Shown here: positions 1 to 64,000 of the stretch, piece by piece
Position numbering within the stretch: the first letter of the stretch is position 1
Layout: every line of letters begins with the position of its first letter
Assembly (NCBI GenBank): GCA_016183805.1
Contig: JACPDX010000013.1
Location: forward strand, 62,001 to 126,000
Direction: 5' to 3'
Length of the DNA stretch: 64,000 nucleotides
DNA from: Bacteroidota bacterium
Lineage (GTDB): Bacteria > Bacteroidota > Bacteroidia > Flavobacteriales_E > Vicingaceae
Notes under the pieces: generated by a model
What the model saw: only the letters and a program-made list of their open reading frames with translations
What the model was told of the DNA's origin: nothing
The model's database searches: none
Position numbers and translations under genes: made by a program

Positions 1-321
1 TTATTCTCATTTTTAATTGTAATTATTTTCATGACAAAGGTCATAAATTGATTTCAATTAGGGTGTTTAATTAGGATTTTTTATGAATTTTTATGTTGAA
101 GGATAATGTTTCTTATAGTATAAAGCTGCTAACGAACAGAGAAATTATAGTAAACAGTTGGTTGTCAGCTTCTGTTGCCGGTAGAGATAATAGAATTGAA
201 TCTATCAAAAGAAATAATTCAGCTTATTTAAGGTCATCTATTCTTTTAAATCTATAAACTTTTTTTGATTAAAACAGGTAGCAGTTTTATAAAAACCTGT
301 AATGAAATCGTGATTAATAAA

Positions 322-359
322 AAAACCCGCAAAACAAAATTACTGTTTGTACGGGTTTT
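322..359 (-). terminator. Hairpin/terminator downstream of tRNA-Gln
   Basis: aaaacccgcaaaaca...tgtttgtacgggtttt inverted repeat directly 3' of the tRNA on the minus strand. Confidence 0.5.
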
Positions 360-372
360 AAAGTTTTAAAAG

Positions 373-445
373 TTGTCCGACTAGGGCTCGAACCTAGACT
401 CTTCTGGACCAAAACCAGACGTGTTGCCAGTTACACCATCGGACA
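373..445 (-). tRNA. tRNA-Gln(TTG)
   Basis: Reverse complement TGTCCGATGGTGTAACTGGCAACACGTCTGGTTTTGGTCCAGAAGAGTCTAGGTTCGAGCCCTAGTCGGACA folds as a cloverleaf; anticodon loop TTTTGGT gives anticodon TTG. Confidence 0.93.
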
Positions 446-501
446 ATTGGACGGCAAAAGTAATAAAATATTTTTTCTGCACAACAATTTTGGTTTTTTT
501 T

Positions 502-545
502 AAGTCGGAAGACCGAAGTAACTTTCCTCTTCGGTCTTCCGACTT
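502..545. repeat. Intergenic hairpin of the GAAGTC/CGGAAGAC family
   Basis: Perfect 17-bp arms AAGTCGGAAGACCGAAG / CTTCGGTCTTCCGACTT with a 10-nt loop. Confidence 0.85.
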
Positions 546-555
546 CTGACTTTTT

Positions 556-581
556 TTAACATAGATTAACATCCTTTAACA
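556..581 (+). promoter_or_regulatory. Triple TTAACA direct repeat, 10-bp period
   Basis: TTAACAtagaTTAACAtcctTTAACA upstream of the DUF2723 gene. Confidence 0.4.
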
Positions 582-631
582 ATTAATCGTTCAGAATTTC
601 ATAAATTCGCTTCTTATAAAATTATTACACG

Positions 632-3550
632 ATGGATTATAAAAAATGGAACAATAGTTTAGGCTGGTTGGTATGGGCAGTGGCTTCTGCGGTATATTTA
701 TTAACCATGGAATCAACGGCAAGTTTTTGGGATTGCGGTGAATTTATTGCAACAGCCTACAACTTAGAAGTTGGTCACCCACCAGGAGCACCATTGTTTA
801 TGGTAATCGGAAGATTTTTTACCATGTTTACTTCTGCCGAAAATGCAGCTCTCGGAATAAATGCACTTTCTGCGTTGAGTAGTTCGTTTACCATTTTGTT
901 TTTGTTTTGGAGTATTACAGCCATCGTAAAAAAATTAGCATTAAAATCGGGCGAATTAACTCAAGGAAAAACGATAGCCATATTAGGAAGTGCTTTGGTT
1001 GGTTCGTTGGCTTATACCTTTTCCGATTCGTTTTGGTTTTCGGCTGTCGAAGGTGAGGTTTATGCCATGTCATCATTATTTACCGCAGCAGTATTTTGGG
1101 CTATTTTAAAATGGGATGCTGTTTCCGGCGAAAGCCACAGTACTCGTTGGATGGTGTTGATTGCTTACTTAATGGGCTTGTCTATTGGCGTCCATTTATT
1201 AAACTTACTGGCAATTCCTGCTATGGTGTTTTTGTTCTATTTTAAAAACAAAGAATTGTCTATTAAAAGTTTTTTTGTTGCAATGGGATATTCTGTGTTG
1301 ATATTAGGTATTGTTCAGTTTGGAATTATTCCAGGAACGTATAAAATAGGTTCCATGTTCGAAATTCTTTTTGTAAACTCTTTTGGGTTACCTTTCCATT
1401 CAGGATTAATTTTTTATGTAATTTTATTAATAGCTGTAGTTAGCTATGCTTTATACATTACACAGAAAAAAGGCATGGTGGTTTGGAATACTATTTTGTT
1501 ATGTTTTACTGTAATTTTAATTGGTTATTCAACCTATGCAGTTATCATGACTCGTTCGGCAGCTAATCCTCCAATGGATGAGAACAATCCTGAAAATGTA
1601 TTTAGTTTATTGTCGTACTTAAATCGTGAACAATATGGCTCAGCACCGTTTTTAACTGGTCAATATTTTAATACCCCTTTAGATGCCCGTGAACCTTACA
1701 AGGAAGGAAAACCGGTTTATTTTCAAAACAAAGAAACAGGTAAATACGAAATAACCAACAAAGGCGAAAAAAACGAACCAAACTACGATAGCAACACTTC
1801 CGGATTTATGCCACGTATGTGGAGTGCTCAATCACACCATGTTGATGCGTATAAAACTTGGAGTAACTACAAAGGTAAAAGAGCCAAAGCCGGAAACGGA
1901 GAAACCATTCAGGTACCAACTTTTGGCGAAAACTTGGCTTTTTTGTTCAACTACCAATGGGGTCATTTGTACTGGCGTTATTTCATGTGGAACTTTGTAG
2001 GTCGTCAAAACGACATTCAAAGCCAAGGTGAATTTATTAACGGTAGCTGGTTAAGTGGTATCAATGCTATAGATTCTGCCCGTTTAGGCGATCAAACAAA
2101 AATAACTACTGCTGCAAAAAATAATCCCGGTAGAAATGTATATTTCTTTTTGCCATTAATTTTAGGGCTAATTGGTTTGGTTTATCAATTCATGAAAGAC
2201 CCAAAAGACTGGCTAGTACTGGGATTGTTGTTTTTCTTTACAGGAATGGCAATTAACTTTTATACCAATCCTCCTCCATTACAACCTCGTGAAAGAGATT
2301 ATGCTTACGTAGGTTCGTTTTATGTTTTTGCCATTTGGATGGCTGTTGGAGTTTATGCTTTGTACGAGGTGTTGAGTAAAAAAATGCCTCAGGTAGTGAG
2401 TGCTACTGTTGTTACACTAGCTTCGTTGTTGGCTGCTCCGGTAATTATGGGTTCTCAAAACTGGGACGACCATAACAGACATGGAAGATTTACAGCAAGA
2501 GATTTTGCTAAAAACTATTTAAACTCTTGTGCTCCAAATGCTATTTTATTTACTAACGGCGATAACGATACTTTCCCACTTTGGTACGTACAAGAAGTAG
2601 AGGGCTATCGGACAGATGTTAGAATAGTAAATTTGAGTTTATTAAATACCGATTGGTACATTGAGCAAATGCGACGAAAAGCATGGATTTCGGATGGAAT
2701 TCCTCAAATACTTCCAGCGTCTAAAGTTCGTCAAGGAACTAACGATTATTTACCCATTTACGACAGAGGAATTGAAGGATTTATTGATGTGAAAGAAGCC
2801 ATTGAATTTGTGTTAGACGACAGCCCTAAATCTAAAGTGTCATTAGGCTCAGGAAAACAAGTGGATTATTTTCCAACCAAAAACTTTAGCCTTAAAGTCG
2901 ATAAACAAAAAGTGTTGACTAACGGAACTGTTAGTGCTGATAGAGCCGACAGAGTTTTAGACAAACTAGATTGGACGGTCAACAAAAATTACATCATGAA
3001 AAATGATTTAATTATCCTAGATATTTTGGCTGCCAACAACTGGGAGCGACCAATTTATTTTGCTATTACTACAGGAAACGAAGCTTACATTGGATTAACA
3101 CCATTTTTTCAACTGGAAGGCTTGGCGTATCGTTTAGTGCCTTATTTAGCTCAAAGTTTTGATGGTCAAACCGGCGAAGTCCATAATGAAGTGATGTATG
3201 ATAATTTAATGAATAAATTTGTTTGGGGAGGAATGGAAAAAGGGAACATTTACATGGATGAAAACAATCGTAGAATGTGCATGAATTTCAGAAATAATTT
3301 CTCAAGATTAGCAGAAAATTACATTCGTTTAGGTAAAAACGATAAAGCTAAAGAAGTACTGGATAGATGTATTGAAGTAATGCCTGAAAATATTGTTGAA
3401 TACAACTATTTTATGATTGCCATTGCTGAATCGTATTATAAAATGAAAGAATACGAAAAAGGGAATGCCATTGTACGGATTTTAGTTACCAACTACGAAG
3501 AAGAGCTACGATTTTACACCACCATTAAAGGTGAAAAACGAAACAACTGA
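632..3550 (+). CDS. DUF2723 family membrane protein (PMT-like), C-terminal TPR-like
   Basis: 972 aa; N-terminal YLLTMESTASFWDCGEFIATAYNLEVGHPPGAPLF motif typical of Bacteroidota DUF2723 proteins; many TM segments. Confidence 0.88.
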   Translation: MDYKKWNNSLGWLVWAVASAVYLLTMESTASFWDCGEFIATAYNLEVGHPPGAPLFMVIGRFFTMFTSAENAALGINALSALSSSFTILFLFWSITAIVKKLALKSGELTQGKTIAILGSALVGSLAYTFSDSFWFSAVEGEVYAMSSLFTAAVFWAILKWDAVSGESHSTRWMVLIAYLMGLSIGVHLLNLLAIPAMVFLFYFKNKELSIKSFFVAMGYSVLILGIVQFGIIPGTYKIGSMFEILFVNSFGLPFHSGLIFYVILLIAVVSYALYITQKKGMVVWNTILLCFTVILIGYSTYAVIMTRSAANPPMDENNPENVFSLLSYLNREQYGSAPFLTGQYFNTPLDAREPYKEGKPVYFQNKETGKYEITNKGEKNEPNYDSNTSGFMPRMWSAQSHHVDAYKTWSNYKGKRAKAGNGETIQVPTFGENLAFLFNYQWGHLYWRYFMWNFVGRQNDIQSQGEFINGSWLSGINAIDSARLGDQTKITTAAKNNPGRNVYFFLPLILGLIGLVYQFMKDPKDWLVLGLLFFFTGMAINFYTNPPPLQPRERDYAYVGSFYVFAIWMAVGVYALYEVLSKKMPQVVSATVVTLASLLAAPVIMGSQNWDDHNRHGRFTARDFAKNYLNSCAPNAILFTNGDNDTFPLWYVQEVEGYRTDVRIVNLSLLNTDWYIEQMRRKAWISDGIPQILPASKVRQGTNDYLPIYDRGIEGFIDVKEAIEFVLDDSPKSKVSLGSGKQVDYFPTKNFSLKVDKQKVLTNGTVSADRADRVLDKLDWTVNKNYIMKNDLIILDILAANNWERPIYFAITTGNEAYIGLTPFFQLEGLAYRLVPYLAQSFDGQTGEVHNEVMYDNLMNKFVWGGMEKGNIYMDENNRRMCMNFRNNFSRLAENYIRLGKNDKAKEVLDRCIEVMPENIVEYNYFMIAIAESYYKMKEYEKGNAIVRILVTNYEEELRFYTTIKGEKRNN

Positions 3551-3685
3551 AATGGCTAACCGTTTTATGGAGATTAACAGTTTAATTTTAACCGCAGGGA
3601 TTTAAAAGATAGTAGTTTTGTCAGTTCGAGTAGCGAGGAACGAGCGTATCGAGAACACAAAAATATTAACCTCACAAAAAACTAA

Positions 3686-4441
3686 ATGAAAAAAATACTA
3701 AGAGGCATAATTAGAGGGGTAGGTTTGTATCCATTTTCAATAAAATTGGAAAATAAAATTGTTACTGCTCTACAAAAACCGAAACAAAAAAAACTGTACG
3801 AACAATTTATAAAGCCGGGCAGTTTATGTTTTGACGTGGGAGCAAATGTGGGTAACCGAACGGCTCTTTTTTTAGAACTTGGAGCAAAAGTGGTAATGGT
3901 TGAACCTCAAAAAGAATGCTATGAAGCACTTGAAAAACGCTTCCCTAAATTGCCATTGATTAAAAAAGGTTTGGGCGAAAAAGAAAGTACCGAAAAATTG
4001 TATGTTTCGGATGTTTCATTGATTTCTTCGTTTTCAAAAAATCATGTGGACATGATGCAGGAAGATCGTTTTAAAGGAGCGAATTGGGATAAAACCATCG
4101 ACATTGAAATGACCACACTTGATAACCTGATAAAAGAATATGGTGTGCCTGATTTTTGTAAAATTGATGTGGAAGGTTATGAATATGATGTGTTAAAAGG
4201 GTTGTCGCAACCTGTAAAATCAATGTCGATTGAATACATTGTACCGGAAAATAAAGAAGTCGTGCTGAATTGCATTAAACACCTGAATACGTTAGGTAAA
4301 ATAGAGTGCAACCTGTCGCATGGAGAAACCATGGAGTTTCATTTGTCAACTTGGAAAAATGGTGATGAAATGGAACAATATGTACAAAGCCAAGATTTTA
4401 TAAAAACTTCTTATGGCGATATTTATGTGAGATTTGTATAG
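3686..4441 (+). CDS. FkbM family methyltransferase
   Basis: CFDVGANVGNRTALFLELGAKVVMVEPQ SAM-binding motif; FCKIDVEGYEYDVLKGL. Confidence 0.85.
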   Translation: MKKILRGIIRGVGLYPFSIKLENKIVTALQKPKQKKLYEQFIKPGSLCFDVGANVGNRTALFLELGAKVVMVEPQKECYEALEKRFPKLPLIKKGLGEKESTEKLYVSDVSLISSFSKNHVDMMQEDRFKGANWDKTIDIEMTTLDNLIKEYGVPDFCKIDVEGYEYDVLKGLSQPVKSMSIEYIVPENKEVVLNCIKHLNTLGKIECNLSHGETMEFHLSTWKNGDEMEQYVQSQDFIKTSYGDIYVRFV

Positions 4442-4533
4442 CAGTTCACAGTTATCAGTTCACAGTCAACAAAAATCTATAAGTCAATAAAATAAAAAAT
4501 AATAAGAAAGCAGAAAACCTCAAACTTGAAACG

Positions 4534-5580
4534 TTGAACAGCATCATAGAGCGATATAAAAAGATTAGAAAAAAAGGGCTTTTGGAGAAAAAGTACAAGG
4601 GCAAGTATGCTTTTGTAGGAATTGGTAATCATTCGTTAAACAACCTTTATCCCGTTCTAAATTATTTAAAAGTTGATTTAAAATACATTGTTGCCAAAAG
4701 TGAAGATACACTTGAATTAATTAGAACCAATTTTGAGCATGTTATTGCAACTACAAACCTCAACGATGTTTTAAACGACCCTGAAATTAAAGGTGTTTTT
4801 GTATCCTCACATCCATCCTCACATTTTGGTTTAGCAAAACAAATTATTGCGAGTAACAAAGCTTTGTTTATCGAAAAACCTCCTTGTTCGAGTTTAACAG
4901 AACTAAACGAATTGATTACAACACAACAAAAAACTAGTTCCACTGTTTTAACAGGGCTTCAGAGAAGATATTCTCCTTTGTACAATATATTGAAAAACAA
5001 GGTAAATGAAGCCAATTATTACACTCTAAAGTATAAAACAGGGGGATATCCAGAAGGTGATGAGTTGCTAGATTTATTTATCCATCCGTTAGATGCTACT
5101 TTCTATTTATTTGGTGATGGAAAAATAGAACATGTAAAAGCGATAAAAGGAAAAGGAACTGTTGTTTATTTAGCACAAATTCAACACGCCAATGGTGTTG
5201 TTGGAAGCATTGAACTTTCTACCGATTACTCGTGGACCGAAGCCAAAGATGAATTAATAATAAATACACCAAAAGGAGAATACATTACTGAAAATACTAG
5301 CAAATTGGTGTTTTGTTCTAAACCTAGAACATTGATGAACATTCCTTTAGAAAAAGTAAAATCATTTTTACCACAAACCACAACGCTTTATCAGCAAAAC
5401 AATTTTTTACCGGTAAAAGAACATAATCAATTATACTCAGCAGGGTATTACAATGAAATAGAAGCATTTTTACAAGCGTGCGAAAAAGGAATTCCGACAA
5501 AAAATAACTCTCCATTAAGTGCTTTAAAAAGTACTTTTGAGGCTATAGAAGAATTAAGAAAGGTAAAGGTTAGAGGTTAG
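4534..5580 (+). CDS. Gfo/Idh/MocA family oxidoreductase
   Basis: FVGIGNHSLNNLYPVL N-terminal Rossmann-like region; ALFIEKPPCSSLTEL (EKP motif); starts at a TTG. Confidence 0.75.
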   Translation: MNSIIERYKKIRKKGLLEKKYKGKYAFVGIGNHSLNNLYPVLNYLKVDLKYIVAKSEDTLELIRTNFEHVIATTNLNDVLNDPEIKGVFVSSHPSSHFGLAKQIIASNKALFIEKPPCSSLTELNELITTQQKTSSTVLTGLQRRYSPLYNILKNKVNEANYYTLKYKTGGYPEGDELLDLFIHPLDATFYLFGDGKIEHVKAIKGKGTVVYLAQIQHANGVVGSIELSTDYSWTEAKDELIINTPKGEYITENTSKLVFCSKPRTLMNIPLEKVKSFLPQTTTLYQQNNFLPVKEHNQLYSAGYYNEIEAFLQACEKGIPTKNNSPLSALKSTFEAIEELRKVKVRG

Positions 5581-5608
5581 AAGACCGAAGTGTAGCTGAC
5601 TTTAAAAT

Positions 5609-6154
5609 TTATTTTTCTTCCAGATAAAAAATCTTATCCAATTTTACATCATGTGGTTCTGTAGGAACTTTATGTACTTTTTGAAAATGGTAAAAAATCC
5701 CAACTTTTAAAGCATTTGGGTGATTCACTAAAAAATTATCGTAATATCCTGCACCATAACCTAGCCTGTAGTTGTATTCGTCAAATGCTAGTCCAGGCAC
5801 AATAATTAAATCATAATTTCCGGTATGCTCAACAGTATTTGAAGGGTGTTTTGTTCCGAAAACACCTTGTTCAATTTCATTTAAAGTATTTAACACCAAA
5901 TTTTGAAGTTGTCTGTTTTTTAGGGTTTTTGGGGAAACTACCGTAATGTTTTTTGCCAATAACTTTTCAAGCAAAGGAGTGATGTCTATCTCTTTTCCCA
6001 TGGGAAGATATGCATGCACCACTTTAGCCTTAATTTCATCAACTAAAGCTTCCAATTTATTGCATATTTCAAGGTCGTAGGTTAGTTTTTTATCGCCGTT
6101 AACGTTTGCACGTTTGATGTGCATTTCTGTTCGAAGCTTCTTTTTTTCTTCCAA
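5609..6154 (-). CDS. 5-formyltetrahydrofolate cyclo-ligase
   Basis: LIIVPGLAFDEYNYRLGYGAGYYDNFL family motif. Confidence 0.92.
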   Translation of the reverse strand: MEEKKKLRTEMHIKRANVNGDKKLTYDLEICNKLEALVDEIKAKVVHAYLPMGKEIDITPLLEKLLAKNITVVSPKTLKNRQLQNLVLNTLNEIEQGVFGTKHPSNTVEHTGNYDLIIVPGLAFDEYNYRLGYGAGYYDNFLVNHPNALKVGIFYHFQKVHKVPTEPHDVKLDKIFYLEEK

Positions 6155-6156
6155 AA

Positions 6157-8355
6157 CTAATTAGCAACATTTGATAAGAACTTAATACGAAGCAAACGCA
6201 TTTCTTCTTCAGAAAAAGAGTCTTCAAATTCTGCCATAGCATCGTCTAAACTGTCTGATGTGGCTTCCATAAAATAGTCAAAAACCTCTTCCTGATCTCC
6301 TTCATCAATCATTTGGTTGATGTAGTAATCAAAATTTAATTTTGTTCCTGATTGTACAATTATTTCCAACTCGTTTAATAAATCATCCATTTCAATACCT
6401 TTTGACTTGGCAATATCTTCGAACGACATTTTTCTATCAATACTTTGTACAACAAAAACTTTTAATCCTGATTTATTTACTACTGATTTAACCACCATGT
6501 CCATGGGTCGATCTATCTCGTTTTCTTCAACGTAATTAGCAATAACTTCAATAAATTCTTGTCCAAATTTTTCAGCTTTCCCTTGGCCAACACCTGTAAT
6601 TGCAGTCATTTCTTCCATGGTTATCGGGTAACGGGTTGCCATGTCTTCTAACGATGGGTCTTGAAAAATGACAAAAGGCGGAAAGCCTTTTTGTTTGGCG
6701 ATAGATTTACGTAAATCTTTCAAAATGGCAAACAAAGCTTCATCAGCCGCACCACTGCTCCTTTGATGAAAAACAACATCTCCATCATCAGTATCATCAT
6801 ACAGGTGTGGTTTAACCAATTCGAAAGAACGAGGCGATTTAATAAATTCTTTTCCTTTCGGACTCACTTTTAAAACACCGTAATTTTCAATTTCTTTAAT
6901 GATTAATCCATCAATAATGGTTTGACGAATAACAGCTTCCCAATATTTCTCATCTTTCTCTTCCCCTTTTCCTTTTCCAAAAAGTTTATGTTTGTCGTGT
7001 CCAAACGATTTTATTTCTGACGATGGGTTTCCTGCAATAAAATTGGCAATATATTTGGCTTTAAACACTTCGTTTAATCCTAAAATGGAACTTAGCAACA
7101 AAGCAACATCATCTTTTCCTTCAAATTTTTCTTTTGGATTTGCACAATTGTCGCACATTCCTTTGTCGGAACAATCTTCATCCATGTATTTTTCACCAAA
7201 ATAATGGAGTAATTGTCTACGGCGACAAACAGCAGTTTCGGCATACGAAACCATTTCAAAAATAAGTTGTAACCCAATTTCCAATTCAGCAACAGGTTTG
7301 CCGTGCAAGAATTTTTCTAACTTTTCAATGTCTTTGTAACTATAAAATGCCACACATACGCCTTCTCCGCCATCTCTGCCGGCTCTACCCGTTTCCTGAT
7401 AATAACTTTCTAAACTTTTTGGAATATCATGGTGAATCACATAACGAACATCCGGTTTGTCGATTCCCATTCCAAAAGCAATGGTAGCAACAATAACATC
7501 AGCATCCTCCATTAAAAACATGTCTTGATGTTTTACCCTTGAAGCAGAATCTAATCCTGCATGGTAAGGCAATGCTTTTATTCCATTAACTTGAAGAAAT
7601 TCAGCAATTTCTTCCACTTTTTTTCTACTCAAACAATAAATAATTCCACTTTTACCTTCATATTGTTTAACAAAACGAACAATCTCTTTTTTAACATCTC
7701 TTTTTGGACGAACCTCATACATCAAATTGTGTCGGTTAAACGATGCTTTAAAAACTCTGGCATCCGACATGCCCAAGTTTTTTTGAATATCTTCTTGTAC
7801 TTTAGGAGTTGCGGTAGCAGTTAATGCAATAATTGGCACTCGTTCTATTTCTTCAATAATGGTTCTTAACCTACGGTATTCCGGTCTAAAATCATGACCC
7901 CATTCCGAAATACAATGAGCTTCATCAATGGCAAAAAACGAAATTTTAATGCTTTTTAAAAATGCTACGTTTTCATCTTTTGTTAACGATTCAGGAGCTA
8001 CAAACAATAATTTGGTAACTCCACTGGTAACATCCTGTTTTACTTGTCGGGCTTCTGTCTTGGTCAGTGATGAGTTATAGAAATGAGCAACCCCTTCTTG
8101 ATTTGAAAATCCCCGAATAGCATCCACCTGATTTTTCATTAAAGCAATTAACGGGGAAACAATAATGGCAGTTCCTTCGCTCATTAATGCGGGTAATTGG
8201 TAGCACAGCGATTTACCGCCACCCGTTGGCATAATTACAAAGGTGTCCTTACCGCTTAGTAAATGATTGATTACTTGTTCTTGTTCTCCTTTAAATTTAT
8301 CAAATCCAAAATATTTTTTTAAATAGTCCGTTAAGGGTGCTTCTATGGTTTGCAT
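6157..8355 (-). CDS. recQ: ATP-dependent DNA helicase RecQ
   Basis: MPTGGGKSLCYQLPAL, DEAHCISEWGHDFRPEYR, QETGRAGRDG, Zn-binding and HRDC-like regions. Confidence 0.96.
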   Translation of the reverse strand: MQTIEAPLTDYLKKYFGFDKFKGEQEQVINHLLSGKDTFVIMPTGGGKSLCYQLPALMSEGTAIIVSPLIALMKNQVDAIRGFSNQEGVAHFYNSSLTKTEARQVKQDVTSGVTKLLFVAPESLTKDENVAFLKSIKISFFAIDEAHCISEWGHDFRPEYRRLRTIIEEIERVPIIALTATATPKVQEDIQKNLGMSDARVFKASFNRHNLMYEVRPKRDVKKEIVRFVKQYEGKSGIIYCLSRKKVEEIAEFLQVNGIKALPYHAGLDSASRVKHQDMFLMEDADVIVATIAFGMGIDKPDVRYVIHHDIPKSLESYYQETGRAGRDGGEGVCVAFYSYKDIEKLEKFLHGKPVAELEIGLQLIFEMVSYAETAVCRRRQLLHYFGEKYMDEDCSDKGMCDNCANPKEKFEGKDDVALLLSSILGLNEVFKAKYIANFIAGNPSSEIKSFGHDKHKLFGKGKGEEKDEKYWEAVIRQTIIDGLIIKEIENYGVLKVSPKGKEFIKSPRSFELVKPHLYDDTDDGDVVFHQRSSGAADEALFAILKDLRKSIAKQKGFPPFVIFQDPSLEDMATRYPITMEEMTAITGVGQGKAEKFGQEFIEVIANYVEENEIDRPMDMVVKSVVNKSGLKVFVVQSIDRKMSFEDIAKSKGIEMDDLLNELEIIVQSGTKLNFDYYINQMIDEGDQEEVFDYFMEATSDSLDDAMAEFEDSFSEEEMRLLRIKFLSNVAN

Positions 8356-8485
8356 TATAATTTGTTGTTTGGGTTTTTATTACATTTGTACACTAAAGTT
8401 ACGACAATAATCTTTTACTATTTTGTTAAAATTGATTTTTTTTTAAATAGTTTTAGCTGAAGTCCATATTAAATACCTTTAACAC

Positions 8486-9454
8486 ATGTCAATAACTGAC
8501 GAAATTAAAAAATATGCCATCGAGGCTCTAAAAATTGAGGCTCAAGCTATAGAACAATTGACTCATTTTATTAACGATGATTTTGTTGCAGTAGTTGAAC
8601 TTATTTTAAAATCGAAAGGAAGGGTTGTCATTACCGGAATTGGAAAAAGTGCAATTGTTGCTCAAAAAATTGTGGCCACGTTAAACTCTACAGGAACACC
8701 TTCTATTTTTATGCACGCTGCCGATGCTATTCATGGCGACTTAGGCAACATTCAAAAAGACGATGTGGTGATTTGTATTTCGAAAAGTGGCAGTACACCC
8801 GAAATAAAAGTATTGGCCCCATTGGTAAAAAGTTTCGATAATACCTTGGTTGCCATTACCGGTGATGTAAATTCGTTTTTAGCAAAACAAGCCCATTTTG
8901 TATTAAATACTTTTGTAGAGACTGAAGCTTGCCCCAACAACTTGGCACCTACCAGCAGCACTACGGCTCAAATGGCAATGGGCGATGCTTTAGCCGTTTG
9001 CCTTTTAAAACAACGAGGGTTTACCAGTAAAGATTTTGCAAAATATCATCCGGGAGGTGCTTTAGGCAAAAAATTGTATTTACGTGTGGAAGATATTTCT
9101 TCTCAAAACGAAAAGCCTGTAGTAAATTCAAATCAAACATTAAAAGAGGTGATTGTTGAAATTTCGTCAAAACGATTGGGTGTGGCTGCGGTGGTTGACA
9201 ACAATAAATTGATTGGTATAGTTACCGACGGTGATTTACGTAGAATGCTGGGTAAAGATTTAGACATTAATCAATTAACGGTGAAAGACATCATGAGTAC
9301 TTCGCCAAAAACCATACAACAAAATAGCTTAGCCATCGAGGCATTACATTACATGGAAGATAAAAGCATTTCGCAACTTTTGGTAGTGGATGAAAACAAC
9401 GCTTACATAGGAGTTATTCATTTACACGATTTGTTGAGAGAGGGGATAATTTAG
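8486..9454 (+). CDS. KpsF/GutQ family arabinose-5-phosphate isomerase (SIS + 2 CBS)
   Basis: RVVITGIGKSAIVAQKIVATLNSTGTPSIFMHAADAIHGDLG SIS signature; tandem CBS domains. Confidence 0.93.
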   Translation: MSITDEIKKYAIEALKIEAQAIEQLTHFINDDFVAVVELILKSKGRVVITGIGKSAIVAQKIVATLNSTGTPSIFMHAADAIHGDLGNIQKDDVVICISKSGSTPEIKVLAPLVKSFDNTLVAITGDVNSFLAKQAHFVLNTFVETEACPNNLAPTSSTTAQMAMGDALAVCLLKQRGFTSKDFAKYHPGGALGKKLYLRVEDISSQNEKPVVNSNQTLKEVIVEISSKRLGVAAVVDNNKLIGIVTDGDLRRMLGKDLDINQLTVKDIMSTSPKTIQQNSLAIEALHYMEDKSISQLLVVDENNAYIGVIHLHDLLREGII

Positions 9455-9465
9455 AAATTCATGTT

Positions 9466-10083
9466 ATGAGAAAATTTCTATTTCTTCTACTATTTAGTTT
9501 TTCATACCTATTGAAAGCACAAGTAGTTTTGCTTTCTTTTGAAGTTAGTGGAAATTCTACAAATACTGAAATAAATGCAAGTTGGACAACTTCAATGGAA
9601 ATAAATAGTAATTATTTTCTTTTAGAAAGGAGCAGTGATATGATAAGTTATGCAACACTAGACACAATTCTTGCGGCAGGGAACAGCAACTCTAATGTAA
9701 ACTATTCTATTACTGATAATTCAGAAGTTTCAGCAGTTTGTTATTATTATCGACTTACGTTGGTATATTCAGATACTTCTTATGAATCAATTGCCCCAAA
9801 GAAAGTTTGCTTTGCACCTATAATAGCTGTCAATTGCGAACATAAGCTAACCCTTTCGCCTAATCCTATTAAAGACTATTCTGTAATTTGTTTTGATAAT
9901 CAAAGTCAGGAAAAACACAGTATATTTTTATATGATATTCAAGGGAAATTAATACAAGAACTTGTTGATTTTACTTCAAACTATGTTATTTTTAAAAAAT
10001 ATGAGTTGGGAGTAGGTGTTTATTTTTATAAACTTTTTAAAGGAAATACACTACTGAAAACAGAAAAATTTGTTGTAATATAA
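9466..10083 (+). CDS. Secreted protein with T9SS C-terminal sorting domain
   Basis: Signal peptide; LSPNPIKDY... and C-terminal GVYFYKLFKGNTLLKTEKFVVI. Confidence 0.75.
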   Translation: MRKFLFLLLFSFSYLLKAQVVLLSFEVSGNSTNTEINASWTTSMEINSNYFLLERSSDMISYATLDTILAAGNSNSNVNYSITDNSEVSAVCYYYRLTLVYSDTSYESIAPKKVCFAPIIAVNCEHKLTLSPNPIKDYSVICFDNQSQEKHSIFLYDIQGKLIQELVDFTSNYVIFKKYELGVGVYFYKLFKGNTLLKTEKFVVI

Positions 10084-10242
10084 TTTATTTAGTCCCCAAC
10101 AAATTCAACGTAATTCTTCGAATTGAAAATTTCAAAAACTCAACTTTTTTGGAATATAATCCAAAAATATCGCAACTTTTTTGGAATTGGTTGCTAATTG
10201 GAGATTTGTGTACTGAAGACTGCAAACTGAAGACTGAAAACC

Positions 10243-11547
10243 CTACCTCAACACATTAATCCGTTCGGCATCAAGTTTAATAAAGATAAACAGCAGAATG
10301 GTAAACGACCACAACGAAGAACCTCCGTAGCTTATAAAAGGTAACGGAATACCAATAACAGGAGCTAAACCAATAGCCATTCCGATATTAATTAAAAAGT
10401 GGAAAAACAGGATGGAAGCCACTGCATAACCATAAATACGTGAAAAAATGGAGCGTTGCCGTTCGGCTAAAAAGATGATGCGAAGAAACAGTCCGACGTA
10501 CAAACAAATCAGCACAAACGAGCCTAAAAAACCCCATTCTTCGCCAATGGTGCAAAAAATAAAATCGGTGCTTTGTTCAGGCACAAAATCGAACTTGGTT
10601 TGAGTTCCTTCTAAAAATCCTTTACCTGCAAAACCTCCTGAACCAATAGCAATTAACGATTGGTTTACGTTATAACCTGCACCTTTTGGGTCGGATTCTA
10701 TTCCTAGCAGCACGTTGATTCGTTTAGACTGGTGTGGTTCCAGCACATTTTCGAAAATATAATCGACACTAAAAATTAAACCGGCAGAAAATATAAATCC
10801 GGCAACAACAATCATCCAAAATTTTTTGGTTCTTTGTGTAACATAGATAATTAAGGCTGCAATTAGTGCTAAAATAACAATCAATAATTGATCTCCGGTA
10901 AGGACTAAATTAGAGAAAAAGGTAAAGGTGTTGATTCGCATTAATAATGAAATAACAAATAAAAAGGCAGTGTATAAGGCTATTAATAAAACGTTGCCGG
11001 ACAAACCTTCGCGATACAAAACAAAAACAAACGAAGCATACACTAACGTTGAACCTGTATCGTTTTGAAGTAAAATTAAAATAGCAGGAGCCCCGATTAT
11101 TACGGATGCAATAAGTTTAGTTTTTAAATCCTGCATTTTAATGTTCATGGTGGAGAGGTATTTTGCCAGAGCCAATGCAGTGGCAAATTTTCCAAACTCA
11201 GAGGGTTGTAGAGCAAAACTTCCTATTTTAAACCACGATTTTGAGCCTTTAACCTCTGCTCCAAAAAGTAAAACTCCGATTAAGGTGAGTAATAAACCAA
11301 TAAAAATAGGGTAAGCAAAAGCAGTATAAAATTGTGCATCAATTAACAAGATAATTAATGCTATAACAAATGCTGCTGAAATCCATAACAATTGCATACC
11401 ATATCGTTGGGAAATATCAAAAATACTATGATGTTCCTCATTATAAACAGCAGCGTAAATACTTATCCAACCTATAAAAACAAGCACAACATAAAGAATA
11501 ACTGTGATGTTATCAATGTTGGCAAATATGTTTTTTTGGTTTCTCAT
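10243..11547 (-). CDS. rodA: Rod shape-determining protein RodA (SEDS family)
   Basis: SEDS motifs (GAEVKGSKSWFKIGSFALQPSEF, PEQSTDFIFCTIGEEWGFLG, GIPLPFISYGGSSL); in the mre operon. Confidence 0.95.
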   Translation of the reverse strand: MRNQKNIFANIDNITVILYVVLVFIGWISIYAAVYNEEHHSIFDISQRYGMQLLWISAAFVIALIILLIDAQFYTAFAYPIFIGLLLTLIGVLLFGAEVKGSKSWFKIGSFALQPSEFGKFATALALAKYLSTMNIKMQDLKTKLIASVIIGAPAILILLQNDTGSTLVYASFVFVLYREGLSGNVLLIALYTAFLFVISLLMRINTFTFFSNLVLTGDQLLIVILALIAALIIYVTQRTKKFWMIVVAGFIFSAGLIFSVDYIFENVLEPHQSKRINVLLGIESDPKGAGYNVNQSLIAIGSGGFAGKGFLEGTQTKFDFVPEQSTDFIFCTIGEEWGFLGSFVLICLYVGLFLRIIFLAERQRSIFSRIYGYAVASILFFHFLINIGMAIGLAPVIGIPLPFISYGGSSLWSFTILLFIFIKLDAERINVLR

Positions 11548-11555
11548 TTTTCTAG

Positions 11556-13397
11556 TTAATGGATACTGGTTTTATTTTTTTTCTGAACCACTTCCATTAG
11601 ATTTGCTTCTAAAATTCGTTTTTCTTTTTCTAAATCTTTTATACTTCCTTTTAAATATTTTTCCATGATTAAACTGGCAATTGGGGCTGCCCATGTACCA
11701 CCAAAACCTGCATTTTCGATATAAACGGCAATGGCAATTTTAGGATTATCTTTTGGGGCAAAGGCAATAAAAATAGAATGATCTTCGCCGTGAGGGTTTT
11801 GAGCTGTACCTGTTTTACCACAAACCTGTATGCTGTCAATTTTTGCTCTACGGGCAGTTCCTCCAGCTTCTTCAACCACTTTTAACATTCCCTCAACAAT
11901 GGGGGTAAAATATTTTGCTTCCACACCAACTTGGTGTTTTATTTTAAAAATAGATGGAATAGTATCTGTTTTTTCAATTCGTTTTAATAAGTGAGGAGTA
12001 TAAAAATAGCCTCTATTGGCTAAAATGGTTGATAAATTTGCCATCTGCAAAGGCACCACACCAATTTCGCCTTGTCCAATACTTAGCGAATAAATGGTAC
12101 TAAATGCCCAACGACCTTTGCCGTACCACTTATCGTAAAAATCAACATCAGGAATAAATCCTTTTTGTATTGACGGTAAATCTGTTTCTAAACGCACCCC
12201 TAAACCAAATTTTTTTACCTGTTTACTCCATTGTGCCAACCCTATTTCACTGTCTTTAAACAATGATGTTGACTTGTTTTGAAGTAATATTTTTCTGAAA
12301 ACACTAAAATAATAAGGGTTACACGACATTTTTATGGACGAAACAACATCTGTAGCTGTAGGATGATTGTGACACCCTACATTGCTTTTTATACAAGGAA
12401 ATCCGGTTTGTTCATTAATTACACCATCTTGCAATGCAATTAATGCCTGAACAGTTTTAAAGGTTGAACCCGGTGGATAAGATGCCATTAATGCTCTGTT
12501 AAACAAAGGCTTTAATTCATCATTACTTAATACCGGATAATTCTTTTTTACATCTCTACCAACTAACAAATTAGGATTGTACGCCGGAGCAGAAACTAAG
12601 GCTAAAATTTCACCTGTTTCTGGTTCAATGGCAACAATACTTCCCCGCTTGTTTTGCATTAATTTTTCACCGTATTCCTGAATTATGGCATCAATCGATA
12701 AATAAATGGTTTCCCCTGTAACAGCCATGGTATCTAGTTCGCCATCCATATAACTGCCTTTTTCACGGTTATGAACATCAACCAATACTCGTTTTACTCC
12801 TCGTTTTCCTCTCAGGAGCGATTCGTACGACAATTCTATTCCACTTTTACCAATGTAATCGCCTGATTTATAATAACTATCATTGTCGATTATTTTTTGA
12901 TTAACTTCACCAATATAACCTAAAACATGAGCAGCACTTTCTCTCGGGTATTTTCTGAGTGTACGGGTTTGGGCATAAAAACCCGGGTAAGCAAAAAGTT
13001 TTTCCTGAATTTTAGCGTATTCTTTTGAAGAAATTTCCTTTTCAAAAACGGAAGGTTTGTAACGGGAATAATCTCTTGCTTTATAAAATTTTGTTCTAAA
13101 ATCTTCCAGTTTAATTCCTAGCAATTGACAAAATTCAAGGGTGTCTATTTCTTTTACTAACCTTGGTACTACCATTAAATCGTAGGCTGCTTCATTATAT
13201 ACTAACAACACTCCGTTTCTGTCGTAAATTAACCCCCTTGCCGGATATTGTATGACCTCTCGCAGTACATTTTGATCGGAATCAATTTTATATTTATTAT
13301 TTATGATTTGAACATAAAATAAACGTAAAATAAAAATTAAACCAATAATGAGGAAGATGAATGCAATAACAACTTTTCTGTCGGAGAGATTATTCAT
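11556..13397 (-). CDS. mrdA: Penicillin-binding protein 2
   Basis: YPPGSTFKTVQALIAL (SxxK), KTGTAQNPHG; in the mre-rodA cluster. Confidence 0.95.
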   Translation of the reverse strand: MNNLSDRKVVIAFIFLIIGLIFILRLFYVQIINNKYKIDSDQNVLREVIQYPARGLIYDRNGVLLVYNEAAYDLMVVPRLVKEIDTLEFCQLLGIKLEDFRTKFYKARDYSRYKPSVFEKEISSKEYAKIQEKLFAYPGFYAQTRTLRKYPRESAAHVLGYIGEVNQKIIDNDSYYKSGDYIGKSGIELSYESLLRGKRGVKRVLVDVHNREKGSYMDGELDTMAVTGETIYLSIDAIIQEYGEKLMQNKRGSIVAIEPETGEILALVSAPAYNPNLLVGRDVKKNYPVLSNDELKPLFNRALMASYPPGSTFKTVQALIALQDGVINEQTGFPCIKSNVGCHNHPTATDVVSSIKMSCNPYYFSVFRKILLQNKSTSLFKDSEIGLAQWSKQVKKFGLGVRLETDLPSIQKGFIPDVDFYDKWYGKGRWAFSTIYSLSIGQGEIGVVPLQMANLSTILANRGYFYTPHLLKRIEKTDTIPSIFKIKHQVGVEAKYFTPIVEGMLKVVEEAGGTARRAKIDSIQVCGKTGTAQNPHGEDHSIFIAFAPKDNPKIAIAVYIENAGFGGTWAAPIASLIMEKYLKGSIKDLEKEKRILEANLMEVVQKKNKTSIH

Positions 13398-13912
13398 TTT
13401 CGGGTATTCGGATTATAGTTAAACAACTGAACTATAAAAATAAGAATTAATGTGAAAATACTACTCACAATAACTCTTCCGAAGGTAGAGAAAAATTGAG
13501 AAAAATTAAATGTTTCGGTGTAAAACAAAAAAAGATGATGAAGTACCACTAAAATTACAGCGTACGTCATAAACCATGATAATCCCATGTGTTGTAGGCT
13601 GGGTGTGGTTCCAAATTCATAGCCACCTCGTGGTTGAATTAATTTTAAAACATACTTTCGTGAAAATGCCATAAATACCGCCGCAGAAGTATGAAAACCC
13701 ATGGTGCTTGAAAATATATCAATAGTTAACCCAATTAAAAAGGCTAAAAATAATACCAAATTTTCGTTGGTTTCAAAAGGTAAAGCCAGTATAAATAAAA
13801 CGTATAAATAAGGGTTAATGTAGCCTCCTAACTCAATGTTATTAAGGATAACAACCTGTGTTAATACCAACAGTATAAAAACAAACAAATAGTTTAAAAC
13901 ATCTCTTATCAT
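13394..13912 (-). CDS. mreD: Rod shape-determining protein MreD
   Basis: Small multi-TM protein between mreC and mrdA. Confidence 0.85.
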   Translation of the reverse strand: MIRDVLNYLFVFILLVLTQVVILNNIELGGYINPYLYVLFILALPFETNENLVLFLAFLIGLTIDIFSSTMGFHTSAAVFMAFSRKYVLKLIQPRGGYEFGTTPSLQHMGLSWFMTYAVILVVLHHLFLFYTETFNFSQFFSTFGRVIVSSIFTLILIFIVQLFNYNPNTRK

Positions 13913-14748
13913 TCTTTTATTTCTTGTTGACTTTCCTGCTCTAATAATTCCCTTTCATTTTTCTGTAATGATCGAACCACATAAATATGTGACAGGTTTT
14001 TAAAATCGACAGCAAAGGTAATAGTGATGTTATAAAAATTATTTCCTTCTGGCAAATCAAATGCTGAAACTGTCCCTATTAATATGTTTTCAGGAAAAAT
14101 AGAAGAATATCCAGTAGTTACAACAGTATCGCCAACTACTAATTTTACATGGTTAGGAATATCTTTTAATTGAGCTTCCCTATAATTATTACCTTCCCAA
14201 ACTAACGAACCATAATAACCTGATTTTTTAATTTTTGCACTCAATTTATTCTTATCGTGCAAAACTGACATTACCGAGGAAAAATTTTTAGATACATTTT
14301 TAACTATTCCTACCACTCCATTTGCAGATATAACACCCATCTCCGCTTCAATTCCATTCAAATCACCTTTGTCGATAGTGATATAGTTTTGTCGTTTGTT
14401 GGTAGAGTTATTAACCACTTTTGCAGTACTATATATATATGTTTGATGGTAAGAAGTATCGTTTATTTGATAAGTTCTGCCGTAAACTTTTACAAATGAG
14501 GAAATGTTATTGGATTGTAATTTTGCATTTTGTTCTGCCAATTCTTTATTTACTTGCTTTAAATTAAAGTAATCTTTTATGTTGCGTGTAGTTGAATAAA
14601 AATTTCCAACAAAAAAATTAGAAGAATTAAAGAACTTAGAATTTTGGTAACTATTATTAGCAATTAACATCCAAAAAGCAAAAATCTCGAGTAACAGAAA
14701 TAAAAAAATAAATGAATTTTTGGTTAAAAATCGTACTAAATTCCTCAT
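13909..14748 (-). CDS. mreC: Rod shape-determining protein MreC
   Basis: N-terminal TM plus coiled coil; YITIDKGDLNGIEAEMGVISANGVVGIV; operon context. Confidence 0.93.
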   Translation of the reverse strand: MRNLVRFLTKNSFIFLFLLLEIFAFWMLIANNSYQNSKFFNSSNFFVGNFYSTTRNIKDYFNLKQVNKELAEQNAKLQSNNISSFVKVYGRTYQINDTSYHQTYIYSTAKVVNNSTNKRQNYITIDKGDLNGIEAEMGVISANGVVGIVKNVSKNFSSVMSVLHDKNKLSAKIKKSGYYGSLVWEGNNYREAQLKDIPNHVKLVVGDTVVTTGYSSIFPENILIGTVSAFDLPEGNNFYNITITFAVDFKNLSHIYVVRSLQKNERELLEQESQQEIKE

Positions 14749-14772
14749 TCTATCAAATTAACACCCGATTAA

Positions 14773-15795
14773 CTATTTCATCAAAAATGGTAACTTGCTA
14801 ATGTTTTTAAGAGCAATCCCTGTTCCTCTTGCCACAGCTCTAAGCGGATCTTCCGCAATATGAACCGGTAACTTGGTCTTCATTGAAATACGTTTATCTA
14901 ATCCTCTTAACATAGAACCACCACCGGCTAAATACAAACCTGTTTTATAAATATCCGCAGATAGTTCTGGCGGAGTCATTTCAAGTGCATTTAAAACAGC
15001 TTCTTCTATTTTAGCAATAGACTTATCCAAAGCGTGAGCAATTTCACTATACGAAACGATAATTTCTTTTGGTGTTCCGGTCATTAAATCTCTACCTTGA
15101 ACAGCATAATCTTCCGGTGGATTTTCTAATTCGGTAAGTGCTGAACCGCACTCAATTTTAATTTGTTCTGCCGAACGTTCACCAATTAATAAGTTGTGTT
15201 GACGACGCATATAATCTACAATGTCATTAGTGAAATCATCACCGGCGACACGAATAGATTTATCGCAAACAATTCCTCCAAGTGCAATAACCGCAATTTC
15301 TGAAGTCCCACCACCTATATCAATAATCATGTTTCCCATAGGCTCTAAAACATCAATTCCGATACCGATAGCTGCTGCCATAGGCTCGTGAATCAAGTAA
15401 ACTTCTTTGCCACCTGCATGTTCGGCAGAATCCTTAACCGCTCTTTTTTCTACTTCGGTAATACCCGATGGAATACAGATTACCATTTTTAACGATGGGG
15501 TAAACAATTGTTTTTTAGGGTTAATCATTTTTATCATTCCTCTAATCATGTGTTCAGCAGCGTCAAAATCTGCAATTACACCATCTTTTAACGGACGAAT
15601 GGTTTTTATGTCTTCGTGGGTTTTACCATGCATTTGCATGGCTTTTTTACCTACTGCAATAATTTTTCCTGTAATTCTGTCTTTTGCTACAATTGACGGT
15701 TCATCAACCACCACTTTATCATTATGGATAATAAGAGTGTTGGCCGTACCAAGGTCAATGGCTATTTCTTGTGTTAAGAAGCTAAATAATCCCAT
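14773..15795 (-). CDS. mreB: Rod shape-determining protein MreB
   Basis: IAIDLGTANTLI, IDIGGGTSEIAVIALGGIV actin-like motifs. Confidence 0.98.
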   Translation of the reverse strand: MGLFSFLTQEIAIDLGTANTLIIHNDKVVVDEPSIVAKDRITGKIIAVGKKAMQMHGKTHEDIKTIRPLKDGVIADFDAAEHMIRGMIKMINPKKQLFTPSLKMVICIPSGITEVEKRAVKDSAEHAGGKEVYLIHEPMAAAIGIGIDVLEPMGNMIIDIGGGTSEIAVIALGGIVCDKSIRVAGDDFTNDIVDYMRRQHNLLIGERSAEQIKIECGSALTELENPPEDYAVQGRDLMTGTPKEIIVSYSEIAHALDKSIAKIEEAVLNALEMTPPELSADIYKTGLYLAGGGSMLRGLDKRISMKTKLPVHIAEDPLRAVARGTGIALKNISKLPFLMK

Positions 15796-15906
15796 TCGTT
15801 TTCTATATTGTTTTTAGTTGAAGTGAGGTAAATTTATGATTAAAATATTCAATTTCTATTATTGTCATTTTTTTTGTTAAACACTTTATTGTTAGTTTAG
15901 TTTTTG

Positions 15907-15967
15907 GTTGGAAGCCCGAAGCCCGAAGTCCGAAGTACCTTATGCCTTCTGACTTCCGTCTTCCAAC
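15907..15967. repeat. Intergenic hairpin of the GAAGTC/CGGAAGAC family
   Basis: GTTGGAAGcccgaagcccgaagtccgaag ... cttctgacttccgtCTTCCAAC. Confidence 0.75.
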
Positions 15968-15972
15968 TTCTA

Positions 15973-17499
15973 TTAATGTCTAAAATGCCGAATTCCAGTT
16001 GTTACCATAGCCAAATCGTTTGCATCACAATAATCAATCGACTCTTGGTCTTTTATAGAGCCTCCTGGCTGAACCACTGCTGTAATTCCTTCGTTTTTTG
16101 CTAACTCCACACAATCAGGAAAAGGGAAAAATGCGTCGGATGCCATTACTGCCCCATGTAAATCAAAACCAAAAGATTTGGCTTTAACAATGGCTTGTCG
16201 TAATGCATCAACACGCGAGGTTTGACCCGTTCCACTTGCCAACAATTGTTCGTTTTTTGCAAAAACGATGGTGTTCGATTTAGTGTGTTTTACCAATTTG
16301 TTGGCAAATTCTAAATCAACAATTTCTTGAGCATTAGGTGATTTTTTGGTTACCGTTTTAAAATCGTTTTTATTTGCAGTTTTTAAATCCTTGTCTTGCT
16401 CTAAAACACCATTCAAGATAGTCCTGAATTGTTTATTAGGTAATTCAACAGGCTTTTGTTTTAACACAATCCTGTTCTTTTTTTGTAAAAACAAATCCAG
16501 TGCTTCTTGTTCATAATCCGGTGCAATAATCACTTCAAAAAATAAATTGTTTATTTCGTTAGCCGTTGCAACATCCAGTTTCTGATTACAAATTAAAACT
16601 CCACCAAAAGCAGAAACAGGGTCAGCAGCTAAAGCATCACTCCAAGCTTGAAGTAACGTATTTCGTGAAGCCAATCCACAAGCATTGTTGTGTTTTAAAA
16701 CAGCAAAAGTTGGTTTAGCAGATGAAAATTCTGCCATTAAATTTACAGCAGCATCAACATCTAATAAATTGTTGTACGATAATTCTTTACCATTTAATTT
16801 ATCAAACATGGCATCTAAATCGCCATAAAAAACACCTTTTTGATGAGGGTTTTCGCCGTAACGTAAAGTTTGTGATTGAAGAATGCTTTGTTTAAAGAAA
16901 TTTTCTTCATCGTTGTTAAACCAGTTAAAAATGGCAGTATCGTAATGTGATGAAACATTAAAAGCCAATTTTGCCAAGTGTTTACGGTCGGCTAAATCGG
17001 TAGCACCATTTTTTTGTTTCAACAAATCCAACACGTAATCGTATTGGTTTCTAGATGAAACAATAACCACATCTTTAAAGTTTTTTGCTGCGGCACGAAT
17101 CAATGAAATACCACCGATGTCGATTTTTTCAATAATATCTTGTTCTCCGGCTCCCGAAGCAACGGTGTCTTCAAACGGGTACAAATCAACAATAACCAAA
17201 TCAATTTCCGGAATTTCGTATTCTGCCAATTGAGCCAAATCGCTATCCAAACCTCTTCTGCTTAATATTCCACCAAAAACTTTTGGGTGCAACGTTTTAA
17301 CCCGACCACCTAAAATGGAAGGATAAGAGGTTAATGTTTCAACGGGAATTACTGGTACGTTTAGTTTTTCGATAAAATCTTGTGTTCCTCCGGTTGAAAA
17401 AATGGTTACCCCATTTCGGTGTAATTCATGTATAATTGGCTCTAAATTATCTTTGTGATAAACCGAAATTAAGGCACTTTTAATTTTTTTGCTGCTCAT
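15973..17499 (-). CDS. purH: Bifunctional AICAR formyltransferase/IMP cyclohydrolase
   Basis: ALISVYHKDNLEPIIHELHRNGVTIFSTGGTQDFIE; LRYGENPHQKG; C-terminal GGSIKDQESIDYCDANDLAMVTTGIRHFRH. Confidence 0.97.
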   Translation of the reverse strand: MSSKKIKSALISVYHKDNLEPIIHELHRNGVTIFSTGGTQDFIEKLNVPVIPVETLTSYPSILGGRVKTLHPKVFGGILSRRGLDSDLAQLAEYEIPEIDLVIVDLYPFEDTVASGAGEQDIIEKIDIGGISLIRAAAKNFKDVVIVSSRNQYDYVLDLLKQKNGATDLADRKHLAKLAFNVSSHYDTAIFNWFNNDEENFFKQSILQSQTLRYGENPHQKGVFYGDLDAMFDKLNGKELSYNNLLDVDAAVNLMAEFSSAKPTFAVLKHNNACGLASRNTLLQAWSDALAADPVSAFGGVLICNQKLDVATANEINNLFFEVIIAPDYEQEALDLFLQKKNRIVLKQKPVELPNKQFRTILNGVLEQDKDLKTANKNDFKTVTKKSPNAQEIVDLEFANKLVKHTKSNTIVFAKNEQLLASGTGQTSRVDALRQAIVKAKSFGFDLHGAVMASDAFFPFPDCVELAKNEGITAVVQPGGSIKDQESIDYCDANDLAMVTTGIRHFRH

Positions 17500-17703
17500 A
17501 CTTGGTTGGTAATTTGATGTCTAAAAATAAAGACACGAAATTAGTGATATTTAACCCCTTATTCAACTTGATTTTGTTGATTTTTTACGTTTGTTAATAA
17601 ATTTTTGCAGTTTTAAAAACGATGTAACAAAACCAGATTTTTTAACCACATGGATTAACTGTTTTCTGCTTAAAGAAAACAAGAAAATTTATTTCGCTGT
17701 CTT

Positions 17704-17800
17704 CGTCCCTGCGAAAGCAGGGAACCAGTTTTTGTATGGCAAATAATAAATGTTTTTTGTTTTGGTCTATCCCGATAGCTATCAGAACTGCCTACGCAGG
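17704..17800. repeat. Composite intergenic repeat (CCCTGCGAAAGCAGGG plus CCCGATAGCTATC / CCTACGCAGG elements)
   Basis: gtccctgcgaaagcagggaacc hairpin, then cccgatagctatcagaactgcctacgcagg. Confidence 0.6.
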
Positions 17801-17868
17801 AGAGAAACATGAGTTAAACATGGTTTATCCTATAAATTGGAGATAGAAATTTAATCCTACAAGGTGAG

Positions 17869-18396
17869 TTACCATTCCCATTTGTTATATAAAAAATTAT
17901 AACCATTCATTAATTCAGACAAACGACCCCAAGCCAACACTTTTTCCTCACTATTAAACACTTTTTCGTTTTTTCGAATATACCGCCTAAAAAACTTTAA
18001 TAGCCTGTAATATTCATATTTTTTTCGTGGAGATATTATTTTTGCAACTCCATTTTTTTTTGTTAAAAGAAATGTACGTGAATGTGTTCCATTTTGCCTA
18101 AAACTAAATAATCCGATATTATTTGAAGAATCAGAAATAATTTTTCTCAATGCAAAATCAAATGGTGTGTGTCTTATTTTTAAAACTGCACTATCATTTT
18201 CGTTTAAAAAAACATTCACTTTCTTTACTAATAAGCTATCCATATAAATGAGACCTCTTTCCACATTAGATTTATCTACTATATTTCTTATAGAATCAGA
18301 TATTTCCCAATAATCTACTCCATCTACTCTAATTTGTCCATTCATTTGGTATTTGAGAAATAAAAGAATCAATATTATCAATATCCTTCTCATCAT
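17869..18396 (-). CDS. Hypothetical secreted protein
   Basis: 175-aa ORF with N-terminal signal-like segment. Confidence 0.6.
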   Translation of the reverse strand: MMRRILIILILLFLKYQMNGQIRVDGVDYWEISDSIRNIVDKSNVERGLIYMDSLLVKKVNVFLNENDSAVLKIRHTPFDFALRKIISDSSNNIGLFSFRQNGTHSRTFLLTKKNGVAKIISPRKKYEYYRLLKFFRRYIRKNEKVFNSEEKVLAWGRLSELMNGYNFLYNKWEW

Positions 18397-18618
18397 TTTT
18401 TTCTATTTTGGTTATATCCTCTCCACTCGCCACGCTTCACCGAATAAGTTGTATTCATGTTGTTTTTAAAACATTTATTCTTCATTAATTTTAATTTGTT
18501 ATGCTAATGATTACCAAAGGTAAGGAAAATAACTATCGGAATACTTGGCAAATCCGAGCAAGTAATTAGAATGCTACATTTTACCTAGTTTTGTAAATAA
18601 ATTTTTACTTTTTTTCTG

Positions 18619-18924
18619 ATGATTATTTATAATGTAACTGTAAACATAGAAAACGATGTACATCAAGACTGGTTTGTATGGATGAAAACCGTTCATATTC
18701 CGCAAGTAATGGCGACTGGTTTTTTTTTAGAACATAAAATTTGTAAAGTGTTAAGCACTCAGGAAGACGAAACCGGACATACCTACGCCATTCTATACAC
18801 TTGTGCCAACATGGATGATTTAGATGAATACCGAGAAAAACACTCTCCTGCATTGCAAAAAGAACATTTAACCAGATACGAAGGGAAATTTGTTGCTTTC
18901 AGAACGCTTTTGGAGGTGGTGTAG
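18619..18924 (+). CDS. DUF4286 family protein
   Basis: MIIYNVTVNIENDVHQDWFVWMKTVHIPQVMATGFF. Confidence 0.8.
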   Translation: MIIYNVTVNIENDVHQDWFVWMKTVHIPQVMATGFFLEHKICKVLSTQEDETGHTYAILYTCANMDDLDEYREKHSPALQKEHLTRYEGKFVAFRTLLEVV

Positions 18925-18958
18925 TTGCCTATTTATTTTTGTCGGACTTCCCTTCTTT

Positions 18959-19119
18959 TAACCGCAGAGAACGCTGAGTTTTTCGCAGAGAACCGCAAAG
19001 TTTTTTTGCTTTCTTTTTTTGTTTCTTCTTTTCTCTGTGAATTCTTAAAATTCTTGGCGGTTATTTTTTAATTTTTTAACCGCAGAAAACACGGAGTTTT
19101 TACGCAGGGAACCGCAAAT
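18959..19119. repeat. ACCGCAGAGAACGC-type intergenic repeat, two direct copies
   Basis: taaccgcagagaacgctgagtttttcgcagagaaccgcaaa and taaccgcagaaaacacggagtttttacgcagggaaccgcaaa. Confidence 0.8.
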
Positions 19120-19132
19120 TCTTTTTACTTCC

Positions 19133-19162
19133 GACTTCGGTCTTCTGACTTCGGTCTTCCAG
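19133..19162. repeat. GAAGTC/CGGAAGAC family copy
   Basis: cgacttcggtcttctgacttcggtcttcca. Confidence 0.7.
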
Positions 19163-19267
19163 CCTTTTATTTAACCAAAACCTCATTTTTTCGTTGTTTT
19201 TAAAAAAAGTTTCTTTCGGACTATAATTTTTCTACTTTTAAGGTTTAAAAATCAATTCTTCGAAAAA

Positions 19268-22200
19268 ATGAAAAACATTAAATCGTTAGCCGCAATCCTA
19301 TTTCTTAGCGGAACTTCTTTAATAGCACAAAATCAACCATTAAAAACCTTTGTTAAAGCCAACTCTACCGAAAATTTTATTTCATATAAAACCAACAATC
19401 CGTTAACTGCGGAGTTATTGGTTAATCGTTACAAAACCGATTTAGGCTTGTCTGCTCATGATGAATTGCGTTTATCCAAAAAAGAAAACGATTCGCAAGG
19501 GTTTATCCATTATCGGTTTCAACAGTATTTTAATGGCGTTGAAGTTTTTGGGTCGCAATATTTAGTTCACGAAAAAAACAATTCGCTTACTTCTTCCAAC
19601 GGAAAATTAACAAAAGGAATTGAAGCAACTACCGGTTCAGCTATATCTCCTAACCAAGCCATACAAAAAGCCATTGCTTTTATCGGCGCTAAACAATACA
19701 TGTGGCAAGTAAACGGAAACGAACAAGAATTAAAACGTATTAAAAATGATGTAAATGCAACCTACTTTCCAACAGCTAAATTGGTGTGGTTCGACAAGTA
19801 TTTTACACAAGCGGGTGGTCAATATCAATTGGCGTATAAAGTAGAAGTTTTTGCTCAACAGCCACTTGTAAAAAAAGATGTTTTTGTAAGTGCCACAACC
19901 GGCGAAATTTTACACAGCATCAATAAAATTCATACTACCGAAGTAGATGGAACTGCGATAACCAAATATGCAGGAACAAAATCAATAAAAACAGATTCGG
20001 TTGCTGTTGGTCAGTATCGTTTACGAGAAGTTTCGAGAGGTGGAGGTTTAGAAACTTACAACATGCAACAGGGTACTAATTATGGAGCTGCTATTGATTT
20101 TACTGATACCGATAACCTGTGGAACAATGTAAATGCTCAGCAAGACGAAGCTGCAACCGATGCACATTGGTCGTCGGAAATGACGTATGATTATTATTTT
20201 ACCCAACACAGTAGAAACAGCTACGACAATGCAGGAACAAAATTATTGAGTTATGTGCATTATGATGTAGATTATGCCAACGCTTTTTGGGATGGATTGC
20301 GAATGACTTATGGCGATGGCGATGGAACAACTTACACCGCCTTAACTTCGTTGGATGTTTGTGGACACGAAATTACGCATGGAGTAACAGAATATACTGC
20401 CAATTTAGTTTACCAAAATGAATCGGGTGCGTTAAATGAATCGTTTAGCGATGTTTTTGGTACAGCCATTGAATTTTATGGCGACCCAACCAACGCAGAT
20501 TGGTTTATTGGTGAAGATTTTGATGTAAATGGTGATGGCTTCCGTTCGATGGAAGACCCAAATTCAAAAAATGACCCGGATACGTATTTAGGAAATTTTT
20601 GGGAATTTACTGCTGCCGATAATGGTGGTGTTCATACCAACAGTGGTGTTCAAAATTATTGGTTTTACCTGCTTTCTGTTGGAGGAACAGGCACGAACGA
20701 TAACGGCTATACCTACAGTTTAGCAGGTATTGGCATAGATAAAGCTGCTGCCATTGCTTACCGTAATTTATCGGTTTATCTAACTCAAAGTTCTACCTAT
20801 AACGATGCTCGTTTAGGTTCTATTCAAGCTGCTGAAGATTTATTTGGAGCTTGTTCTAACGAAGTTTTAGAAACTTCTAAAGCTTGGGCTGCTGTTGGTG
20901 TTGGTTTTGCCATCGAAGACAATGATTTAACGATATTAAACATTGAGTCGCCTTTTACAGCTTGTGCCTTAACCAATGCAGAGAATGTAACCATTGTATT
21001 AAGAAACAACGGTTGTGTGGTTGATTTTCCTGCCGGAACAAATATCCCCGTTTCTTATCGAGTAGATGGTGGTAGTGTTGTAAACGAAACCATTGTTTTA
21101 GCCGGTAATTTTAATGCAGAAGATTCGTTAACCTATACCTTTACTGCTCCTGCAGATTTATCTGTTATTGGCAACCACACCGTTGATGCTTGGGTTAAAT
21201 ATAGTATCGATGCTCAGCCTTTAAACGATAGTATTGTTGGTTATGCAGTTGAAAACAAAATTCAACAAAATGTTGATTTAGCGTTGACCGAAATTGTTTC
21301 TCCAAATTCTGATTGTCATTTTGGTACCAACGAACAGGTAGAACTTAAATTTCAGTTTTTAGGTTGCGATTCACTAGCTGCCGGGACAACTATTGATTTG
21401 GTTTATCAACACAATGGAGCAACTCCAATCACAGAATCCTTGAACTTAGCACAAACCATTTATGCCAACGATTTCGTAAATTATACGTTTACCGCACCCA
21501 TCAATTTATCGGCAAACGGAACGCATACTGTTAATGCCTGGACAGCTTTTGCAATAGACAACATGAATGGAAATGATACCATTAACAATCATTTGGTAAA
21601 ACATCCTTATCCGGTTATTCAAAATCAAGCAGTAACTTTCGAAAATGCTACTGCGGTGTTGGATACAGTGATTTTAAAAAACAATGTGGAATCTGATGTT
21701 TTAGTGTCGAATGTATTTGCAGCATCAGGAACAAAATCGTTACAATTTACGGGTGGCGATCCTATTAATTCTGGCATTACACCAAATTTAGATACTGTTG
21801 GATTTTGGCTTCATAACATTGAATTTGCCGCTGAAGCTAAATTTTGTGTGGACGCAACTACTTGGACATCAGCAAACATGCAATTTAATTTAAAACAAAC
21901 CATGTCTAAAGCCTATAATTTACAATTTGGGCAAATGGTTCCCGAAGCAAGTAGTTTAAGAGTAGTGGTAAATGGCACTCAAGTAAGTCCAAACTATAGA
22001 CCGGCTACTGAAAGTGGCGACCCTTTTGTGTTACAACAACTTGACTTAAATGCGTATGCCGGAACTGAGTTTGAAGTGGTTTTCGAAACCCGTATGGGTT
22101 TTAGCAAAGCTGCCGACCCAACTTCAGGATTCCCTTTTTTAAGTCAAGGTGATAATGCTTTTGTAGATAATTTGGTTTTCTCTGAAATTCCTGTTGGAGT

Positions 22201-22456
22201 TGCAGAAAACAGTCCAAAACAGACTGTTGCAATCTATCCTAACCCAACCGACGGGAAAGTAACACTTCAATTAAAGAACACCAAAAATGAACTGGTTACT
22301 ATTGAAGTAGTAAATATTGTTGGTGAAGTAGTGTATAGTGTAACCAAGAGTTTGAATAGTGTTAGCATTGATTTATCTAACCAACCTAACGGAATTTATT
22401 TACTGAAAGTGACAACCAATGAGCAACAAACGGTAGAAAAATTAATAAAACAGTAA
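19268..22456 (+). CDS. M4 (thermolysin-like) metallopeptidase with T9SS C-terminal domain
   Basis: VCGHEITHGVTEYTANLVYQNESGALNESFSDVFG (HExxH...E); C-terminal IYPNPTDGKVTL...KLIKQ. Confidence 0.95.
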   Translation: MKNIKSLAAILFLSGTSLIAQNQPLKTFVKANSTENFISYKTNNPLTAELLVNRYKTDLGLSAHDELRLSKKENDSQGFIHYRFQQYFNGVEVFGSQYLVHEKNNSLTSSNGKLTKGIEATTGSAISPNQAIQKAIAFIGAKQYMWQVNGNEQELKRIKNDVNATYFPTAKLVWFDKYFTQAGGQYQLAYKVEVFAQQPLVKKDVFVSATTGEILHSINKIHTTEVDGTAITKYAGTKSIKTDSVAVGQYRLREVSRGGGLETYNMQQGTNYGAAIDFTDTDNLWNNVNAQQDEAATDAHWSSEMTYDYYFTQHSRNSYDNAGTKLLSYVHYDVDYANAFWDGLRMTYGDGDGTTYTALTSLDVCGHEITHGVTEYTANLVYQNESGALNESFSDVFGTAIEFYGDPTNADWFIGEDFDVNGDGFRSMEDPNSKNDPDTYLGNFWEFTAADNGGVHTNSGVQNYWFYLLSVGGTGTNDNGYTYSLAGIGIDKAAAIAYRNLSVYLTQSSTYNDARLGSIQAAEDLFGACSNEVLETSKAWAAVGVGFAIEDNDLTILNIESPFTACALTNAENVTIVLRNNGCVVDFPAGTNIPVSYRVDGGSVVNETIVLAGNFNAEDSLTYTFTAPADLSVIGNHTVDAWVKYSIDAQPLNDSIVGYAVENKIQQNVDLALTEIVSPNSDCHFGTNEQVELKFQFLGCDSLAAGTTIDLVYQHNGATPITESLNLAQTIYANDFVNYTFTAPINLSANGTHTVNAWTAFAIDNMNGNDTINNHLVKHPYPVIQNQAVTFENATAVLDTVILKNNVESDVLVSNVFAASGTKSLQFTGGDPINSGITPNLDTVGFWLHNIEFAAEAKFCVDATTWTSANMQFNLKQTMSKAYNLQFGQMVPEASSLRVVVNGTQVSPNYRPATESGDPFVLQQLDLNAYAGTEFEVVFETRMGFSKAADPTSGFPFLSQGDNAFVDNLVFSEIPVGVAENSPKQTVAIYPNPTDGKVTLQLKNTKNELVTIEVVNIVGEVVYSVTKSLNSVSIDLSNQPNGIYLLKVTTNEQQTVEKLIKQ

Positions 22457-22457
22457 A

Positions 22458-22922
22458 TTATTCTAAAGCCGAAAGTTTTTTATACAATTCTTGATGAAAA
22501 TCTACTATTTTTTGAGGTGGATTATAATTGTTAGCACCCCAAACAATTTTATTTTGAGAGGTTTCTCCATCTCTAATTTCAAAATATTTCGACATATTTC
22601 CTGGAGCATTTAGTTCAAATGTAGCTAGACCTAATTCAATAATTTGATTTGAAAAATATTTCAAATCAGCTTCCGATAATTGTTTTACAAAAACATCTCG
22701 TTCGTAATTAAAATCTCGTTTATAAACCTTTCCATCATCGCTAAACGAATATTCGGTATAAGCTCCGGTAAAACCACCACCTTGTCCCACAGCATATCGT
22801 TTAATTGTTGTAGTTGTGTTTTGAGGTAACGATTTACACGAAGTAAAAAACATCAAACTAATGATTACAAAAGAGAAAAAGGGTTTGTTTTTTTTATGGA
22901 ATAGTTTAAAAATCATCATCAT
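22458..22922 (-). CDS. Small lipoprotein, hypothetical (start corrected inward from 22982)
   Basis: MMMIFKLFHKKNKPFFSFVIISLMFFTSC lipobox-like signal; the longer ORF start would overlap the divergent tonB-like gene. Confidence 0.6.
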   Translation of the reverse strand: MMMIFKLFHKKNKPFFSFVIISLMFFTSCKSLPQNTTTTIKRYAVGQGGGFTGAYTEYSFSDDGKVYKRDFNYERDVFVKQLSEADLKYFSNQIIELGLATFELNAPGNMSKYFEIRDGETSQNKIVWGANNYNPPQKIVDFHQELYKKLSALE

Positions 22923-22980
22923 ACATACTAAAACTACACAAAAGTAAGTTTTATAGTAACTAACTCCTAAACTTAAAACC

Positions 22981-23712
22981 ATGAACTCAACAGAAAAACC
23001 AAAAAATGGTTTGGAAAAACTTCGAGGAATTTTTTTTCAAATCGGGCTTATTGTAGCAACATCTATCACTTTTTTAGCTTTCGAATGGACTTTTCCAGTT
23101 TATGTTGCAGATTTACCACAACCAATAATAGCGGTTGAAGGTGATTTTGAGTTGCCTCCTGTAACTTATTCGAGTGTTCCAAAAAAACCTGAAGTAAAAA
23201 TGCCTGTTTTAAAAGTAAATCCTACACAATTTAATATTGTAAAAACAGACCCCATTAATCCAACAATTGATCCAAATCCAATTGTTGACCCCGACCCTGT
23301 TTTTGACCCAAACAAATGGACAAAACCAGAGGTGGTTGAGCCAGAAGAAGCACCTTTACCAGCAGCAGGAAAAATGCCTTTTTATAAAAATTGTGAAAAT
23401 GCAGATGAAAATGCTAGAAAATCGTGTACTGAAGAAGAAATGTATAAACATTTTAGAAAAACCTTAAAAATACCTGAACTTATCAAAGATATGGGAAAGG
23501 CAGAATACACAGCTCATGTTTACTTTGAAGTAAATAAAAAAGGACAAGTAAAAAATGTAAAAGTGTTAAATAGTGGCAGAATTCATCCGTTGTTAGAAGC
23601 CGAAGCTATTAAAGCCGTTAGTACTTTGCCAGAATTAATTCCAGCAGTAAATCATGGAAAAGAAGTTGCTATTTATTATTCAATACCAATAAAATTTATT
23701 GTTAAAGAATAA
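22981..23712 (+). CDS. Energy transducer TonB-like protein
   Basis: Single TM, Pro-rich region, C-terminal AHVYFEVNKKGQVKNVKVLNSGRIHPLLEAEAIKAVSTLPELIPAVNHGKEVAIYYSIPIKF. Confidence 0.85.
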   Translation: MNSTEKPKNGLEKLRGIFFQIGLIVATSITFLAFEWTFPVYVADLPQPIIAVEGDFELPPVTYSSVPKKPEVKMPVLKVNPTQFNIVKTDPINPTIDPNPIVDPDPVFDPNKWTKPEVVEPEEAPLPAAGKMPFYKNCENADENARKSCTEEEMYKHFRKTLKIPELIKDMGKAEYTAHVYFEVNKKGQVKNVKVLNSGRIHPLLEAEAIKAVSTLPELIPAVNHGKEVAIYYSIPIKFIVKE

Positions 23713-23722
23713 TAAAACAACA

Positions 23723-23755
23723 AAACCTAACAGGTTTTAAAAACCTGTTAGGTTT
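23723..23755. terminator. Bidirectional terminator-like palindrome (AACCTAACAGGTTTT family)
   Basis: aaacctaacaggttttaaaaacctgttaggttt, 16-bp arms, between convergent genes. Confidence 0.8.
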
Positions 23756-23766
23756 AATTATTAAAA

Positions 23767-24558
23767 CTAAAGACTCTTTGTTCTACCACCATCAACCGGT
23801 AAATTAATACCACTGATGTAACTTGCCGCCGGAGAAACCAAAAATGCAACAGCATTGGCAATTTCTTCGGGTTGGGCAATTCGTTTTAAAGGCACTTCGT
23901 TTGACATGTGTTGTTTAATTTCGTCAACCGATTTACCTTTTTTTGTGGCATTGGTTTCCATAATAGATTGTAACCGAACAGTATCAGTTGCTCCGGGCAA
24001 TACATTGTTTACCGTTATGCCAAACTCACCCAATTCGTTAGCTAAAGTTTTGCTCCAGTTGGCTACAGCACCCCTTATGGTGTTTGAAACTCCTAATCCG
24101 TTTAACGGTTGTTTTACTGAGGTAGAAATAATATTTACAATTCTTCCATAGCCGGAATTTTTCATGCCCTCTTTTACTGCTTGAACCAATATGTGATTAC
24201 ACAACAAATGATTGGTAAAAGCATGAATAAATTCTTCTGTTTTAGCATCTTCTATTAGTCCTCCTGCCGGTCCTCCGGTATTATTTACCAAAATGTTGAT
24301 ATCTATTTCGTTGATTTCAATAAAATCTTCCAATACTAATTTTAACTGTGCAGGTATGGCAAAATCAACTACTAAAAAATGATGAGATTGTCCTTTGGTA
24401 GTATCCAATTCTTTCTTTACAGCAATTAGCTTTTCTTGATTTCGGGCAATTAAAATAACATTTGCCCCTAAGTTGGCTAATTCTAAAGCAATAGCTTTAC
24501 CAATACCTTGTGTACTTCCGCACACAATGGCATTTTTACCGGTTAAATCTAAATTCAT
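23767..24558 (-). CDS. SDR family oxidoreductase
   Basis: NAIVCGSTQGIGKAIALELANLGANVILIAR; C-terminal YISGINLPVDGGRTKSL. Confidence 0.9.
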   Translation of the reverse strand: MNLDLTGKNAIVCGSTQGIGKAIALELANLGANVILIARNQEKLIAVKKELDTTKGQSHHFLVVDFAIPAQLKLVLEDFIEINEIDINILVNNTGGPAGGLIEDAKTEEFIHAFTNHLLCNHILVQAVKEGMKNSGYGRIVNIISTSVKQPLNGLGVSNTIRGAVANWSKTLANELGEFGITVNNVLPGATDTVRLQSIMETNATKKGKSVDEIKQHMSNEVPLKRIAQPEEIANAVAFLVSPAASYISGINLPVDGGRTKSL

Positions 24559-24661
24559 GTTGCTAATTTTTAAGCAAAAATAAGCCTAAATCATTAAGCT
24601 TCTTCTAATTTATTTCTAATTTTCACACAAGTTAGTAAATTACTATTTTTATCAAAATATT

Positions 24662-25687
24662 ATGCAATACAACAACATCGAATATAAAAAACCTTTTTTC
24701 AAAATTGGTGATGAGCTGACTAAATATTTGGTTAACTATTCGCGAGGTATCGAAATTCCATTGCAATATGATGATTTGTTGAGGTTTACTAATTTAATTC
24801 CTTTACAAGATAAAAATGGCAACGATTCGTTATGGAGTGCAGCAATTTATTCGCCCAACGATTTGGATTTTTTATATCCCGGTTTGGTAGAAATGTATCG
24901 GGTGCTTATTTCCGATGGAAGTAAAATTGACCACTTGATTGTAAGTAGCATAGATTATTGTAAGTATGGTAATTCTAAACCATTTCGGATAAAAATTTTG
25001 AATCAGTTGAATGATAATTACGATTATTATTATATTAAAAGAGCCGATGCCTCACGGATTTATGGGTTAGAATTAGAACATTATTTTTCGCCCAATAAAA
25101 TACATTACATCTGTTATAAAAACACCATTGTTGAAGAGCATATTATTGGTATTCCGGGCGACCAGTTTATTAAAGAGTTTGATGAAAAAAAACCGGAGAT
25201 TAATCTGGTTCGGTTAGCAAAAGAATTTGTAAAATTTAACGAACGTTGTTTTGTGCGTTTATTGGGCGATATGCGTGCCTACAACTTTGTAATTGTAGTA
25301 ACTCAGGATTTTGACCAAATTCAATACCGAATTAGAGCCATTGATTTTGACCAACAAAGTTATGAAGGCAGATACAAAATTTATTTACCCCAATTTTATA
25401 AAGACAATATTTTTTATGTGAAGTTGGCTCAAACTTTAATGAAAGCAGAAACAGCCGAACAATATTTTATTGAAGAGCAATCGTTGCTAAAAAAACGTTA
25501 CCTCAGCCATAAATATCAAATAGATTATTTAATTGACATCATTAAAAATGATACCATAGCTCCGTTAAACTATGAACAAAATTTAAAAACAGAACTGGCT
25601 AAATTTTATAAATTACCTAGTTTTAACGAATGTAAAAACATGGGCGAAATTTTAGAATTAAATATTAAAACACGATTACAACTTTAA
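24662..25687 (+). CDS. Hypothetical protein upstream of the kynurenine-pathway genes
   Basis: 341-aa ORF, no family recognised. Confidence 0.75.
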   Translation: MQYNNIEYKKPFFKIGDELTKYLVNYSRGIEIPLQYDDLLRFTNLIPLQDKNGNDSLWSAAIYSPNDLDFLYPGLVEMYRVLISDGSKIDHLIVSSIDYCKYGNSKPFRIKILNQLNDNYDYYYIKRADASRIYGLELEHYFSPNKIHYICYKNTIVEEHIIGIPGDQFIKEFDEKKPEINLVRLAKEFVKFNERCFVRLLGDMRAYNFVIVVTQDFDQIQYRIRAIDFDQQSYEGRYKIYLPQFYKDNIFYVKLAQTLMKAETAEQYFIEEQSLLKKRYLSHKYQIDYLIDIIKNDTIAPLNYEQNLKTELAKFYKLPSFNECKNMGEILELNIKTRLQL

Positions 25688-25736
25688 AAATTTCAAATAA
25701 ACATGTACTTTAGTAGGCGTATAAAAATATAAACGT

Positions 25737-26273
25737 ATGGAAACCAGAAGACCGTTCAACCTCAATAAGTGGATAGAAGACAACAAAGACAAACTGAAAC
25801 CCCCGGTGGCTAATAAAAATTTATACAATGAATCGGGCGATTACATTGTAATGATTGTTGGTGGACCCAATGCACGAAAAGACTATCATTTTAACGAAAC
25901 TGAAGAATTGTTCTATCAGCTAAAGGGCGATATTGAAGTAACCATTCAGGAAAACGGTAAAGCCGTGAAAATACCTATCCATGAAGGCGATATGTTTTTG
26001 TTGCCGGCAAATATTCCGCATTCACCGGTTCGTTCCGAAGGTTCAATTGGTTTGGTAATTGAACGCAAACGAAAAGGAACCAGCTTAAAAGATGGTTTGA
26101 TGTGGTTTTGCGAAAAATGCAACAACAAACTGTACGAAGAACGCTTTACCTTAGACGATATAGAAAAAGGGTTTTTGCCAACATTTACCCGTTTTTACAA
26201 TTCTGTTGATTTACGAACCTGCAAAAGTTGCGGACATGTAATGGAATCAGACCCTAAATTTACTAATATGTGA
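25737..26273 (+). CDS. nbaC: 3-hydroxyanthranilate 3,4-dioxygenase
   Basis: RRPFNLNKWIEDNKDKLKPPVANKNLY; GGPNARKDYHFNETEELFYQLKGD; C-terminal Cys pairs CEKC / CKSC. Confidence 0.93.
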   Translation: METRRPFNLNKWIEDNKDKLKPPVANKNLYNESGDYIVMIVGGPNARKDYHFNETEELFYQLKGDIEVTIQENGKAVKIPIHEGDMFLLPANIPHSPVRSEGSIGLVIERKRKGTSLKDGLMWFCEKCNNKLYEERFTLDDIEKGFLPTFTRFYNSVDLRTCKSCGHVMESDPKFTNM

Positions 26274-26274
26274 T

Positions 26275-26320
26275 TGGGTAGTGGTGAGGAGTGGGTGATG
26301 GGTGGAGAGTGAGTGATGGG
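26275..26320. repeat. Left terminal repeat of four-helix-bundle cassette
   Basis: gggtagtggtgaggagtgggtgatgggtggagagtgagtgatggg; inverse of the right-hand repeat. Confidence 0.75.
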
Positions 26321-26336
26321 TATTAATTATTGTGAA

Positions 26337-26699
26337 ATGAGTGACGAAAAAAATTATAAAAATTTAGATGTGTGGAAAGAAGCTAGGAAACTTGTTTCCT
26401 TAATTTATGTGCTAACCAATGAATTTCCTGAGGATGAAAAATTTGGGTTAACCTCTCAAATTAAACGAGCAGTAATTTCCGTTCCATCAAATATAGCCGA
26501 AGGAATGGGTAGAAATTCGAGTAAAGAAACTCGCCAGTTTTTTTACATTGCAAAAGGTTCTTTATATGAAATTGAAACGCAAATTTATTTAGCATTAGAT
26601 TTAAATTTCATCACAGAGGAAAAAGCTGAACAGATTTTTCCTCAAATTATTACCGTTCGTAAATTAATAATCGGTTATATCAAATATTTAGATAGATGA
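26337..26699 (+). CDS. Four helix bundle protein (S23 / 23S rRNA intervening-sequence protein family)
   Basis: KNLDVWKEARKLVSLIYVLTNEFPEDEKFGLTSQIKRAVISVPSNIAEGMGRNSSKETRQFFYIAKGSLYEIETQI; start taken as MSDEKNY. Confidence 0.93.
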   Translation: MSDEKNYKNLDVWKEARKLVSLIYVLTNEFPEDEKFGLTSQIKRAVISVPSNIAEGMGRNSSKETRQFFYIAKGSLYEIETQIYLALDLNFITEEKAEQIFPQIITVRKLIIGYIKYLDR

Positions 26700-27775
26700 C
26701 TTCACTCACAACTCACCACCCATCACCCATCACTCACCACTCACCACTCACCACTCGTAGAATAAACGGTCACGGACATATCTTACCCGAACCCAATCAA
26801 ATCCCTCAATTTATGAAGGACAAGAAATTGTTTTGGATTGACGATGACAAAAAATTTATGCGTCAGGGCGATTGGAGCAGACCCATTACCGACCCGAGTT
26901 TTTTCTTAAAAGAAAAGCTGGAATGGATGGAGAAAAATAAGATTGACCACGGTGTAATGCTTAATTTATCGCAGGTGTATTGCAACGGATGGACAAAACA
27001 AGATGCTGTTGATGCCATTCGCTGGCAAAACGATTTTAATGCCGAAATACAACACCAATTTCCCGATAAATTTACCAACGGCTTTGTGGTTCAGCCCTTG
27101 TACATGGACGAAGCTTTAAAAGAAATAGAGCGTTGTGTAAATAAACTCTACTTAAAATTGTTGTGTTTACCCACTCACTTTTTAAATGCTAAAAACGAGT
27201 GGATTTCGGTTGCCGACGAAAGCTGTTTTCCAATTTACGAATTGGCAAACAAATACAAATTAGCCATAGAAATTCATCCTTATGATGCCGAAAAAATGGT
27301 GGCACTGAAAGACAATTTTTGGCGTTTTCATTTGGTATGGATGATGGCACAAAGTGCCGACACGTTGCATTTGTTTACCTTAAAAAACATCCCGAATTTA
27401 TTCCCTGACATTCGCACTTGTTTTGCACACGGTTGTATGCTGGGGCAAGCCAATTATGGCAGACGAGTACAAGGTTTTGAAGGCAGACCCGATTTGTTTA
27501 AAGGAACAGAAAGTCCAAAAACCACACTTGGTCATCCCAACTTGTTTTTTGATACGTTGGTACACGACCCTTACACTTTGCAATTGTTAAAGCACCGAGT
27601 AGGCGTACCACAAATTATTGCCGGACTCGACGACCCTTACCCGCTTGGCGAAATGGAATCTGTTCCGAATTCTTATCCAGGAAAAGTAATCGACGATGCC
27701 GTAAAACTTCATATTTTAACCGAAAAAGATGCCACCAACATTTGGCACGATAACGTGTTGAAGTGGTTGGGGTAG
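26696..27775 (+). CDS. Amidohydrolase, aminocarboxymuconate-semialdehyde decarboxylase (ACMSD)-like
   Basis: INGHGHILPEPNQIPQFM (HxH), FAHGCMLGQANYGRR, IIAGLDDPYPLGE; follows 3-hydroxyanthranilate dioxygenase. Confidence 0.88.
   Translation: MTSLTTHHPSPITHHSPLTTRRINGHGHILPEPNQIPQFMKDKKLFWIDDDKKFMRQGDWSRPITDPSFFLKEKLEWMEKNKIDHGVMLNLSQVYCNGWTKQDAVDAIRWQNDFNAEIQHQFPDKFTNGFVVQPLYMDEALKEIERCVNKLYLKLLCLPTHFLNAKNEWISVADESCFPIYELANKYKLAIEIHPYDAEKMVALKDNFWRFHLVWMMAQSADTLHLFTLKNIPNLFPDIRTCFAHGCMLGQANYGRRVQGFEGRPDLFKGTESPKTTLGHPNLFFDTLVHDPYTLQLLKHRVGVPQIIAGLDDPYPLGEMESVPNSYPGKVIDDAVKLHILTEKDATNIWHDNVLKWLG
26701..26757. repeat. Right terminal repeat of four-helix-bundle cassette (inside the ACMSD-like ORF)
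   Basis: cactcacaactcaccacccatcacccatcactcaccactcaccactcaccactcg. Confidence 0.8.
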
Positions 27776-27813
27776 TTTGTTGCTTTTTTAGTTATATTTG
27801 AAAATAAATAAAC

Positions 27814-27866
27814 CTCAACTCGAGTTGAGTATATCTACCAAAATAGATATAGATATACTCAGTTTT
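27814..27866. terminator. Adjacent palindromes, probable terminator after the ACMSD-like gene
   Basis: CTCAACTCGAGTTGAG (perfect 16 bp) overlapping GAGTATATCT...AGATATACTC followed by agttttttg. Confidence 0.6.
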
Positions 27867-27921
27867 TTGTGCTTTAGTTAAGGGTATAAACAAGTTAGCC
27901 GAAATACAAACACAACTGCGA

Positions 27922-29355
27922 ATGAACAAACTGCTGATAGTTTTTATTTTATTGCCTCTGTTTTGCATTGGACAAAAACAAGGTAACATTTGGTATTTTG
28001 GTGACCATGCTGGAGTTGACTTTAACAGCGTGGTTCCAATTGCTTTGGTTGACGGGGCCACTTACAATACAAATTCTTACTCAGAAGGCACCGCATCTAT
28101 CGCTGACAGTTTAGGTACTTTACTTTTTTACACTAATGGTCGAAAGCTGTGGAATAAAAATCATTCATTAATGTTAAATGGAGACAGTTTATTCGGTAAT
28201 TTTTCCTCGACTCAATCATCTATTATTATTCCTCAACCCGCAAGTAGCGAGTATTTTTATGTATTCACAGTTGGCGATTATTTTGAAGATGCTCTTAAAC
28301 ACGGGTTAAGCTATTCTGTTGTTGACATTTGCCTCGACAATGGTTTTGGTAGCGTAATGACAAATAAAAAAAACGTAATAGTTTTGGACACCATTGCTGA
28401 GAAAATTGCCGCAGTTCAACATTCAAACGGAGTTGATTATTGGGTTCTGACGCATAAACTCTATACTGACGAATTTTACGCCTTTTTACTAACTGCTAAT
28501 GGAATTTCGGACACTATCGTAACGCATATTGGTTCTATTCACTCAGGAGCACAAGGACAATTAAAATTCTCGCCTGATGGAAATAAAATTGCTTGTGGTT
28601 CAAGTTATTTAACATACTTTTTAGAGTTATTTGGCTTTAACAATTCTAACGGTATTGTTAGTAATTACAGCCCAATAAACATTCCAATAAACTCAAGGAT
28701 ATATGGAGTTGAATTTTCCCCTGATAATTCAAAACTATATGCAAATTATTTCTCATTTAGTCCCGTTACACAGGGAATAGTTCAATATGATTTAAATGCT
28801 GGTGCAGGCAATATTGATTCTATTAATAACTCAATGAATATTATTCATACTTATGGTGGTGTATCACCGAGAGGGCTTCAATTGGCGCCAGATGGGAAAA
28901 TCTATTCAGTTGATGTAATTAATAGAGATTATTTAGTAGCAATTAACAATCCTAACAACTATGGAGTTTTATCAAATATTCAAAACAATGCAGTTTACCT
29001 TAATGGTAAATACGGCAGCTATTGCCTTCCAACATTTATTGCAAATTACGATTACTCTAATACTGATTACAATTGCATTAACGCACTTGATGAAAAAGGT
29101 CATGTTGACAAGCAAGACTTAATTTTTCCAAACCCCTTCTCATTTCGGGTAACTTTGTGGATTGACAAAGTTCTTAAAGACGCTACCTTAATACTTTACA
29201 ACTCATTTGGACAACAGGTAAGACAAGTAAATAACGTTAGCGGGCAGACTGTGACTCTACACCGCGACAACTTACCAAGCGGACTGTATTACATCCAACT
29301 AAAACAGGGCAACCAAACTATTGCGACTCATAAATTAATAATAACGGACTACTAA
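27922..29355 (+). CDS. Secreted T9SS-sorted protein, WD40/YVTN-like beta-propeller region
   Basis: MNKLLIVFILLPLFCIGQ signal; QGQLKFSPDGNKIACGS, PDGKIYSV repeats; C-terminal sorting tail. Confidence 0.85.
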   Translation: MNKLLIVFILLPLFCIGQKQGNIWYFGDHAGVDFNSVVPIALVDGATYNTNSYSEGTASIADSLGTLLFYTNGRKLWNKNHSLMLNGDSLFGNFSSTQSSIIIPQPASSEYFYVFTVGDYFEDALKHGLSYSVVDICLDNGFGSVMTNKKNVIVLDTIAEKIAAVQHSNGVDYWVLTHKLYTDEFYAFLLTANGISDTIVTHIGSIHSGAQGQLKFSPDGNKIACGSSYLTYFLELFGFNNSNGIVSNYSPINIPINSRIYGVEFSPDNSKLYANYFSFSPVTQGIVQYDLNAGAGNIDSINNSMNIIHTYGGVSPRGLQLAPDGKIYSVDVINRDYLVAINNPNNYGVLSNIQNNAVYLNGKYGSYCLPTFIANYDYSNTDYNCINALDEKGHVDKQDLIFPNPFSFRVTLWIDKVLKDATLILYNSFGQQVRQVNNVSGQTVTLHRDNLPSGLYYIQLKQGNQTIATHKLIITDY

Positions 29356-29530
29356 TAAAGGATATGTACATGCGGCTAACATTAGCTAAAAAAAATGCGG
29401 AGATCCTGCAAGTTGCAAATGCTTTTTTCAAAAGTGTGCTACGCCCCCTGTAAGTTCTAAGCTGTAAAAGTACGAGCTAAGCTTTGTGTGGGTAAAGTGG
29501 GTGGGCTGCTTAGGTCGAATAAAAATCTAA

Positions 29531-29848
29531 ATGATGACAGAAACACCAAAATCATTACCAAAATGGATACTTATCGTATCAGGGCTTTTTGCATTAATGG
29601 AACTTATGGTAAGTGTAACGTTATGCTTTTCGCCACAATCGGTTTTAGAAACAGTTGACCTTAACGCAAAAGGCGTTGACTACGTAGTTTACATGTGGGC
29701 TGCCCGACAATTTGCCCTTGGTTTTATTTTTGGGTTTGCAACAATTAATTACACCCAACGGGTTATTATGAATAAAACTGTTTCCAAATTTTTACAAAGC
29801 CTTTTAAAAAAGGCGAAAATTTCTTCCCGCCTTTCTTTTACAATTTAA
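29531..29848 (+). CDS. Small membrane protein, probably C-terminally truncated
   Basis: TM segments then a non-TM tail ending within a terminator-like hairpin. Confidence 0.5.
   Translation: MMTETPKSLPKWILIVSGLFALMELMVSVTLCFSPQSVLETVDLNAKGVDYVVYMWAARQFALGFIFGFATINYTQRVIMNKTVSKFLQSLLKKAKISSRLSFTI
29809..29834. terminator. Terminator-like hairpin between convergent genes
   Basis: AAAGGCGaaaatttcttccCGCCTTT followed by cttttac. Confidence 0.65.
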
Positions 29849-30932
29849 TCCCCATCACCAAAATATCGTCGGTTTGAGGTTCTTCTTGTTTCCAGTTTTT
29901 CAGCACATATTGCAAATAAGCCTCTTGTTCGCTCATTTCCATATCTTGAGCAGAAAGCAACAATTCTTTAAATTGTTTACGGTTAAATTTTTTCTTCCGT
30001 TCTCCACCAAACTGGTCGCAGTAGCCATCCGTAAAAAAGTAAAAAGCATCGTTTTGTTTGATGTTAATAGTTTGTGTGATAAACACTTTTTGTACATCGG
30101 CATAAAAACCTATGGGGTAACGACTAGCTTCCATTTCTATCAACTCATTATCGCGAACAACCAATACTGGACGAAATGCTCCTGCATAAGAAAAAGTTTG
30201 TTCCACAAAATCAAACACACCAATTGCCACATCCATTCCGTCTAACGAAACCACTCCATCTTTCGATTTGTTTAACGCCAAAAACAACTCTTCATCCAAG
30301 GCATATAAAATTTCTGATGGTTCTTCCACCCCTTTTTTTATAATTACTTCTTTTAAAGCTCCATTGGCAATAAAACTCATTAACGCACCTGGCACACCGT
30401 GACCCGTGCAATCAACCGCAGCAACAAAAGCTTTGTTACCTCGCTGATAAAAAAAGTAGTAATCGCCACTTACTACGTCTTTCGGTTGGTACAATACAAA
30501 GGCATCTTTAAAGGCATTTTTTATTTTTTGCACATCGGGCAAAATAGCCTCTTGTATTCTACTGGCATATTGTATGCTGTCGAGCATGTCTTTGTTGTGC
30601 TGAACCAACTCCGTATTTTTCTCCAACAACTTCAATTCAGCCTTTTTACGGTCGGTAATATCATGTCCGATACCAACCAACGTGTTTAATGGTCCTTTTG
30701 AGGTATTCCATAAAATCCACCGGTCGCCACCGGTAGCAGTTTTAAGCAAACGCTCTTGCGGAACAGTTTCCAACAACGATTCTTGTTTCAGTTGTTGTAA
30801 AGTCAACTCAATAATGCTTTGTCTGTAGTCAACGTTATTGCGAGGGCTAACATATTCAACATTGCCTGTTTGACTCACAACAACTATTAAGCTGTTTAAT
30901 TTTTCAAGTATTGCATCAGTAACTAATGACAT
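29838..30932 (-). CDS. PAS domain + SpoIIE-type PP2C phosphatase
   Basis: ASRIQEAILPDVQKIKNAFKDAFVLYQPKDVVSGDYYFF; AAVDCTGHGVPGALMSFI. Confidence 0.92.
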   Translation of the reverse strand: MSLVTDAILEKLNSLIVVVSQTGNVEYVSPRNNVDYRQSIIELTLQQLKQESLLETVPQERLLKTATGGDRWILWNTSKGPLNTLVGIGHDITDRKKAELKLLEKNTELVQHNKDMLDSIQYASRIQEAILPDVQKIKNAFKDAFVLYQPKDVVSGDYYFFYQRGNKAFVAAVDCTGHGVPGALMSFIANGALKEVIIKKGVEEPSEILYALDEELFLALNKSKDGVVSLDGMDVAIGVFDFVEQTFSYAGAFRPVLVVRDNELIEMEASRYPIGFYADVQKVFITQTINIKQNDAFYFFTDGYCDQFGGERKKKFNRKQFKELLLSAQDMEMSEQEAYLQYVLKNWKQEEPQTDDILVMGIKL

Positions 30933-31250
30933 AACAATAAATATTTTGGTTTTTCAACCGTAAGAAATAAAAAGTGATTGTTTTTTGCTTTCTAAAAAGC
31001 GGTGCTGCCGTTATTTTTATCTATAAATAATCGTAAATTGATTATTCCAAATAATGGGCATAAAATGGCACATTCGGTTCCAATAATGATATGAACCGAT
31101 GAATAAATTTTTGATATTTAATTGTGTTGCCATAATTTTATCTGGGTACAAAACTAATCTAATTTTGTTAAATCGCAAATTTTAGAATTAAATTCTTTCG
31201 AAAAAGATTATTGATTTAGATATTATTAACTACTCAAGTGCTCAAAAATC

Positions 31251-31310
31251 TCTCGCAGATTTCGGAGATTCCCGCAGATTTTTCTGCGTATATCTGCGAA
31301 ATTTGCGAGA
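31251..31310. repeat. CTCGCAGATTTCG intergenic palindromic repeat
   Basis: tctcgcagatttcg ... cgaaatttgcgaga outer arms, cgcagatttttctgcg inner hairpin. Confidence 0.75.
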
Positions 31311-31386
31311 AAAATAAAAGCATACCTTATGTATGAATTGCGTTGTTTCAGCTTATTTAATTTTATACTTTTGCAACAAAAACAAC

Positions 31387-32661
31387 ATGAACGTATTAAT
31401 ACTTGGTTCGGGAGGAAGAGAACACGCCTTTGCATGGAAACTGGCTCAAAGCAGCAAATTAAATAAATTATTTATTGCCCCAGGAAATGCCGGAACTGCA
31501 GAAGTTGGAACCAATATTGACATTGATGCAACAGATTTTGATGCGGTAAAAAACGTGGTATTAACCAACGCCATTAATATGGTAGTGGTTGGACCAGAAG
31601 ACCCGTTGGTAAAAGGTATTCACGATTATTTTTTGGCAGATACACAACTAAAAAACATTCCTGTAATTGGCCCTCAAAAAGATGGTGCACAATTAGAAGG
31701 CAGCAAAGAATTTTCCAAAATATTTATGGAAAAATATGGCGTCCCTACTGCCAAATACAAAAGTTTTACCAAAGAAAATTTAAGTGAAGGTTACACCTTT
31801 TTAGAAAGTTTAACTCCTCCTTACGTTCTAAAAGCTGATGGGCTTGCAGCCGGAAAAGGCGTATTGATTTTAAACAATTTGATTGAGGCAAAACGAGAAC
31901 TTTCGCTGATGATTGAAAACCAAAAATTTGGAGCAGCTTCATCAACCGTAGTTATCGAAGAATTTTTAAAAGGAATAGAATTATCGGTTTTTGTGTTAAC
32001 CGACGGAAACAGCTACAAAATACTGCCCTCTGCAAAAGATTACAAACGAATTGGCGAAGGCGACAAAGGTTTAAATACTGGTGGTATGGGAGCCATTTCT
32101 CCAGTCCCTTTTGCTACCAACGATTTTATCAAAAAAGTAGAAAATCAAGTGGTAATTCCTACCATAAATGGTCTAAAAAAAGAAGGTATTAACTACAAAG
32201 GTTTTATTTTTATTGGATTAATGAACGATAATGGAAATCCTTCGGTGGTTGAATACAATGTACGAATGGGTGACCCGGAAACTGAAGCTGTTATCCCTAG
32301 AATAAAATCGGATTTATTGGATTTGTTTGAAGGTGTTGCCAATCAAACTTTACACGAAAAATCGTTTGAAGTGGATGAAAGAACTGCTTCAACCGTTATG
32401 CTAGTTTCCGGAGGTTATCCTGAAGACTACGAAAAAGGAAAAGTAATGACTGGTTTTGAGCAAGTTGAAAACAGTCTTGCCTTTCATGCGGGAACAAAAA
32501 AAGTGGATGGAAATATTGTTACCAATGGAGGAAGGGTGTTGGCTATAACCTCATTCGGAACTGACATAAAAGATGCCTTAAGCAAATCGTTTGCTAATGC
32601 CGAAAAAATAAACTACGACAAAAAATATTACCGAAAAGACATCGGGTTTGATTTGATTTAA
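31387..32661 (+). CDS. purD: Phosphoribosylamine--glycine ligase
   Basis: MNVLILGSGGREHAFAWKLAQS; start moved to 31387 from ORF-track 31333. Confidence 0.96.
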   Translation: MNVLILGSGGREHAFAWKLAQSSKLNKLFIAPGNAGTAEVGTNIDIDATDFDAVKNVVLTNAINMVVVGPEDPLVKGIHDYFLADTQLKNIPVIGPQKDGAQLEGSKEFSKIFMEKYGVPTAKYKSFTKENLSEGYTFLESLTPPYVLKADGLAAGKGVLILNNLIEAKRELSLMIENQKFGAASSTVVIEEFLKGIELSVFVLTDGNSYKILPSAKDYKRIGEGDKGLNTGGMGAISPVPFATNDFIKKVENQVVIPTINGLKKEGINYKGFIFIGLMNDNGNPSVVEYNVRMGDPETEAVIPRIKSDLLDLFEGVANQTLHEKSFEVDERTASTVMLVSGGYPEDYEKGKVMTGFEQVENSLAFHAGTKKVDGNIVTNGGRVLAITSFGTDIKDALSKSFANAEKINYDKKYYRKDIGFDLI

Positions 32662-32688
32662 AATTTAAACTCAAAAAATGTCAGTTCA

Positions 32689-32715
32689 AAAAATACAAAA
32701 ACTGACAGTTTTTGT
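32689..32715 (+). terminator. Rho-independent terminator after purD
   Basis: TGTCAGTtcaaaaaatacaaaaACTGACAgtttttg. Confidence 0.7.
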
Positions 32716-32820
32716 TTCAAGTCTGCAAAATTGTCTTAAAAGAATTAATATTGCTCATTGGCACAAAATCTGACTAATGTGCCTCCATAAAAATTTGTTT
32801 AACCTTAAAAATTAAAAACA

Positions 32821-33096
32821 ATGTCGATTAACATTAAACCACTTGCTGACAGAGTGATTGTTGAGCCTGCAGCAGCAGAAGAGAGAACCGCAGGCGGACT
32901 TATAATTCCGGATACTGCTAAAGAAAAACCACAACGTGGAAAAGTTTTAGCTGTTGGAGCTGGAAAACCAGATGAGCCTATGACTGTTAAAGTTGGTGAT
33001 TTGGTTCTTTACGGAAAATATGCCGGAACTGAAATTACAGTTGAAGGCAAAGATTATTTAATCATGAGAGAAGCGGATATTTTCGCAATTGTTTAA
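32821..33096 (+). CDS. groES: Co-chaperonin GroES
   Basis: [42 protein letters not shown]. Confidence 0.98.
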
Positions 33097-34758
<1,662 letters not shown>

Positions 34759-34760
34759 AG

Positions 34761-34857
34761 AAGCCAGAAGTCGGAAGACCTAAGACACAAAAAAATAAAA
34801 GCCCGAAGACGGAAATTTGAAGAAAGGGAACTTACTTCGGACTTCCGTCTTCGGGCT
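34761..34857. repeat. GAAGTC/CGGAAGAC family hairpin
   Basis: agaagtcggaagacc then AGCCCGAAGACGGAA ... TTCCGTCTTCGGGCT (perfect 15-bp arms). Confidence 0.85.
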
Positions 34858-34872
34858 TCTAACTTAAAAAGT

Positions 34873-35280
34873 TTACTTTTTATGCCCCATAATATAACTT
34901 ACAATAACTTGTAAATCTTCAGCACTCATTTTTTTAGTAATTTCAACTTGAGGAGTCATCAATGCAGCTTGTGCCGGGTCAACTATTGCAGCAGATTCGC
35001 CTTTTAAAAATGCGGTCAAAGTAGCTTCATCTGCATAAGCAGCAGCAATATCAATAATTGACGGACCAACCAATTTTTTATCTACCTGATGACAAGCAAC
35101 ACAGCCACTCGTTTTGTAAAATTCGGCACCATCTTTTGCAGCAGGAACTTCAGCAGCAACTTCTTCTGTTGTAATTTCTGTTGCCGTTTCTTTTTGTTCT
35201 TCCGAACCACCACAAGAAGTTAATAATCCTGCTCCGAATAGCATTGATAAAGCCAGTACACTAATTTTTACTTTTTTCAT
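34873..35280 (-). CDS. Lipoprotein c-type cytochrome
   Basis: Lipobox LLTSC; CVACH heme motif; MTPQVEITKKMSAEDLQVIVSYI. Confidence 0.9.
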   Translation of the reverse strand: MKKVKISVLALSMLFGAGLLTSCGGSEEQKETATEITTEEVAAEVPAAKDGAEFYKTSGCVACHQVDKKLVGPSIIDIAAAYADEATLTAFLKGESAAIVDPAQAALMTPQVEITKKMSAEDLQVIVSYIMGHKK

Positions 35281-35336
35281 TGTTTTATGTCTTTTTTAGG
35301 ATTCAAAATAGGATGCAAAGTTGTATAAAATATTGA

Positions 35337-35417
35337 ACTTCTCACAATAAATGAGGTAAAAAAGTGGTCGCATCGGGAATCGAACCCGAATCTACAGTTT
35401 AGGAAACTACTATTCTA
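35337..35417 (-). repeat. 81-bp direct repeat, copy 1 (contains truncated tRNA-Arg 3' part, 35365-35417)
   Basis: Identical over 81 bp to 43892-43972; lacks the 5' acceptor strand and 5' D-arm of the tRNA. Confidence 0.93.
35365..35417 (-). pseudogene. tRNA-Arg(CCT) 3' fragment
   Basis: TAGAATAGTAGTTTCCTAAACTGTAGATTCGGGTTCGATTCCCGATGCGACCA. Confidence 0.9.
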
Positions 35418-35776
35418 ATGCCGCATTATAAACTAATAAAACATCAAAATCAAAAACTGGCACTTTTCCTGTAAGTTCTATGGTAACTTTAATTGAAAAT
35501 ATACGATAAATATTCGTTCTACAAAATAAAAATGATACTTTATGATACGATGTGGTACTAGAAAGTGTGAGCGACTAAATAATAGCAAAAAACAAAGTTT
35601 TTAAATAGTTGTTTTAGGATATTACTCACTCGGCAAAGCCGAGCGAGTGAAAAGAGTGACCTATTATATTTATTAATCTAAATAGTTAAAGAACTGTAAT
35701 TGATACTCTTTGTCCCAATCTTTTTGAGCAGAAGACGAGTTAATATCAGAATAATAAATAAATCCTTTATTGTCAA

Positions 35777-37735
35777 TTAACCCTTAATGATTTGTTTTAC
35801 AAAAATTTCATCCTCAACAATAAGCTGCAAATAATAAATACCCTTACCATAATTAGTAATGTCGATCTCAATTTTTTGTTTACCGATAGGTATTAATTTA
35901 TCCAATATTAACTTAGAGGTAACATCTAGCAACCTAACTCCAACTTCTTTATTAAAACCGTATGTCTTTTCAATTGTAAACAAACCAGTATTTGGATTAG
36001 GATATATCTTCACTAAAGAATTTAATTCTAAGTTATTCTCTAGTCCCGTAATAACTGGAGGAGCAATAACATTAATAGTAAATCCAGCTGCTTTATTGAA
36101 TACAACTCCATTTTCTCCAATAGAATCACAATACATATCTACACATCCAGCTCCATCATCAATTGTTAAACAAAGATAAAATGGTCCTGCTGTGGCATAA
36201 GTATGATTGGGGAATTGTAACGTTGAAGTATCTCCATCTCCAAAACTCCACAAATAAGTTAGATTTGTTCCGGTTGAACTATTAACAACAGTAATATTCC
36301 CAGTTGCAGCATCAGGATAAAAGACAAATCCAGCATTACATTGTAAGGGAATGGGAACTCCAGTCACATTAATTGTATCTAGATAATAATCAACACAAGA
36401 ACTCTCATATGTTGTATCATTAATAGTTAGTACAACAACAAAAGTTCCATCCGCACTAAAGGTGTGATTAGGACTTGTTATTGTGGATGTATTACCATCT
36501 CCAAAAGCCCAGTGTGATTGGTCATAACTTCCTACTGAAGTATTTGTAAATGAATAGTTTCCATTACCATTATCAATTCTCGTGAAGTTTGGAGATAGAT
36601 TGCAAGGCGGTCCAATTATATAATTTTCGTACCAAGTAGCTTGATTTCCAAAAGCTAAAATTTCTAAATCTGAATCTCCATCTAGATCAGATGCGCAAAC
36701 TTTAACCATAGTTGTGGAATTGCCATAAGTAACATTAATATCAATAAGTTTTTTGGCACTATATGTTGCTGACCCAAGATTTTCAATCCAGAATAACTCA
36801 GCTGTATATGCTGTCGGATAAACAATATCCAAATCTAAATCCCCATCTAAATCCCCAGCAAATAAGGAACTAATCCATTGACCACTACCATCCAATATTA
36901 AGTGATTATTAAAATTTCCATTACCGTCATTTTTGTGTAATATTAAACCAGCATTTTCATGTCCTGAAAGTATGTCTAAATCACCATCTTGATCAAAATC
37001 TTCTATCAATAAAGCTGAAGTTTTTGCATATGAAAAATAAGAATATATTATTTGTTCAGTGCTATAGCTGCCCCCTCCAAGGTTTTCAAACCAAACGCCA
37101 TCTTCAAGATTGGATCCAAAAACGATGTCCAAATCTCCATCATTGTCTAAATCAGCAGAAGAAACCTGTGCGAAAGCATTACCACCACAATTAAGTGATG
37201 AAGATAACAGATTAGGAGTGCTATAACTGCTTCCTCCCAGATTTTCAAACCATACTACTAAATCAAACCCATCAGATGCAGTTATAATATCATTATCGCC
37301 ATCTCCATCCATATCAAAAGCAGTAACAGCGACAGGGTCACTCTGGCTTAAAGAAATAATTTGCTTTGGTCCCATTGTCAAATTTCCTAAATTTTCAAAC
37401 CAAGCAATTTCATTCAAGCCCCTATTACATGCTAGCACATCTAAATCATTGTCATTGTCTAAGTCAATAAATTCGACTCTTATTCCAGGTATTCCTCCTC
37501 CATACCAAAGAACTACACTTTCAGGATTAAAGGTACCACCACCTATATTTTCTAATAATATTATATCATTATCATCCGCTCTTAAAATGTCATTATCACC
37601 ATCGTTATCATAATCGTATTCAACTACTTTAAAGGTAGCATAGCCCGAAGAAAAGATTGTGTTTCTTTGCCCAAATTGGGCACTAACAAAAACTGCACTT
37701 ATTAAAAGTGGTAATATGAGAAATAGTTTTTTCAT
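35777..37735 (-). CDS. FG-GAP/VCBS-like repeat, PKD domains, T9SS-sorted protein
   Basis: Repeated DxDxDGDxD(I/L) units; YLWSFGDGDTSTLQFPNHTY PKD; C-terminal sorting tail. Confidence 0.92.
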   Translation of the reverse strand: MKKLFLILPLLISAVFVSAQFGQRNTIFSSGYATFKVVEYDYDNDGDNDILRADDNDIILLENIGGGTFNPESVVLWYGGGIPGIRVEFIDLDNDNDLDVLACNRGLNEIAWFENLGNLTMGPKQIISLSQSDPVAVTAFDMDGDGDNDIITASDGFDLVVWFENLGGSSYSTPNLLSSSLNCGGNAFAQVSSADLDNDGDLDIVFGSNLEDGVWFENLGGGSYSTEQIIYSYFSYAKTSALLIEDFDQDGDLDILSGHENAGLILHKNDGNGNFNNHLILDGSGQWISSLFAGDLDGDLDLDIVYPTAYTAELFWIENLGSATYSAKKLIDINVTYGNSTTMVKVCASDLDGDSDLEILAFGNQATWYENYIIGPPCNLSPNFTRIDNGNGNYSFTNTSVGSYDQSHWAFGDGNTSTITSPNHTFSADGTFVVVLTINDTTYESSCVDYYLDTINVTGVPIPLQCNAGFVFYPDAATGNITVVNSSTGTNLTYLWSFGDGDTSTLQFPNHTYATAGPFYLCLTIDDGAGCVDMYCDSIGENGVVFNKAAGFTINVIAPPVITGLENNLELNSLVKIYPNPNTGLFTIEKTYGFNKEVGVRLLDVTSKLILDKLIPIGKQKIEIDITNYGKGIYYLQLIVEDEIFVKQIIKG

Positions 37736-37758
37736 GACATTTTAGTTAGAATTATTTT

Positions 37759-37766
37759 CAAAATTA
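37759..37766 (-). promoter_or_regulatory. Bacteroidota -7 box TAATTTTG (TAnnTTTG)
   Basis: Matches consensus; same spacing to the palindrome as at 42382. Confidence 0.6.
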
Positions 37767-37788
37767 GTCGATATAGTATTTTTATAAC

Positions 37789-37804
37789 TCATCCATTTGG
37801 ATGA
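37789..37804. promoter_or_regulatory. Candidate operator TCATCCATTTGGATGA, copy 1
   Basis: 7-bp inverted repeat with 2-nt spacer; part of a 46-bp module repeated at 42382-42427. Confidence 0.65.
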
Positions 37805-38066
37805 AATTTTTGTGTTTATACATTTTTTAGTTCAAAACATATGTTTGCCAACTAGCTGCTATGTACAATAGTGCACAAATTCATCTTATATTTTTATTAT
37901 TACTAAATCAATTTGTTAATGTGTTATCCATTTAATTACACATTAATTTTCCACTTATTAAATTATACCTTTAAAATTGAGAACAAACTTTTTATAAGTT
38001 TCACTATATAAAGGTAAGATTCAATTCAAAATACCAAATGGTATGTTTTTTAGGTTAAATTGCATG

Positions 38067-39497
38067 TTATTTATCAAATTCAATTTTATCTAAAAGCAGA
38101 CTCTCTCCAACACCATCTTCATTAAAATAAAAGTTATCATACCAATATATACTACTTTTAAATTGAAACTCAACGAGACCAGTTTCTCCTGATCTTGAAA
38201 TGTATGGGGTCTTTTTTCTATTTATTAATTGACCATTTTCAATTTCAAAATAGAAAATATTTTTTCCAAAGGAATAATGACATTCTATTTTATTAGCTTC
38301 TTTTTTTACTGTAACTGTTTTCGGGAAATTATTAACAATACAAGAACTAGTTTGTTCATGTTTTGGATGATCTTTCCAATCTAAAGTTATTACTTGATCC
38401 CATAGGATATCACCAGTATTATTTATACCAAAAATTAAGATGTAAGTTAATTCTTGGCCATTATAAACAGTCTCATATCTTTTATCCAATATATCATAGC
38501 TATCAGTAAATGCATCCTTATCAATAGTTCCTATTACAATCATCTCATTTTTATTTGACACGATATTTTCCAAACGAAATCTATATTTATCTATTTCATT
38601 TACCCTCTTATCTATTTCCATCTGGTTATTGAAATTTTTGAAATCCGAAAATTTATAATATTTTTCAATAGGATTTTTTGCATTCATATTTTTTAAATAG
38701 ATTCCTGTATATTTTGGTTTACTACTATGGTCTTCAGTATCTCTTATCTCATCATTTTTAGGAGCTTCTTTATAATTTCCAACAGTATAAATTACATCAT
38801 CAATATTAGAGAAACCTACAGTTGATTTAAAAATATTGTTTTCTAGCCTCGAAAAAGCAGTAAGTTCCTTACCAGTTGTATCATGTAATGCAACCTCATG
38901 TCCTTGCTTTTTATTTACTTCTTTTGTCCTAGAAACGGCCATCAACTCACTAGTTTTAAAAGAGGAGAATTCTGTAACTGAAACTTTTTCTCCTTCATTT
39001 AAATTCGTAGAATAATCAACCGTATTCTTTGTATTAAAATTTACTCGATTAAAATAGGTGTTACCTTTAGAAGCCCCATAATAATAGTTGTTATTTGAAA
39101 TATCAACATAAAAATAGGGCTTTTTAGCTCCAGCGAAATTCATAGATTTAAAGTTCTCATCCAAAGAAACTCTGGTAGTTACTTTTTCTTTTTTTATTTC
39201 TTCAATAATAAAAAGATATTTGTTGGACAAATAATAATCAGTACTGTAATCACCTTTTGACTGTCGAGCGATATTTTTTTCAGCAATTTGATTTAGCTGA
39301 GCATCGTATAATCTCAAGGTTATTACATCTTTAAAAGTAAAAATTGATAAAATTTCTTTATTATTTACGGGATATGATATTTTATAGTAGAAATAGTCTC
39401 TCCTTTTATCTTTGTAAGGATATTTTTTATTTACTGTTTGTGCAAACGAGGAAATTGTTAAGACACTTACGATTAAAGTAATGATGTATTTTTTCAT
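38067..39497 (-). CDS. Hypothetical secreted protein
   Basis: 476 aa; signal peptide MKKYIITLIVSVLTISSFAQ. Confidence 0.75.
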   Translation of the reverse strand: MKKYIITLIVSVLTISSFAQTVNKKYPYKDKRRDYFYYKISYPVNNKEILSIFTFKDVITLRLYDAQLNQIAEKNIARQSKGDYSTDYYLSNKYLFIIEEIKKEKVTTRVSLDENFKSMNFAGAKKPYFYVDISNNNYYYGASKGNTYFNRVNFNTKNTVDYSTNLNEGEKVSVTEFSSFKTSELMAVSRTKEVNKKQGHEVALHDTTGKELTAFSRLENNIFKSTVGFSNIDDVIYTVGNYKEAPKNDEIRDTEDHSSKPKYTGIYLKNMNAKNPIEKYYKFSDFKNFNNQMEIDKRVNEIDKYRFRLENIVSNKNEMIVIGTIDKDAFTDSYDILDKRYETVYNGQELTYILIFGINNTGDILWDQVITLDWKDHPKHEQTSSCIVNNFPKTVTVKKEANKIECHYSFGKNIFYFEIENGQLINRKKTPYISRSGETGLVEFQFKSSIYWYDNFYFNEDGVGESLLLDKIEFDK

Positions 39498-39508
39498 GCT
39501 TTATTTTT

Positions 39509-40129
39509 TTAAAAATTATATATATATGTAAAACCAAATTCTCCAATTTTAGTACTTGGTTCAATTCTACCATTGGAGTATAAGTTGTAGTATTTATACC
39601 TGAAAAGTGAGCCATATAGTCTGAGGCTTTTATTTTCATTAATATTGTAATCAAATGCCATCATCATTAAATGGGAGTTAAGAGCTGTGTACGTATATTG
39701 ATATCCTAACAAAATAGAAAAATCAAAACCAGTACTATAATTTCTGTAATAAATGTATTCAGGTAAATTAAAAAGAAAGGATGAAAGCCCTTCAGTATTT
39801 TTAATGTCTTTTTGATATCCAAAACCTACACTTAATTTAGCTCCAGTACTCCATTTTTCAGTTGAGTAGAAAGGTATGCTTGCTCCAAAATGAGTAACTA
39901 AATTTATCATTAATCCAGAGGTTTCAATATATTTGTAAACTGGTGCTGATGGAGTTGTATAATTACCTATTACAGTTTCATTACCATCACCTACATCTTG
40001 AGTACCCGCTATAAATATTGGTAAAAATCCGATGGAAACATCACTAAATAAATTAAAACTATCTTGCCCATTAATGTTATTAATAATAAATGCTTGAATC
40101 AGTATTGAAATCAGTATTATTTTTTTCAT
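39509..40129 (-). CDS. Hypothetical outer-membrane beta-barrel-like protein
   Basis: Signal peptide; alternating aromatic strands, C-terminal FGFTYIYNF. Confidence 0.6.
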   Translation of the reverse strand: MKKIILISILIQAFIINNINGQDSFNLFSDVSIGFLPIFIAGTQDVGDGNETVIGNYTTPSAPVYKYIETSGLMINLVTHFGASIPFYSTEKWSTGAKLSVGFGYQKDIKNTEGLSSFLFNLPEYIYYRNYSTGFDFSILLGYQYTYTALNSHLMMMAFDYNINENKSLRLYGSLFRYKYYNLYSNGRIEPSTKIGEFGFTYIYNF

Positions 40130-41088
40130 ATTCTTGCTTTTAATATTAATCCAGCACTACCACTGATGTAAAATGTGTTCGACGATATGAATCGTATTTT
40201 ATAAAAAGTGTTGGTAAATCCATCACCATTAATATCAAAAACTTCATTCCAAACATGTTCGCTTCCAATATCCATATTAGATACTATTGTTTTTTCTCCT
40301 ATACAAACCTTAAAACCGCCATATCCATCTACTGAGTAATATGAATATGTATGGCCAAAATAGTTTCTTGAATAATTTAAAACTTCATCCATTACTAAAC
40401 CATAATTGCCAACTCCAGTACCTTGACCGTTTGATAAATAAATATCGTTAGGAATTTCATAAGCATTTAATCCACCAAGTTCTACTGAAAAAGCAGTATT
40501 GTTTGATAAGTTAAAGCCATTCTCATTACCATGCTCATACCTATCATTAGATAAAATAACAACTTTATTATCTACAATTCGAGAAGTCCGAAAGTTAAAT
40601 CCGTTGTAATTCATCTTCCCTTTATAAATAAAAGTTTGACCATTATTTATTGTAGTTTTAATAGTGCAAGACATTGGACTACAGGTTCCAATTACTCCAA
40701 TTCCTTCATCTGTTTTTCCGATAAAAGTAGCAACATCTTTTATTGACCATGTTTGCCCTCCATCAGTTGTTACATAAACATCATTATTCATTAAACACAT
40801 TCCCTTAGTTTCACCAAAAAACTCAAGACCTTTACAGGTTTTACTGGTAGCTACTGTAATAGTAGTCCAGCTACTTCCTCCATCAGTAGTTTTGTATATA
40901 AAACCAGATTCGGAAGCAGCATAGCCGACAGATGGTGAAGGGAAAGAGAAGTATTTTATTTCAGAAGCTCCAATAATAGTCATATCCTTTTCAATTTCCA
41001 TAACTGGAATAATTTCAGTTATTTTTTTTTCACAGGAAGTCGATAATAAATAGACCGTTATTAGGCTAAGTTTAAATAACTTATTCAT
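40126..41088 (-). CDS. Ycf48/BNR-like lipoprotein
   Basis: LSTSCEKK lipobox; SVGYAASESGFIYKTTDGGSSWTTI repeats; start corrected to MNKLFKL. Confidence 0.75.
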   Translation of the reverse strand: MNKLFKLSLITVYLLSTSCEKKITEIIPVMEIEKDMTIIGASEIKYFSFPSPSVGYAASESGFIYKTTDGGSSWTTITVATSKTCKGLEFFGETKGMCLMNNDVYVTTDGGQTWSIKDVATFIGKTDEGIGVIGTCSPMSCTIKTTINNGQTFIYKGKMNYNGFNFRTSRIVDNKVVILSNDRYEHGNENGFNLSNNTAFSVELGGLNAYEIPNDIYLSNGQGTGVGNYGLVMDEVLNYSRNYFGHTYSYYSVDGYGGFKVCIGEKTIVSNMDIGSEHVWNEVFDINGDGFTNTFYKIRFISSNTFYISGSAGLILKARI

Positions 41089-41095
41089 TTCAATT

Positions 41096-42343
41096 TTATT
41101 GATAAATAATCTTAGTGTCGTACATTTCTCCATCAATATTTATTTTTACAGAATAAATACCTTTGGGATAAGAACTTAAATTTATGGAATAGTGATTTAG
41201 TAAGTTGTCTTCTTTAAGTATTTTTCTTCCCATCATATCATAAATCTCTATTGAGGCAGTTTTACCTTTAAAATCCACATTAAAATTTCCATTTCCAGGA
41301 TTGGGATAAATTAACAATTTGTTATCGTTGGCAAAATCATCTATTCCTATTGGAGTATCCATTTTACCAAACATACCATATATGCCTCCTACAATTCCAA
41401 AATTTATGTTCGGTATTGAAATAGAATATGCTGCCGACATTGGAGATAAAGTCCCATCTATAGTCCATGTGCTTCCTCCATTAGTAGTTTTAATTACCTT
41501 CCCTAATAAGGTAGATGCATATCCAACAGTAGAATTGGCAAAACTAAATTCAGTAATTTGATCTGTTCCCGTAGGATTAGTTACTTGTGTCCAAGTAGTT
41601 CCTGCATTAGTTGTTCTTAAAAGTATTCCATTATTTATACAAGAAATTACTCCGTTGTTAGCATCAGAAAAATTAATATCTCTAAAGTAATTGCTAGCAA
41701 TCCCTGAACTTAATGTATCCCATGTGCTACCTCCATCTAAAGTTTTATAAATCCTTCCTATTCCTCCTCCTGTGTCATCTCCTCCTACAACATATCCAGT
41801 AGTAGCACTTGTAAAATATATACTCTTTAATCTCTGAAAATATGCAGGCATTGTTAATGGAGTCCAATTAGCTCCCCCATCGATAGTTTTTAATACCCAC
41901 ATTTCATAAAAACCACCTGCTATATATCCGATATTTTGGTCAACAAAATAAACTGATTCAAAAGCTTCCTTGTGTGATGTATTAGGATTGATATAATATT
42001 GAGTGCTCCAAGTATTTCCTCCGTTGGTTGTTTTAGCTATTAATCCACCATCACCAACAGCAAAACCTAAATTTGCATTAATAAAGGTTATATCTCTAAC
42101 CCCAGATTTAACTGTTGCTACATTTGTCCATGTTGTTCCACCATTCGTTGTTTTTTTTATTTTACTGCTATCTCCAGCCGTAGGTGCTATTCCACCAATA
42201 AACCCAACATTCTTATCTAAAAAATGTACGGCATCTAATAGGTAATATCCACCTGCTAATGAAGTGTTTACGGTCCACTGAGCAAATACTGAAGAATTTA
42301 CTATAATAAAAAGCAATAATGGCAAAAAGTACTTTGTTTTCAT
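41096..42343 (-). CDS. Ycf48-like repeat, T9SS-sorted protein
   Basis: Repeated NxGFAVGDGGLIAKTTNGGNTW units; C-terminal sorting tail; start corrected to MKTKYFLPLLLF. Confidence 0.88.
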   Translation of the reverse strand: MKTKYFLPLLLFIIVNSSVFAQWTVNTSLAGGYYLLDAVHFLDKNVGFIGGIAPTAGDSSKIKKTTNGGTTWTNVATVKSGVRDITFINANLGFAVGDGGLIAKTTNGGNTWSTQYYINPNTSHKEAFESVYFVDQNIGYIAGGFYEMWVLKTIDGGANWTPLTMPAYFQRLKSIYFTSATTGYVVGGDDTGGGIGRIYKTLDGGSTWDTLSSGIASNYFRDINFSDANNGVISCINNGILLRTTNAGTTWTQVTNPTGTDQITEFSFANSTVGYASTLLGKVIKTTNGGSTWTIDGTLSPMSAAYSISIPNINFGIVGGIYGMFGKMDTPIGIDDFANDNKLLIYPNPGNGNFNVDFKGKTASIEIYDMMGRKILKEDNLLNHYSINLSSYPKGIYSVKINIDGEMYDTKIIYQ

Positions 42344-42381
42344 AATCTTAAAGTTTAAGTTGTTTGTATTATTGATTTCTA

Positions 42382-42427
42382 CAAAACTAGTTGATACAGT
42401 ACTTATATGACTCATCCATTTGGACGA
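42382..42427 (-). promoter_or_regulatory. Promoter/operator module copy 2: TAGTTTTG box and TCATCCATTTGGACGA
   Basis: 39/46 identity with 37759-37804, same spacing. Confidence 0.65.
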
Positions 42428-43818
42428 TTTTCTATGTCATTGGCTTTTTTTACTGCTTGTGTTCGATTACTAACATCCAGTTTTTCGTAAATCTTATTAA
42501 GATGAGTTCTTATTGTATTAACAGAGACAAACAATGTTTCTCCAATTTCTTTATTCGTTTTTCCTTTCGATAATTCTTCTAGTACTTCTAATTCACGCTC
42601 GGATAAAGGATTATTCAAATTAGCATTTAAGTTTTCTTTAATTGTATCCATTACACTCGTTTGTTCCTTTTTGTAGTTTAGTAATTCAATTTTTTTGATG
42701 TATACATCTAATTGATGCCTAATTTCATTTTCTTGAATATTTTTTTTGAATTTGTAATTTCTAAACCATAAATAAGAAGAAATAATTAAAAGAATAATAA
42801 AACCGATTAAACCAAATAATGTATAATTTTTTAGTTTCTTATCTTTTTCCAAAACTTCAATATTTTTTTTCTGTAAGGCTATTTCTTGCTCTTTTTTTTC
42901 CAGTTGGTATTTTTTCTCCAACTCAGCAATTTTTTCAACTTTCGTTTTATCTAGTAATTCATTATCTAAATTACTATAAATAGAGAGAATTTCATACGCT
43001 TTTTTATAGTCCCCAAATCTAAAATTGCCTACTTCTAAATAAGCAGCTCCTAAATTATTTAATACTATAGCTTCTCCTTTCTTGTCCCCAATATTTGTAA
43101 ATGAATTTAAAGCTTCATTAAAAGACTGTATAATTAATTCAAAGTTTTCTTCATAATCCAAAGCATTAGCAAAGCTTAGAGAGCTAACTGCTATCAGTCG
43201 ACTATCACCTAATATTTTGGATTGTTCTAGTCCTTTTTTATGATAATTAAGAGATTGTTCTGAATCACCCATTATCCCATACAAAATGCCTAATGAATTA
43301 TAACAATTTATTACTCCATATAAATTGTTAATTTCCGTATATAAATTCATCGCCTTGTTTAAATACTCTATAGATAATTTGTTATCTTCCAGAAATTTAT
43401 AGGTATTCCCAATATTGTGGAACAAGTTTGCAATATTTTCCTTATCCCCATTTTGTTCGATTATTTTCAATGCTTTTAGATAATATTCTATTGTTTTAGA
43501 ATAATTTCCATTTTGTTCTTCATATAATGCTAATATATTATAAGAAGCAGCTACACCTCTATCGTAATTTAGCTTTTCAGATAATTTTAAAGTTTCAGCA
43601 GCAATCTTTTTAGAATCTTCGGGATTTGATCTTAAAAGGTTTAATCCCAAATCTTTTAATAAAGTTATTTTGTTTGTATCTTCTTCTGCTTTCTCTAATT
43701 CTTTTAATAATCTGATAACGGTAGTATCTTTTGAAGCAATTTGATATTTTTCTTTAGCTAGTAAGATTATAGTTAATAAGGAAAATAAAAAACAGAAAAT
43801 TATTTTTTTAGATATCAT
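42412..43818 (-). CDS. TPR sensor-like protein with TM and C-terminal LuxR-type HTH
   Basis: TPR repeats; FGLIGFIILLIISSYLWF TM; LSERELEVLEELSKGKTNKEIGETLFVSVNTIRTHLNKIYEKLDVSNRTQAVKKA. Confidence 0.93.
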   Translation of the reverse strand: MISKKIIFCFLFSLLTIILLAKEKYQIASKDTTVIRLLKELEKAEEDTNKITLLKDLGLNLLRSNPEDSKKIAAETLKLSEKLNYDRGVAASYNILALYEEQNGNYSKTIEYYLKALKIIEQNGDKENIANLFHNIGNTYKFLEDNKLSIEYLNKAMNLYTEINNLYGVINCYNSLGILYGIMGDSEQSLNYHKKGLEQSKILGDSRLIAVSSLSFANALDYEENFELIIQSFNEALNSFTNIGDKKGEAIVLNNLGAAYLEVGNFRFGDYKKAYEILSIYSNLDNELLDKTKVEKIAELEKKYQLEKKEQEIALQKKNIEVLEKDKKLKNYTLFGLIGFIILLIISSYLWFRNYKFKKNIQENEIRHQLDVYIKKIELLNYKKEQTSVMDTIKENLNANLNNPLSERELEVLEELSKGKTNKEIGETLFVSVNTIRTHLNKIYEKLDVSNRTQAVKKANDIENRPNG

Positions 43819-43891
43819 TTTTTAGGGTTTTATTAAATTGATTTAGAATTGGCAGGATTGAGATAGGGTGCAAAATTGTGTAAAATAAAAT

Positions 43892-43972
43892 ACTTCTCAC
43901 AATAAATGAGGTAAAAAAGTGGTCGCATCGGGAATCGAACCCGAATCTACAGTTTAGGAAACTACTATTCTA
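43892..43972 (-). repeat. 81-bp direct repeat, copy 2 (within and 3' of intact tRNA-Arg)
   Basis: Identical to 35337-35417. Confidence 0.93.
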
Positions 43973-43991
43973 TCCGTTGAACTATGCAACC
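43920..43991 (-). tRNA. tRNA-Arg(CCT)
   Basis: GGTTGCATAGTTCAACGGATAGAATAGTAGTTTCCTAAACTGTAGATTCGGGTTCGATTCCCGATGCGACCA; loop TTCCTAA. Confidence 0.93.
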
Positions 43992-44080
43992 AGAAATTTT
44001 TCTCAAAAATAATATAATCTAAACGAAAAAACCTTTTATTATCTCCTAGATTGTTATTCCTTCCTATCTTTGCAAACGTA

Positions 44081-44494
44081 ATGTCGAAATTCACTTTAAA
44101 CATAGAAGAAGATTATGATTTTAGCTTGATAGGAATTAGTTGTCATGCTAAAGATTTTAAACTTTGTTTTGAGTTTAACAGATTGTTGGAAATTAATTTT
44201 ATTCGGAAAGAAGATTTAGACATTGACTCCAAAAAAATGAAAGGAAACTTTGCTCTTTATGAATTTATTGACGAAGATAATTTTTTGGATTATTACCTGA
44301 TTTCGAATAGAAGTAATACAGGAGTTTTAATTCCGGAGCATAAAACCATCGATTATTTTTTGTTGTTAAAGGGAGCTACCAACGACGATATTATTGATGA
44401 TATTTTACAAAAAATAAGCGTCTTACAAATTGTGTTAACAGCCTATAAAATAGATGTTGATACGTTAAAATCGAAACAAAATTTAATATTCTAA
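44081..44494 (+). CDS. IPExxxVDY family protein
   Basis: LIPEHKTIDYFLLLKG motif; start at MSKFTLNIEEDYDF. Confidence 0.85.
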   Translation: MSKFTLNIEEDYDFSLIGISCHAKDFKLCFEFNRLLEINFIRKEDLDIDSKKMKGNFALYEFIDEDNFLDYYLISNRSNTGVLIPEHKTIDYFLLLKGATNDDIIDDILQKISVLQIVLTAYKIDVDTLKSKQNLIF

Positions 44495-45921
44495 TGTTTA
44501 CAAAAAAAACAAAAATAGTTGCAACACTGGGGCCGGCAACATCAACAAAAGAAGTGATTACCCAAATTATTGAAGCAGGAGTGAATGTTTGCCGAGTAAA
44601 TTTTTCGCACGGAAGCTACAATGACCACGAAAAAACGATTAACATTATTCGTGAAATTAGCATCGAAAAAAAGTTGAATGTGGCTATTCTTGCCGACCTT
44701 CAAGGACCAAAAATTAGAGTTGGTGAGATTGAAAATAATGGTATTTTATTAGAAAATGGTAAAGACATTATTTTTACTTCAACTAAATGTATTGGCAACC
44801 TAACCAAAGTTTACATCAGCTATCAAAATTTTCCTAAAGATGTTTCTCCGGGAGAAACTATATTGCTTGACGATGGAAAATTAAATTTGGTAATTAAATC
44901 CACCAACAAAAAAGATGAAGTGGTTGCAACTGTTGTTCATGGCGGTAAGTTATCATCAAACAAAGGAGTAAATCTTCCTAATACTAAAATATCATTGCCT
45001 TGTTTAACTCCAAAAGATATTGAGGATTTGAATTTTGCCTTAAAAATGGATGTGCCATGGATTGGGCTTTCGTTTGTGCGAACTGCAAGAGATATCATTG
45101 AATTAAAACATTTAATTACTGAAGCAAAAAGTGATGCTCGAGTAGTTGCTAAAATTGAAAAGCCTGAGGCTATAAAAGAAATTGATGATATTTTAAAAGT
45201 AACTGATGCAATAATGGTAGCCAGAGGCGATTTAGGGGTTGAAATTCCTTTTCAGCAAGTACCACTTATCCAAAAAATGTTGGTTAAAAAAAGCATGAAA
45301 GCCGGTAAACCGGTAATTATTGCTACTCAAATGATGGAAAGTATGATTGAAAACATTACACCTACCAGAGCTGAAGTAACCGATGTTGCCAATGCTGTTT
45401 TAGATGGAGCTGATGCGGTTATGCTTAGTGCTGAAACTTCTGTTGGAAAACACCCCGTTAAAGTGATTGAAAACATGGTTAAAATTATTAACGATGTAGA
45501 ATCTCACGAAAGTGTTTACAACTATGAATTTGCCCCTGAGGAAGACAATCACGACCGGTACATTACCGATTCCATTTGTTTTAATGCTTGTCGTTTGGCT
45601 CAACGGGTAAATGCACAGGCAATTGTTACCATGACTTTTTCGGGCTATACAGCATTCAAAATTTCTAGTTTTAGGCCAAAAGCCTGGATTTTTGTTTTTA
45701 CCGGAAACAAATCTATTCTAAACATGCTAAGTTTAGTGTGGGGTGTAAAAGCTTTTTATTACGATAAATATGTGAGTACCGACCATACCATTGCCGATAT
45801 TAAGTACATTCTTAAAAAAGAAGGTTTTGTAAAAACCAAAGACTTGATTATTAATATTGCTAGTGTGCCGATTTCCGAAAAAGGTCAAGCAAACATGATG
45901 AAATTGAGCTATATTGAGTAG
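44494..45921 (+). CDS. pyk: Pyruvate kinase
   Basis: KIVATLGPATSTKEVI; MVARGDLGVEIPFQQVPLIQK; VIIATQMMESMI. Confidence 0.97.
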   Translation: MFTKKTKIVATLGPATSTKEVITQIIEAGVNVCRVNFSHGSYNDHEKTINIIREISIEKKLNVAILADLQGPKIRVGEIENNGILLENGKDIIFTSTKCIGNLTKVYISYQNFPKDVSPGETILLDDGKLNLVIKSTNKKDEVVATVVHGGKLSSNKGVNLPNTKISLPCLTPKDIEDLNFALKMDVPWIGLSFVRTARDIIELKHLITEAKSDARVVAKIEKPEAIKEIDDILKVTDAIMVARGDLGVEIPFQQVPLIQKMLVKKSMKAGKPVIIATQMMESMIENITPTRAEVTDVANAVLDGADAVMLSAETSVGKHPVKVIENMVKIINDVESHESVYNYEFAPEEDNHDRYITDSICFNACRLAQRVNAQAIVTMTFSGYTAFKISSFRPKAWIFVFTGNKSILNMLSLVWGVKAFYYDKYVSTDHTIADIKYILKKEGFVKTKDLIINIASVPISEKGQANMMKLSYIE

Positions 45922-45945
45922 AGACGTATAATTATACGTCTCTAC
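45918..45945. repeat. Perfect 28-bp palindrome between convergent genes
   Basis: GTAGAGACGTATAATTATACGTCTCTAC; includes the pyk stop codon. Confidence 0.9.
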
Positions 45946-45947
45946 TT

Positions 45948-47846
45948 TCAATACGCTCGTTGGTTTTTTCCTTCGAAATAGTTGATAAAGGCTTGATTGA
46001 CTACTTTGTTACCACCGGGAGTTGGATAGTTTCCTGTAAAATACCAATCGCCTTTGTGGTCAGGGCAAGCATCGTGTAAGCCTTCAATGGTTTGAAAAAT
46101 AATTTCCACTTTTGCTTTAATACCTTCTGGAGTTAATATTTCCGAGATTTTTTTTGAAATTTCTTCCGCAGTAAAAGGTCTATAAATGTCTTTTACATGA
46201 TTTATAATTTGCTCTTTTGGAAGATGTTCTTGTGCTTTACATTTATCGTAAACATCATTAATAATATGTTCCTGTTTAGTGTCTTTAAGCAATTCAATGG
46301 TTGCAGAAAAAGCAATAAAATCGCCCAATTTTGCCATGTCAATCCCATAACAATCGGGATAACGAATTTGTGGAGCAGATGAAACCACCACAATTTTTTT
46401 AGGATTTAAACGGTCTAATATTTTTAAAATACTTTGTTTTAACGTGGTTCCTCTAACAATAGAATCGTCGATAACTACTAAATTATCGGTTGGATAAACC
46501 GTTCCATAAGCAATATCGTAAACGTGAGCCACGAGGTCGTCACGATTATTATCTTGAGTAATAAATGTACGAAGTTTTGCATCTTTAATGGCTATTTTTT
46601 CGATACGATTTCTTAGGGCTAAAATTTCTGCTAAATCATGGTCAGAAGGGTTGTTACCTAAAGCTTTTATTTTTTCCAATTTTATTTCATTCAATTTGTC
46701 TTGTAAACCTTTCATTAAACCATAAAAGGATACTTCGGCTGTATTTGGAATAAATGAAAAAACAGAATTTTTTAAATCAGTATCTATGGCAGTTAACACT
46801 TGGTCACAAACGTTTCTTCCCAATTGTTTACGCTCTTTATAAATGTCTTTGTCCGAGCCTCTTGAGAAATATATTCGCTCAAACGAACAAGGTGTTTTTT
46901 TGAGTGGTGTTTTAACCATTTCTTCGCTTACTTTACCATCTTTTTTAATGATAAGAGCATGACCCGGTTTAATTTCATGAATAGTTTCTATCGGCACGTT
47001 AAAGGCAGTTTGAATAACAGGTCGTTCTGATGTTACCACCACCACTTCATCATCTTTATAATAAAATTCGGGACGAATTCCTGATGGATCTCTCAATACA
47101 AAAGCATCACCATGACCCAATAAACCGGCCATAACATAGCCGCCATCCCAATCTAATGAGGAATTGACTAATATTTTTTTAACATCCAGATTTTTTGCAA
47201 TTAGTGTGGATATTTCTTGATGGGAAAATCCTTGTTCTTTAAACTTATCAAATTGTTCTTGATTTTCTACATCCAAAAAATGACCAATTTTTTCCATCAC
47301 AGTAACCGTATCCGATTTTTCTTTGGGATGTTGGCCAATAGAAACTAACAAGTTAAAAAGTTCATCAACATTGGTTAAGTTAAAGTTTCCTGCAACAACT
47401 AAATTTCTGGTCATCCAATTGTTTTGACGTAAAAATGGATGGCATTGTTCAATACTATTTCCGCCATACGTTCCATAGCGAAGGTGTCCAAGAAATAATT
47501 CGCCCGAAAAAGCAACATTTTTCTTTAACCAAGCAGCATCTTTTAACTTTTCAGGCGATTTTTGATATACATTTTCAAATTTCGCATGTATTTTTTCAAA
47601 TATTTCTTTAATGGCTTGAGGGGTATTTGAACGGTACCTACTAATGTAGCGTTGACCGGGTTCTACATCAAATTTAATGTTTACCAGCCCCGCACCATCT
47701 TGCCCACGATTGTGTTGTTTTTCCATTAAAAGATACATTTTGTTAATTCCGTAAGTAACAGAACCGTATTTTTCAATGTAGTAATCCAGTGGTTTTAATA
47801 ACCTAACCATTGCAATTCCACACTCGTGTTTTATAGCATCGCTCAT
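45948..47846 (-). CDS. Amidophosphoribosyltransferase-family protein (PurF-like, class II glutamine amidotransferase)
   Basis: N-terminal HECGIAMVRL; NRGQDGAGLV; VVIDDSIVRGTTLKQSILKIL PRTase motif. Confidence 0.88.
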   Translation of the reverse strand: MSDAIKHECGIAMVRLLKPLDYYIEKYGSVTYGINKMYLLMEKQHNRGQDGAGLVNIKFDVEPGQRYISRYRSNTPQAIKEIFEKIHAKFENVYQKSPEKLKDAAWLKKNVAFSGELFLGHLRYGTYGGNSIEQCHPFLRQNNWMTRNLVVAGNFNLTNVDELFNLLVSIGQHPKEKSDTVTVMEKIGHFLDVENQEQFDKFKEQGFSHQEISTLIAKNLDVKKILVNSSLDWDGGYVMAGLLGHGDAFVLRDPSGIRPEFYYKDDEVVVVTSERPVIQTAFNVPIETIHEIKPGHALIIKKDGKVSEEMVKTPLKKTPCSFERIYFSRGSDKDIYKERKQLGRNVCDQVLTAIDTDLKNSVFSFIPNTAEVSFYGLMKGLQDKLNEIKLEKIKALGNNPSDHDLAEILALRNRIEKIAIKDAKLRTFITQDNNRDDLVAHVYDIAYGTVYPTDNLVVIDDSIVRGTTLKQSILKILDRLNPKKIVVVSSAPQIRYPDCYGIDMAKLGDFIAFSATIELLKDTKQEHIINDVYDKCKAQEHLPKEQIINHVKDIYRPFTAEEISKKISEILTPEGIKAKVEIIFQTIEGLHDACPDHKGDWYFTGNYPTPGGNKVVNQAFINYFEGKNQRAY

Positions 47847-47938
47847 TTTAAAATTTTAGCCTTGAAAGTTTTGCAAAGTTAACTTTTTTAAGACAAGGAA
47901 AAAGTGGAAAAATAGAAAAAAGAAGATTATTAAAGTTA

Positions 47939-47971
47939 AACCTAAACAGGTTTTAAAAACCTGTTTAGGTT
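47939..47971. repeat. AACCTAAACAGGTTTT family palindrome
   Basis: AACCTAAACAGGTTTTaAAAACCTGTTTAGGTT; variant of 23723-23755 with matched change in both arms. Confidence 0.85.
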
Positions 47972-48024
47972 ATTTATTATCCATAATTATCCTTTTCGTA
48001 AATTTGTACAAAAAAAATACAACT

Positions 48025-49143
48025 ATGAGTTATCAGGAAAAAGATATATTAGAAGCATTAAGCTTTGTTATTGAGCCCGATTTAAAAAAAGACATTGTTG
48101 AGCTTAACCTTGTTTCAAACATTAACATTAAAGACGGCATTATTTATTTCGATTTACAAATAAGTAATCCAGCCATGCACAACAAAAAAAGAATGGTGGA
48201 AGCATGTGAGCTACATTTAAAACGAGTGTTAGGAGCAGAAGTAAAAATCGACATCAATTTTTCTCCCTTACAAAAAGCACCCGAACCAAAAGATAACAGT
48301 AAAATATTACCCAACGTAAAAAACGTTATTGCCATTGCTTCGGGCAAAGGTGGTGTTGGAAAATCAACTGTTACAGCAAATTTAGCAGTTGCTTTGGCTA
48401 AAAAAGGGTACAAAGTAGGTTTGGTTGATGCCGATATTTATGGTCCGTCGATGCCTGTAATGTTTAATGTGGAAGGCGAACGGCCACAATCTATTGAAAT
48501 AGATGGAAAAACTTGGATGCAACCTATTGAAAGTTATGGTGTAAAATTACTTTCTATCGGATTTTTTGCCGGAACCGATCAAGCTGTGGTTTGGAGAGGT
48601 CCAATGGCTACCAGAGCAGTTTCGCAATTGTTTACCGAAGCCAACTGGGGCGAATTAGATTACCTATTAATTGACTTGCCTCCCGGAACTGGCGATATTC
48701 ATTTATCGTTGGTGCAAACTGTTGCAGTAACTGGTGCTGTTATTGTAAGTACCCCACAAAAGGTTGCTTTAATTGATGCACTTAAAGCTGTAGGAATGTT
48801 TAAACTATCTCAAATTAACGTTCCAGTGTTGGGTTTTATCGAAAACATGGCATACTTTACTCCAGCAGAATTACCGAACAACAAATATTATATTTTTGGT
48901 CAAGATGGCTTAAAAAAATTGGCAGAAGCACAAAATTTACCTTTGTTGGGACAAATACCATTGGTACAAAGCATTAGAGAATCTGGTGATGTTGGTCGTC
49001 CTGTTGTTTTACAGGAAAACACCCCTCAAGCCTTAGCTTTTATGGCTTTTGCCGATAATGTAATTGAACAAGTAGAATTGCGTAATAAAACCTTAGACCC
49101 TACCAAAAAAGTAGAGCTAACGAATATGAATGGTTGTTCATAG
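48025..49143 (+). CDS. Mrp/NBP35/ApbC family Fe-S ATPase
   Basis: IASGKGGVGKSTVTANLAVALA; DADIYGPSMPVMF; DLPPGTGDIHL. Confidence 0.95.
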   Translation: MSYQEKDILEALSFVIEPDLKKDIVELNLVSNINIKDGIIYFDLQISNPAMHNKKRMVEACELHLKRVLGAEVKIDINFSPLQKAPEPKDNSKILPNVKNVIAIASGKGGVGKSTVTANLAVALAKKGYKVGLVDADIYGPSMPVMFNVEGERPQSIEIDGKTWMQPIESYGVKLLSIGFFAGTDQAVVWRGPMATRAVSQLFTEANWGELDYLLIDLPPGTGDIHLSLVQTVAVTGAVIVSTPQKVALIDALKAVGMFKLSQINVPVLGFIENMAYFTPAELPNNKYYIFGQDGLKKLAEAQNLPLLGQIPLVQSIRESGDVGRPVVLQENTPQALAFMAFADNVIEQVELRNKTLDPTKKVELTNMNGCS

Positions 49144-49186
49144 AAATAAAAAGTTTAATTTTAACTATTCATAATTAGTGGTTTAA

Positions 49187-50659
49187 ATGAGAAGTTTAAC
49201 TTTCATACTATTTACAATCATTACTTTAAACTTGTTTTCTCAAGATTATAGAATAATTGTTCCAAATAAGGAAACCCACTTTAATTCTAATCCTATTCTT
49301 ACACTAAGAATAGATTCTACATATATTTCGGGGACAGATACTACTTTTTTTAACCATAAATCATTAGTCGTAGACTATAATATTTACCCTTGTTCAGGGA
49401 GAATTTCAGACACCTCTTGGGTTGGTTATGGAATCACAGCTCAGCAAAATGGTGATTATATCTTTAGAAATATTCAAAACGAACCTATTATAATAAAATC
49501 GACCGCCTTATTAAACGATACTTGGGTTTTATACACATTTTTAAATGGTGACTATATTGAAGCAAAAATCACCTCTAGTCTTCAACAAACTATCCTAGGT
49601 AATATTGATTCTGTTAAAACAATCACCCTACAAGCAAAAAACTCTTCTAATACCAATATTACTCATACTGTTAATGGTGCGGAATTAAAATTATCTAAGA
49701 ATAATGGCATCATAAAATTATACGCTTTTAAAGACTTTCCAAACAATTTAATTTCTTGCTCAATTGTTGGTTCTTCAAATCCAACTAATGGAATTGTAAA
49801 TCTAACTGCTGCCGATGTTTACGATTTTGATATAGGGGATGTATTACATATTGTTACTGATTATCAAGAACCTTACTCTTGGTATTTCACTTATTACAGA
49901 AAAATAATACAGGTTATTGGTAAAACAGTATCTGCGAACCAAGATACTTTAACATATATTTTTGATAGAAGAATCCAAAAAATAAACAATTCATCGTATA
50001 CGGTTTTAAACCCTGATACAACATATATTTTTGATACAGTTCCTGAAGTAATTATACTTTCTCAAAATACCCACATCAATAAACTAACCGAAGAACCTAA
50101 TGCAGCATTGGCTTTTGTGTCTTGGGGTTTTTCGGGTTATTTAAACTTCTATATAAACCCAACAATACAGAGGCGAGAAAAAGAAGTATATCCTTATTTG
50201 TTAGCGAATGCAGATTCCTGCTGGGAATCTATGATTGATGGTCCGACAAGATATTATCAATACATTGATGGACTCGGTGGGGCTTATTATGATGATTACA
50301 ACTTTAATAATCGATGTAAGTTGGTTTATTATGAAAAAGGCACTGAAATATGGGGAACGCCTTTATCTGTTATTAATACACAAACCAGCATTGATGATTT
50401 TAGCTTGAAGCATTTATCTGTTAATGTATACCCAAATCCAATTATAGATTATGCCACAATCACAATAAAAGGATTTAACTTTACTGAAAATTTATCCTTT
50501 AAACTTTATAATATCCTTGGAAAAGAAGTTTACTCAACACACATTAATGAGAATAATTTTATTTTAAATAGAAATTCTTTAACTTCTGGTGTTTATTTTT
50601 ATACTATCACAAATGATAATCAAACCTCTAATTACTCTGGAAGATTAATAATTGAGTAA
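49187..50659 (+). CDS. Secreted T9SS-sorted protein
   Basis: Signal peptide; VNVYPNPIIDYATITI...GRLIIE. Confidence 0.8.
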   Translation: MRSLTFILFTIITLNLFSQDYRIIVPNKETHFNSNPILTLRIDSTYISGTDTTFFNHKSLVVDYNIYPCSGRISDTSWVGYGITAQQNGDYIFRNIQNEPIIIKSTALLNDTWVLYTFLNGDYIEAKITSSLQQTILGNIDSVKTITLQAKNSSNTNITHTVNGAELKLSKNNGIIKLYAFKDFPNNLISCSIVGSSNPTNGIVNLTAADVYDFDIGDVLHIVTDYQEPYSWYFTYYRKIIQVIGKTVSANQDTLTYIFDRRIQKINNSSYTVLNPDTTYIFDTVPEVIILSQNTHINKLTEEPNAALAFVSWGFSGYLNFYINPTIQRREKEVYPYLLANADSCWESMIDGPTRYYQYIDGLGGAYYDDYNFNNRCKLVYYEKGTEIWGTPLSVINTQTSIDDFSLKHLSVNVYPNPIIDYATITIKGFNFTENLSFKLYNILGKEVYSTHINENNFILNRNSLTSGVYFYTITNDNQTSNYSGRLIIE

Positions 50660-50678
50660 CTTTGAACCCATGAACAAA

Positions 50679-50930
50679 CAAGAAATTATCCAAAAAGTAA
50701 ATCAGGCATTGGAGCAAATCCGTCCATTTTTAATTGACGATGGTGGAGATATTGAATTGATTGAAGTTACCGATGATTTTTATGTAAAAGTAAAATTATT
50801 GGGGGCTTGTAAAAGTTGTTCCATGAGTTCCATGACCGTAAAAGGGGGCGTTGAAGAATCAATAAAAAGAGTTGTACCAGAACTAAAAGGAGTAATAACT
50901 ATTGAAGACGAAACTCATACATTAAAATAA
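50679..50930 (+). CDS. NifU-like (C-terminal domain) Fe-S scaffold
   Basis: IRPFLIDDGGDIELIEV; LLGACKSCSMSSMTVKGGVEESI. Confidence 0.93.
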   Translation, partial: QEIIQKVNQALEQIRPFLIDDGGDIELIEVTDDFYVKVKLLGACKSCSMSSMTVKGGVEESIKRVVPELKGVITIEDETHTLK

Positions 50931-50940
50931 AACGAAAAAA

Positions 50941-51045
50941 TTAACCGCAAAGAATTTAAAGAATTCGCAGAGCACGCAAAAAACATAATTAAAAGTCTTA
51001 GCGTTCTTTGCGATTTTTTTCTTTGTATTCTTTGCAGTTAAGGTT
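50941..51045. repeat. ACCGCAAAGAA / TTCTTTGCGA intergenic palindromic repeat
   Basis: ttaaccgcaaagaatttaaagaattcgcagagcacgc ... gcgttctttgcgat ... attctttgcagttaa. Confidence 0.7.
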
Positions 51046-51071
51046 AGTTTAACAAAGAAAAATTGTAATTC

Positions 51072-53207
51072 ATGAAAAAAATTATTTTCCCAGCCATGAT
51101 GGTCTTAACCATTTTATCGTGTACTGAACAAGTTAAAAAAGAAGAAAAAGTGGCAATAGTTTATCCGGAAACCAAAAAAGATACGGTTGTTGACATTTAT
51201 TTTGGCCAACAAGTGGCCGATCCTTACCGTTGGTTAGAAGATGATAGAAGTACAGAAACCGAAGCTTGGGTAAAAGCTCAAAACGTTGTAACTTTTGGTT
51301 ATTTGAATAAAATACCTCAACGAGAACAGTTAAAAGAACGAATTTCCGCTTTGTGGAACTACGAAAAAGTAAGTACTCCTTTTTTTGAGGACGGTGTAAA
51401 ATATTTCTACAAAAACGACGGACTTCAAAATCAATATGTGCTTTACAGTCAAAAAGGCGATGAAGCTCCAACCGTATTTTTAGACCCTAACGTTTTTTCT
51501 AAAGATGGAACTACTTCACTTGGCGAAATAACTTTTTCAAAAAATGGAAAGTTAGCGGCGTATTCTATTTCTGAAGGTGGTAGTGATTGGCGAAAAGTAA
51601 TTGTGATGAGTGCCGAAACTAAAACCATTTTAGAAGATACCTTAATTGATGTGAAGTTTAGTGGTTTATCGTGGAAAGGAAACGAAGGTTTTTATTACTC
51701 GAGTTACGACAAACCTAAAGGAAGTGAACTTTCGGCAAAAACCGACCAACACAAATTATTTTACCACAAGTTAGGCACTGCACAAAAAACCGACCAGCTT
51801 ATTTTTGGTGGAAAAGCATCAGAAAAACGTCGTTATGTAGGTGGGTCAGTTACCGAAGACGATAAGTATTTAGTGATTTCTGCGGCAGAATCAACTTCGG
51901 GCAACGAATTGTATATTAAAGATTTATCGAACGATAAAAACCCTATCGTTAAAATGGTAGAAGGTTTTGAAACCGACAACAATGTAATGGAAAATGATGG
52001 TACTAAATTGTTTATTGCAACTAATTTTAATGCTCCAAACCAACGAGTAATTACCGTTGATGCAAAAAATCCAAAACAAGAAAATTGGATAGATTTTATT
52101 CCTGAAACCGAAAATGTATTAACTCCATCTACTGCTGCCGGATACTTTTTTGCACATTACATGAAAGATGCCGTTTCGCAAGTAAAACAATACGATTACG
52201 ACGGAAAATTCATCCGAGAAATTGAATTGCCCGGTTTAGGAACTGCAAGTGGTTTTGGAGGTAAAAAAGAAGATACCACGGTGTATTTTTCGTTTACCAA
52301 TTACAACACTCCTCAAAGCAATTATGCCGTACAACCAAAAAATGGTGAAACATCGTTGTACTGGAGTCCAAAAATTGATTTTAATGCCAATGATTTTGAA
52401 TCGAAACAAGTGTTTTATACTTCAAAGGACGGAACAAAAGTACCGATGATTATTACCTACAAAAAAGGGTTAAAACTTGATGGTAAAAACCCAACCATGT
52501 TATATGGTTATGGTGGTTTTAACATCAGCATTACTCCATCGTTTAGTGTTGCCAATGCAGTTTGGATGGAAAACGGTGGTGTTTATGCTGTTGCAAACAT
52601 GCGTGGTGGTGGCGAATACGGTAGAAAATGGCACGACGCAGGAACACAATTATTAAAACAAAATGTGTTCGACGACTTTATTGCTGCTGCCGAATTTTTG
52701 ATTAAAGAAAATTATACTTCAAGCGATTATTTAGCCATTAGCGGACGTTCAAACGGTGGTTTATTGGTAGGTGCTTGTATGACTCAACGACCGGAATTGT
52801 TTAAAGTGGCATTCCCGGGTGTTGGAGTTTTAGATATGTTGCGTTACCACACCTTTACTTCCGGTGCAGGTTGGGCTTACGATTATGGTACTTCCGATCA
52901 ATCGGAAGAAATGTTTAATTACTTAAAAAACTACTCTCCGGTACATAACGTTAAAAAAGGCACTAAATACCCTGCAACATTAGTAACTACTGGCGACCAC
53001 GACGACCGAGTTGTTCCTGCACATTCGTTTAAATATGCTGCCGAATTGCAAGATAAAAACGACGGCACCAACCCAACGCTAATTCGTATTGAAACCAATG
53101 CAGGACACGGAGCTGGAACGCCAGTTAGCAAATTAATTGATTTGAATGCCGATATTTTGAGTTTTGCTTTTTATAACATGGGGGTTGAGTTAAGTAAAAA
53201 ACCTTAG
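51072..53207 (+). CDS. Prolyl oligopeptidase family serine peptidase
   Basis: [61 protein letters not shown]. Confidence 0.95.
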
Positions 53208-53528
53208 TTGATGCTAGCCAAAACCCCAACACCACCTTATTATGCAGTAATTTTTACTTCGGTAAAAATGGAAAACGACGAAGGCTATGATGAGATGGCA
53301 GAACGTATGGTGGAACTTGCACAACAACAATCAGGTTTTTTAGGAGTAGAATCGGCACGGAACGAAATTGGAATTACAGTATCGTATTGGACAGATTTAG
53401 TTTCCATTAAAAATTGGAGAGAACACGCCGAACATACCATCGCTCGTGAAAAAGGTCGTGCCGATTGGTATATAGCTTTTAAAACCAGAATTGCCAAAGT
53501 GGAACGCGATTACGGATTTGAAAAATAA
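53208..53528 (+). CDS. Antibiotic biosynthesis monooxygenase-like protein
   Basis: YYAVIFTSVKMENDEGYDEMAERMVELAQQQSGFLGVESAR. Confidence 0.85.
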   Translation: MMLAKTPTPPYYAVIFTSVKMENDEGYDEMAERMVELAQQQSGFLGVESARNEIGITVSYWTDLVSIKNWREHAEHTIAREKGRADWYIAFKTRIAKVERDYGFEK

Positions 53529-53597
53529 GTTCTTATCGCAACTACGCCAACCATATCATTAACCGAAGCCCAGCAACTTGCTTTACACAGTCAAGGG

Positions 53598-54686
53598 TTG
53601 TTAAACGCTGATTTTGGTAACGAAAAAAACGGAGCGTTAAAAGTTGTTGAACATTTGGGTTATATACAAATTGACACGCTTTCGGTGGTTGCTCGTGCTC
53701 ACCACCATACGTTGTGGAACAGGTTGCCCGATTACCAAGAACATTTCCTCCACGAATTGTTAGAAAAAGATAAAACCATTTTTGAGTATTGGAGCCATGC
53801 TGCTTCGTATTTACCCACGTGTGATTATCGGTTTTCGTTACCCACAAAACAGTTGTTTGCCTCTGGAAAATCGCACTGGTTTGAACAAGATAAAAAAGTA
53901 AACAGCTATGTGCTGGACAGAATAAAAGCTGAAGGAGCTTTGCAATCGAAAGATTTTGAGCACATACGAAATACACCAAGCAATTGGTACGAATGGAAAC
54001 CTGCAAAAAAAGCCTTAGAACAATTGTTTATGGAAGGAAAGTTAATGGTGGCAAAACGACAAGGTTTTCAAAAGGTTTATGATTTAACCGAACGAGTTTT
54101 ACCTAATGGTATTGATACCTCAACGCCTACCGAACAAGAGGTTGCGACACATTTAATAAAAAGAGCTGTTCAGGCAAATGGTTTGGTGGAGGAAAAAGAA
54201 ATTGCCTACCTCCGACCAAAATTAAAAGAACACATTAAAAAAGAACTACAGCACTTGATTAAAAGTGGTTTTTTAGTTGAACTAAAAGTAGAAAACAAAC
54301 CAGTAACCTATTTCTCCACTCAAGAACAATTAAGTGTTTTAAATGGACTTAAAACGAATGACGAAATTCATTTTCTTTCGCCATTTGATAATGCCATTAT
54401 TCAACGAAAACGAGTTCAAAAATTGTTTAACTTCAATTACCAAATAGAATGCTACGTGCCGGAAGCTAAACGAAAATTTGGTTATTTCTGTCTGCCTATT
54501 TTATACAACAACCAATTTGTTGGGCGTTTCGATCCCAAAGCCGACCGAAAAACGAAAACCTTTTATGTTAAACAACTGCATTTCGAAAAAAGTTTTAAAC
54601 CAACAGCTGAATTTAAAAAGGTATTCAACCAAAAACTGACTGAATTTGCTGTATTTAACAGTTGTAATGAAGTAGTAACCAACTAA
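53598..54686 (+). CDS. Winged-helix DNA-binding protein, YcaQ-like family
   Basis: LGYIQIDTLSVVARAHHHTLWNRLPDY; FEYWSHAASYLPTCDYRF; track start is a TTG and in-frame family-like sequence continues upstream. Confidence 0.85.
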   Translation: MLNADFGNEKNGALKVVEHLGYIQIDTLSVVARAHHHTLWNRLPDYQEHFLHELLEKDKTIFEYWSHAASYLPTCDYRFSLPTKQLFASGKSHWFEQDKKVNSYVLDRIKAEGALQSKDFEHIRNTPSNWYEWKPAKKALEQLFMEGKLMVAKRQGFQKVYDLTERVLPNGIDTSTPTEQEVATHLIKRAVQANGLVEEKEIAYLRPKLKEHIKKELQHLIKSGFLVELKVENKPVTYFSTQEQLSVLNGLKTNDEIHFLSPFDNAIIQRKRVQKLFNFNYQIECYVPEAKRKFGYFCLPILYNNQFVGRFDPKADRKTKTFYVKQLHFEKSFKPTAEFKKVFNQKLTEFAVFNSCNEVVTN

Positions 54687-54703
54687 TCAACAGAGATAAC
54701 TTC

Positions 54704-54731
54704 TTAACACAACCTTAACATAATCGTAAAG
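54704..54731 (+). promoter_or_regulatory. Pho-box-like direct repeats (11-bp period)
   Basis: TTAACAcaaccTTAACAtaatcGTAAAG upstream of 54792. Confidence 0.5.
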
Positions 54732-54791
54732 TTTAATTTCCATTTGCTAGCCGGAGTAGTTGTTACTTTGCAATGTAAAAAATTAAAGAAA

Positions 54792-55106
54792 ATGAAACAA
54801 CTTATTTTAATATTAGCACTGGCACTTACAACGGGGTTAGTTGCAAATAATAACGAAGGAAAAGCAAAATTAGCTGTAGTTAAAGGAAAAGTATTAGATA
54901 ACCAAGAATCGCTAACCGGCGTTAAAGTAATGGTTGATAATGTTCCTACTACAGTTTATACCGATTTTGACGGAAACTTTTTCATAAACAACCTAACTAT
55001 TGGTAAACATACCTTAAGTTTTAGTTTGGTTGCTTACGAAAGTAAAGTTATCGAAATTGATGTAACCGCATCTCAAAACATTGAAGTTAAACTAGATTCA
55101 AAATAA
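54792..55106 (+). CDS. Carboxypeptidase-regulatory-like domain protein (small, secreted)
   Basis: Signal MKQLILILALALTTGLVA; VKGKVLDNQESLTGVKVMVDNVPTTVYTDFDGNFFINNLTIGKHTLSFS; start corrected inward. Confidence 0.85.
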   Translation: MKQLILILALALTTGLVANNNEGKAKLAVVKGKVLDNQESLTGVKVMVDNVPTTVYTDFDGNFFINNLTIGKHTLSFSLVAYESKVIEIDVTASQNIEVKLDSK

Positions 55107-55133
55107 TTTTCGAAAAATCAAAATCAATGAAGA

Positions 55134-55157
55134 CCTCGCTTTAGCGGGGTTTTTTTA
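55134..55157 (+). terminator. Rho-independent terminator
   Basis: CCTCGCtttaGCGGGGttttttt. Confidence 0.85.
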
Positions 55158-55209
55158 TAACATATTTTTATCTTTATCGTAACCAAAAAATAATAATAAA
55201 TTCAACAAC

Positions 55210-55674
55210 ATGAAAAGGTTTTTTTTATTTGCATCATTCATTATTCCTTCACTATTATTTTCACAAAACATAACCAACAAAGAAGGTGTTTTTGTAAATA
55301 ATACTGGTGAAAAATATTCCGGAAACTTAGTTTCTTATTTCGAAAACGGAAATAAAGAATACGTTTATGAAATAAAAAATGGAATTCAAAATGGAACAGC
55401 AGAGTTTTATTATTCTTCAGGAAAGATAATGGAAAAAGGTGTTTTTAAGAATGGATTAAAACATGGCAATTGGCAAAAATGGTCGGAACAAGGACAAAAA
55501 CTGGCAGAAGCCAACTATTCGAATGGCGAAAAAGATGGTTTGTGGTTAATTTTTGACGAAAATGGTACAAAACGTTACGAAATGCATTATAGTAATGGAA
55601 AGCGAACCGGAGTTTGGAAAAGTTGGGACGAAAAAGGTATTGAAACCGAATCAAAAGACTATACTTCTGGGTAG
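55210..55674 (+). CDS. MORN/YwqK-like repeat protein
   Basis: Repeats GEKDGLWLIFDENGTKRYEMHYSNGKRTGVWKSWDEKG. Confidence 0.85.
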   Translation: MKRFFLFASFIIPSLLFSQNITNKEGVFVNNTGEKYSGNLVSYFENGNKEYVYEIKNGIQNGTAEFYYSSGKIMEKGVFKNGLKHGNWQKWSEQGQKLAEANYSNGEKDGLWLIFDENGTKRYEMHYSNGKRTGVWKSWDEKGIETESKDYTSG

Positions 55675-55825
55675 TGGTTGCATGACAATTTGGTCTCTGA
55701 TAAAGAAAATTTCATTTTTGAGGCTTGAGAAGCTAAAAAATTGGAAGTTTAATTTAGTAAATAACTCATTTTGAGGCAAGCATAACGATAAAAATGAGGT
55801 TTTCTTGTAGAGACTAAGTAACTTT

Positions 55826-55853
55826 TTAATACAACCTTAACCTTTAGTTAACC
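55826..55853 (+). promoter_or_regulatory. Pho-box-like triple direct repeat
   Basis: TTAATAcaaccTTAACCtttagTTAACC, exact 11-bp period. Confidence 0.55.
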
Positions 55854-55903
55854 GATGCTAGGCGTTTGCAAAAGTAACTTTCTGCTTTAATTAGTAGAAA
55901 AAA

Positions 55904-56584
55904 ATGCAGTCAAAAATAGTTGTTGTTTCAAGATTTCAGAGCGATTTAGGTGATTTAAAAAAATTTCTTTTAAAAGAAGGTTTTGAGGTTATTCCCATTA
56001 TCGAAATTAACTCGACAAATATAGAGTTAATAAACAATCTTGCTCCCCAAATCGTTTTTTTAGAAATGGATATGGGAAATTTTGATGGTATTGAAATTTG
56101 TCATCAATTAAAAATTGAAAAAAAAATTAATGGTTTTGTTGTCATCAGCTCTACACTGCCCGAAGAATATATTCAAATAGAGGCTTATAAGGCCGGTGCT
56201 GATGATTATATTGTTAAACCCATTAGTAATCGGTTATTGTTGAGGAAACTTAAAGCATTAATTAAGCGTACACCAAAAGCACAAATGAGTGCTAAAAATA
56301 ATCGGATATCATTTAAAGATATTGTTATTGACCGAGAAAGTTATAGCATTTTACGGGGAGTTGAAAAGATTGAGTTACCCAAAAAAGAATTCGAATTACT
56401 CTATTTATTGTTTAACAATCCTCAAAAAACTTTCACCCGTAGCGAAATTTACAAATCGGTGTGGGACAATGTAGATAACTACAACCCAAGAATTATTGAT
56501 GTGCATATTCGAAAAATTCGAGAAAAAATAGGAAATGCATTAATCAGCACAGTAAAAGGTGTCGGCTACCAATTGGCTGTGTAA
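55904..56584 (+). CDS. OmpR/PhoB-type response regulator with atypical receiver
   Basis: C-terminal winged helix PKKEFELLYLLFNNPQKTFTRSEIYKSVW...VKGVGYQLAV; receiver FLEMDMGNFDG (Glu at phospho-acceptor), N-terminal VVSRFQSD in place of the acidic pair. Confidence 0.9.
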   Translation: MQSKIVVVSRFQSDLGDLKKFLLKEGFEVIPIIEINSTNIELINNLAPQIVFLEMDMGNFDGIEICHQLKIEKKINGFVVISSTLPEEYIQIEAYKAGADDYIVKPISNRLLLRKLKALIKRTPKAQMSAKNNRISFKDIVIDRESYSILRGVEKIELPKKEFELLYLLFNNPQKTFTRSEIYKSVWDNVDNYNPRIIDVHIRKIREKIGNALISTVKGVGYQLAV

Positions 56585-56624
56585 AGCTGTATAAATAAAC
56601 TTAAACTATGGGCAAAAATCAAGT

Positions 56625-59477
56625 TTATTTAAGGGTATATGAATAACTAAATCCAAAAAATCTTCCTTCGGTGTAAGAAGAAAATATCTCGTCGTTACCC
56701 TGAAAAGAACTGTAAATTCGTTGGCGTTTTTGGTTTAAGACGTTATTTACACTAAAGCTGATTTTGTGTCTTTTTTCTGCTCCTATTCCTTTTGTAATTC
56801 GCAAACCTAAATCATGAAAAGCTTTGTCGTAAACATCAGGAATTCTACCTAAACCAACTATAGCTAAACTCTTTCCTTGCACGTTGTAATTTAAACTTAC
56901 ATCCCAACCGTTATCAACATGAGTATAGTTAAAGTAAGAATTAACTAAAAAAGGAGCTTGTCCTTGAAAAGCCCTGGTTTTGCTAATGGTTTGTCCAGAA
57001 CGAGCTTCAGCAACACGGGCTTTGTATTCAATTTCACTCATTTCAACTTCCGATTTTACAAAAGTTACGTTACCTCCAACAGAATAGTTTTTTAGTTTTT
57101 CTGAGATAAAATCAAGGCTTTTACGCACCTCAAATTCTACTCCTAAAACCGAAGCATTATCAATGTTTCTAGGAATAATGTTGTCGGCACTGGTTGCGTT
57201 ATACGACACTACCTCTATTGGGTTAATAAATGTTTTGTAAAATCCACTAATAGAAACCAAATCGGCAGACTGAAAAAACTTTTCAAAACGTAAATCGTAG
57301 TTGTTTACATAAGTTTGAACCAAGTCTAAGTTTCCAAGAAAAGTAATTTGTGTTACCGCATCGTAAATTTGTGCTCCCGATTTTTCTTTAAACGAAGGTC
57401 TTGCCAAGGTTCTGCTAAAGTTAGCTCTTGCATTAAAATCTTTAAACAAATTATAAATCATACCTAACGATGGCAACACATCCAGTTCATCCAACACCAC
57501 CCTATCGTCAAACTTATCTAATTTTGGGTCGATAATGGTTTGTCTTTCTCCTGTATATCGCATCTCTGATTTTTCAACTCTTGCACCATAAATTATTTTA
57601 AACGAACTGTCAATGGGCAATTCGTTCATCAAGTATCCTGCAATAACTGTTTGAGTTGAGGTATAAATGTTTGAAGAATCTATTTGTCCGATTGGGTAAA
57701 TACCAGTGAAAGTTTTTGGCGAATTTGCTGCACTAAACAAATATTCGTTAGTAAAAGGTTGGTTCGGGTCGCCCGAATAATCCATTTTTCCAATATTTCT
57801 AAAATTAAATTCAACCACATCAAAATTTCTGTTTTTATACGTGTAGGCTATACCTGTTTTTAAGGTGCTTTTTAAACCCGACCACTGGTTAAAATCCCAT
57901 TTTAAATCGGCTTTAGCATTTAAGTTTACTTCCTCTAAGTTTCTAAAAGCTCTATTGATTAAAGCCCCTTCACCATTTGCAAATGTATATTTTCCATCAG
58001 GAGTAATGTTAAAAATTGTTTGGCGTAAATCGGGTTCTTTGTTTAAAGCTAATGATGGAGAAATGGCTGTTTTTAATTCTAGTTTTTTATTAAACTGATG
58101 TTTTGCAGCTAACAACACGTTAGAAATACTTCGTTGATTGTAATAAAGAGTTGTTTTATCTAATGTTACTAGGTTATCCGAGAAATCGGTATTTTTTTGC
58201 AACACTTTCGATGCTGTTTTTATACCATTTTGGGTGTGGAAAAAGGTTAATGAATATTTACTTTTGGCTCTTTTTACAGAAAAACTAGCCAACCCATTCC
58301 ACAATACTTCTTGTCTTCCAATCTCTCCTGTGTTAGTTTCAAGAGCTTCTAAATTATATTTTGTAATCGTATCACTGTTTTGGAAAGTATTAAATTCCCA
58401 ATCTCTATAGTGTGTGTATTTCATGCTGTAACCCAAAGAAACCACATAACCATAAGTGGTTTTCTCTCGTTCATGTTGGTTACCATAACTCAAACTGTAA
58501 TTTTGATTCAATAAACTACTTCCTCTTATGGAAGCCATTTCGGTATCGAACGATTTGGTAACACGTTCTAAAATAACATCATTTTGAGTAGTAATTAACG
58601 GACGAGGAATAACTGTTTTAGGATTTATGGGATTGTATCTATCTCCTGCACCGTTTGCCCATAAATCAGCTGCTGAACCACTAAAGGTTAAGAAATCGTT
58701 TTTAAAATGCATGTCAGGATTGTAAGTAAAAGAAGATGAAAAACTTAAAATTCTGCTTTCAGGAAAATCTTTGGTAACAATATCTACCATACCACCGGTG
58801 AAATCGCCCGGAAGGTCAGGGGTAAATGTTTTATAAACCACAATGTTGTCCACCACGTTGGTCGGGAAAATATCCACCTGAACAGAGTTTCTGTCGGGGT
58901 CTAATCCGGGGATGGTAATACCGTTTAAAATGGTTTTGGTATAGCGGTCGCCCAATCCTCTAACATAAACATCCTTTCCTCCTTGAATAGAAACTCCGGT
59001 TACTCTTTTTAAAGCTCCAGCAGCAGAGTTGTCGCCTGTTCTTGCAAAAGTTTGTGCAGAAATACCATCAACCAAATTCACCGATTTTTGTTTAATTGTT
59101 GATATGGCAGCTTCATTGTTTTTAATTTGTGTAGCTGTTAATTCAAACGTTTCTCCGGTAATGGCTTGGTCTTTCATTCTGATGTTAGTTACAGTAACAC
59201 CATCGGCTTTTACAGTAACACCGGAAATTTTTTGTGTAGCAAACGATACATAAGATGAAATCAAGTTATAAGTTCCAGGTTCTGTTGTAATAGAAAAATT
59301 TCCATCAAAATCAGTAATGCTTCCATTTGTTGTACCTTCAATAATAACACTACAACCAATCAATGGCTGACCAGTCGCGTTTTCAATAATTGTTCCTCTT
59401 ATCTTTCCTTTTTGAGCACTTAAACTAATTGAAATACTTAATAAAAGCAAGATGCTTGTTATACTTTTGAAATCCAT
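56625..59477 (-). CDS. TonB-dependent receptor with N-terminal carboxypeptidase-like domain
   Basis: GKIRGTIIENATGQPLIGCSVIIEGTTNGSITDFDGNFSI; DVYVRGLGDRYTKTILNGITIPGLDPDRNSVQVDIFPTNVVDNIVVYKTFTPDLPGDFTGGMVDI; C-terminal beta-barrel. Confidence 0.94.
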   Translation of the reverse strand: MDFKSITSILLLLSISISLSAQKGKIRGTIIENATGQPLIGCSVIIEGTTNGSITDFDGNFSITTEPGTYNLISSYVSFATQKISGVTVKADGVTVTNIRMKDQAITGETFELTATQIKNNEAAISTIKQKSVNLVDGISAQTFARTGDNSAAGALKRVTGVSIQGGKDVYVRGLGDRYTKTILNGITIPGLDPDRNSVQVDIFPTNVVDNIVVYKTFTPDLPGDFTGGMVDIVTKDFPESRILSFSSSFTYNPDMHFKNDFLTFSGSAADLWANGAGDRYNPINPKTVIPRPLITTQNDVILERVTKSFDTEMASIRGSSLLNQNYSLSYGNQHEREKTTYGYVVSLGYSMKYTHYRDWEFNTFQNSDTITKYNLEALETNTGEIGRQEVLWNGLASFSVKRAKSKYSLTFFHTQNGIKTASKVLQKNTDFSDNLVTLDKTTLYYNQRSISNVLLAAKHQFNKKLELKTAISPSLALNKEPDLRQTIFNITPDGKYTFANGEGALINRAFRNLEEVNLNAKADLKWDFNQWSGLKSTLKTGIAYTYKNRNFDVVEFNFRNIGKMDYSGDPNQPFTNEYLFSAANSPKTFTGIYPIGQIDSSNIYTSTQTVIAGYLMNELPIDSSFKIIYGARVEKSEMRYTGERQTIIDPKLDKFDDRVVLDELDVLPSLGMIYNLFKDFNARANFSRTLARPSFKEKSGAQIYDAVTQITFLGNLDLVQTYVNNYDLRFEKFFQSADLVSISGFYKTFINPIEVVSYNATSADNIIPRNIDNASVLGVEFEVRKSLDFISEKLKNYSVGGNVTFVKSEVEMSEIEYKARVAEARSGQTISKTRAFQGQAPFLVNSYFNYTHVDNGWDVSLNYNVQGKSLAIVGLGRIPDVYDKAFHDLGLRITKGIGAEKRHKISFSVNNVLNQKRQRIYSSFQGNDEIFSSYTEGRFFGFSYSYTLK

Positions 59478-59548
59478 GTTGTTTTTTTAAATAAAGATTG
59501 CCGCAAGTTTTATGTTGCGGCAATTTTACGATATTAAGATAGCTGTAA

Positions 59549-59576
59549 TATTAGATTAACATTAACTAATTGTTAA
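59549..59576 (-). promoter_or_regulatory. Pho-box-like triple direct repeat upstream of the TonB receptor
   Basis: Minus strand TTAACAattagTTAATGttaatCTAATA, 11-bp period. Confidence 0.45.
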
Positions 59577-59579
59577 TAG

Positions 59580-60863
59580 TTATTGGATGTTAACAGCTAT
59601 CGGGCTAAATTGACCGGTTCTTCCGGCAAAAGTCCAACCTACAAATTGTGTTGGATCAAAACCATTTGTTAAACCAGAACCAATGTTATTGTTATTTACA
59701 AAATTACTTTCATCATATCCAGCTTGATCTGATTTAAATACTCCTGCAAGAGCACTGGTATTTAATGCGTTGTTGTTAAAAGTAAGTGTGGAAGAACCTG
59801 TTCCTATATAATTATTGTATGCATCAGCACCATTTACAACGAATCTTGCTGCAGCATTAAAATTGGTAAAATAACAGTTTTGTAAGTTTCCTTGAGCTTT
59901 AGATTTAAATACTGCATAATCACAAGTTAAGTTCGCAGCATTACCAACAATATATCCTTTAGTAAAAGTAAATTGACCTATTGCATTCAAAGAGCCTTCC
60001 GGACCATCAATTTCAAAAGCATCACCTTCTTGGTTTTCACCAGCAATAACCACAAAGTTGCTAATAGTTCCTTTAAAAGCTTGGTCAACATCATAACTAT
60101 CATCATCAATTTTAACAACAATTAAATCAGATGCGTTTACAGAACCACCAAAAAACTCAATACCGTCATCAAGATTACCAACAATCTCAATATGATTGAT
60201 TGTTGTTCCGCTACCTACACCACCTAAAGTTAATCCGTTAAGTTCATTACCCGCACCAATAATAACCCCGCCATGTCTAATAGAAACATATTGTAATTCT
60301 CCTGAATTATCTGCATCATCAGAACCACCATAAGTTGTTCCGATTGTTCCTGCCGGAATACCTTCAATTTCTGCTGTTCCGCCAGTTGGAGTTGAACAAG
60401 AAGCATCTCCTAAGATAACTACACCACCCCATAAACCCTTGTGATTAACGGTTAAGTTTGGACTAGCAATTTGGCCAGGAACAATTTGATCGTCAGAAGA
60501 AGTAAAGATAATTGGAGTACTTGCTGTTCCGATTGCATGAATTTTTGCACCAACACCAATAACTAATACTGCTGCATTTGCATCAGAACCCGGCTTCCCT
60601 TTTATTACTGTTCCTGCTTCAATAGTTAATTCTGCTGGGGCAGTAACAATAACTCTACCATCTAAATAAACAATTTTATCTTTTGTCCAAGTGGTGTTAG
60701 AAGTAATATTTCCACTAACCGTAAGTGATGGAAAAGAGGTATCAGGAGTTGGTACCGGAGTTTCAACAATTGGATCGGTTGATTTATCTTTAGAACAAGA
60801 TGTGAAGAATGTGGTTGCACCTAACATAATAATGGATGCAATTAATAGTTGTTTTGTTTTCAT
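59580..60863 (-). CDS. Beta-helix-like lipoprotein
   Basis: Lipobox FFTSCSKD; VSGNITSNTTWTKDKIVYLDGRVIVTAPAELTIEAGTVIKG; ELNGLTLGGVGSGTTINHIEIVGNLDDGIEFFGGSVNASDLIV. Confidence 0.82.
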   Translation of the reverse strand: MKTKQLLIASIIMLGATTFFTSCSKDKSTDPIVETPVPTPDTSFPSLTVSGNITSNTTWTKDKIVYLDGRVIVTAPAELTIEAGTVIKGKPGSDANAAVLVIGVGAKIHAIGTASTPIIFTSSDDQIVPGQIASPNLTVNHKGLWGGVVILGDASCSTPTGGTAEIEGIPAGTIGTTYGGSDDADNSGELQYVSIRHGGVIIGAGNELNGLTLGGVGSGTTINHIEIVGNLDDGIEFFGGSVNASDLIVVKIDDDSYDVDQAFKGTISNFVVIAGENQEGDAFEIDGPEGSLNAIGQFTFTKGYIVGNAANLTCDYAVFKSKAQGNLQNCYFTNFNAAARFVVNGADAYNNYIGTGSSTLTFNNNALNTSALAGVFKSDQAGYDESNFVNNNNIGSGLTNGFDPTQFVGWTFAGRTGQFSPIAVNIQ

Positions 60864-60951
60864 TTTAGTTTTTTTAGTTTTGATTTAAAATTTATTCGAA
60901 GCAAAATAACACCCGGCAAATTATCTGAACGTGTCCCCAACTTTATTGTTA

Positions 60952-60979
60952 GCTTATTATCGTGTTAAGGCTATGTTAT
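60952..60979 (-). promoter_or_regulatory. Pho-box-like direct repeats upstream of the beta-helix lipoprotein
   Basis: Minus strand ATAACAtagccTTAACAcgataATAAGC, 11-bp period. Confidence 0.4.
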
Positions 60980-61034
60980 TTATCATAATGAGTTATGCTA
61001 ATAAAAAACTGATTAGAAGACTCACTACCAAGTG

Positions 61035-61062
61035 ATAATTACAATTTAATATTAAGTTAACA
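61035..61062 (+). promoter_or_regulatory. Pho-box-like direct repeats upstream of the response regulator gene
   Basis: ATAATTacaatTTAATAttaagTTAACA, 11-bp period. Confidence 0.45.
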
Positions 61063-61118
61063 TCCCAAATAAAATAAGGGGTGTAACTTCGTATCAGAAA
61101 TTCATTGAATTATTTAAT

Positions 61119-61784
61119 ATGGAAAAGATTTTATTGGTTGATGACGAAAATGATATTTTAGAATTTGTTAGTTATAATTTATCTAAAGAAGGGTTTCAGG
61201 TAATCACCTGTAATAATGGAAAAGAAGCCATACAACTCGCCCAAAAAGAAAACCCCGATTTAATTATCCTTGATGTGATGATGCCTGAAATGGATGGTAT
61301 TGAAACTTGTCATGAATTAAGGAGTATTGATAAATTAAAAGACACCTTAATTATTTTCTTAAGTGCAAGAGGTGAAGATTATTCGCAGGTGGCAGGATTT
61401 GATGCCGGTGCTGACGATTACATTCCAAAACCCATCAAACCACGTTTATTGGTAAGCCGCGTAAAAGCCATTTTAAGAAGAAAAGGTGGAAAAGTAGAAG
61501 CCGAAGAAACCCATTCCGGAATAAGAATTGATAGAGAAAAATACCTGATTTTTAAAGACAATAAGGAATTTTCACTACCAAAAAAAGAATTTGAATTGTT
61601 GGCATTACTTTTTTCTAAACCCGGTAAAGTTTTTACTCGCGAAATTATTTTGGACAATGTGTGGGGAGGCGATGTGGTAGTTGGCGACAGGACTATTGAT
61701 GTACACATTAGAAAATTACGTGAAAAATTAGGCGACCAATACATAAAAACAATTAAAGGTGTAGGATACAAGTTTGAGGTTTGA
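61119..61784 (+). CDS. PhoB/OmpR-type response regulator (canonical receiver)
   Basis: KILLVDDENDIL; LIILDVMMPEMDGIETC; winged helix VGDRTIDVHIRKLREKLGDQYIKTIKGVGYKFEV. Confidence 0.94.
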   Translation: MEKILLVDDENDILEFVSYNLSKEGFQVITCNNGKEAIQLAQKENPDLIILDVMMPEMDGIETCHELRSIDKLKDTLIIFLSARGEDYSQVAGFDAGADDYIPKPIKPRLLVSRVKAILRRKGGKVEAEETHSGIRIDREKYLIFKDNKEFSLPKKEFELLALLFSKPGKVFTREIILDNVWGGDVVVGDRTIDVHIRKLREKLGDQYIKTIKGVGYKFEV

Positions 61785-61786
61785 AG

Positions 61787-61881
61787 AGCCTCCCCAACCC
61801 TTCCGAAGGAGGGGCTACGTAGAGTAGCGAAGACGGAAGTCGTTTATGAGTGTTAGCTTCCCCTCTAAAAGGAAGGGTGGT
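61787..61881. repeat. Composite nested intergenic repeat
   Basis: agcctccccaacccttccgaaggaggggct ... gaagacggaagtc ... cccctctaaaaggaagggtgg. Confidence 0.7.
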
Positions 61882-61944
61882 TAGAAGTGTGTTTTTGAAT
61901 ACCGAAGAATAAAACAAATGTTGGAAATGAATAATGAATGTTTC

Positions 61945-61974
61945 TTCGGTCTTCCGACTTCGGACTTCCGTCTT
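61945..61974. repeat. GAAGTC/CGGAAGAC family copy
   Basis: cttcggtcttccgacttcggacttccgtctt. Confidence 0.75.
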
Positions 61975-62017
61975 TATAAACTTTTTATTCTTACTTTTAG
62001 GGTTTATTAAACACTAC

Positions 62018-64000
62018 ATGTCAAAACACAAAAAAAAACCAAACTCTGGTGGTTTCAAAGCCAACTTGATACAACAAATTATCACTATTTTTGATAAAAA
62101 TCCTACTCAAACCTTTAACTACAAGCAACTTAGTCAAGCCTTTGGCTTTTCGGATATTGCTAACAAAAAACTAGTAACCATTGTTTTGGAAGAACTCACG
62201 AATCAAGGAAAGTTACGTGAACTAAAAAGAGGTTCTTACAAACTGAATTCATCCAAAGCATTAATTGAAGGAACTGTTGACATGACTGCCAGAGGTGCTG
62301 CTTATGTAATTGTTCCAGATAGTGACCAAGATATTTATATCGATCCAAAAAATACCGGAAACGCTTTGCATGGCGACAAGGTAAAAGTGAATGTTTTTTA
62401 CAGTAAAACCAATAAAAAACCAGAAGGTGAAATTATTGAAGTAACCGAACGTGCCAAAACCGAGTTCGTTGGAATTGTAGAAAAATCGAAAAACTTTGCT
62501 TTTATAGTTACCAGCGATCAACGAATGCCAGTCGATATTTTTGTCCCTTTAGATAAAATGAAAGGAGCTAAAAATGGCGAAAAAGTGGTGGCTAAAATCA
62601 CCGAATGGCCCGCCGATAAAAAAAATCCGTTTGGTATCATTACCCAAGTGTTGGGTATGCCCGGTGAACACGATACTGAAATGCACGCCATTTTAGCGGA
62701 ATATGGTTTACCTTACGAATTCCCTGAAAAAGTGGAGCAAGATGCTACAAAATTGAACATCGAAATTGATGTGAAAGAAATTAAAAAACGTAGAGATTTT
62801 AGAGCGGTAACAACTTTTACGATTGACCCAGCAGATGCCAAAGATTTTGATGATGCTTTGTCCATCAAGAAATTGGCAAACGGCAATTGGGAAATCGGTA
62901 TTCATATTGCTGATGTTTCACACTACGTTGTACCAGGAACACTGCTCGACAAGGAAGCTTTAAACAGAGCAACTTCTGTTTATTTGGTGGATAGAGTTGT
63001 ACCTATGTTGCCCGAAGTATTGTCAAACAATGCATGTTCATTACGACCCCAAGAAACCAAATTGTGTTTTTCGGCAGTATTTGAACTCACCGAAGAAGCA
63101 GAACTTAAAAACGAATGGTTTGGGCGAACAGTAATTTTTTCTGATCGAAGATTTTCGTACGAAGAAGCTCAAGAACGTATAGAAACCAAAGAAGGAGATT
63201 TTGCTGAAGAAATTTTGCAAATGGATAAATTGGCCAAGATTTTACGAAAAGAACGTTTTAAAAAGGGTTCGATTGCTTTTGATAGAATTGAAGTAAAATT
63301 CAATTTAGATGAACATGGAAATCCTGTAGGAATATTTTTTAAAGAAAGCAAAGACTCCAACAAACTGATTGAAGAGTTTATGTTGCTTGCCAACAAAAAA
63401 GTTGCCGAATTTATTGGAAAACCATCCAAAAACAAAGCAGCTAAAACGTTTGTTTACCGTATTCACGATGAACCAAATCAAGAAAAGTTGCTTACACTTT
63501 CGAACTTTGTAAAAACATTTGGATACAAACTGGAAATTGATCAGGCAAATGTTACCAAATCGTTAAATGCATTAATGGCAGACGTACATGGTAAAGCAGA
63601 AGAAAATTTGATTGAACAGTTGGCGATAAGAACCATGGCAAAAGCCACCTATTCGACTCATAATATTGGTCATTATGGGTTGTCTTTTCCATTTTATTCG
63701 CATTTTACATCACCCATTCGTCGTTATCCTGATGTTATTGCTCACCGTTTGTTACAGCATTATTTAGATGGCGGGGCATCTGTAAACGAAGAAGAAATTG
63801 AGGAGCAATGTAAACATTCATCAAAAATGGAAATTTTGGCTTCTGAGGCTGAAAGAGCATCTATCAAATACAAACAGGTTGAATATTTACAAGATAAAAT
63901 TGGCGAAGAATACGATGGTTTTATTTCCGGAGTAAGTGAGTGGGGAATTTATGTGGAGATTATGAGTGGTATGTGTGAAGGAATGGTAAAACTACGTGAT
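62018..64000 (+). CDS. rnr: Ribonuclease R, truncated by the window end (absent from the ORF track)
   Basis: Reads MSKHKKKPNSGGFKANLIQQIITIF...; RRDFRAVTTFTIDPADAKDFDDALSIKKL RNB motif; start of an S1 domain at the edge. Confidence 0.94.
   Translation, partial: MSKHKKKPNSGGFKANLIQQIITIFDKNPTQTFNYKQLSQAFGFSDIANKKLVTIVLEELTNQGKLRELKRGSYKLNSSKALIEGTVDMTARGAAYVIVPDSDQDIYIDPKNTGNALHGDKVKVNVFYSKTNKKPEGEIIEVTERAKTEFVGIVEKSKNFAFIVTSDQRMPVDIFVPLDKMKGAKNGEKVVAKITEWPADKKNPFGIITQVLGMPGEHDTEMHAILAEYGLPYEFPEKVEQDATKLNIEIDVKEIKKRRDFRAVTTFTIDPADAKDFDDALSIKKLANGNWEIGIHIADVSHYVVPGTLLDKEALNRATSVYLVDRVVPMLPEVLSNNACSLRPQETKLCFSAVFELTEEAELKNEWFGRTVIFSDRRFSYEEAQERIETKEGDFAEEILQMDKLAKILRKERFKKGSIAFDRIEVKFNLDEHGNPVGIFFKESKDSNKLIEEFMLLANKKVAEFIGKPSKNKAAKTFVYRIHDEPNQEKLLTLSNFVKTFGYKLEIDQANVTKSLNALMADVHGKAEENLIEQLAIRTMAKATYSTHNIGHYGLSFPFYSHFTSPIRRYPDVIAHRLLQHYLDGGASVNEEEIEEQCKHSSKMEILASEAERASIKYKQVEYLQDKIGEEYDGFISGVSEWGIYVEIMSGMCEGMVKLRD

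Follow-up and report, generated by a model that had tools for sequence, protein, structure and literature searches.

The S23 gene between nbaC and an ACMSD-like gene of this Bacteroidota genome is enclosed by mirrored arrays of a degenerate heptamer that is specific to the locus, and the operon transcript can fold into a long stem. The cassette lies within a stretch of 64,000 nt that was analyzed as a whole (the window), and S23 loci from many other genomes were included in the comparison. We propose an element of the intervening-sequence (IVS) type, i.e., a transcribed hairpin with S23, whose location is the spacer of a protein operon and not a 23S rRNA gene, and we judge the chances of this explanation being right to be about even. 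An IVS-type mRNA hairpin was proposed because, among established systems, the 23S rRNA IVS described for Coxiella comes closest.

The S23 cassette in the nbaC-ACMSD operon

The features of the cassette, which is located between nbaC and ACMSD and not in a 23S rRNA gene, are listed in Table 1. To quantify the resemblance of the arms, the upstream 110 nt were aligned locally to the reverse complement of the downstream 103 nt. The score of 34 exceeded the maximum of 21.5 found in 1,039 windows of equal geometry elsewhere in the 64 kb, as well as the maximum of 30.5 in 2,000 Markov resamples of the downstream flank. The first-pass annotation had quoted two repeat sequences as approximate reverse complements of each other; both were found at the positions given and the complementarity was confirmed. 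The repeat unit, given there as 9-10 nt, is actually 7 nt, with the consensus GTGAGTG in both arms and degenerate tandem copies. The 484-nt cassette RNA was predicted to fold with a minimum free energy of -138 kcal/mol, in comparison to -100.2 (SD 6.1) for shuffled sequences (z -6.24), with the arms pairing as the closing stem.

Table 1. Features of the S23 cassette and two solo heptad hairpins, in window coordinates.
Feature	Position	Strand	Basis
nbaC, 3-hydroxyanthranilate 3,4-dioxygenase, upstream host gene	25737..26273	+	NF009763 260.7 bits, TIGR03037 223 bits, PF06052
Left heptad arm, units GTGAGTG / GTGATGG / GTGGTGA, G-rich on the S23 sense strand	26276..26320	+	Sequence, alignment to right arm
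S23 / 23S rRNA-intervening-sequence-type four-helix bundle gene, 120 aa	26337..26699	+	PF05635 132 bits, TIGR02436 123 bits, PDB relative 2gsc
Right heptad arm, CACTCAC units, reverse complement of left arm	26703..26756	+	In frame with ACMSD as N-terminal extension
Predicted RNA hairpin, arms as closing stem, S23 frame in loop	26275..26746	+	MFE vs shuffles
ACMSD-like amidohydrolase, downstream host gene, ATG overlaps S23 stop codon (ATGA)	26696..27775	+	PF04909 (Amidohydro_2)
Solo heptad hairpin, word GAAGCCC/GAAGTCC	15904..15972	.	Period-7 scan
Solo heptad hairpin between convergent genes	34759..34865	.	Period-7 scan

The ATG at 26337 is most likely the start of the S23 gene. The downstream gene, whose amidohydrolase domain is consistent with ACMSD and whose product is 84-87% identical to proteins of two congeners, is most simply read from the ATG at 26696. 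As this ATG overlaps the S23 stop codon, the right arm encodes an N-terminal extension, TSLTTHHPSPITHHSPLTT (26696-26757), and the element has probably given the ACMSD enzyme this extension. The right-hand repeat is present after the gene as annotated at first, but on this reading it is more than a spacer.

The assignment of the four-helix gene to S23/IVP was upheld by the profile scores in Table 1, while its resemblance to Avd is only distant (28.7 bits), and the reading that the gene is not a pathway gene was supported as well. The solved S23 relatives 2gsc and 2rld have five chains each, which is compatible with an S23 pentamer. A search against Rfam gave a single chance-level match outside the arms, and no PADLOC defence model matched.

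S23 flanks in other loci and phyla

The source genome contains six PF05635 genes. Mirrored short repeats flank at least four of the six copies (L001, L002, L003, and L005), each with one word of its own; examples from the genome are GTCATTGGTCATTAG, AACAATGTAACAATT, and TTACGATTTACGATT. No terminal word was common to the six copies, and the arm signal was weak for L004 and L006.

The PF05635 family was present in all 46 genomes of the family and in 236 of the 297 Bacteroidota genomes sampled. Looking for inverted repeats at the flanks of many four-helix-bundle genes, as the first-pass annotation had suggested, gave a strongly positive result. Among 127 non-redundant Bacteroidota S23 loci, the median arm complementarity was 17.0 within a locus and 11.0 for swapped flanks (p 1e-34), and 60 loci lay above the 95th percentile of the swapped pairs, while direct (non-inverted) flank matches were near background. 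The flank autocorrelation was 0.41/0.43 at lag 7 and 0.37/0.39 at lag 14, over a background of 0.27, and the best period was 7 in 90 and 8 in 18 of the 127 loci (9 and 10, respectively, in the distant-flank control). Flanks that are both mirrored and heptad were found at 33% of the Bacteroidota S23 genes and 54% of those in other phyla, but at only 1.2%, 0.7%, and 0% of other genes (n = 877). Little mirror or heptad signal was seen for some loci, such as L004, L006, and L072; these may have decayed, or their S23 may be of another kind. Of 124 cases, S23 had the same direction as the upstream gene in 122 and as the downstream gene in 116; among control pairs, 121 of 151 were co-directional.

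Outside Bacteroidota, heptad arrays were recognized by eye on the flanks of 10 out of 10 cyanobacterial plasmid loci and were mirrored in most of them, with words such as GGGTGTA/TACACCC and GGGAACA/TGTTCCC; L188 and L195 were less regular. Three of the ten plasmid copies are antisense to their neighbours, so the sense-orientation rule is not universal. A further 60 S23 loci came mostly from other phyla (cyanobacteria, alphaproteobacteria, Acidobacteria, Planctomycetes, Chloroflexi, Clostridia, Ignavibacteria, others, and one archaeal MAG). Period 7 was found in 49 of them, and the complementarity was 19.75 as opposed to 9.5 for swapped flanks. These loci are a sample and not a census: they come from a scan in which relatives, at least 587 in number, were ranked against an alignment dominated by cyanobacteria and the best 80 were kept, and in many cases they are MAG records whose names may be wrong. 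The same S23 architecture, spelled differently at each site, was thus seen across about a dozen phyla.

Two neighbourhoods recurred among these loci. On two cyanobacterial plasmids (L188 and L194) the S23 element separates cas6 from cas4 in a CRISPR operon, and the words of the two differ. In four Rhizobiales loci (L239, L240, L248, and L277) S23 stands directly before a nuoD-like gene, as judged by eye, with two kinds of words.

Residence and possible loss at the junctions

When the junctions were mapped onto the S23 tree, 26 changes were needed, in comparison to a minimum of 21 and a shuffled mean of 61, i.e., the S23 genes of one junction mostly form near-clades, which span genera. The dN/dS of S23 was 0.04-0.15 in 13 orthologue pairs, indicating purifying selection. 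Taken together, the near-clades and the low dN/dS point to long residence of a constrained protein. The words differ between orthologues, yet the arms matched better within a locus than across orthologues in 14 of 18 junction groups (p 0.0018). Arm words were shared slightly more within than between genomes (2.87 vs 2.03 8-mers, p 2e-5). Mismatches between the arms showed no excess of G-U over A-C types (118 vs 135; strict, 23 vs 34). Thus, there is no sign that selection keeps the RNA stem itself, which suggests that the matching is kept at the DNA level and not chiefly by RNA-stem selection.

Junctions of nbaC and ACMSD without the cassette, which the first-pass annotation had proposed to look for among relatives, were found in the same genus and family. 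The congeners G001 and G002 lack S23 there, while two genomes of another genus, G015 and G068, carry it (loci L014 and L083); a single S23 origin at this junction was not rejected (p-AU 0.43). In congener G001 the nbaC-ACMSD spacer (ACMSD locus L008) has a hairpin, CCCCTAACCCCTCCGAAGGAGGGG, and an arm-like sequence, AACTTTGAACTTGAAACCTGAAAC, possibly a relic. At the sdhA-sdhB junction S23 is present in G006, while G019, with flanks 94-97% identical, has a 54-nt spacer resembling a short heptad-like hairpin. At the S23-less junctions the relatives were either too distant or carried another hairpin, so that gain and loss were inseparable.

Some further patterns were considered and set aside. Re-occupation of sdhA-sdhB by a second S23 lineage was hinted at by the tree, but a single clade was not rejected (p-AU 0.70). 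The groups J03 and J04 probably represent shared neighbourhoods and not exact junctions, as judged from their sequences. A heptamer skeleton with a YAG core reached 2.39 bits vs 1.76 against column shuffles; it became marginal once each junction contributed a single word and the null was a dinucleotide (Markov) model (3.28 vs a mean of 3.03 and a maximum of 3.30), and it is not claimed. Period 8 as an inherited trait, with 7 changes for 11 loci and no shuffle control, is suggestive only.

These data bear on whether the cassette could be a DNA transposable element of the MITE type, in which the heptad arrays would be the terminal sites of a recombinase acting in trans and S23 its cargo or helper. 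The discrete ends, the high copy numbers (up to 15 or more in a genome), the patchy presence at the nbaC-ACMSD junction, the slight excess of words shared within genomes, and S23-less hairpins resembling deletion derivatives would all fit such an element. On the other hand, the copies of one genome have no common terminal sequence, S23 forms near-clades by junction under purifying selection, the sense orientation is nearly uniform in Bacteroidota although a transposon would be expected to have no preferred orientation, and no obvious target duplication was seen at the junction of the cassette in the window. We consider a MITE-type origin unlikely. Of the non-autonomous mobile cassette annotated at first, the discrete cassette stands, while its mobility, though possible, was not supported. 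Instead of terminal repeats common to all copies, the arms have a word that is particular to the locus, a transposon signature was looked for and not seen, and the empty junctions could have arisen by loss just as by gain.

Long residence, purifying selection, and sense orientation within operons would also be expected if S23 were an autoregulator domesticated by the host, with a hairpin that adjusts termination, mRNA decay, or operon coupling, and other operon spacers of the same genome do hold heptad hairpins without S23. However, close relatives lack S23 at the same junction, the host operons are unrelated in function (kynurenine, sdh, and cas), and the cyanobacterial plasmids have antisense copies. 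A host regulatory module of this kind appears distinctly improbable to us.

Heptad arrays without S23

In 443 kb of the source genome, 33 intergenic period-7 arrays were detected, in comparison to 0-4 at lags 4, 5, 8, 10, and 11; there were 6 at lag 13 and 43 at lag 14, which is twice the period. The majority of these solo heptads do not adjoin S23, and in operon spacers several of them make up a complete hairpin. Within the window, intergenic arrays or hairpins of period 7 that lack S23 are found at 521-554, 4487-4518, 5559-5590, 10207-10243, 15904-15972, 19121-19160, and 34759-34865, and the word GAAGACC/GAAGTCG occurs at many sites of the source genome. A dispersed repeat of the type AACCGCAGAGAACGCTGAG...CGCAGAGAACCGCAAAG, at 18960-19120 of the window, occurs twice.

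Candidates for other cargo genes between heptad arms were rejected, as the clear non-S23 matches were ordinary operon genes with heptads in both spacers. At L179 (G000:C36, 9972-13341) three consecutive genes, the first of which resembles an acyl-CoA dehydrogenase, have spacers filled by TTTAGAG heptads, without S23.

No heptad arrays were found in 384 kb of 20 S23-negative genomes, while 346 kb of 20 S23-rich genomes contained 22, which fall in six to seven genomes; the difference is suggestive only, because it is confounded by G+C content (0.50 in the S23-negative and 0.33 in the S23-rich set). The abundance of solo heptads in the source genome would be expected if heptamers were a favoured unit of replication slippage that S23 merely tolerates. 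Such slippage has been proposed for bacterial heptamer repeats, and an excess of heptamers among bacterial intergenic repeats has been published (PMC4692102, with earlier surveys cited there). Against a mutational by-product stand the strong tie to S23 genes in particular, the mirrored placement, and, with the reservation on G+C content, the lack of arrays in the S23-negative genomes, and we regard it as a poor prospect. A retroelement related to the diversity-generating-retroelement (DGR) accessory Avd, with repeats made by a reverse transcriptase in trans, is hardly credible: it can draw on weak Avd and bAvd model matches (28.7 and 24.9 bits), and there is one RVT_1 match in the source genome, but 33 of the 46 family genomes, all of which have PF05635, lack an RVT_1 match, including G010 with 12 S23 copies and G006 and G007 with 9 each, so that a trans-acting standard reverse transcriptase is unlikely and largely refuted.

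Relation to known systems and proposed mechanism

Cyanobacterial STRR are degenerate intergenic tandem 7-mers. Heptamers have also been described as TAACTGA in Beggiatoaceae, cyanobacteria, and Bacteroidetes (PMC4679880) and as GGGAATC and GGGGA(C/T)T in Xanthomonas and Nostoc (PMC4692102). The arms share with these repeats the degenerate intergenic tandem 7-nt units; however, the published arrays are mostly direct, whereas those described here are mirrored around S23 genes. A search of their text found no mention of four-helix proteins in PMC4679880 or PMC4692102, nor of S23 in PMC4679880.

In the 23S IVS of Coxiella burnetii, a 28-bp terminal stem closes a loop that contains the S23 frame, excision is by RNase III, and tandem GACAGAT heptamers with a strain-variable copy number precede the S23 start; the protein was reported as probably not made in vivo, and both the origin of 23S intervening sequences and their mobility were called unclear (PMC4990558). 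The operon cassette resembles this IVS in its S23 gene in the loop of a terminal-inverted-repeat stem, its similar size, and its tandem heptamers, but differs in its location in a protein-coding operon, in a heptamer that each locus has as its own, and in an S23 under purifying selection instead of decay. With Avd it shares the four-helix bundle and a weak profile match, which is far below the cut-off (80 bits), and most family genomes are without a reverse transcriptase match. In common with MITEs and REPIN-like elements, the S23 elements are short, intergenic, bounded by inverted repeats, and accompanied by gene-less versions, but the copies do not share a terminal sequence, the arrays have period 7, and vertical residence is long.

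Returning to the IVS-type element, we infer the function of S23 and the origin of its copies to be as follows. As is established for the 23S IVS, an RNase III-type enzyme would excise the stem from the polycistronic transcript and in this way free the S23 message from the flanking cistrons. An S23 oligomer would act on the hairpin via its shape and not its sequence. The arm match could be kept at the DNA level by slippage of the tandem units together with copying across the hairpin. The elements would have been long inherited at a junction and sometimes lost, leaving or coexisting with solo heptad hairpins. More broadly, and only tentatively, S23 and heptad hairpins may form one genetic system in many phyla, in which the protein would recognize or help to build mirrored 7-nt hairpins of any sequence, and the 23S IVS, the operon S23 genes, the S23-less hairpins, and perhaps the 'orphan' heptamer repeats would be its products.

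Heptamer repeats and S23 in the 23S IVS were already known, while the mirrored heptamer arms around S23 genes outside rRNA appear to be new: a full-text search, with most subscription papers and preprints outside its coverage, found no literature linking heptamer arms to such S23 genes. S23/IVP is very common in some phyla, such as Bacteroidota, yet unexplained, and for the intergenic heptamer repeats, although reported on several occasions, no cause has been given. The unusual feature is that the spelling shifts while the period and the mirror symmetry persist. The shared anatomy joins S23 genes, 23S intervening sequences, and heptamer repeats, and makes each of them testable.

Follow-up and report, generated by a model that had tools for sequence, protein, structure and literature searches.

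How an 8.5-kb segment came to lie between the gene for tRNA-Arg(CCT) and a cytochrome c gene, with the intact tRNA gene at one end and a detached 3' part of it at the other, is the question raised by this locus. The stretch of DNA analysed (the window, 64,000 nucleotides) belongs to a 243-kb contig (C15) of a draft Bacteroidota genome (G000) of 3.47 Mb in 109 contigs. An initial annotation, made from the sequence alone, had proposed either a degraded or non-autonomous island or a duplication.

The two ends of the segment share 81 identical base pairs (35337-35417 and 43892-43972, minus strand), the longest exact direct repeat of the window; the longest exact repeats in 20 shuffled windows measured 15-19 bp. 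The initial annotation had reported this identity correctly, together with 53 bp of tRNA within it, a figure that our recount changes to 54 nt (nt 20-73 of tRNA-Arg(CCT)); the remaining 27 bp are 3' flank. ARAGORN gives a single tRNA-Arg(CCT) gene, at 43919-43991 on the minus strand, in agreement with the earlier observation that the right end holds the intact gene and the left end only a 3' fragment (35364-35417). No second Arg(CCT) gene turned up among the tRNAs of this genome; the target is single-copy. Its acceptor stem diverges strongly in an alignment of G000 with three members of the same genus (G001, G002 and G003), both sides of the stem having changed in step.

The fragment lies downstream of the tRNA gene in the same orientation, 8.5 kb away, and the tRNA share of the repeat starts at nt 20, immediately before the anticodon stem, where anticodon-centred att sites would lead one to expect it. 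In appearance, the two copies do resemble att sites. The likeness continues imperfectly beyond the 81 bp: with a repeat finder it reaches 110 nt at 94% (35308-35417 and 43863-43972). The further 29 nt are about 76% alike in the two copies, and a gapped alignment detects weaker likeness to about 55 nt past the identical part. At the left end these 29 nt (35308-35336, minus strand) are the native continuation of the flank toward cytochrome c, judged by the repeat comparison and by alignment with G001; at the right end (43863-43891, minus strand) they resemble that native flank.

Comparison with the three genus mates, with one genome taken per species, indicates which end is original. The native left neighbour is the cytochrome c gene (34873-35280, minus strand; Pfam Cytochrom_C), and on the right stand a small gene of about 147 aa and a pyruvate kinase gene (44051-45921, plus strand), whose order beside the tRNA matches that in all three genus mates. 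G001 runs from GroES and GroEL through cytochrome c and tRNA-Arg(CCT) to the small gene and pyruvate kinase; less than 100 bp of uninterrupted DNA separates its tRNA from cytochrome c, and neither fragment nor insert is present. The G001 flank aligns with the left repeat copy up to the cytochrome c start codon; the native flank therefore belongs to the left copy, and the insert comprises 35418-43891. The uninterrupted junction that the initial annotation suggested looking for in related genomes thus exists in one of the three genus mates, the other two being rearranged (in G002, cytochrome c sits across pyruvate kinase from the tRNA) or split between contigs (G003). In G003, the 3' side of the tRNA holds unrelated acetyltransferase-like, nuclease-like and transposase-like frames up to the end of its contig (C47), and this side of tRNA-Arg(CCT) accordingly looks variable in the genus. 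None of 21 tRNA-Arg(CCT) loci examined in the family (the three genus mates included) has a tRNA 3' fragment downstream, in stretches of up to 20 kb that were often shorter owing to contig ends, which argues that the fragment goes with the insertion. Neither integrases nor any other element were found at tRNA-Arg(CCT) in the family loci examined.

These comparisons bear on two of the ways in which such a structure might arise without any integration. An assembly artefact, with the 8.5-kb segment of another replicon or strain joined in through the 81-bp repeat, is conceivable in a draft of 109 contigs when the bounding repeat is about the size of a short-read word, but we consider it very improbable, as both repeat copies have unique and differing flanks, the segment lies well within its 243-kb contig, and the outer flanks agree with the gene order of G001. 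We give still less credence to an ancient duplication of the tRNA 3' part, fixed in the lineage, with ordinary core genes in between. That the repeat spans flank as well as tRNA would suit such a duplication, but G001 has neither fragment nor insert, two of the cargo genes (encoding proteins of 476 and 206 aa, described below) have no homologue in any of the three genus mates, and an unselected tRNA fragment would not long stay identical over 54 nt. The absence of these two genes from all three genus mates argues against a segment fixed long ago in the genus, and the empty site of G001 contradicts the scenario, raised at the outset, in which all relatives carry the same genes along with the fragment.

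The insert is foreign-looking, and its cargo is patchily distributed. Its GC content is 29.7%, compared with 34-36% in the flanks, and the GC3 of its six genes is 0.19-0.21 (flanking genes, 0.18-0.36, mostly 0.22-0.31). The six ORFs occupy 35777-43818. Among 46 genomes of the family, the 476-aa protein has one homologue, at 32% identity; for the 206-aa protein the family yielded no homologue, and 395 genomes of the class gave one marginal match. The insert DNA did not match plasmid or phage records, and no useful match to the cargo came from phages, plasmids, viral contigs or GTDB genome contigs. Of the two readings first proposed, then, the island is favoured by the empty site and by cargo that the genus mates lack, whereas a plain duplication fits less well than a degraded or non-autonomous island because the interior is not copied from neighbouring DNA.

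All six genes are on the minus strand. Starting from the tRNA side, the first encodes a TPR-LuxR (GerE) transcriptional regulator of 468 aa (42412-43818; Pfam TPR_12, 4.9e-27, and GerE, 6.1e-19), followed by a secreted BNR/YCF48-like protein of 439 aa with a type IX sorting tail (41096-42415; PSII_BNR, 5.8e-18, and Por_Secre_tail, 2.8e-14) and by a shorter BNR-like protein of 336 aa that lacks the sorting tail according to the ORF list and Pfam (40126-41136). The two orphans come next, at 39509-40129 (206 aa, no family) and 38067-39497 (476 aa), and both have starts that, by our reading, look like signal peptides. The last gene encodes a 652-aa FG-GAP/PKD protein, again with a type IX sorting tail (35777-37735; FG-GAP_3, 4.1e-40, PKD_4, and Por_Secre_tail, 6.1e-10).

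Homologues of the luxR gene and of the 439-aa BNR gene occur near each other in two other genera. In G006, of the same family, a 269-aa gene comes after the luxR homologue, then two small genes and, last, a BNR homologue (55% identical); in G342, of another family, the luxR and BNR homologues stand side by side and divergent. There is no tRNA near either locus. This conserved proximity (adjacent or within four genes) suggests that the regulator and the type IX-secreted BNR protein form a functional pair. At the left end of the insert, directly against the FG-GAP stop codon, we found a remnant of the 3' end of the 269-aa gene that follows luxR in G006 (35667-35780, minus strand; 85% identity over 114 bp). 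With this remnant at its left end, the insert appears to derive, with rearrangement, from a gene neighbourhood present elsewhere in the family.

A 46-bp element precedes both genes for proteins with a sorting tail. It consists of the inverted repeat TCATCCAAATGGATGA, a spacer of 22 nt and a TAnnTTTG box. One copy, with promoter-like TAATTTTG, lies before the FG-GAP gene (37759-37804, minus strand) and is 85% like a second copy at the luxR end, before the BNR gene (42382-42427, minus strand), which the repeat finder and a genome pattern search both located and in which one base of TCATCCAAATGGATGA is altered. The whole pattern is confined to exactly two places in the genome, each of them inside the insert, and G006 has matching geometry with a different inverted repeat. 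Our guess is that the island's LuxR protein might bind the TCATCCAAATGGATGA element. The luxR and secreted-protein genes, being kept together in other families, would be a candidate regulatory unit that can be tested.

If the segment is an island, a recombinase might be expected in it. The initial annotation saw no integrase there, and our searches bear this out: none of the six ORFs has a recombinase match in Pfam, NCBIfam or PHROGs, and a genome-wide search for PF00589 gave no match on the insert's contig. The insert likewise contains no excisionase, relaxase or phage gene; its PHROGs matches are confined to generic regulators and a TPR-like family, and no phage DNA match was obtained. The stretch 35418-35530, where a frame stays open into the tRNA fragment, is a possible second remnant, but it lacks homologues as well as Pfam and NCBIfam matches, and we do not assign it to an integrase. 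A comparison of the two inner ends for common arm-type repeats returned only A+T-rich words, which are unconvincing.

Elsewhere in the genome, integrase-family genes are found on contigs C54 and C86 (which we take to be xerD and xerC, respectively), C66 and C106. The C106 frame, a tyrosine recombinase at positions 1-544, is truncated by the contig end. The C66 gene encodes a 408-aa tyrosine integrase with Pfam integrase, SAM-like and arm-binding domains, and it adjoins a 3' fragment of tRNA-Glu(TTC) in an element of about 31.6 kb (C66, 4182-35813; locus 4164-35884) that also has DNA methylase and ParB-like frames. Our survey of tRNA fragments, which covered the tRNA neighbourhoods and the integrase contigs of this genome, turned up only this element and no integrase-less fragments at the other tRNAs. 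The tRNA-Glu element resembles the insert in having a tRNA 3' fragment together with a copied 3' flank, here containing a hairpin (124 bp at 94%, 31 bp identical); it differs in its size, in the integrase beside the fragment, and in repeating only the last 19 nt of its tRNA.

Taken together, the data make it likely that the segment is a horizontally acquired island, integrated site-specifically in tRNA-Arg(CCT), from which the integrase is now gone, the element being either CIME-like or decayed. The 81-bp repeat, the rebuilt tRNA with its displaced fragment, the empty site in G001, the foreign composition and the rearranged interior all support a tRNA island. A point against this reading is that the intact junction is confined to one of the three genus mates. 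As for the mechanism, we propose that a circle with its own copy of the tRNA 3' part and flank recombined with the chromosomal tRNA gene close to the anticodon loop; that copy would have rebuilt the tRNA at the right end, and the 3' part native to the host would have been displaced to the left, beside cytochrome c. A tyrosine integrase presumably carried out the insertion, and its gene either was lost later or acted in trans. Since the 81 bp are identical, and G000 and G001 are only 80% identical over the repeat region, the carried copy would have come from a very close relative, or have been evened out with one.

Two observations count against the involvement of an integrase: the insert has none of the mobility genes sought, and the copied flank is longer than is required to restore the tRNA end and, past 27 bp, no longer agrees with that of the host. 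A homologous insertion would also give such a flank, long and divergent beyond 27 bp. Our main rival explanation is thus a Campbell-type insertion, in which DNA of a close relative, at least transiently circular and carrying the tRNA-Arg 3' part with the cytochrome c upstream region, entered by a RecA-dependent crossover over 81-150 bp, an integrase never having been involved. It would leave an identical scar. The 27 identical and some 29-55 similar nucleotides of non-tRNA flank, homologous to the cytochrome c flank of G001, fit it well, as does an insert free of integrase, phage or plasmid genes. We nevertheless regard it as possible but rather unlikely. The 5' boundary in the tRNA falls where integrases of the anticodon class need it, and homologous crossover is not efficient over as little as about 100 bp. 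Moreover, the copied flank does not call for homologous recombination, because the tRNA-Glu element of this genome, which does have an integrase, carries one too.

The carried flank past the 27 bp, judging by its sequence, may keep the TTTTG-containing, promoter-like part of the cytochrome c upstream region, which now stands before luxR. One could imagine a minimal integrase-free cassette of a regulator and type IX-secreted proteins that moves among the tRNA-Arg(CCT) genes of close relatives with an integrase in trans and expresses its first gene from the copy that it carries of the host's cytochrome c promoter region. We think this elaboration improbable.

The preferred reading, an integrated island that has parted from its integrase, can be set against known systems. 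The Islander rules place a 3' fragment on the downstream side of its tRNA, oriented alike and 2-200 kb apart, and 2083 of 3919 islands have anticodon-centred att sites (PMC4383910). The insert is like this class in its intact tRNA and same-orientation 3' fragment, 8.5 kb apart, with the fragment starting just before the anticodon stem; unlike it, the insert has no integrase, failing the Islander integrase filter, and its repeat extends beyond the tRNA by 27 bp (about 55 if imperfect likeness is counted). Islands in tRNA genes may, on this reading, lose all signs of mobility but the tRNA scar, and tools that require an integrase, such as Islander, would miss this one. A cis-mobilizable element (CIME) retains its att ends and is missing its integration and transfer genes (PMC5704250). 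The insert, with two att-like ends and neither set of genes, would fit that description, although no related ICE or IME is known at its site, and its former integration and transfer genes are assumed. Within the same phylum, a 10-kb island of Riemerella anatipestifer occupies an Arg-tRNA and has an att repeat of 53 bp (PMC6764341), which by our reading runs past the tRNA end into the 3' flank. The two are alike in phylum, Arg-tRNA target, small size and long perfect repeat, but in R. anatipestifer the tyrosine integrase works and the island excises (PMC6764341). The insert would be a further case of surface and secretion genes entering a Bacteroidota chromosome, with their own regulator, by way of a tRNA gene. 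It is a small integrase-less tRNA island of CIME-like anatomy, and as such an ordinary kind of genomic island.

Follow-up and report, generated by a model that had tools for sequence, protein, structure and literature searches.

What are five short tracts of tandem TTAACA-like repeats doing upstream of neighbouring transcription units in a Vicingaceae genome, and which regulator, if any, reads them? The window considered here is a stretch of 64,000 nucleotides (positions 62001-126000 of contig C15) from a 3.47-Mb genome in 109 contigs. A sequence-only reading had claimed five repeats of 11-bp period in this region. A check of the sequence places all five at the coordinates and on the strands listed below, with a period of exactly 11 bp, and by matrix, background and spacing they stand above chance. 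The features concerned are as follows.

54704-54731, plus strand: predicted Pho box 1 (TTAACA-TTAACA-GTAAAG), upstream of CPreg; 21.1 bits with a relatives-only matrix, and boxes also precede the relatives' orthologues.
54792-55106, plus strand: CPreg, a small secreted protein with a carboxypeptidase-regulatory-like domain (Pfam PF13715, 2e-15; synteny; start codon read from the sequence).
55210-55674, plus strand: MORN-repeat secreted protein, a conserved cluster member (PF07661; synteny).
55826-55853, plus strand: predicted Pho box 2 (TTAATA-TTAACC-TTAACC), upstream of RR1; 24.2 bits, and boxes also precede RR1 orthologues.
55904-56584, plus strand: RR1, a PhoB-like response regulator with a degenerate receiver (acidic pair SR, phosphoacceptor Glu54).
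56625-59477, minus strand: TonB-dependent receptor, TBDR (Pfam plug PF07715; homologues in 45 of 60 relatives).
59498-59523, minus strand: a conserved hairpin of the TBDR leader, TTGCCGCAA...TTGCGGCAA, with a T-rich stretch after it.
59549-59576, minus strand: predicted Pho box 3 (TTAACA-TTAATG-CTAATA), upstream of TBDR and directly past the LP stop codon; 20.3 bits.
59580-60863, minus strand: LP, a secreted lipoprotein, probable right-handed beta-helix (mostly-beta AlphaFold model; synteny).
60952-60979, minus strand: predicted Pho box 4 (ATAACA-TTAACA-ATAAGC), upstream of LP; 19.2 bits.
61035-61062, plus strand: predicted Pho box 5, weak (ATAATT-TTAATA-TTAACA), upstream of phoB; 14.0 bits.
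61119-61784, plus strand: RR2, the predicted PhoB orthologue, with a canonical receiver (D8, D9, D52, S82 and K104).

TTAA words are frequent in AT-rich intergenic DNA, and the most sceptical explanation of the repeats is that aligned words were simply picked out. One test bearing on this counts TTAA-to-TTAA distances only and assumes no further motif: across 47 homologous promoters, spacings peak at 11 bp (59, against about 7 for each other spacing) and at 22 bp (28), while eight promoters of the genome itself give 13 at 11 bp against 1.1. A 28-bp matrix, built from 54 sites that precede homologues of these genes in other genomes, with own-genome sites excluded, was then scanned across 184 kb of the genome. 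Its training sites were picked by likeness to TTAACA and the orthologous promoters share ancestry with those tested, though the receptor proteins differ by 25-65%. The six best matches precede the porin (25.5 bits) and the Na/Pi cotransporter, NaPi (25.0), or lie at 55826 (24.2), 54704 (21.1), 59576 (20.3) and 60979 (19.2), and 7 matches exceed 18 bits where 0.4 are expected in simulated DNA.

Stretches of the same genome and genome-wide pattern counts provided the background. A comparison of matrix hits with background, of the kind that the sequence-only reading had called for, falls in favour of the boxes: 480 kb of other own-genome sequence holds no match above 16 bits (the best is 14.8), against 11 such matches within 22 kb of Pho loci. 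Its caution that TTAA words are common was well placed, as exact two-unit TTAACA pairs fail to discriminate: there are 7 genome-wide at the 11-bp-period spacing, no commoner than other spacings, and their location alone stands out, with five of the seven in the Pho region. A degenerate three-unit pattern, written after the sites were seen and so illustrating location rather than testing it, matches 16 times in the 3.47-Mb genome against 9 for a reversed control, and eight of the 16 fall within 46 kb of contig C15 (1.3% of the genome), four being window sites and four belonging to the pst/NaPi block. Three further matches, on contigs C78, C86 and C83, have neighbours with no phosphate link and were judged to be chance.

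An origin by chance draws on the lack of enrichment among exact pairs and on box 5, whose 14.0 bits with the relatives-only matrix are at background level when the site is taken on its own; it is contradicted by the spacing test, the matrix, the background scan and the class-wide footprint described below. For boxes 1 to 4 (54704, 55826, 59576 and 60979) chance is refuted, and its overall probability is negligible. The site at 61035 is retained as a box because it is conserved before orthologous phoB genes and is spaced to a -7-like element, TAACTTCG. Specifically, TTAATATTAAATTAACA is conserved before phoB in G031, G034, G015, G006 and L134, and TTAATATTAA(A/G)TTAACA is kept before orthologous phoB genes. 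Box 3, in a comparison of promoters, has near-identical counterparts in G002, G034 and G031.

The boxes of PhoB-type activators are made of direct repeat units of 11 nt, to which the proteins bind head to tail (PMC4415409), and TAnnTTTG is the -7 element of Bacteroidota, recognized by sigma-A in Flavobacterium (PMC9723704). At RR1 promoters, the distance from the start of unit 3 to TAnnTTT is 26 bp in ten relatives and 27 bp here (TAACTTT at 55875), which puts the box over the -33 region, where activators of this type would be expected to bind. Box-like sequence is present 60-85 bp ahead of the start of all RR1 genes examined. By reading, the geometry at 61035 is that of RR1, with unit 3 at 61057 and TAACTTCG 27 bp further. 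For CPreg, TACTTTG lies 38 bp past unit 3, which is one repeat further, and promoters other than those of RR1 show a less uniform distance from box to -7 element, or no clear -7 match.

The genes that carry these boxes point to phosphate. A second locus on contig C15 (L006) encodes a phosphate-selective porin (PF07396), PstS, PstC, PstA, PstB, PhoU and a Na/Pi cotransporter with PhoU domains, and boxes lie upstream of porin, pstS and cotransporter, that of pstS being the weakest. In G002 and G015, the genes for porin, NaPi, CPreg, MORN protein, RR1, TBDR, LP, RR2 and kinase form a single cluster, and the Vicingaceae record L134 has the identical gene order as far as RR2; therefore, the window holds a Pho cluster whose porin/NaPi part lies separately on the same contig. 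Within the window, the MORN gene has no strong box of its own. The earlier assignment of the repeats to PhoB-class Pho operators is accordingly supported by the same boxes before porin, pstS and cotransporter genes, and by the clustering of these genes with phoB-phoR in relatives. The proposed regulon would not be confined to the locus, since it would reach the pst block as well.

A further strong box of three units at the cotransporter gene extends into its ATG (TTAACATG; L006:10063-10090, minus strand). This box could act in repression rather than activation.

Conservation of the predicted Pho boxes extends to many families within Bacteroidia. LP homologues occur in 211 of 295 class genomes, and a matrix match is present in the 280 bp upstream of LP at 28 of the 30 best loci from these 211 genomes (p <= 0.05 against shuffles). 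Among the same 30 best loci, those outside the host's family have boxes in 21 of 23 cases and in 8 of 9 families, and LP is divergent from phoB-phoR at several of them. The footprint is not universal: the LP and phoB promoters of Schleiferia thermophila have no box, and boxes are mostly missing from porin paralogues with identities under about 40%.

Taken together, repeats in tandem with an 11-bp period upstream of phosphate-acquisition genes (pst, porin, phoB) make it highly probable that all five are Pho boxes, the predicted operators of PhoB (RR2) in a phosphate-starvation response. RR2 combines a canonical receiver (DD, D, T/S, K) with a winged-helix domain recognized by Pfam, and all RR2 proteins compared are canonical. 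Its best NCBIfam model is PhoB TIGR02154, at 221.8 bits against a curated cut-off of 296.2, and it scores 209.7 against a cut-off of 270 for NF053854; the name PhoB is given here from best model, synteny and sites, for a protein that scores under the curated thresholds. The kinase has near-best scores against PhoR models, likewise under curated cut-offs. It adjoins RR2 in relatives and here lies two genes off, at C15:126994, past ribonuclease R (rnr) and KdsB (kdsB), and RR2 accordingly has a PhoR-type kinase and phosphate genes as partners.

Those sub-threshold PhoB scores are one argument for a different view, that the boxes are real OmpR/PhoB-class operators of another regulator or signal, ArcA-like or envelope-stress, with phosphate genes only part of the targets. 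R. anatipestifer 'PhoP' offers a second, as its motif resembles that of E. coli ArcA, its targets are largely non-phosphate and pstS is up in the mutant (PMC9603813, PMC5399024). We consider this unlikely: strong sites in the genome studied here gather at phosphate genes, as the location of half the pattern matches illustrates, the 480-kb background is devoid of strong matches, and in relatives phoB-phoR sits inside the box-bearing cluster. It is very improbable, moreover, that RR1 rather than RR2 is the main regulator of the five promoters. Its gene does lie inside the cluster, has the strongest box of the window and encodes a recognition helix common to PhoB, but in genomes and families whose locus yielded no RR1 gene, boxes still precede LP, CPreg and phoB, and the RR1 clade was found solely in the host's family and in a few MAGs of the Flavobacteriales. 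Because boxes also occur at loci where an RR1 gene was not found, the binder common to all of them is likely to be PhoB (RR2).

In the PhoB model that we favor, a Pho box would consist of three or more 11-bp direct repeats with the consensus TTAACA-N5-TTAACA-N5-(T)TAAC, occupied by tandem PhoB (RR2) at low phosphate. Occupancy would turn on a scavenging set comprising TBDR, the beta-helix lipoprotein, the small secreted protein, phoB and RR1, and the regulon would also take in the porin-pst and Na/Pi-cotransporter units of the same contig. RR1, expressed from a Pho-box promoter, would itself be PhoB-induced. It probably reads the same box via its near-identical recognition helix, with no need of phosphorylation, and in this way would add a second tier, under PhoB induction, to reinforce or tune the response.

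Both regulators had been placed in the regulon by the sequence-only reading, and boxes indeed flank both genes; the two are not equivalent, RR2 being a canonical PhoB and RR1 a regulator with a degenerate receiver. The phosphorylation pocket of RR1 is not intact, so it was not filed as PhoB. Its 21 orthologues form one clade (support 100/99), sister (97/92) to five proteins, termed RRx, that flank the Na/Pi cotransporter, and in the Vicingaceae locus L133 its place and identity are the same as in G062:C21. The acidic pair is replaced in 21 of 21 RR1 proteins, the phosphoacceptor is Glu in four, including the one studied here, and Asp in the other 17, and the Lys is lost in some. The recognition helix, IDVHIRK(I/L)RE, is almost identical to that of PhoB, and the charged residues D100, D101, K/R115 and R122 of the alpha4-beta5-alpha5 face are retained. 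Receiver dN/dS is 0 to 0.27 across the pairs for which it is computable; the RR1 receiver is therefore maintained under purifying selection, not decaying. An AlphaFold model shows a receiver fold (mean pLDDT 81) with OmpR/PhoB regulators as top structural matches.

RR1 accordingly has the OmpR/PhoB fold minus the residues for phosphotransfer, as do the pseudo-receiver regulators ChxR, HP1043 and GlnR, among which the commonest change is a non-acidic second DD residue (PMC12632262, PMC3960148, PMC8345958). It differs from these in lying within a Pho cluster, under a Pho box and beside a canonical PhoB paralogue. On balance, we lean towards RR1 as a second tier of the Pho response that works independently of phosphorylation, a reading that allows either reinforcing or damping, although some RR1 proteins that keep the Asp may still be weakly phosphorylated. 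A possibility to which we give rather less credence is that RR1 damps PhoB action at the boxes, as its competitor or heterodimer partner, instead of reinforcing it as an activator. The retained alpha4-beta5-alpha5 residues are in keeping with such a partner, and atypical response regulators can work as heterodimers, as described for BldM-WhiI (PMC4125116).

Other degenerate regulators are found at related loci. RRx proteins (L094-L098) are PhoB-like, with Asp changed to Pro at the phosphoacceptor, and are encoded beside the Na/Pi cotransporter in genera with no RR1 at the locus; box-like sites are present inconsistently in their promoters. Between Na/Pi cotransporter and TBDR, G040 (of another family) encodes a receiver-like protein of 139 aa that has a degenerate pocket and no DNA-binding domain within its ORF (L047:6679), and G007 has, between LP and porin, a further PhoB-like regulator devoid of the acidic pair (ALK; L044:10661).

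Two further elements of the cluster merit comment. The AlphaFold model of LP is mostly beta with a moderate mean pLDDT of 70, and a fold search returned weak beta-helix and pectin-lyase-fold matches, none below E 0.001, making a right-handed beta-helix probable. LP is likely related to lipoprotein FII of F. johnsoniae, judging from synteny and fold class rather than alignment. The TBDR leader hairpin, between box 3 and the TBDR start, is present in four genomes (this one, G002, G031 and G034); in G034 one of its pairs is changed on both sides. It could be the terminator of LP or an attenuator.

The PhoP boxes of B. subtilis are tandem direct repeats with an 11-bp period. Cyanobacterial SphR boxes share this arrangement, and their consensus, CTTAACCT in three or more 8-bp repeats separated by 3-bp linkers, very closely resembles the one described here (PMC1906773). 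Both belong to another phylum and regulator lineage, and to promoters with a different -7 element. Within Bacteroidota, the F. johnsoniae PUSIV/phoBR operon (Fjoh_0541-0549) similarly has phoB-phoR beside a TonB transporter, the beta-helix-type lipoprotein FII and an OprP porin; the transporter Fjoh_0545, FII (Fjoh_0546) and PhoB (Fjoh_0544) rise on phosphate depletion, strongly so for the first two (PMC8115612). It differs in that the phrase 'Pho box' is absent from that report, the available part of which shows no RR1-like gene. The OmpR-family 'PhoP' of R. anatipestifer, also flavobacterial, has a core TTTAACA by DAP-seq and EMSA, its own promoter included, and binds in vitro even when unphosphorylated; that motif was likened to ArcA, not called a Pho box, and few of its 583 peaks are at phosphate genes (PMC9603813). 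The resemblance suggests that this 'ArcA-like' motif is the same kind of operator. PhoB of B. fragilis PhoRB is a further Bacteroidota example, bound to the pst promoter by EMSA, for which the available part of the report defines no binding sequence (PMC3547664).

Our literature search found no described Pho box for Bacteroidota. The boxes outlined here provide a sequence-defined candidate for Bacteroidia, where phosphate-depletion regulons have been measured and no operator was found in the literature searched, and with it Pho regulons would become predictable across Bacteroidota genomes. For Vicingaceae and their kin, one may tentatively envisage two tiers, in which canonical PhoB and degenerate paralogues (RR1, RRx) act on the same boxes, the latter independently of phosphorylation, with protein level or the PhoU domain of the cotransporter supplying the signal. 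The control of pseudo-receivers was called a mystery by a 2025 review (PMC12632262); a canonical PhoB and a pseudo-receiver paralogue, predicted to act on the same type of box, would offer a natural pair in which to study it.

Follow-up and report, generated by a model that had tools for sequence, protein, structure and literature searches.

A PhoB-like regulator with a pseudo-receiver beside canonical PhoB in a putative phosphate regulon of Bacteroidota

Introduction

Of all bacterial receiver domains, several percent are pseudo-receivers. How they are activated and inactivated is described as a mystery in a 2025 review (PMC12632262). Among the closest described cases is ChxR, which has been reported to dimerise without phosphorylation and to bind direct repeats (PMC3960148, PMC4395418). 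Expression of CmrT is controlled by its two-component system (TCS) (PMC12632262). With respect to phosphate regulation, the PhoBR locus of Flavobacterium johnsoniae (Fjoh_0542-0546) encodes OprP, PhoR, PhoB, a TonB receptor and lipoprotein FII, and levels of the last three increase when phosphate is low (PMC8115612).

Here, we analyze a PhoB-like regulator, which we call pseudo-PhoB, encoded within a 64-kb stretch of Bacteroidota DNA (the window) that spans positions 62001-126000 of contig C15 in a 3.47 Mb draft genome (the host genome). A literature search, with subscription journals mostly outside its coverage, returned no known PhoB paralogue of this kind. We compare pseudo-PhoB with the regulator encoded a few genes away and with its orthologues, describe its promoter and neighbors, and weigh what it may do in the phosphate response.

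Results

Two regulator genes and one codon are central to the comparison:

55904-56584, plus strand: pseudo-PhoB, an OmpR/PhoB-type regulator with a pseudo-receiver (226 aa, ATG start; S9-R10, E54 and T84, with S83, Y102 and K105 kept)
56063-56065, plus strand: codon for Glu54 (GAA) at the phospho-acceptor position, which is Asp in 20 of 24 close orthologues
61119-61784, plus strand: canonical PhoB (D8, D9, D52, S82, A83, Y101, K104; loop WGGDVVVGDR), with PhoR 3.2 kb downstream, beyond the window

Pseudo-PhoB has the OmpR/PhoB architecture. Response_reg (PF00072, 48.9 bits) and Trans_reg_C (PF00486, 76 bits) both exceed their Pfam cut-offs of 30.2 and 26.2, and the structure model matches OmpR/PhoB structures. 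The corresponding scores of the neighbor are 104.1 bits for the receiver and 88.7 bits for Trans_reg_C. In alignment to this neighbor, S9/R10 replace the acidic pair D8/D9 and E54 replaces D52; the switch Thr/Ser (S83), the switch Tyr (Y102) and the Lys (K105) are kept. An original prediction, made from the DNA letters, had reported Glu at the phospho-acceptor, Ser-Arg for the acidic pair and an intact Lys, and the open reading frame reads exactly so. It did not mention a further change, that of the small T+1 residue from Ala to Thr84. A small residue at T+1 leaves the phosphorylation site accessible. Of the elements of a phosphorylatable site (D-D, D, T/S, K and small T+1), only S83 and K105 remain in pseudo-PhoB. 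By definition the protein is both a pseudo-receiver (PsR) and an aspartate-less receiver (ALR), while most of its orthologues are PsR and not ALR, since they keep the acceptor Asp. It scores below the NCBIfam PhoB cut-offs (125.9 versus 296.2 bits for TIGR02154, 121.9 versus 270 bits for NF053854), as does the product of 61119-61784 (221.8 and 209.7 bits, respectively). In the structure model the receiver and the winged helix are folded normally (pLDDT 86.7), but the pTM is 0.56 and the domain arrangement is not reliable. A phage origin was considered and rejected: phage matches fell below 60% identity and were to generic PhoB-type regulators.

Searches of 100 relatives and 46 genomes of the family yielded 81 PhoB-like regulators for alignment and tree building. 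A degenerate group of 33 proteins from 32 genomes separates from the rest, with branch support of 100/99 in an earlier tree of 56 proteins and 91 in a quick, larger tree. The full D-D-D-K set is present in 0/33 of these proteins versus 46/46 canonical ones, and we reject a lone mutation or sequencing error as the source of the altered site. Both the T+1 Ala and the D+4 Pro are lost in all 33. Subclade A (n=24), which includes the window protein, has lost the acidic pair in every member and kept the Lys in 19; its acceptor is Asp in 20 proteins and Glu in four, one from the window and the others from three genomes that all belong to a single further genus. The sister group, subclade B (n=9), has Pro, Ser or Ala at the acceptor, has lost the Lys in 9/9 and retains part of the acidic pair. 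Because no member has a full phosphorylation site and the small T+1 residue is gone throughout, the group is best described as a lineage-wide pseudo-receiver, not a Glu-locked receiver. Its members are pseudo-receivers as Bourret and colleagues use the term (PMC12632262), and Glu at the acceptor is best regarded as a late, lineage-specific state and not the switch. The alignment of orthologues proposed in the original prediction has a mixed outcome, in that Glu is not conserved but none of the 33 proteins has the full site. The broader suggestion of a phosphorylation-independent PhoB paralogue fares better, with an acidic pocket lost or broken across the clade.

Rough Nei-Gojobori estimates for close pairs, based on small counts, give omega values of about 0.07-0.27 for the degenerate receiver where measurable, and 0-0.2, mostly near 0.03, for the canonical receiver. 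By the same rough measure, the DNA-binding domain of the degenerate proteins is likewise under purifying selection. Pseudo-PhoB appears to evolve faster than PhoB yet to be constrained. Searches of the 46 family genomes detected no pseudo-receiver gene in 13, some of them incomplete, so the system can apparently work without one. One draft bin (G045; L071, L072, L188) holds two complete pseudo-PhoB/PhoB loci along with a third PhoB-like copy that is broken by an in-gene TGA; these multiple copies may reflect mixed strains.

The genes that surround the two regulators are as follows:

54780-55106, plus strand: small secreted CarboxypepD_reg-like protein, a conserved neighbor with its own Pho box
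55210-55674, plus strand: secreted MORN_2-repeat protein, conserved, immediately upstream of pseudo-PhoB
56625-59477, minus strand: TonB-dependent receptor (CarbopepD_reg_2 + Plug) of the phosphate locus, from Pfam and synteny
59580-60863, minus strand: large lipoprotein-type protein with no Pfam match, placed beside PhoB as 'lipoprotein FII' is in F. johnsoniae (PMC8115612)

Because the make-up of this locus is the same as that of the published F. johnsoniae PhoBR locus, we assign the product of 61119-61784 as PhoB by context. It has a canonical receiver, a cognate PhoR, and phosphate genes and Pho boxes around it. The original prediction had noted that neither regulator gene adjoins a histidine kinase, which is true inside the 64-kb window but not beyond it, where PhoR lies one gene from phoB. 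A kinase with HisKA and HATPase_c is encoded 994-2043 bp past the right end of the window (L147:4995-6044), behind RNase R, and is 69% identical to the PhoR found directly after phoB in another genome (G002). The RNase R gene separates phoB from phoR here (61785-64000; L147:1935-6044); most relatives have the two side by side.

In the window's genus and in a large genus (g13), the genes for the CarboxypepD_reg-like protein, the MORN_2 protein and pseudo-PhoB are followed, in that order, by the TonB receptor and lipoprotein genes on the opposite strand, and then by those of PhoB and PhoR. Several genomes (e.g. L051, L063, L069) have Porin_O_P and an Na/Pi cotransporter-PhoU gene directly upstream, as identified with Pfam, and the subclade B genes are divergent from the Na/Pi cotransporter in 9/9 cases. 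The CarboxypepD_reg-like (54780-55106) and MORN_2 (55210-55674) proteins, both secreted and uncharacterised, travel with pseudo-PhoB. The phosphate porin and Na/Pi cotransporter of the host genome lie ~38-44 kb from pseudo-PhoB (C15:152000-166000, L209), and a Pho box precedes each.

Four promoter elements were recognized in the window:

55826-55852, plus strand: Pho-box-like triple direct repeat TTAATACAACCTTAACCTTTAGTTAAC before pseudo-PhoB, with an 11-bp period and three TTAAY units
55875-55882, plus strand: Bacteroidota -7-like element TAACTTTC, separated from the box by 22 bp; in 16 orthologues its TA and TTT are invariant
54704-54730, plus strand: second Pho-box-like repeat, which precedes the small CarboxypepD_reg-like gene
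61034-61060, minus strand: Pho-box-like repeat (13/15) between the lipoprotein gene and phoB

The box before pseudo-PhoB follows the pattern TTAAT-N6-TTAAC-N6-TTAAC. A comparison of 16 orthologues shows hardly any variation in the TTAAC core, in the spacing or in the TA..TTT of the -7 element. A three-unit box scoring at least 12/15 precedes 24/24 subclade A genes versus 20/486 other genes (Mann-Whitney p ~1e-17). The background is, if anything, too high an estimate, since at least one of its genes with a score of at least 13 is a phoB. The box is also enriched before the genes for Porin_O_P, the Na/Pi cotransporter, the TonB receptor, the lipoprotein, PhoB and the small CarboxypepD_reg protein; the same upstream scoring across relatives gives no enrichment for phoR. 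The only perfect three-unit match of the host genome lies upstream of Porin_O_P (C15:162104), and a match with one mismatch lies directly before the Na/Pi cotransporter (C15:156065). In one register, the porin box is spaced 21 bp from a TAnnTTTG element. The genome-wide count of three-unit repeats is not above control (21 versus 30 for the reversed control); the evidence for the box is therefore positional, upstream of phosphate genes, and not numerical. Nor is there an excess within the window of the two-unit TTAAC repeat with one mismatch (22 versus 17.4 in shuffles). The box is informative only in its three-unit form at a fixed distance.

The pseudo-PhoB gene carries the conserved box common to phosphate transport genes, which marks it as a putative member of the Pho regulon. 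Because the box overlies the -33 region, activation of the gene by PhoB is the likely reading. We suggest the repeat as a candidate Pho box for these Bacteroidota; a literature search found no description of a Bacteroidota Pho box. In 14/14 relatives scored, the small CarboxypepD_reg-like gene (54780-55106) has a Pho box of at least 12/15, and its product is for this reason probably a phosphate-starvation protein.

Two segments of the DNA-binding domain have diverged from PhoB to very different degrees:

56465-56488, plus strand: replaced transactivation loop DNVDNYNP (versus GGDVVVGD), the site of activation-defective mutations in E. coli PhoB (PMC3973317)
56489-56527, plus strand: recognition helix RIIDVHIRKIREK, nearly identical by alignment to RTIDVHIRKLREK of PhoB in the same genome

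The loop between helices 2 and 3, which the original prediction left unmentioned, reads WDNVDNYNPR in pseudo-PhoB and WGGDVVVGDR in the product of 61119-61784. We scored retention on the 116 columns that are at least 90% conserved in canonical proteins. Recognition-helix columns are kept at 83% in subclade A and 89% in subclade B, and the remaining columns of the DNA-binding domain at 75% and 82%. The five conserved columns of the transactivation loop are kept at 2% and 22%, respectively (loop versus rest in A, p ~9e-5). For individual residues we use E. coli PhoB numbering, mapped through the conserved W..R(T)(I/V)DVHI motif of the E. coli sequence. Mutations W184R, G185R, V190M and D192G of E. 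coli PhoB, all in the loop, abolish activation (PMC3973317). The Trp matching W184 is kept in the pseudo-PhoB clade. The matching Gly and the matching Val are each found in 0/24 proteins of subclade A, and the matching Asp is lost in 22/24 (A) and 9/9 (B).

Residues that match the base-contacting V197, R201 and R219 are in the canonical PhoB state, with two exceptions in subclade B at R219. The idea in the original prediction that the two regulators may share DNA sites agrees with the retention of the recognition helix, the DNA-contacting Val, the Lys/Arg and the wing Lys. The site bound by pseudo-PhoB may differ slightly from that of PhoB, because the equivalent of T194, a base-touching residue in PhoB, is Ile/Val in 22/24 proteins of subclade A; it is Thr in all of subclade B. 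Position 189, in the loop, has become a conserved Asn in 22/24 proteins of subclade A. The erased sigma-contact loop argues against simple PhoB-like activation. One caveat is that losing the loop of the E. coli type is no proof of lost activation, because the Bacteroidota sigma factor differs and a new contact via N189 is possible.

The alpha4-beta5-alpha5 face of the receiver is largely kept, including Asp100 and a basic residue at 114. In subclade A, D95 has become Lys in 20/24 proteins, which reverses the charge at one salt-bridge position of the interface, and K116 is no longer mostly Lys; in subclade B, both positions match PhoB. Newly conserved residues in subclade A are N189, K95 and E92, the Lys and Glu lying in helix 4. 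The charge-reversed D95 position appears to match E94 of ArcA, which has been tied to dimer specificity in E. coli (PMC2586830), and the reversal may change the dimer partners of pseudo-PhoB.

Other Bacteroidota have regulators that bear these marks too (L221, L226, L228, L230/L231, L222, G050, G057, G065, G088, G096), and several of those outside the family adjoin PhoB-PhoR, MORN, lipoprotein or TonB receptor genes. Most other class-level loci examined have a single canonical PhoB, with no pseudo-PhoB close by. A mixed tree of 53 proteins has a 96/95 branch that separates every pseudo-receiver type from the canonical proteins. This makes a single origin of these types plausible, though long branches could pull them together. 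Second PhoB copies in two genomes, G050 (L298, 2790-3476) and G096 (L301, 5528-6214), have D-D-D-K intact and Asp at T+1, and their loops are altered to WGYEIVSANR and WGHEIVAKNR. These copies are possible intermediates toward the pseudo-receiver. Since D-D-D-K is intact in them while the loop is already changed and T+1 blocked, phosphorylation may have been lost later than the activation contact. A strongly diverged pseudo-PhoB (SKD, Leu at Thr/Ser) is encoded next to the lipoprotein and TonB receptor genes in G088 (L300, 11510-12211), with a canonical PhoB on the far side of those genes. At another locus (L226, 3200-5423), a Glu-acceptor pseudo-PhoB stands beside a 131-aa receiver-like ORF and a canonical PhoB ORF that is apparently late-starting or frameshifted.

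Discussion

The model that we favor, and to which we give about an even chance of being right, is that pseudo-PhoB is a phosphorylation-independent, starvation-induced regulator that occupies Pho boxes and modulates, probably dampens, the output of PhoB. As part of this model, pseudo-PhoB would be an old PhoB paralogue kept inside the phosphate-starvation regulon. Phosphate starvation would cause PhoR-PhoB to switch the pseudo-PhoB gene on. The protein would dimerise without phosphorylation through its retained alpha4-beta5-alpha5 face, and the dimer would bind Pho boxes. Because pseudo-PhoB lacks the PhoB loop, it would not activate as PhoB does and would instead compete with phospho-PhoB, leaving the output dampened or reshaped. 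Feedback of this sort would be set by the amount of pseudo-PhoB and not by phosphorylation. We infer the direction, dampening; an anti-activator role is predicted from the kept helix and the lost loop.

It is also possible, though somewhat unlikely, that pseudo-PhoB binds Pho boxes and activates without phosphorylation, such that PhoB would only need to induce it for the response to be strengthened or prolonged. ChxR, an OmpR/PhoB-type regulator with a Glu acceptor, activates transcription without phosphorylation (PMC3960148, PMC4395418), and TCS-controlled expression of a constitutive pseudo-receiver, in a cascade of the CmrR/CmrT type, is an explicit model (PMC12632262). The position of the pseudo-PhoB gene behind a Pho box fits such a cascade as well. 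However, the loop by which PhoB contacts RNA polymerase is erased in both subclades, and the Glu is not conserved. The latter observation also bears on whether Glu54, as a phosphomimic, keeps the receiver locked in its active form and accounts functionally for the change, which we consider very improbable. Asp-to-Glu substitution can partly activate some regulators and is the commonest acceptor replacement in ALRs (PMC4395418, PMC12632262), and Lys105, Ser83 and Tyr102 are all kept. Yet Glu is found in just 4/24 close orthologues, the others having Asp without the acidic pair, and the sister group has Pro, Ser or Ala. Moreover, ChxR needs no Glu for DNA binding, and with Asp or Ala at this site it still binds DNA constitutively (PMC4395418). 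On both grounds, we set aside the view in the original prediction that Glu causes constitutive activity.

Another way in which pseudo-PhoB might act is by pairing with PhoB, shifting promoter choice or PhoB phosphorylation, as WhiI does with BldM (PMC4125116). The largely kept alpha4-beta5-alpha5 face, with Asp100 and the basic residue at 114, would allow this, particularly in subclade B, where the D95 and K116 positions are as in PhoB. In subclade A, by contrast, D95 is Lys in 20/24 proteins and K116 is no longer mostly Lys, and E. coli regulators whose residues at the ArcA E94/R115 positions form an unusual pair gave no cross-pairing (PMC2586830). We regard heterodimer formation as distinctly unlikely. 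Least credence goes to the idea that pseudo-PhoB is a PhoB duplicate under relaxed selection and on its way to being lost. Its faster evolution than PhoB, seen as long branches, the failure to find it in 13/46 family genomes and the occasional damaged copy (for example G045:C359, which has an internal stop, and one in G060 that is split) are what decay would produce. But reading frames are open throughout the clade, both domains are under purifying selection, and the promoter architecture is fixed, with conserved synteny and newly conserved residues (N189, K95, E92).

On a broader scale, one ancient pseudo-PhoB family, spread over several Bacteroidota families and serving as a built-in competitor of PhoB, is a possibility that we raise tentatively. 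If true, the level of a starvation-induced decoy regulator would alone set the damping of the phosphate response in these regulons. The locus offers a natural paired experiment, comprising a pseudo-regulator, its canonical sister, a kinase and a DNA box common to both promoters. This paired set exists in many genomes, along with intermediate evolutionary states, and it allows sharp predictions as to whether a regulator with a pseudo-receiver stimulates or restrains the system from which it derives.

Like pseudo-PhoB, ChxR of Chlamydia trachomatis has the OmpR/PhoB architecture, a Glu acceptor and lost active-site residues. Unlike ChxR, which activates transcription and has no PhoBR locus, pseudo-PhoB has a canonical PhoB beside it, a Pho box and an erased loop. 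CmrT, of the Clostridioides difficile CmrRST system, is likewise a pseudo-receiver regulator encoded with a normal regulator and a kinase; unlike pseudo-PhoB, it is not described as a PhoB paralogue and is not concerned with phosphate. WhiI and BldM of Streptomyces are NarL/FixJ-type proteins. They resemble the present case in that an atypical regulator acts with another regulator (PMC4125116), and differ in that they act on developmental genes and their heterodimer has been shown. HP1043 (HsrA) of Helicobacter pylori and RitR of Streptococcus pneumoniae, both among the structural neighbors of the pseudo-PhoB model, are orphan, atypical OmpR/PhoB regulators too. Neither is known to have a canonical paralogue as its partner within one regulon. 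The PhoBR operon / PUSIV of F. johnsoniae matches the locus by gene order and type; unlike the locus described here, it has no pseudo-PhoB listed (PMC8115612). A conserved pseudo-PhoB within a phosphate regulon adds to the atypical response regulators already known.
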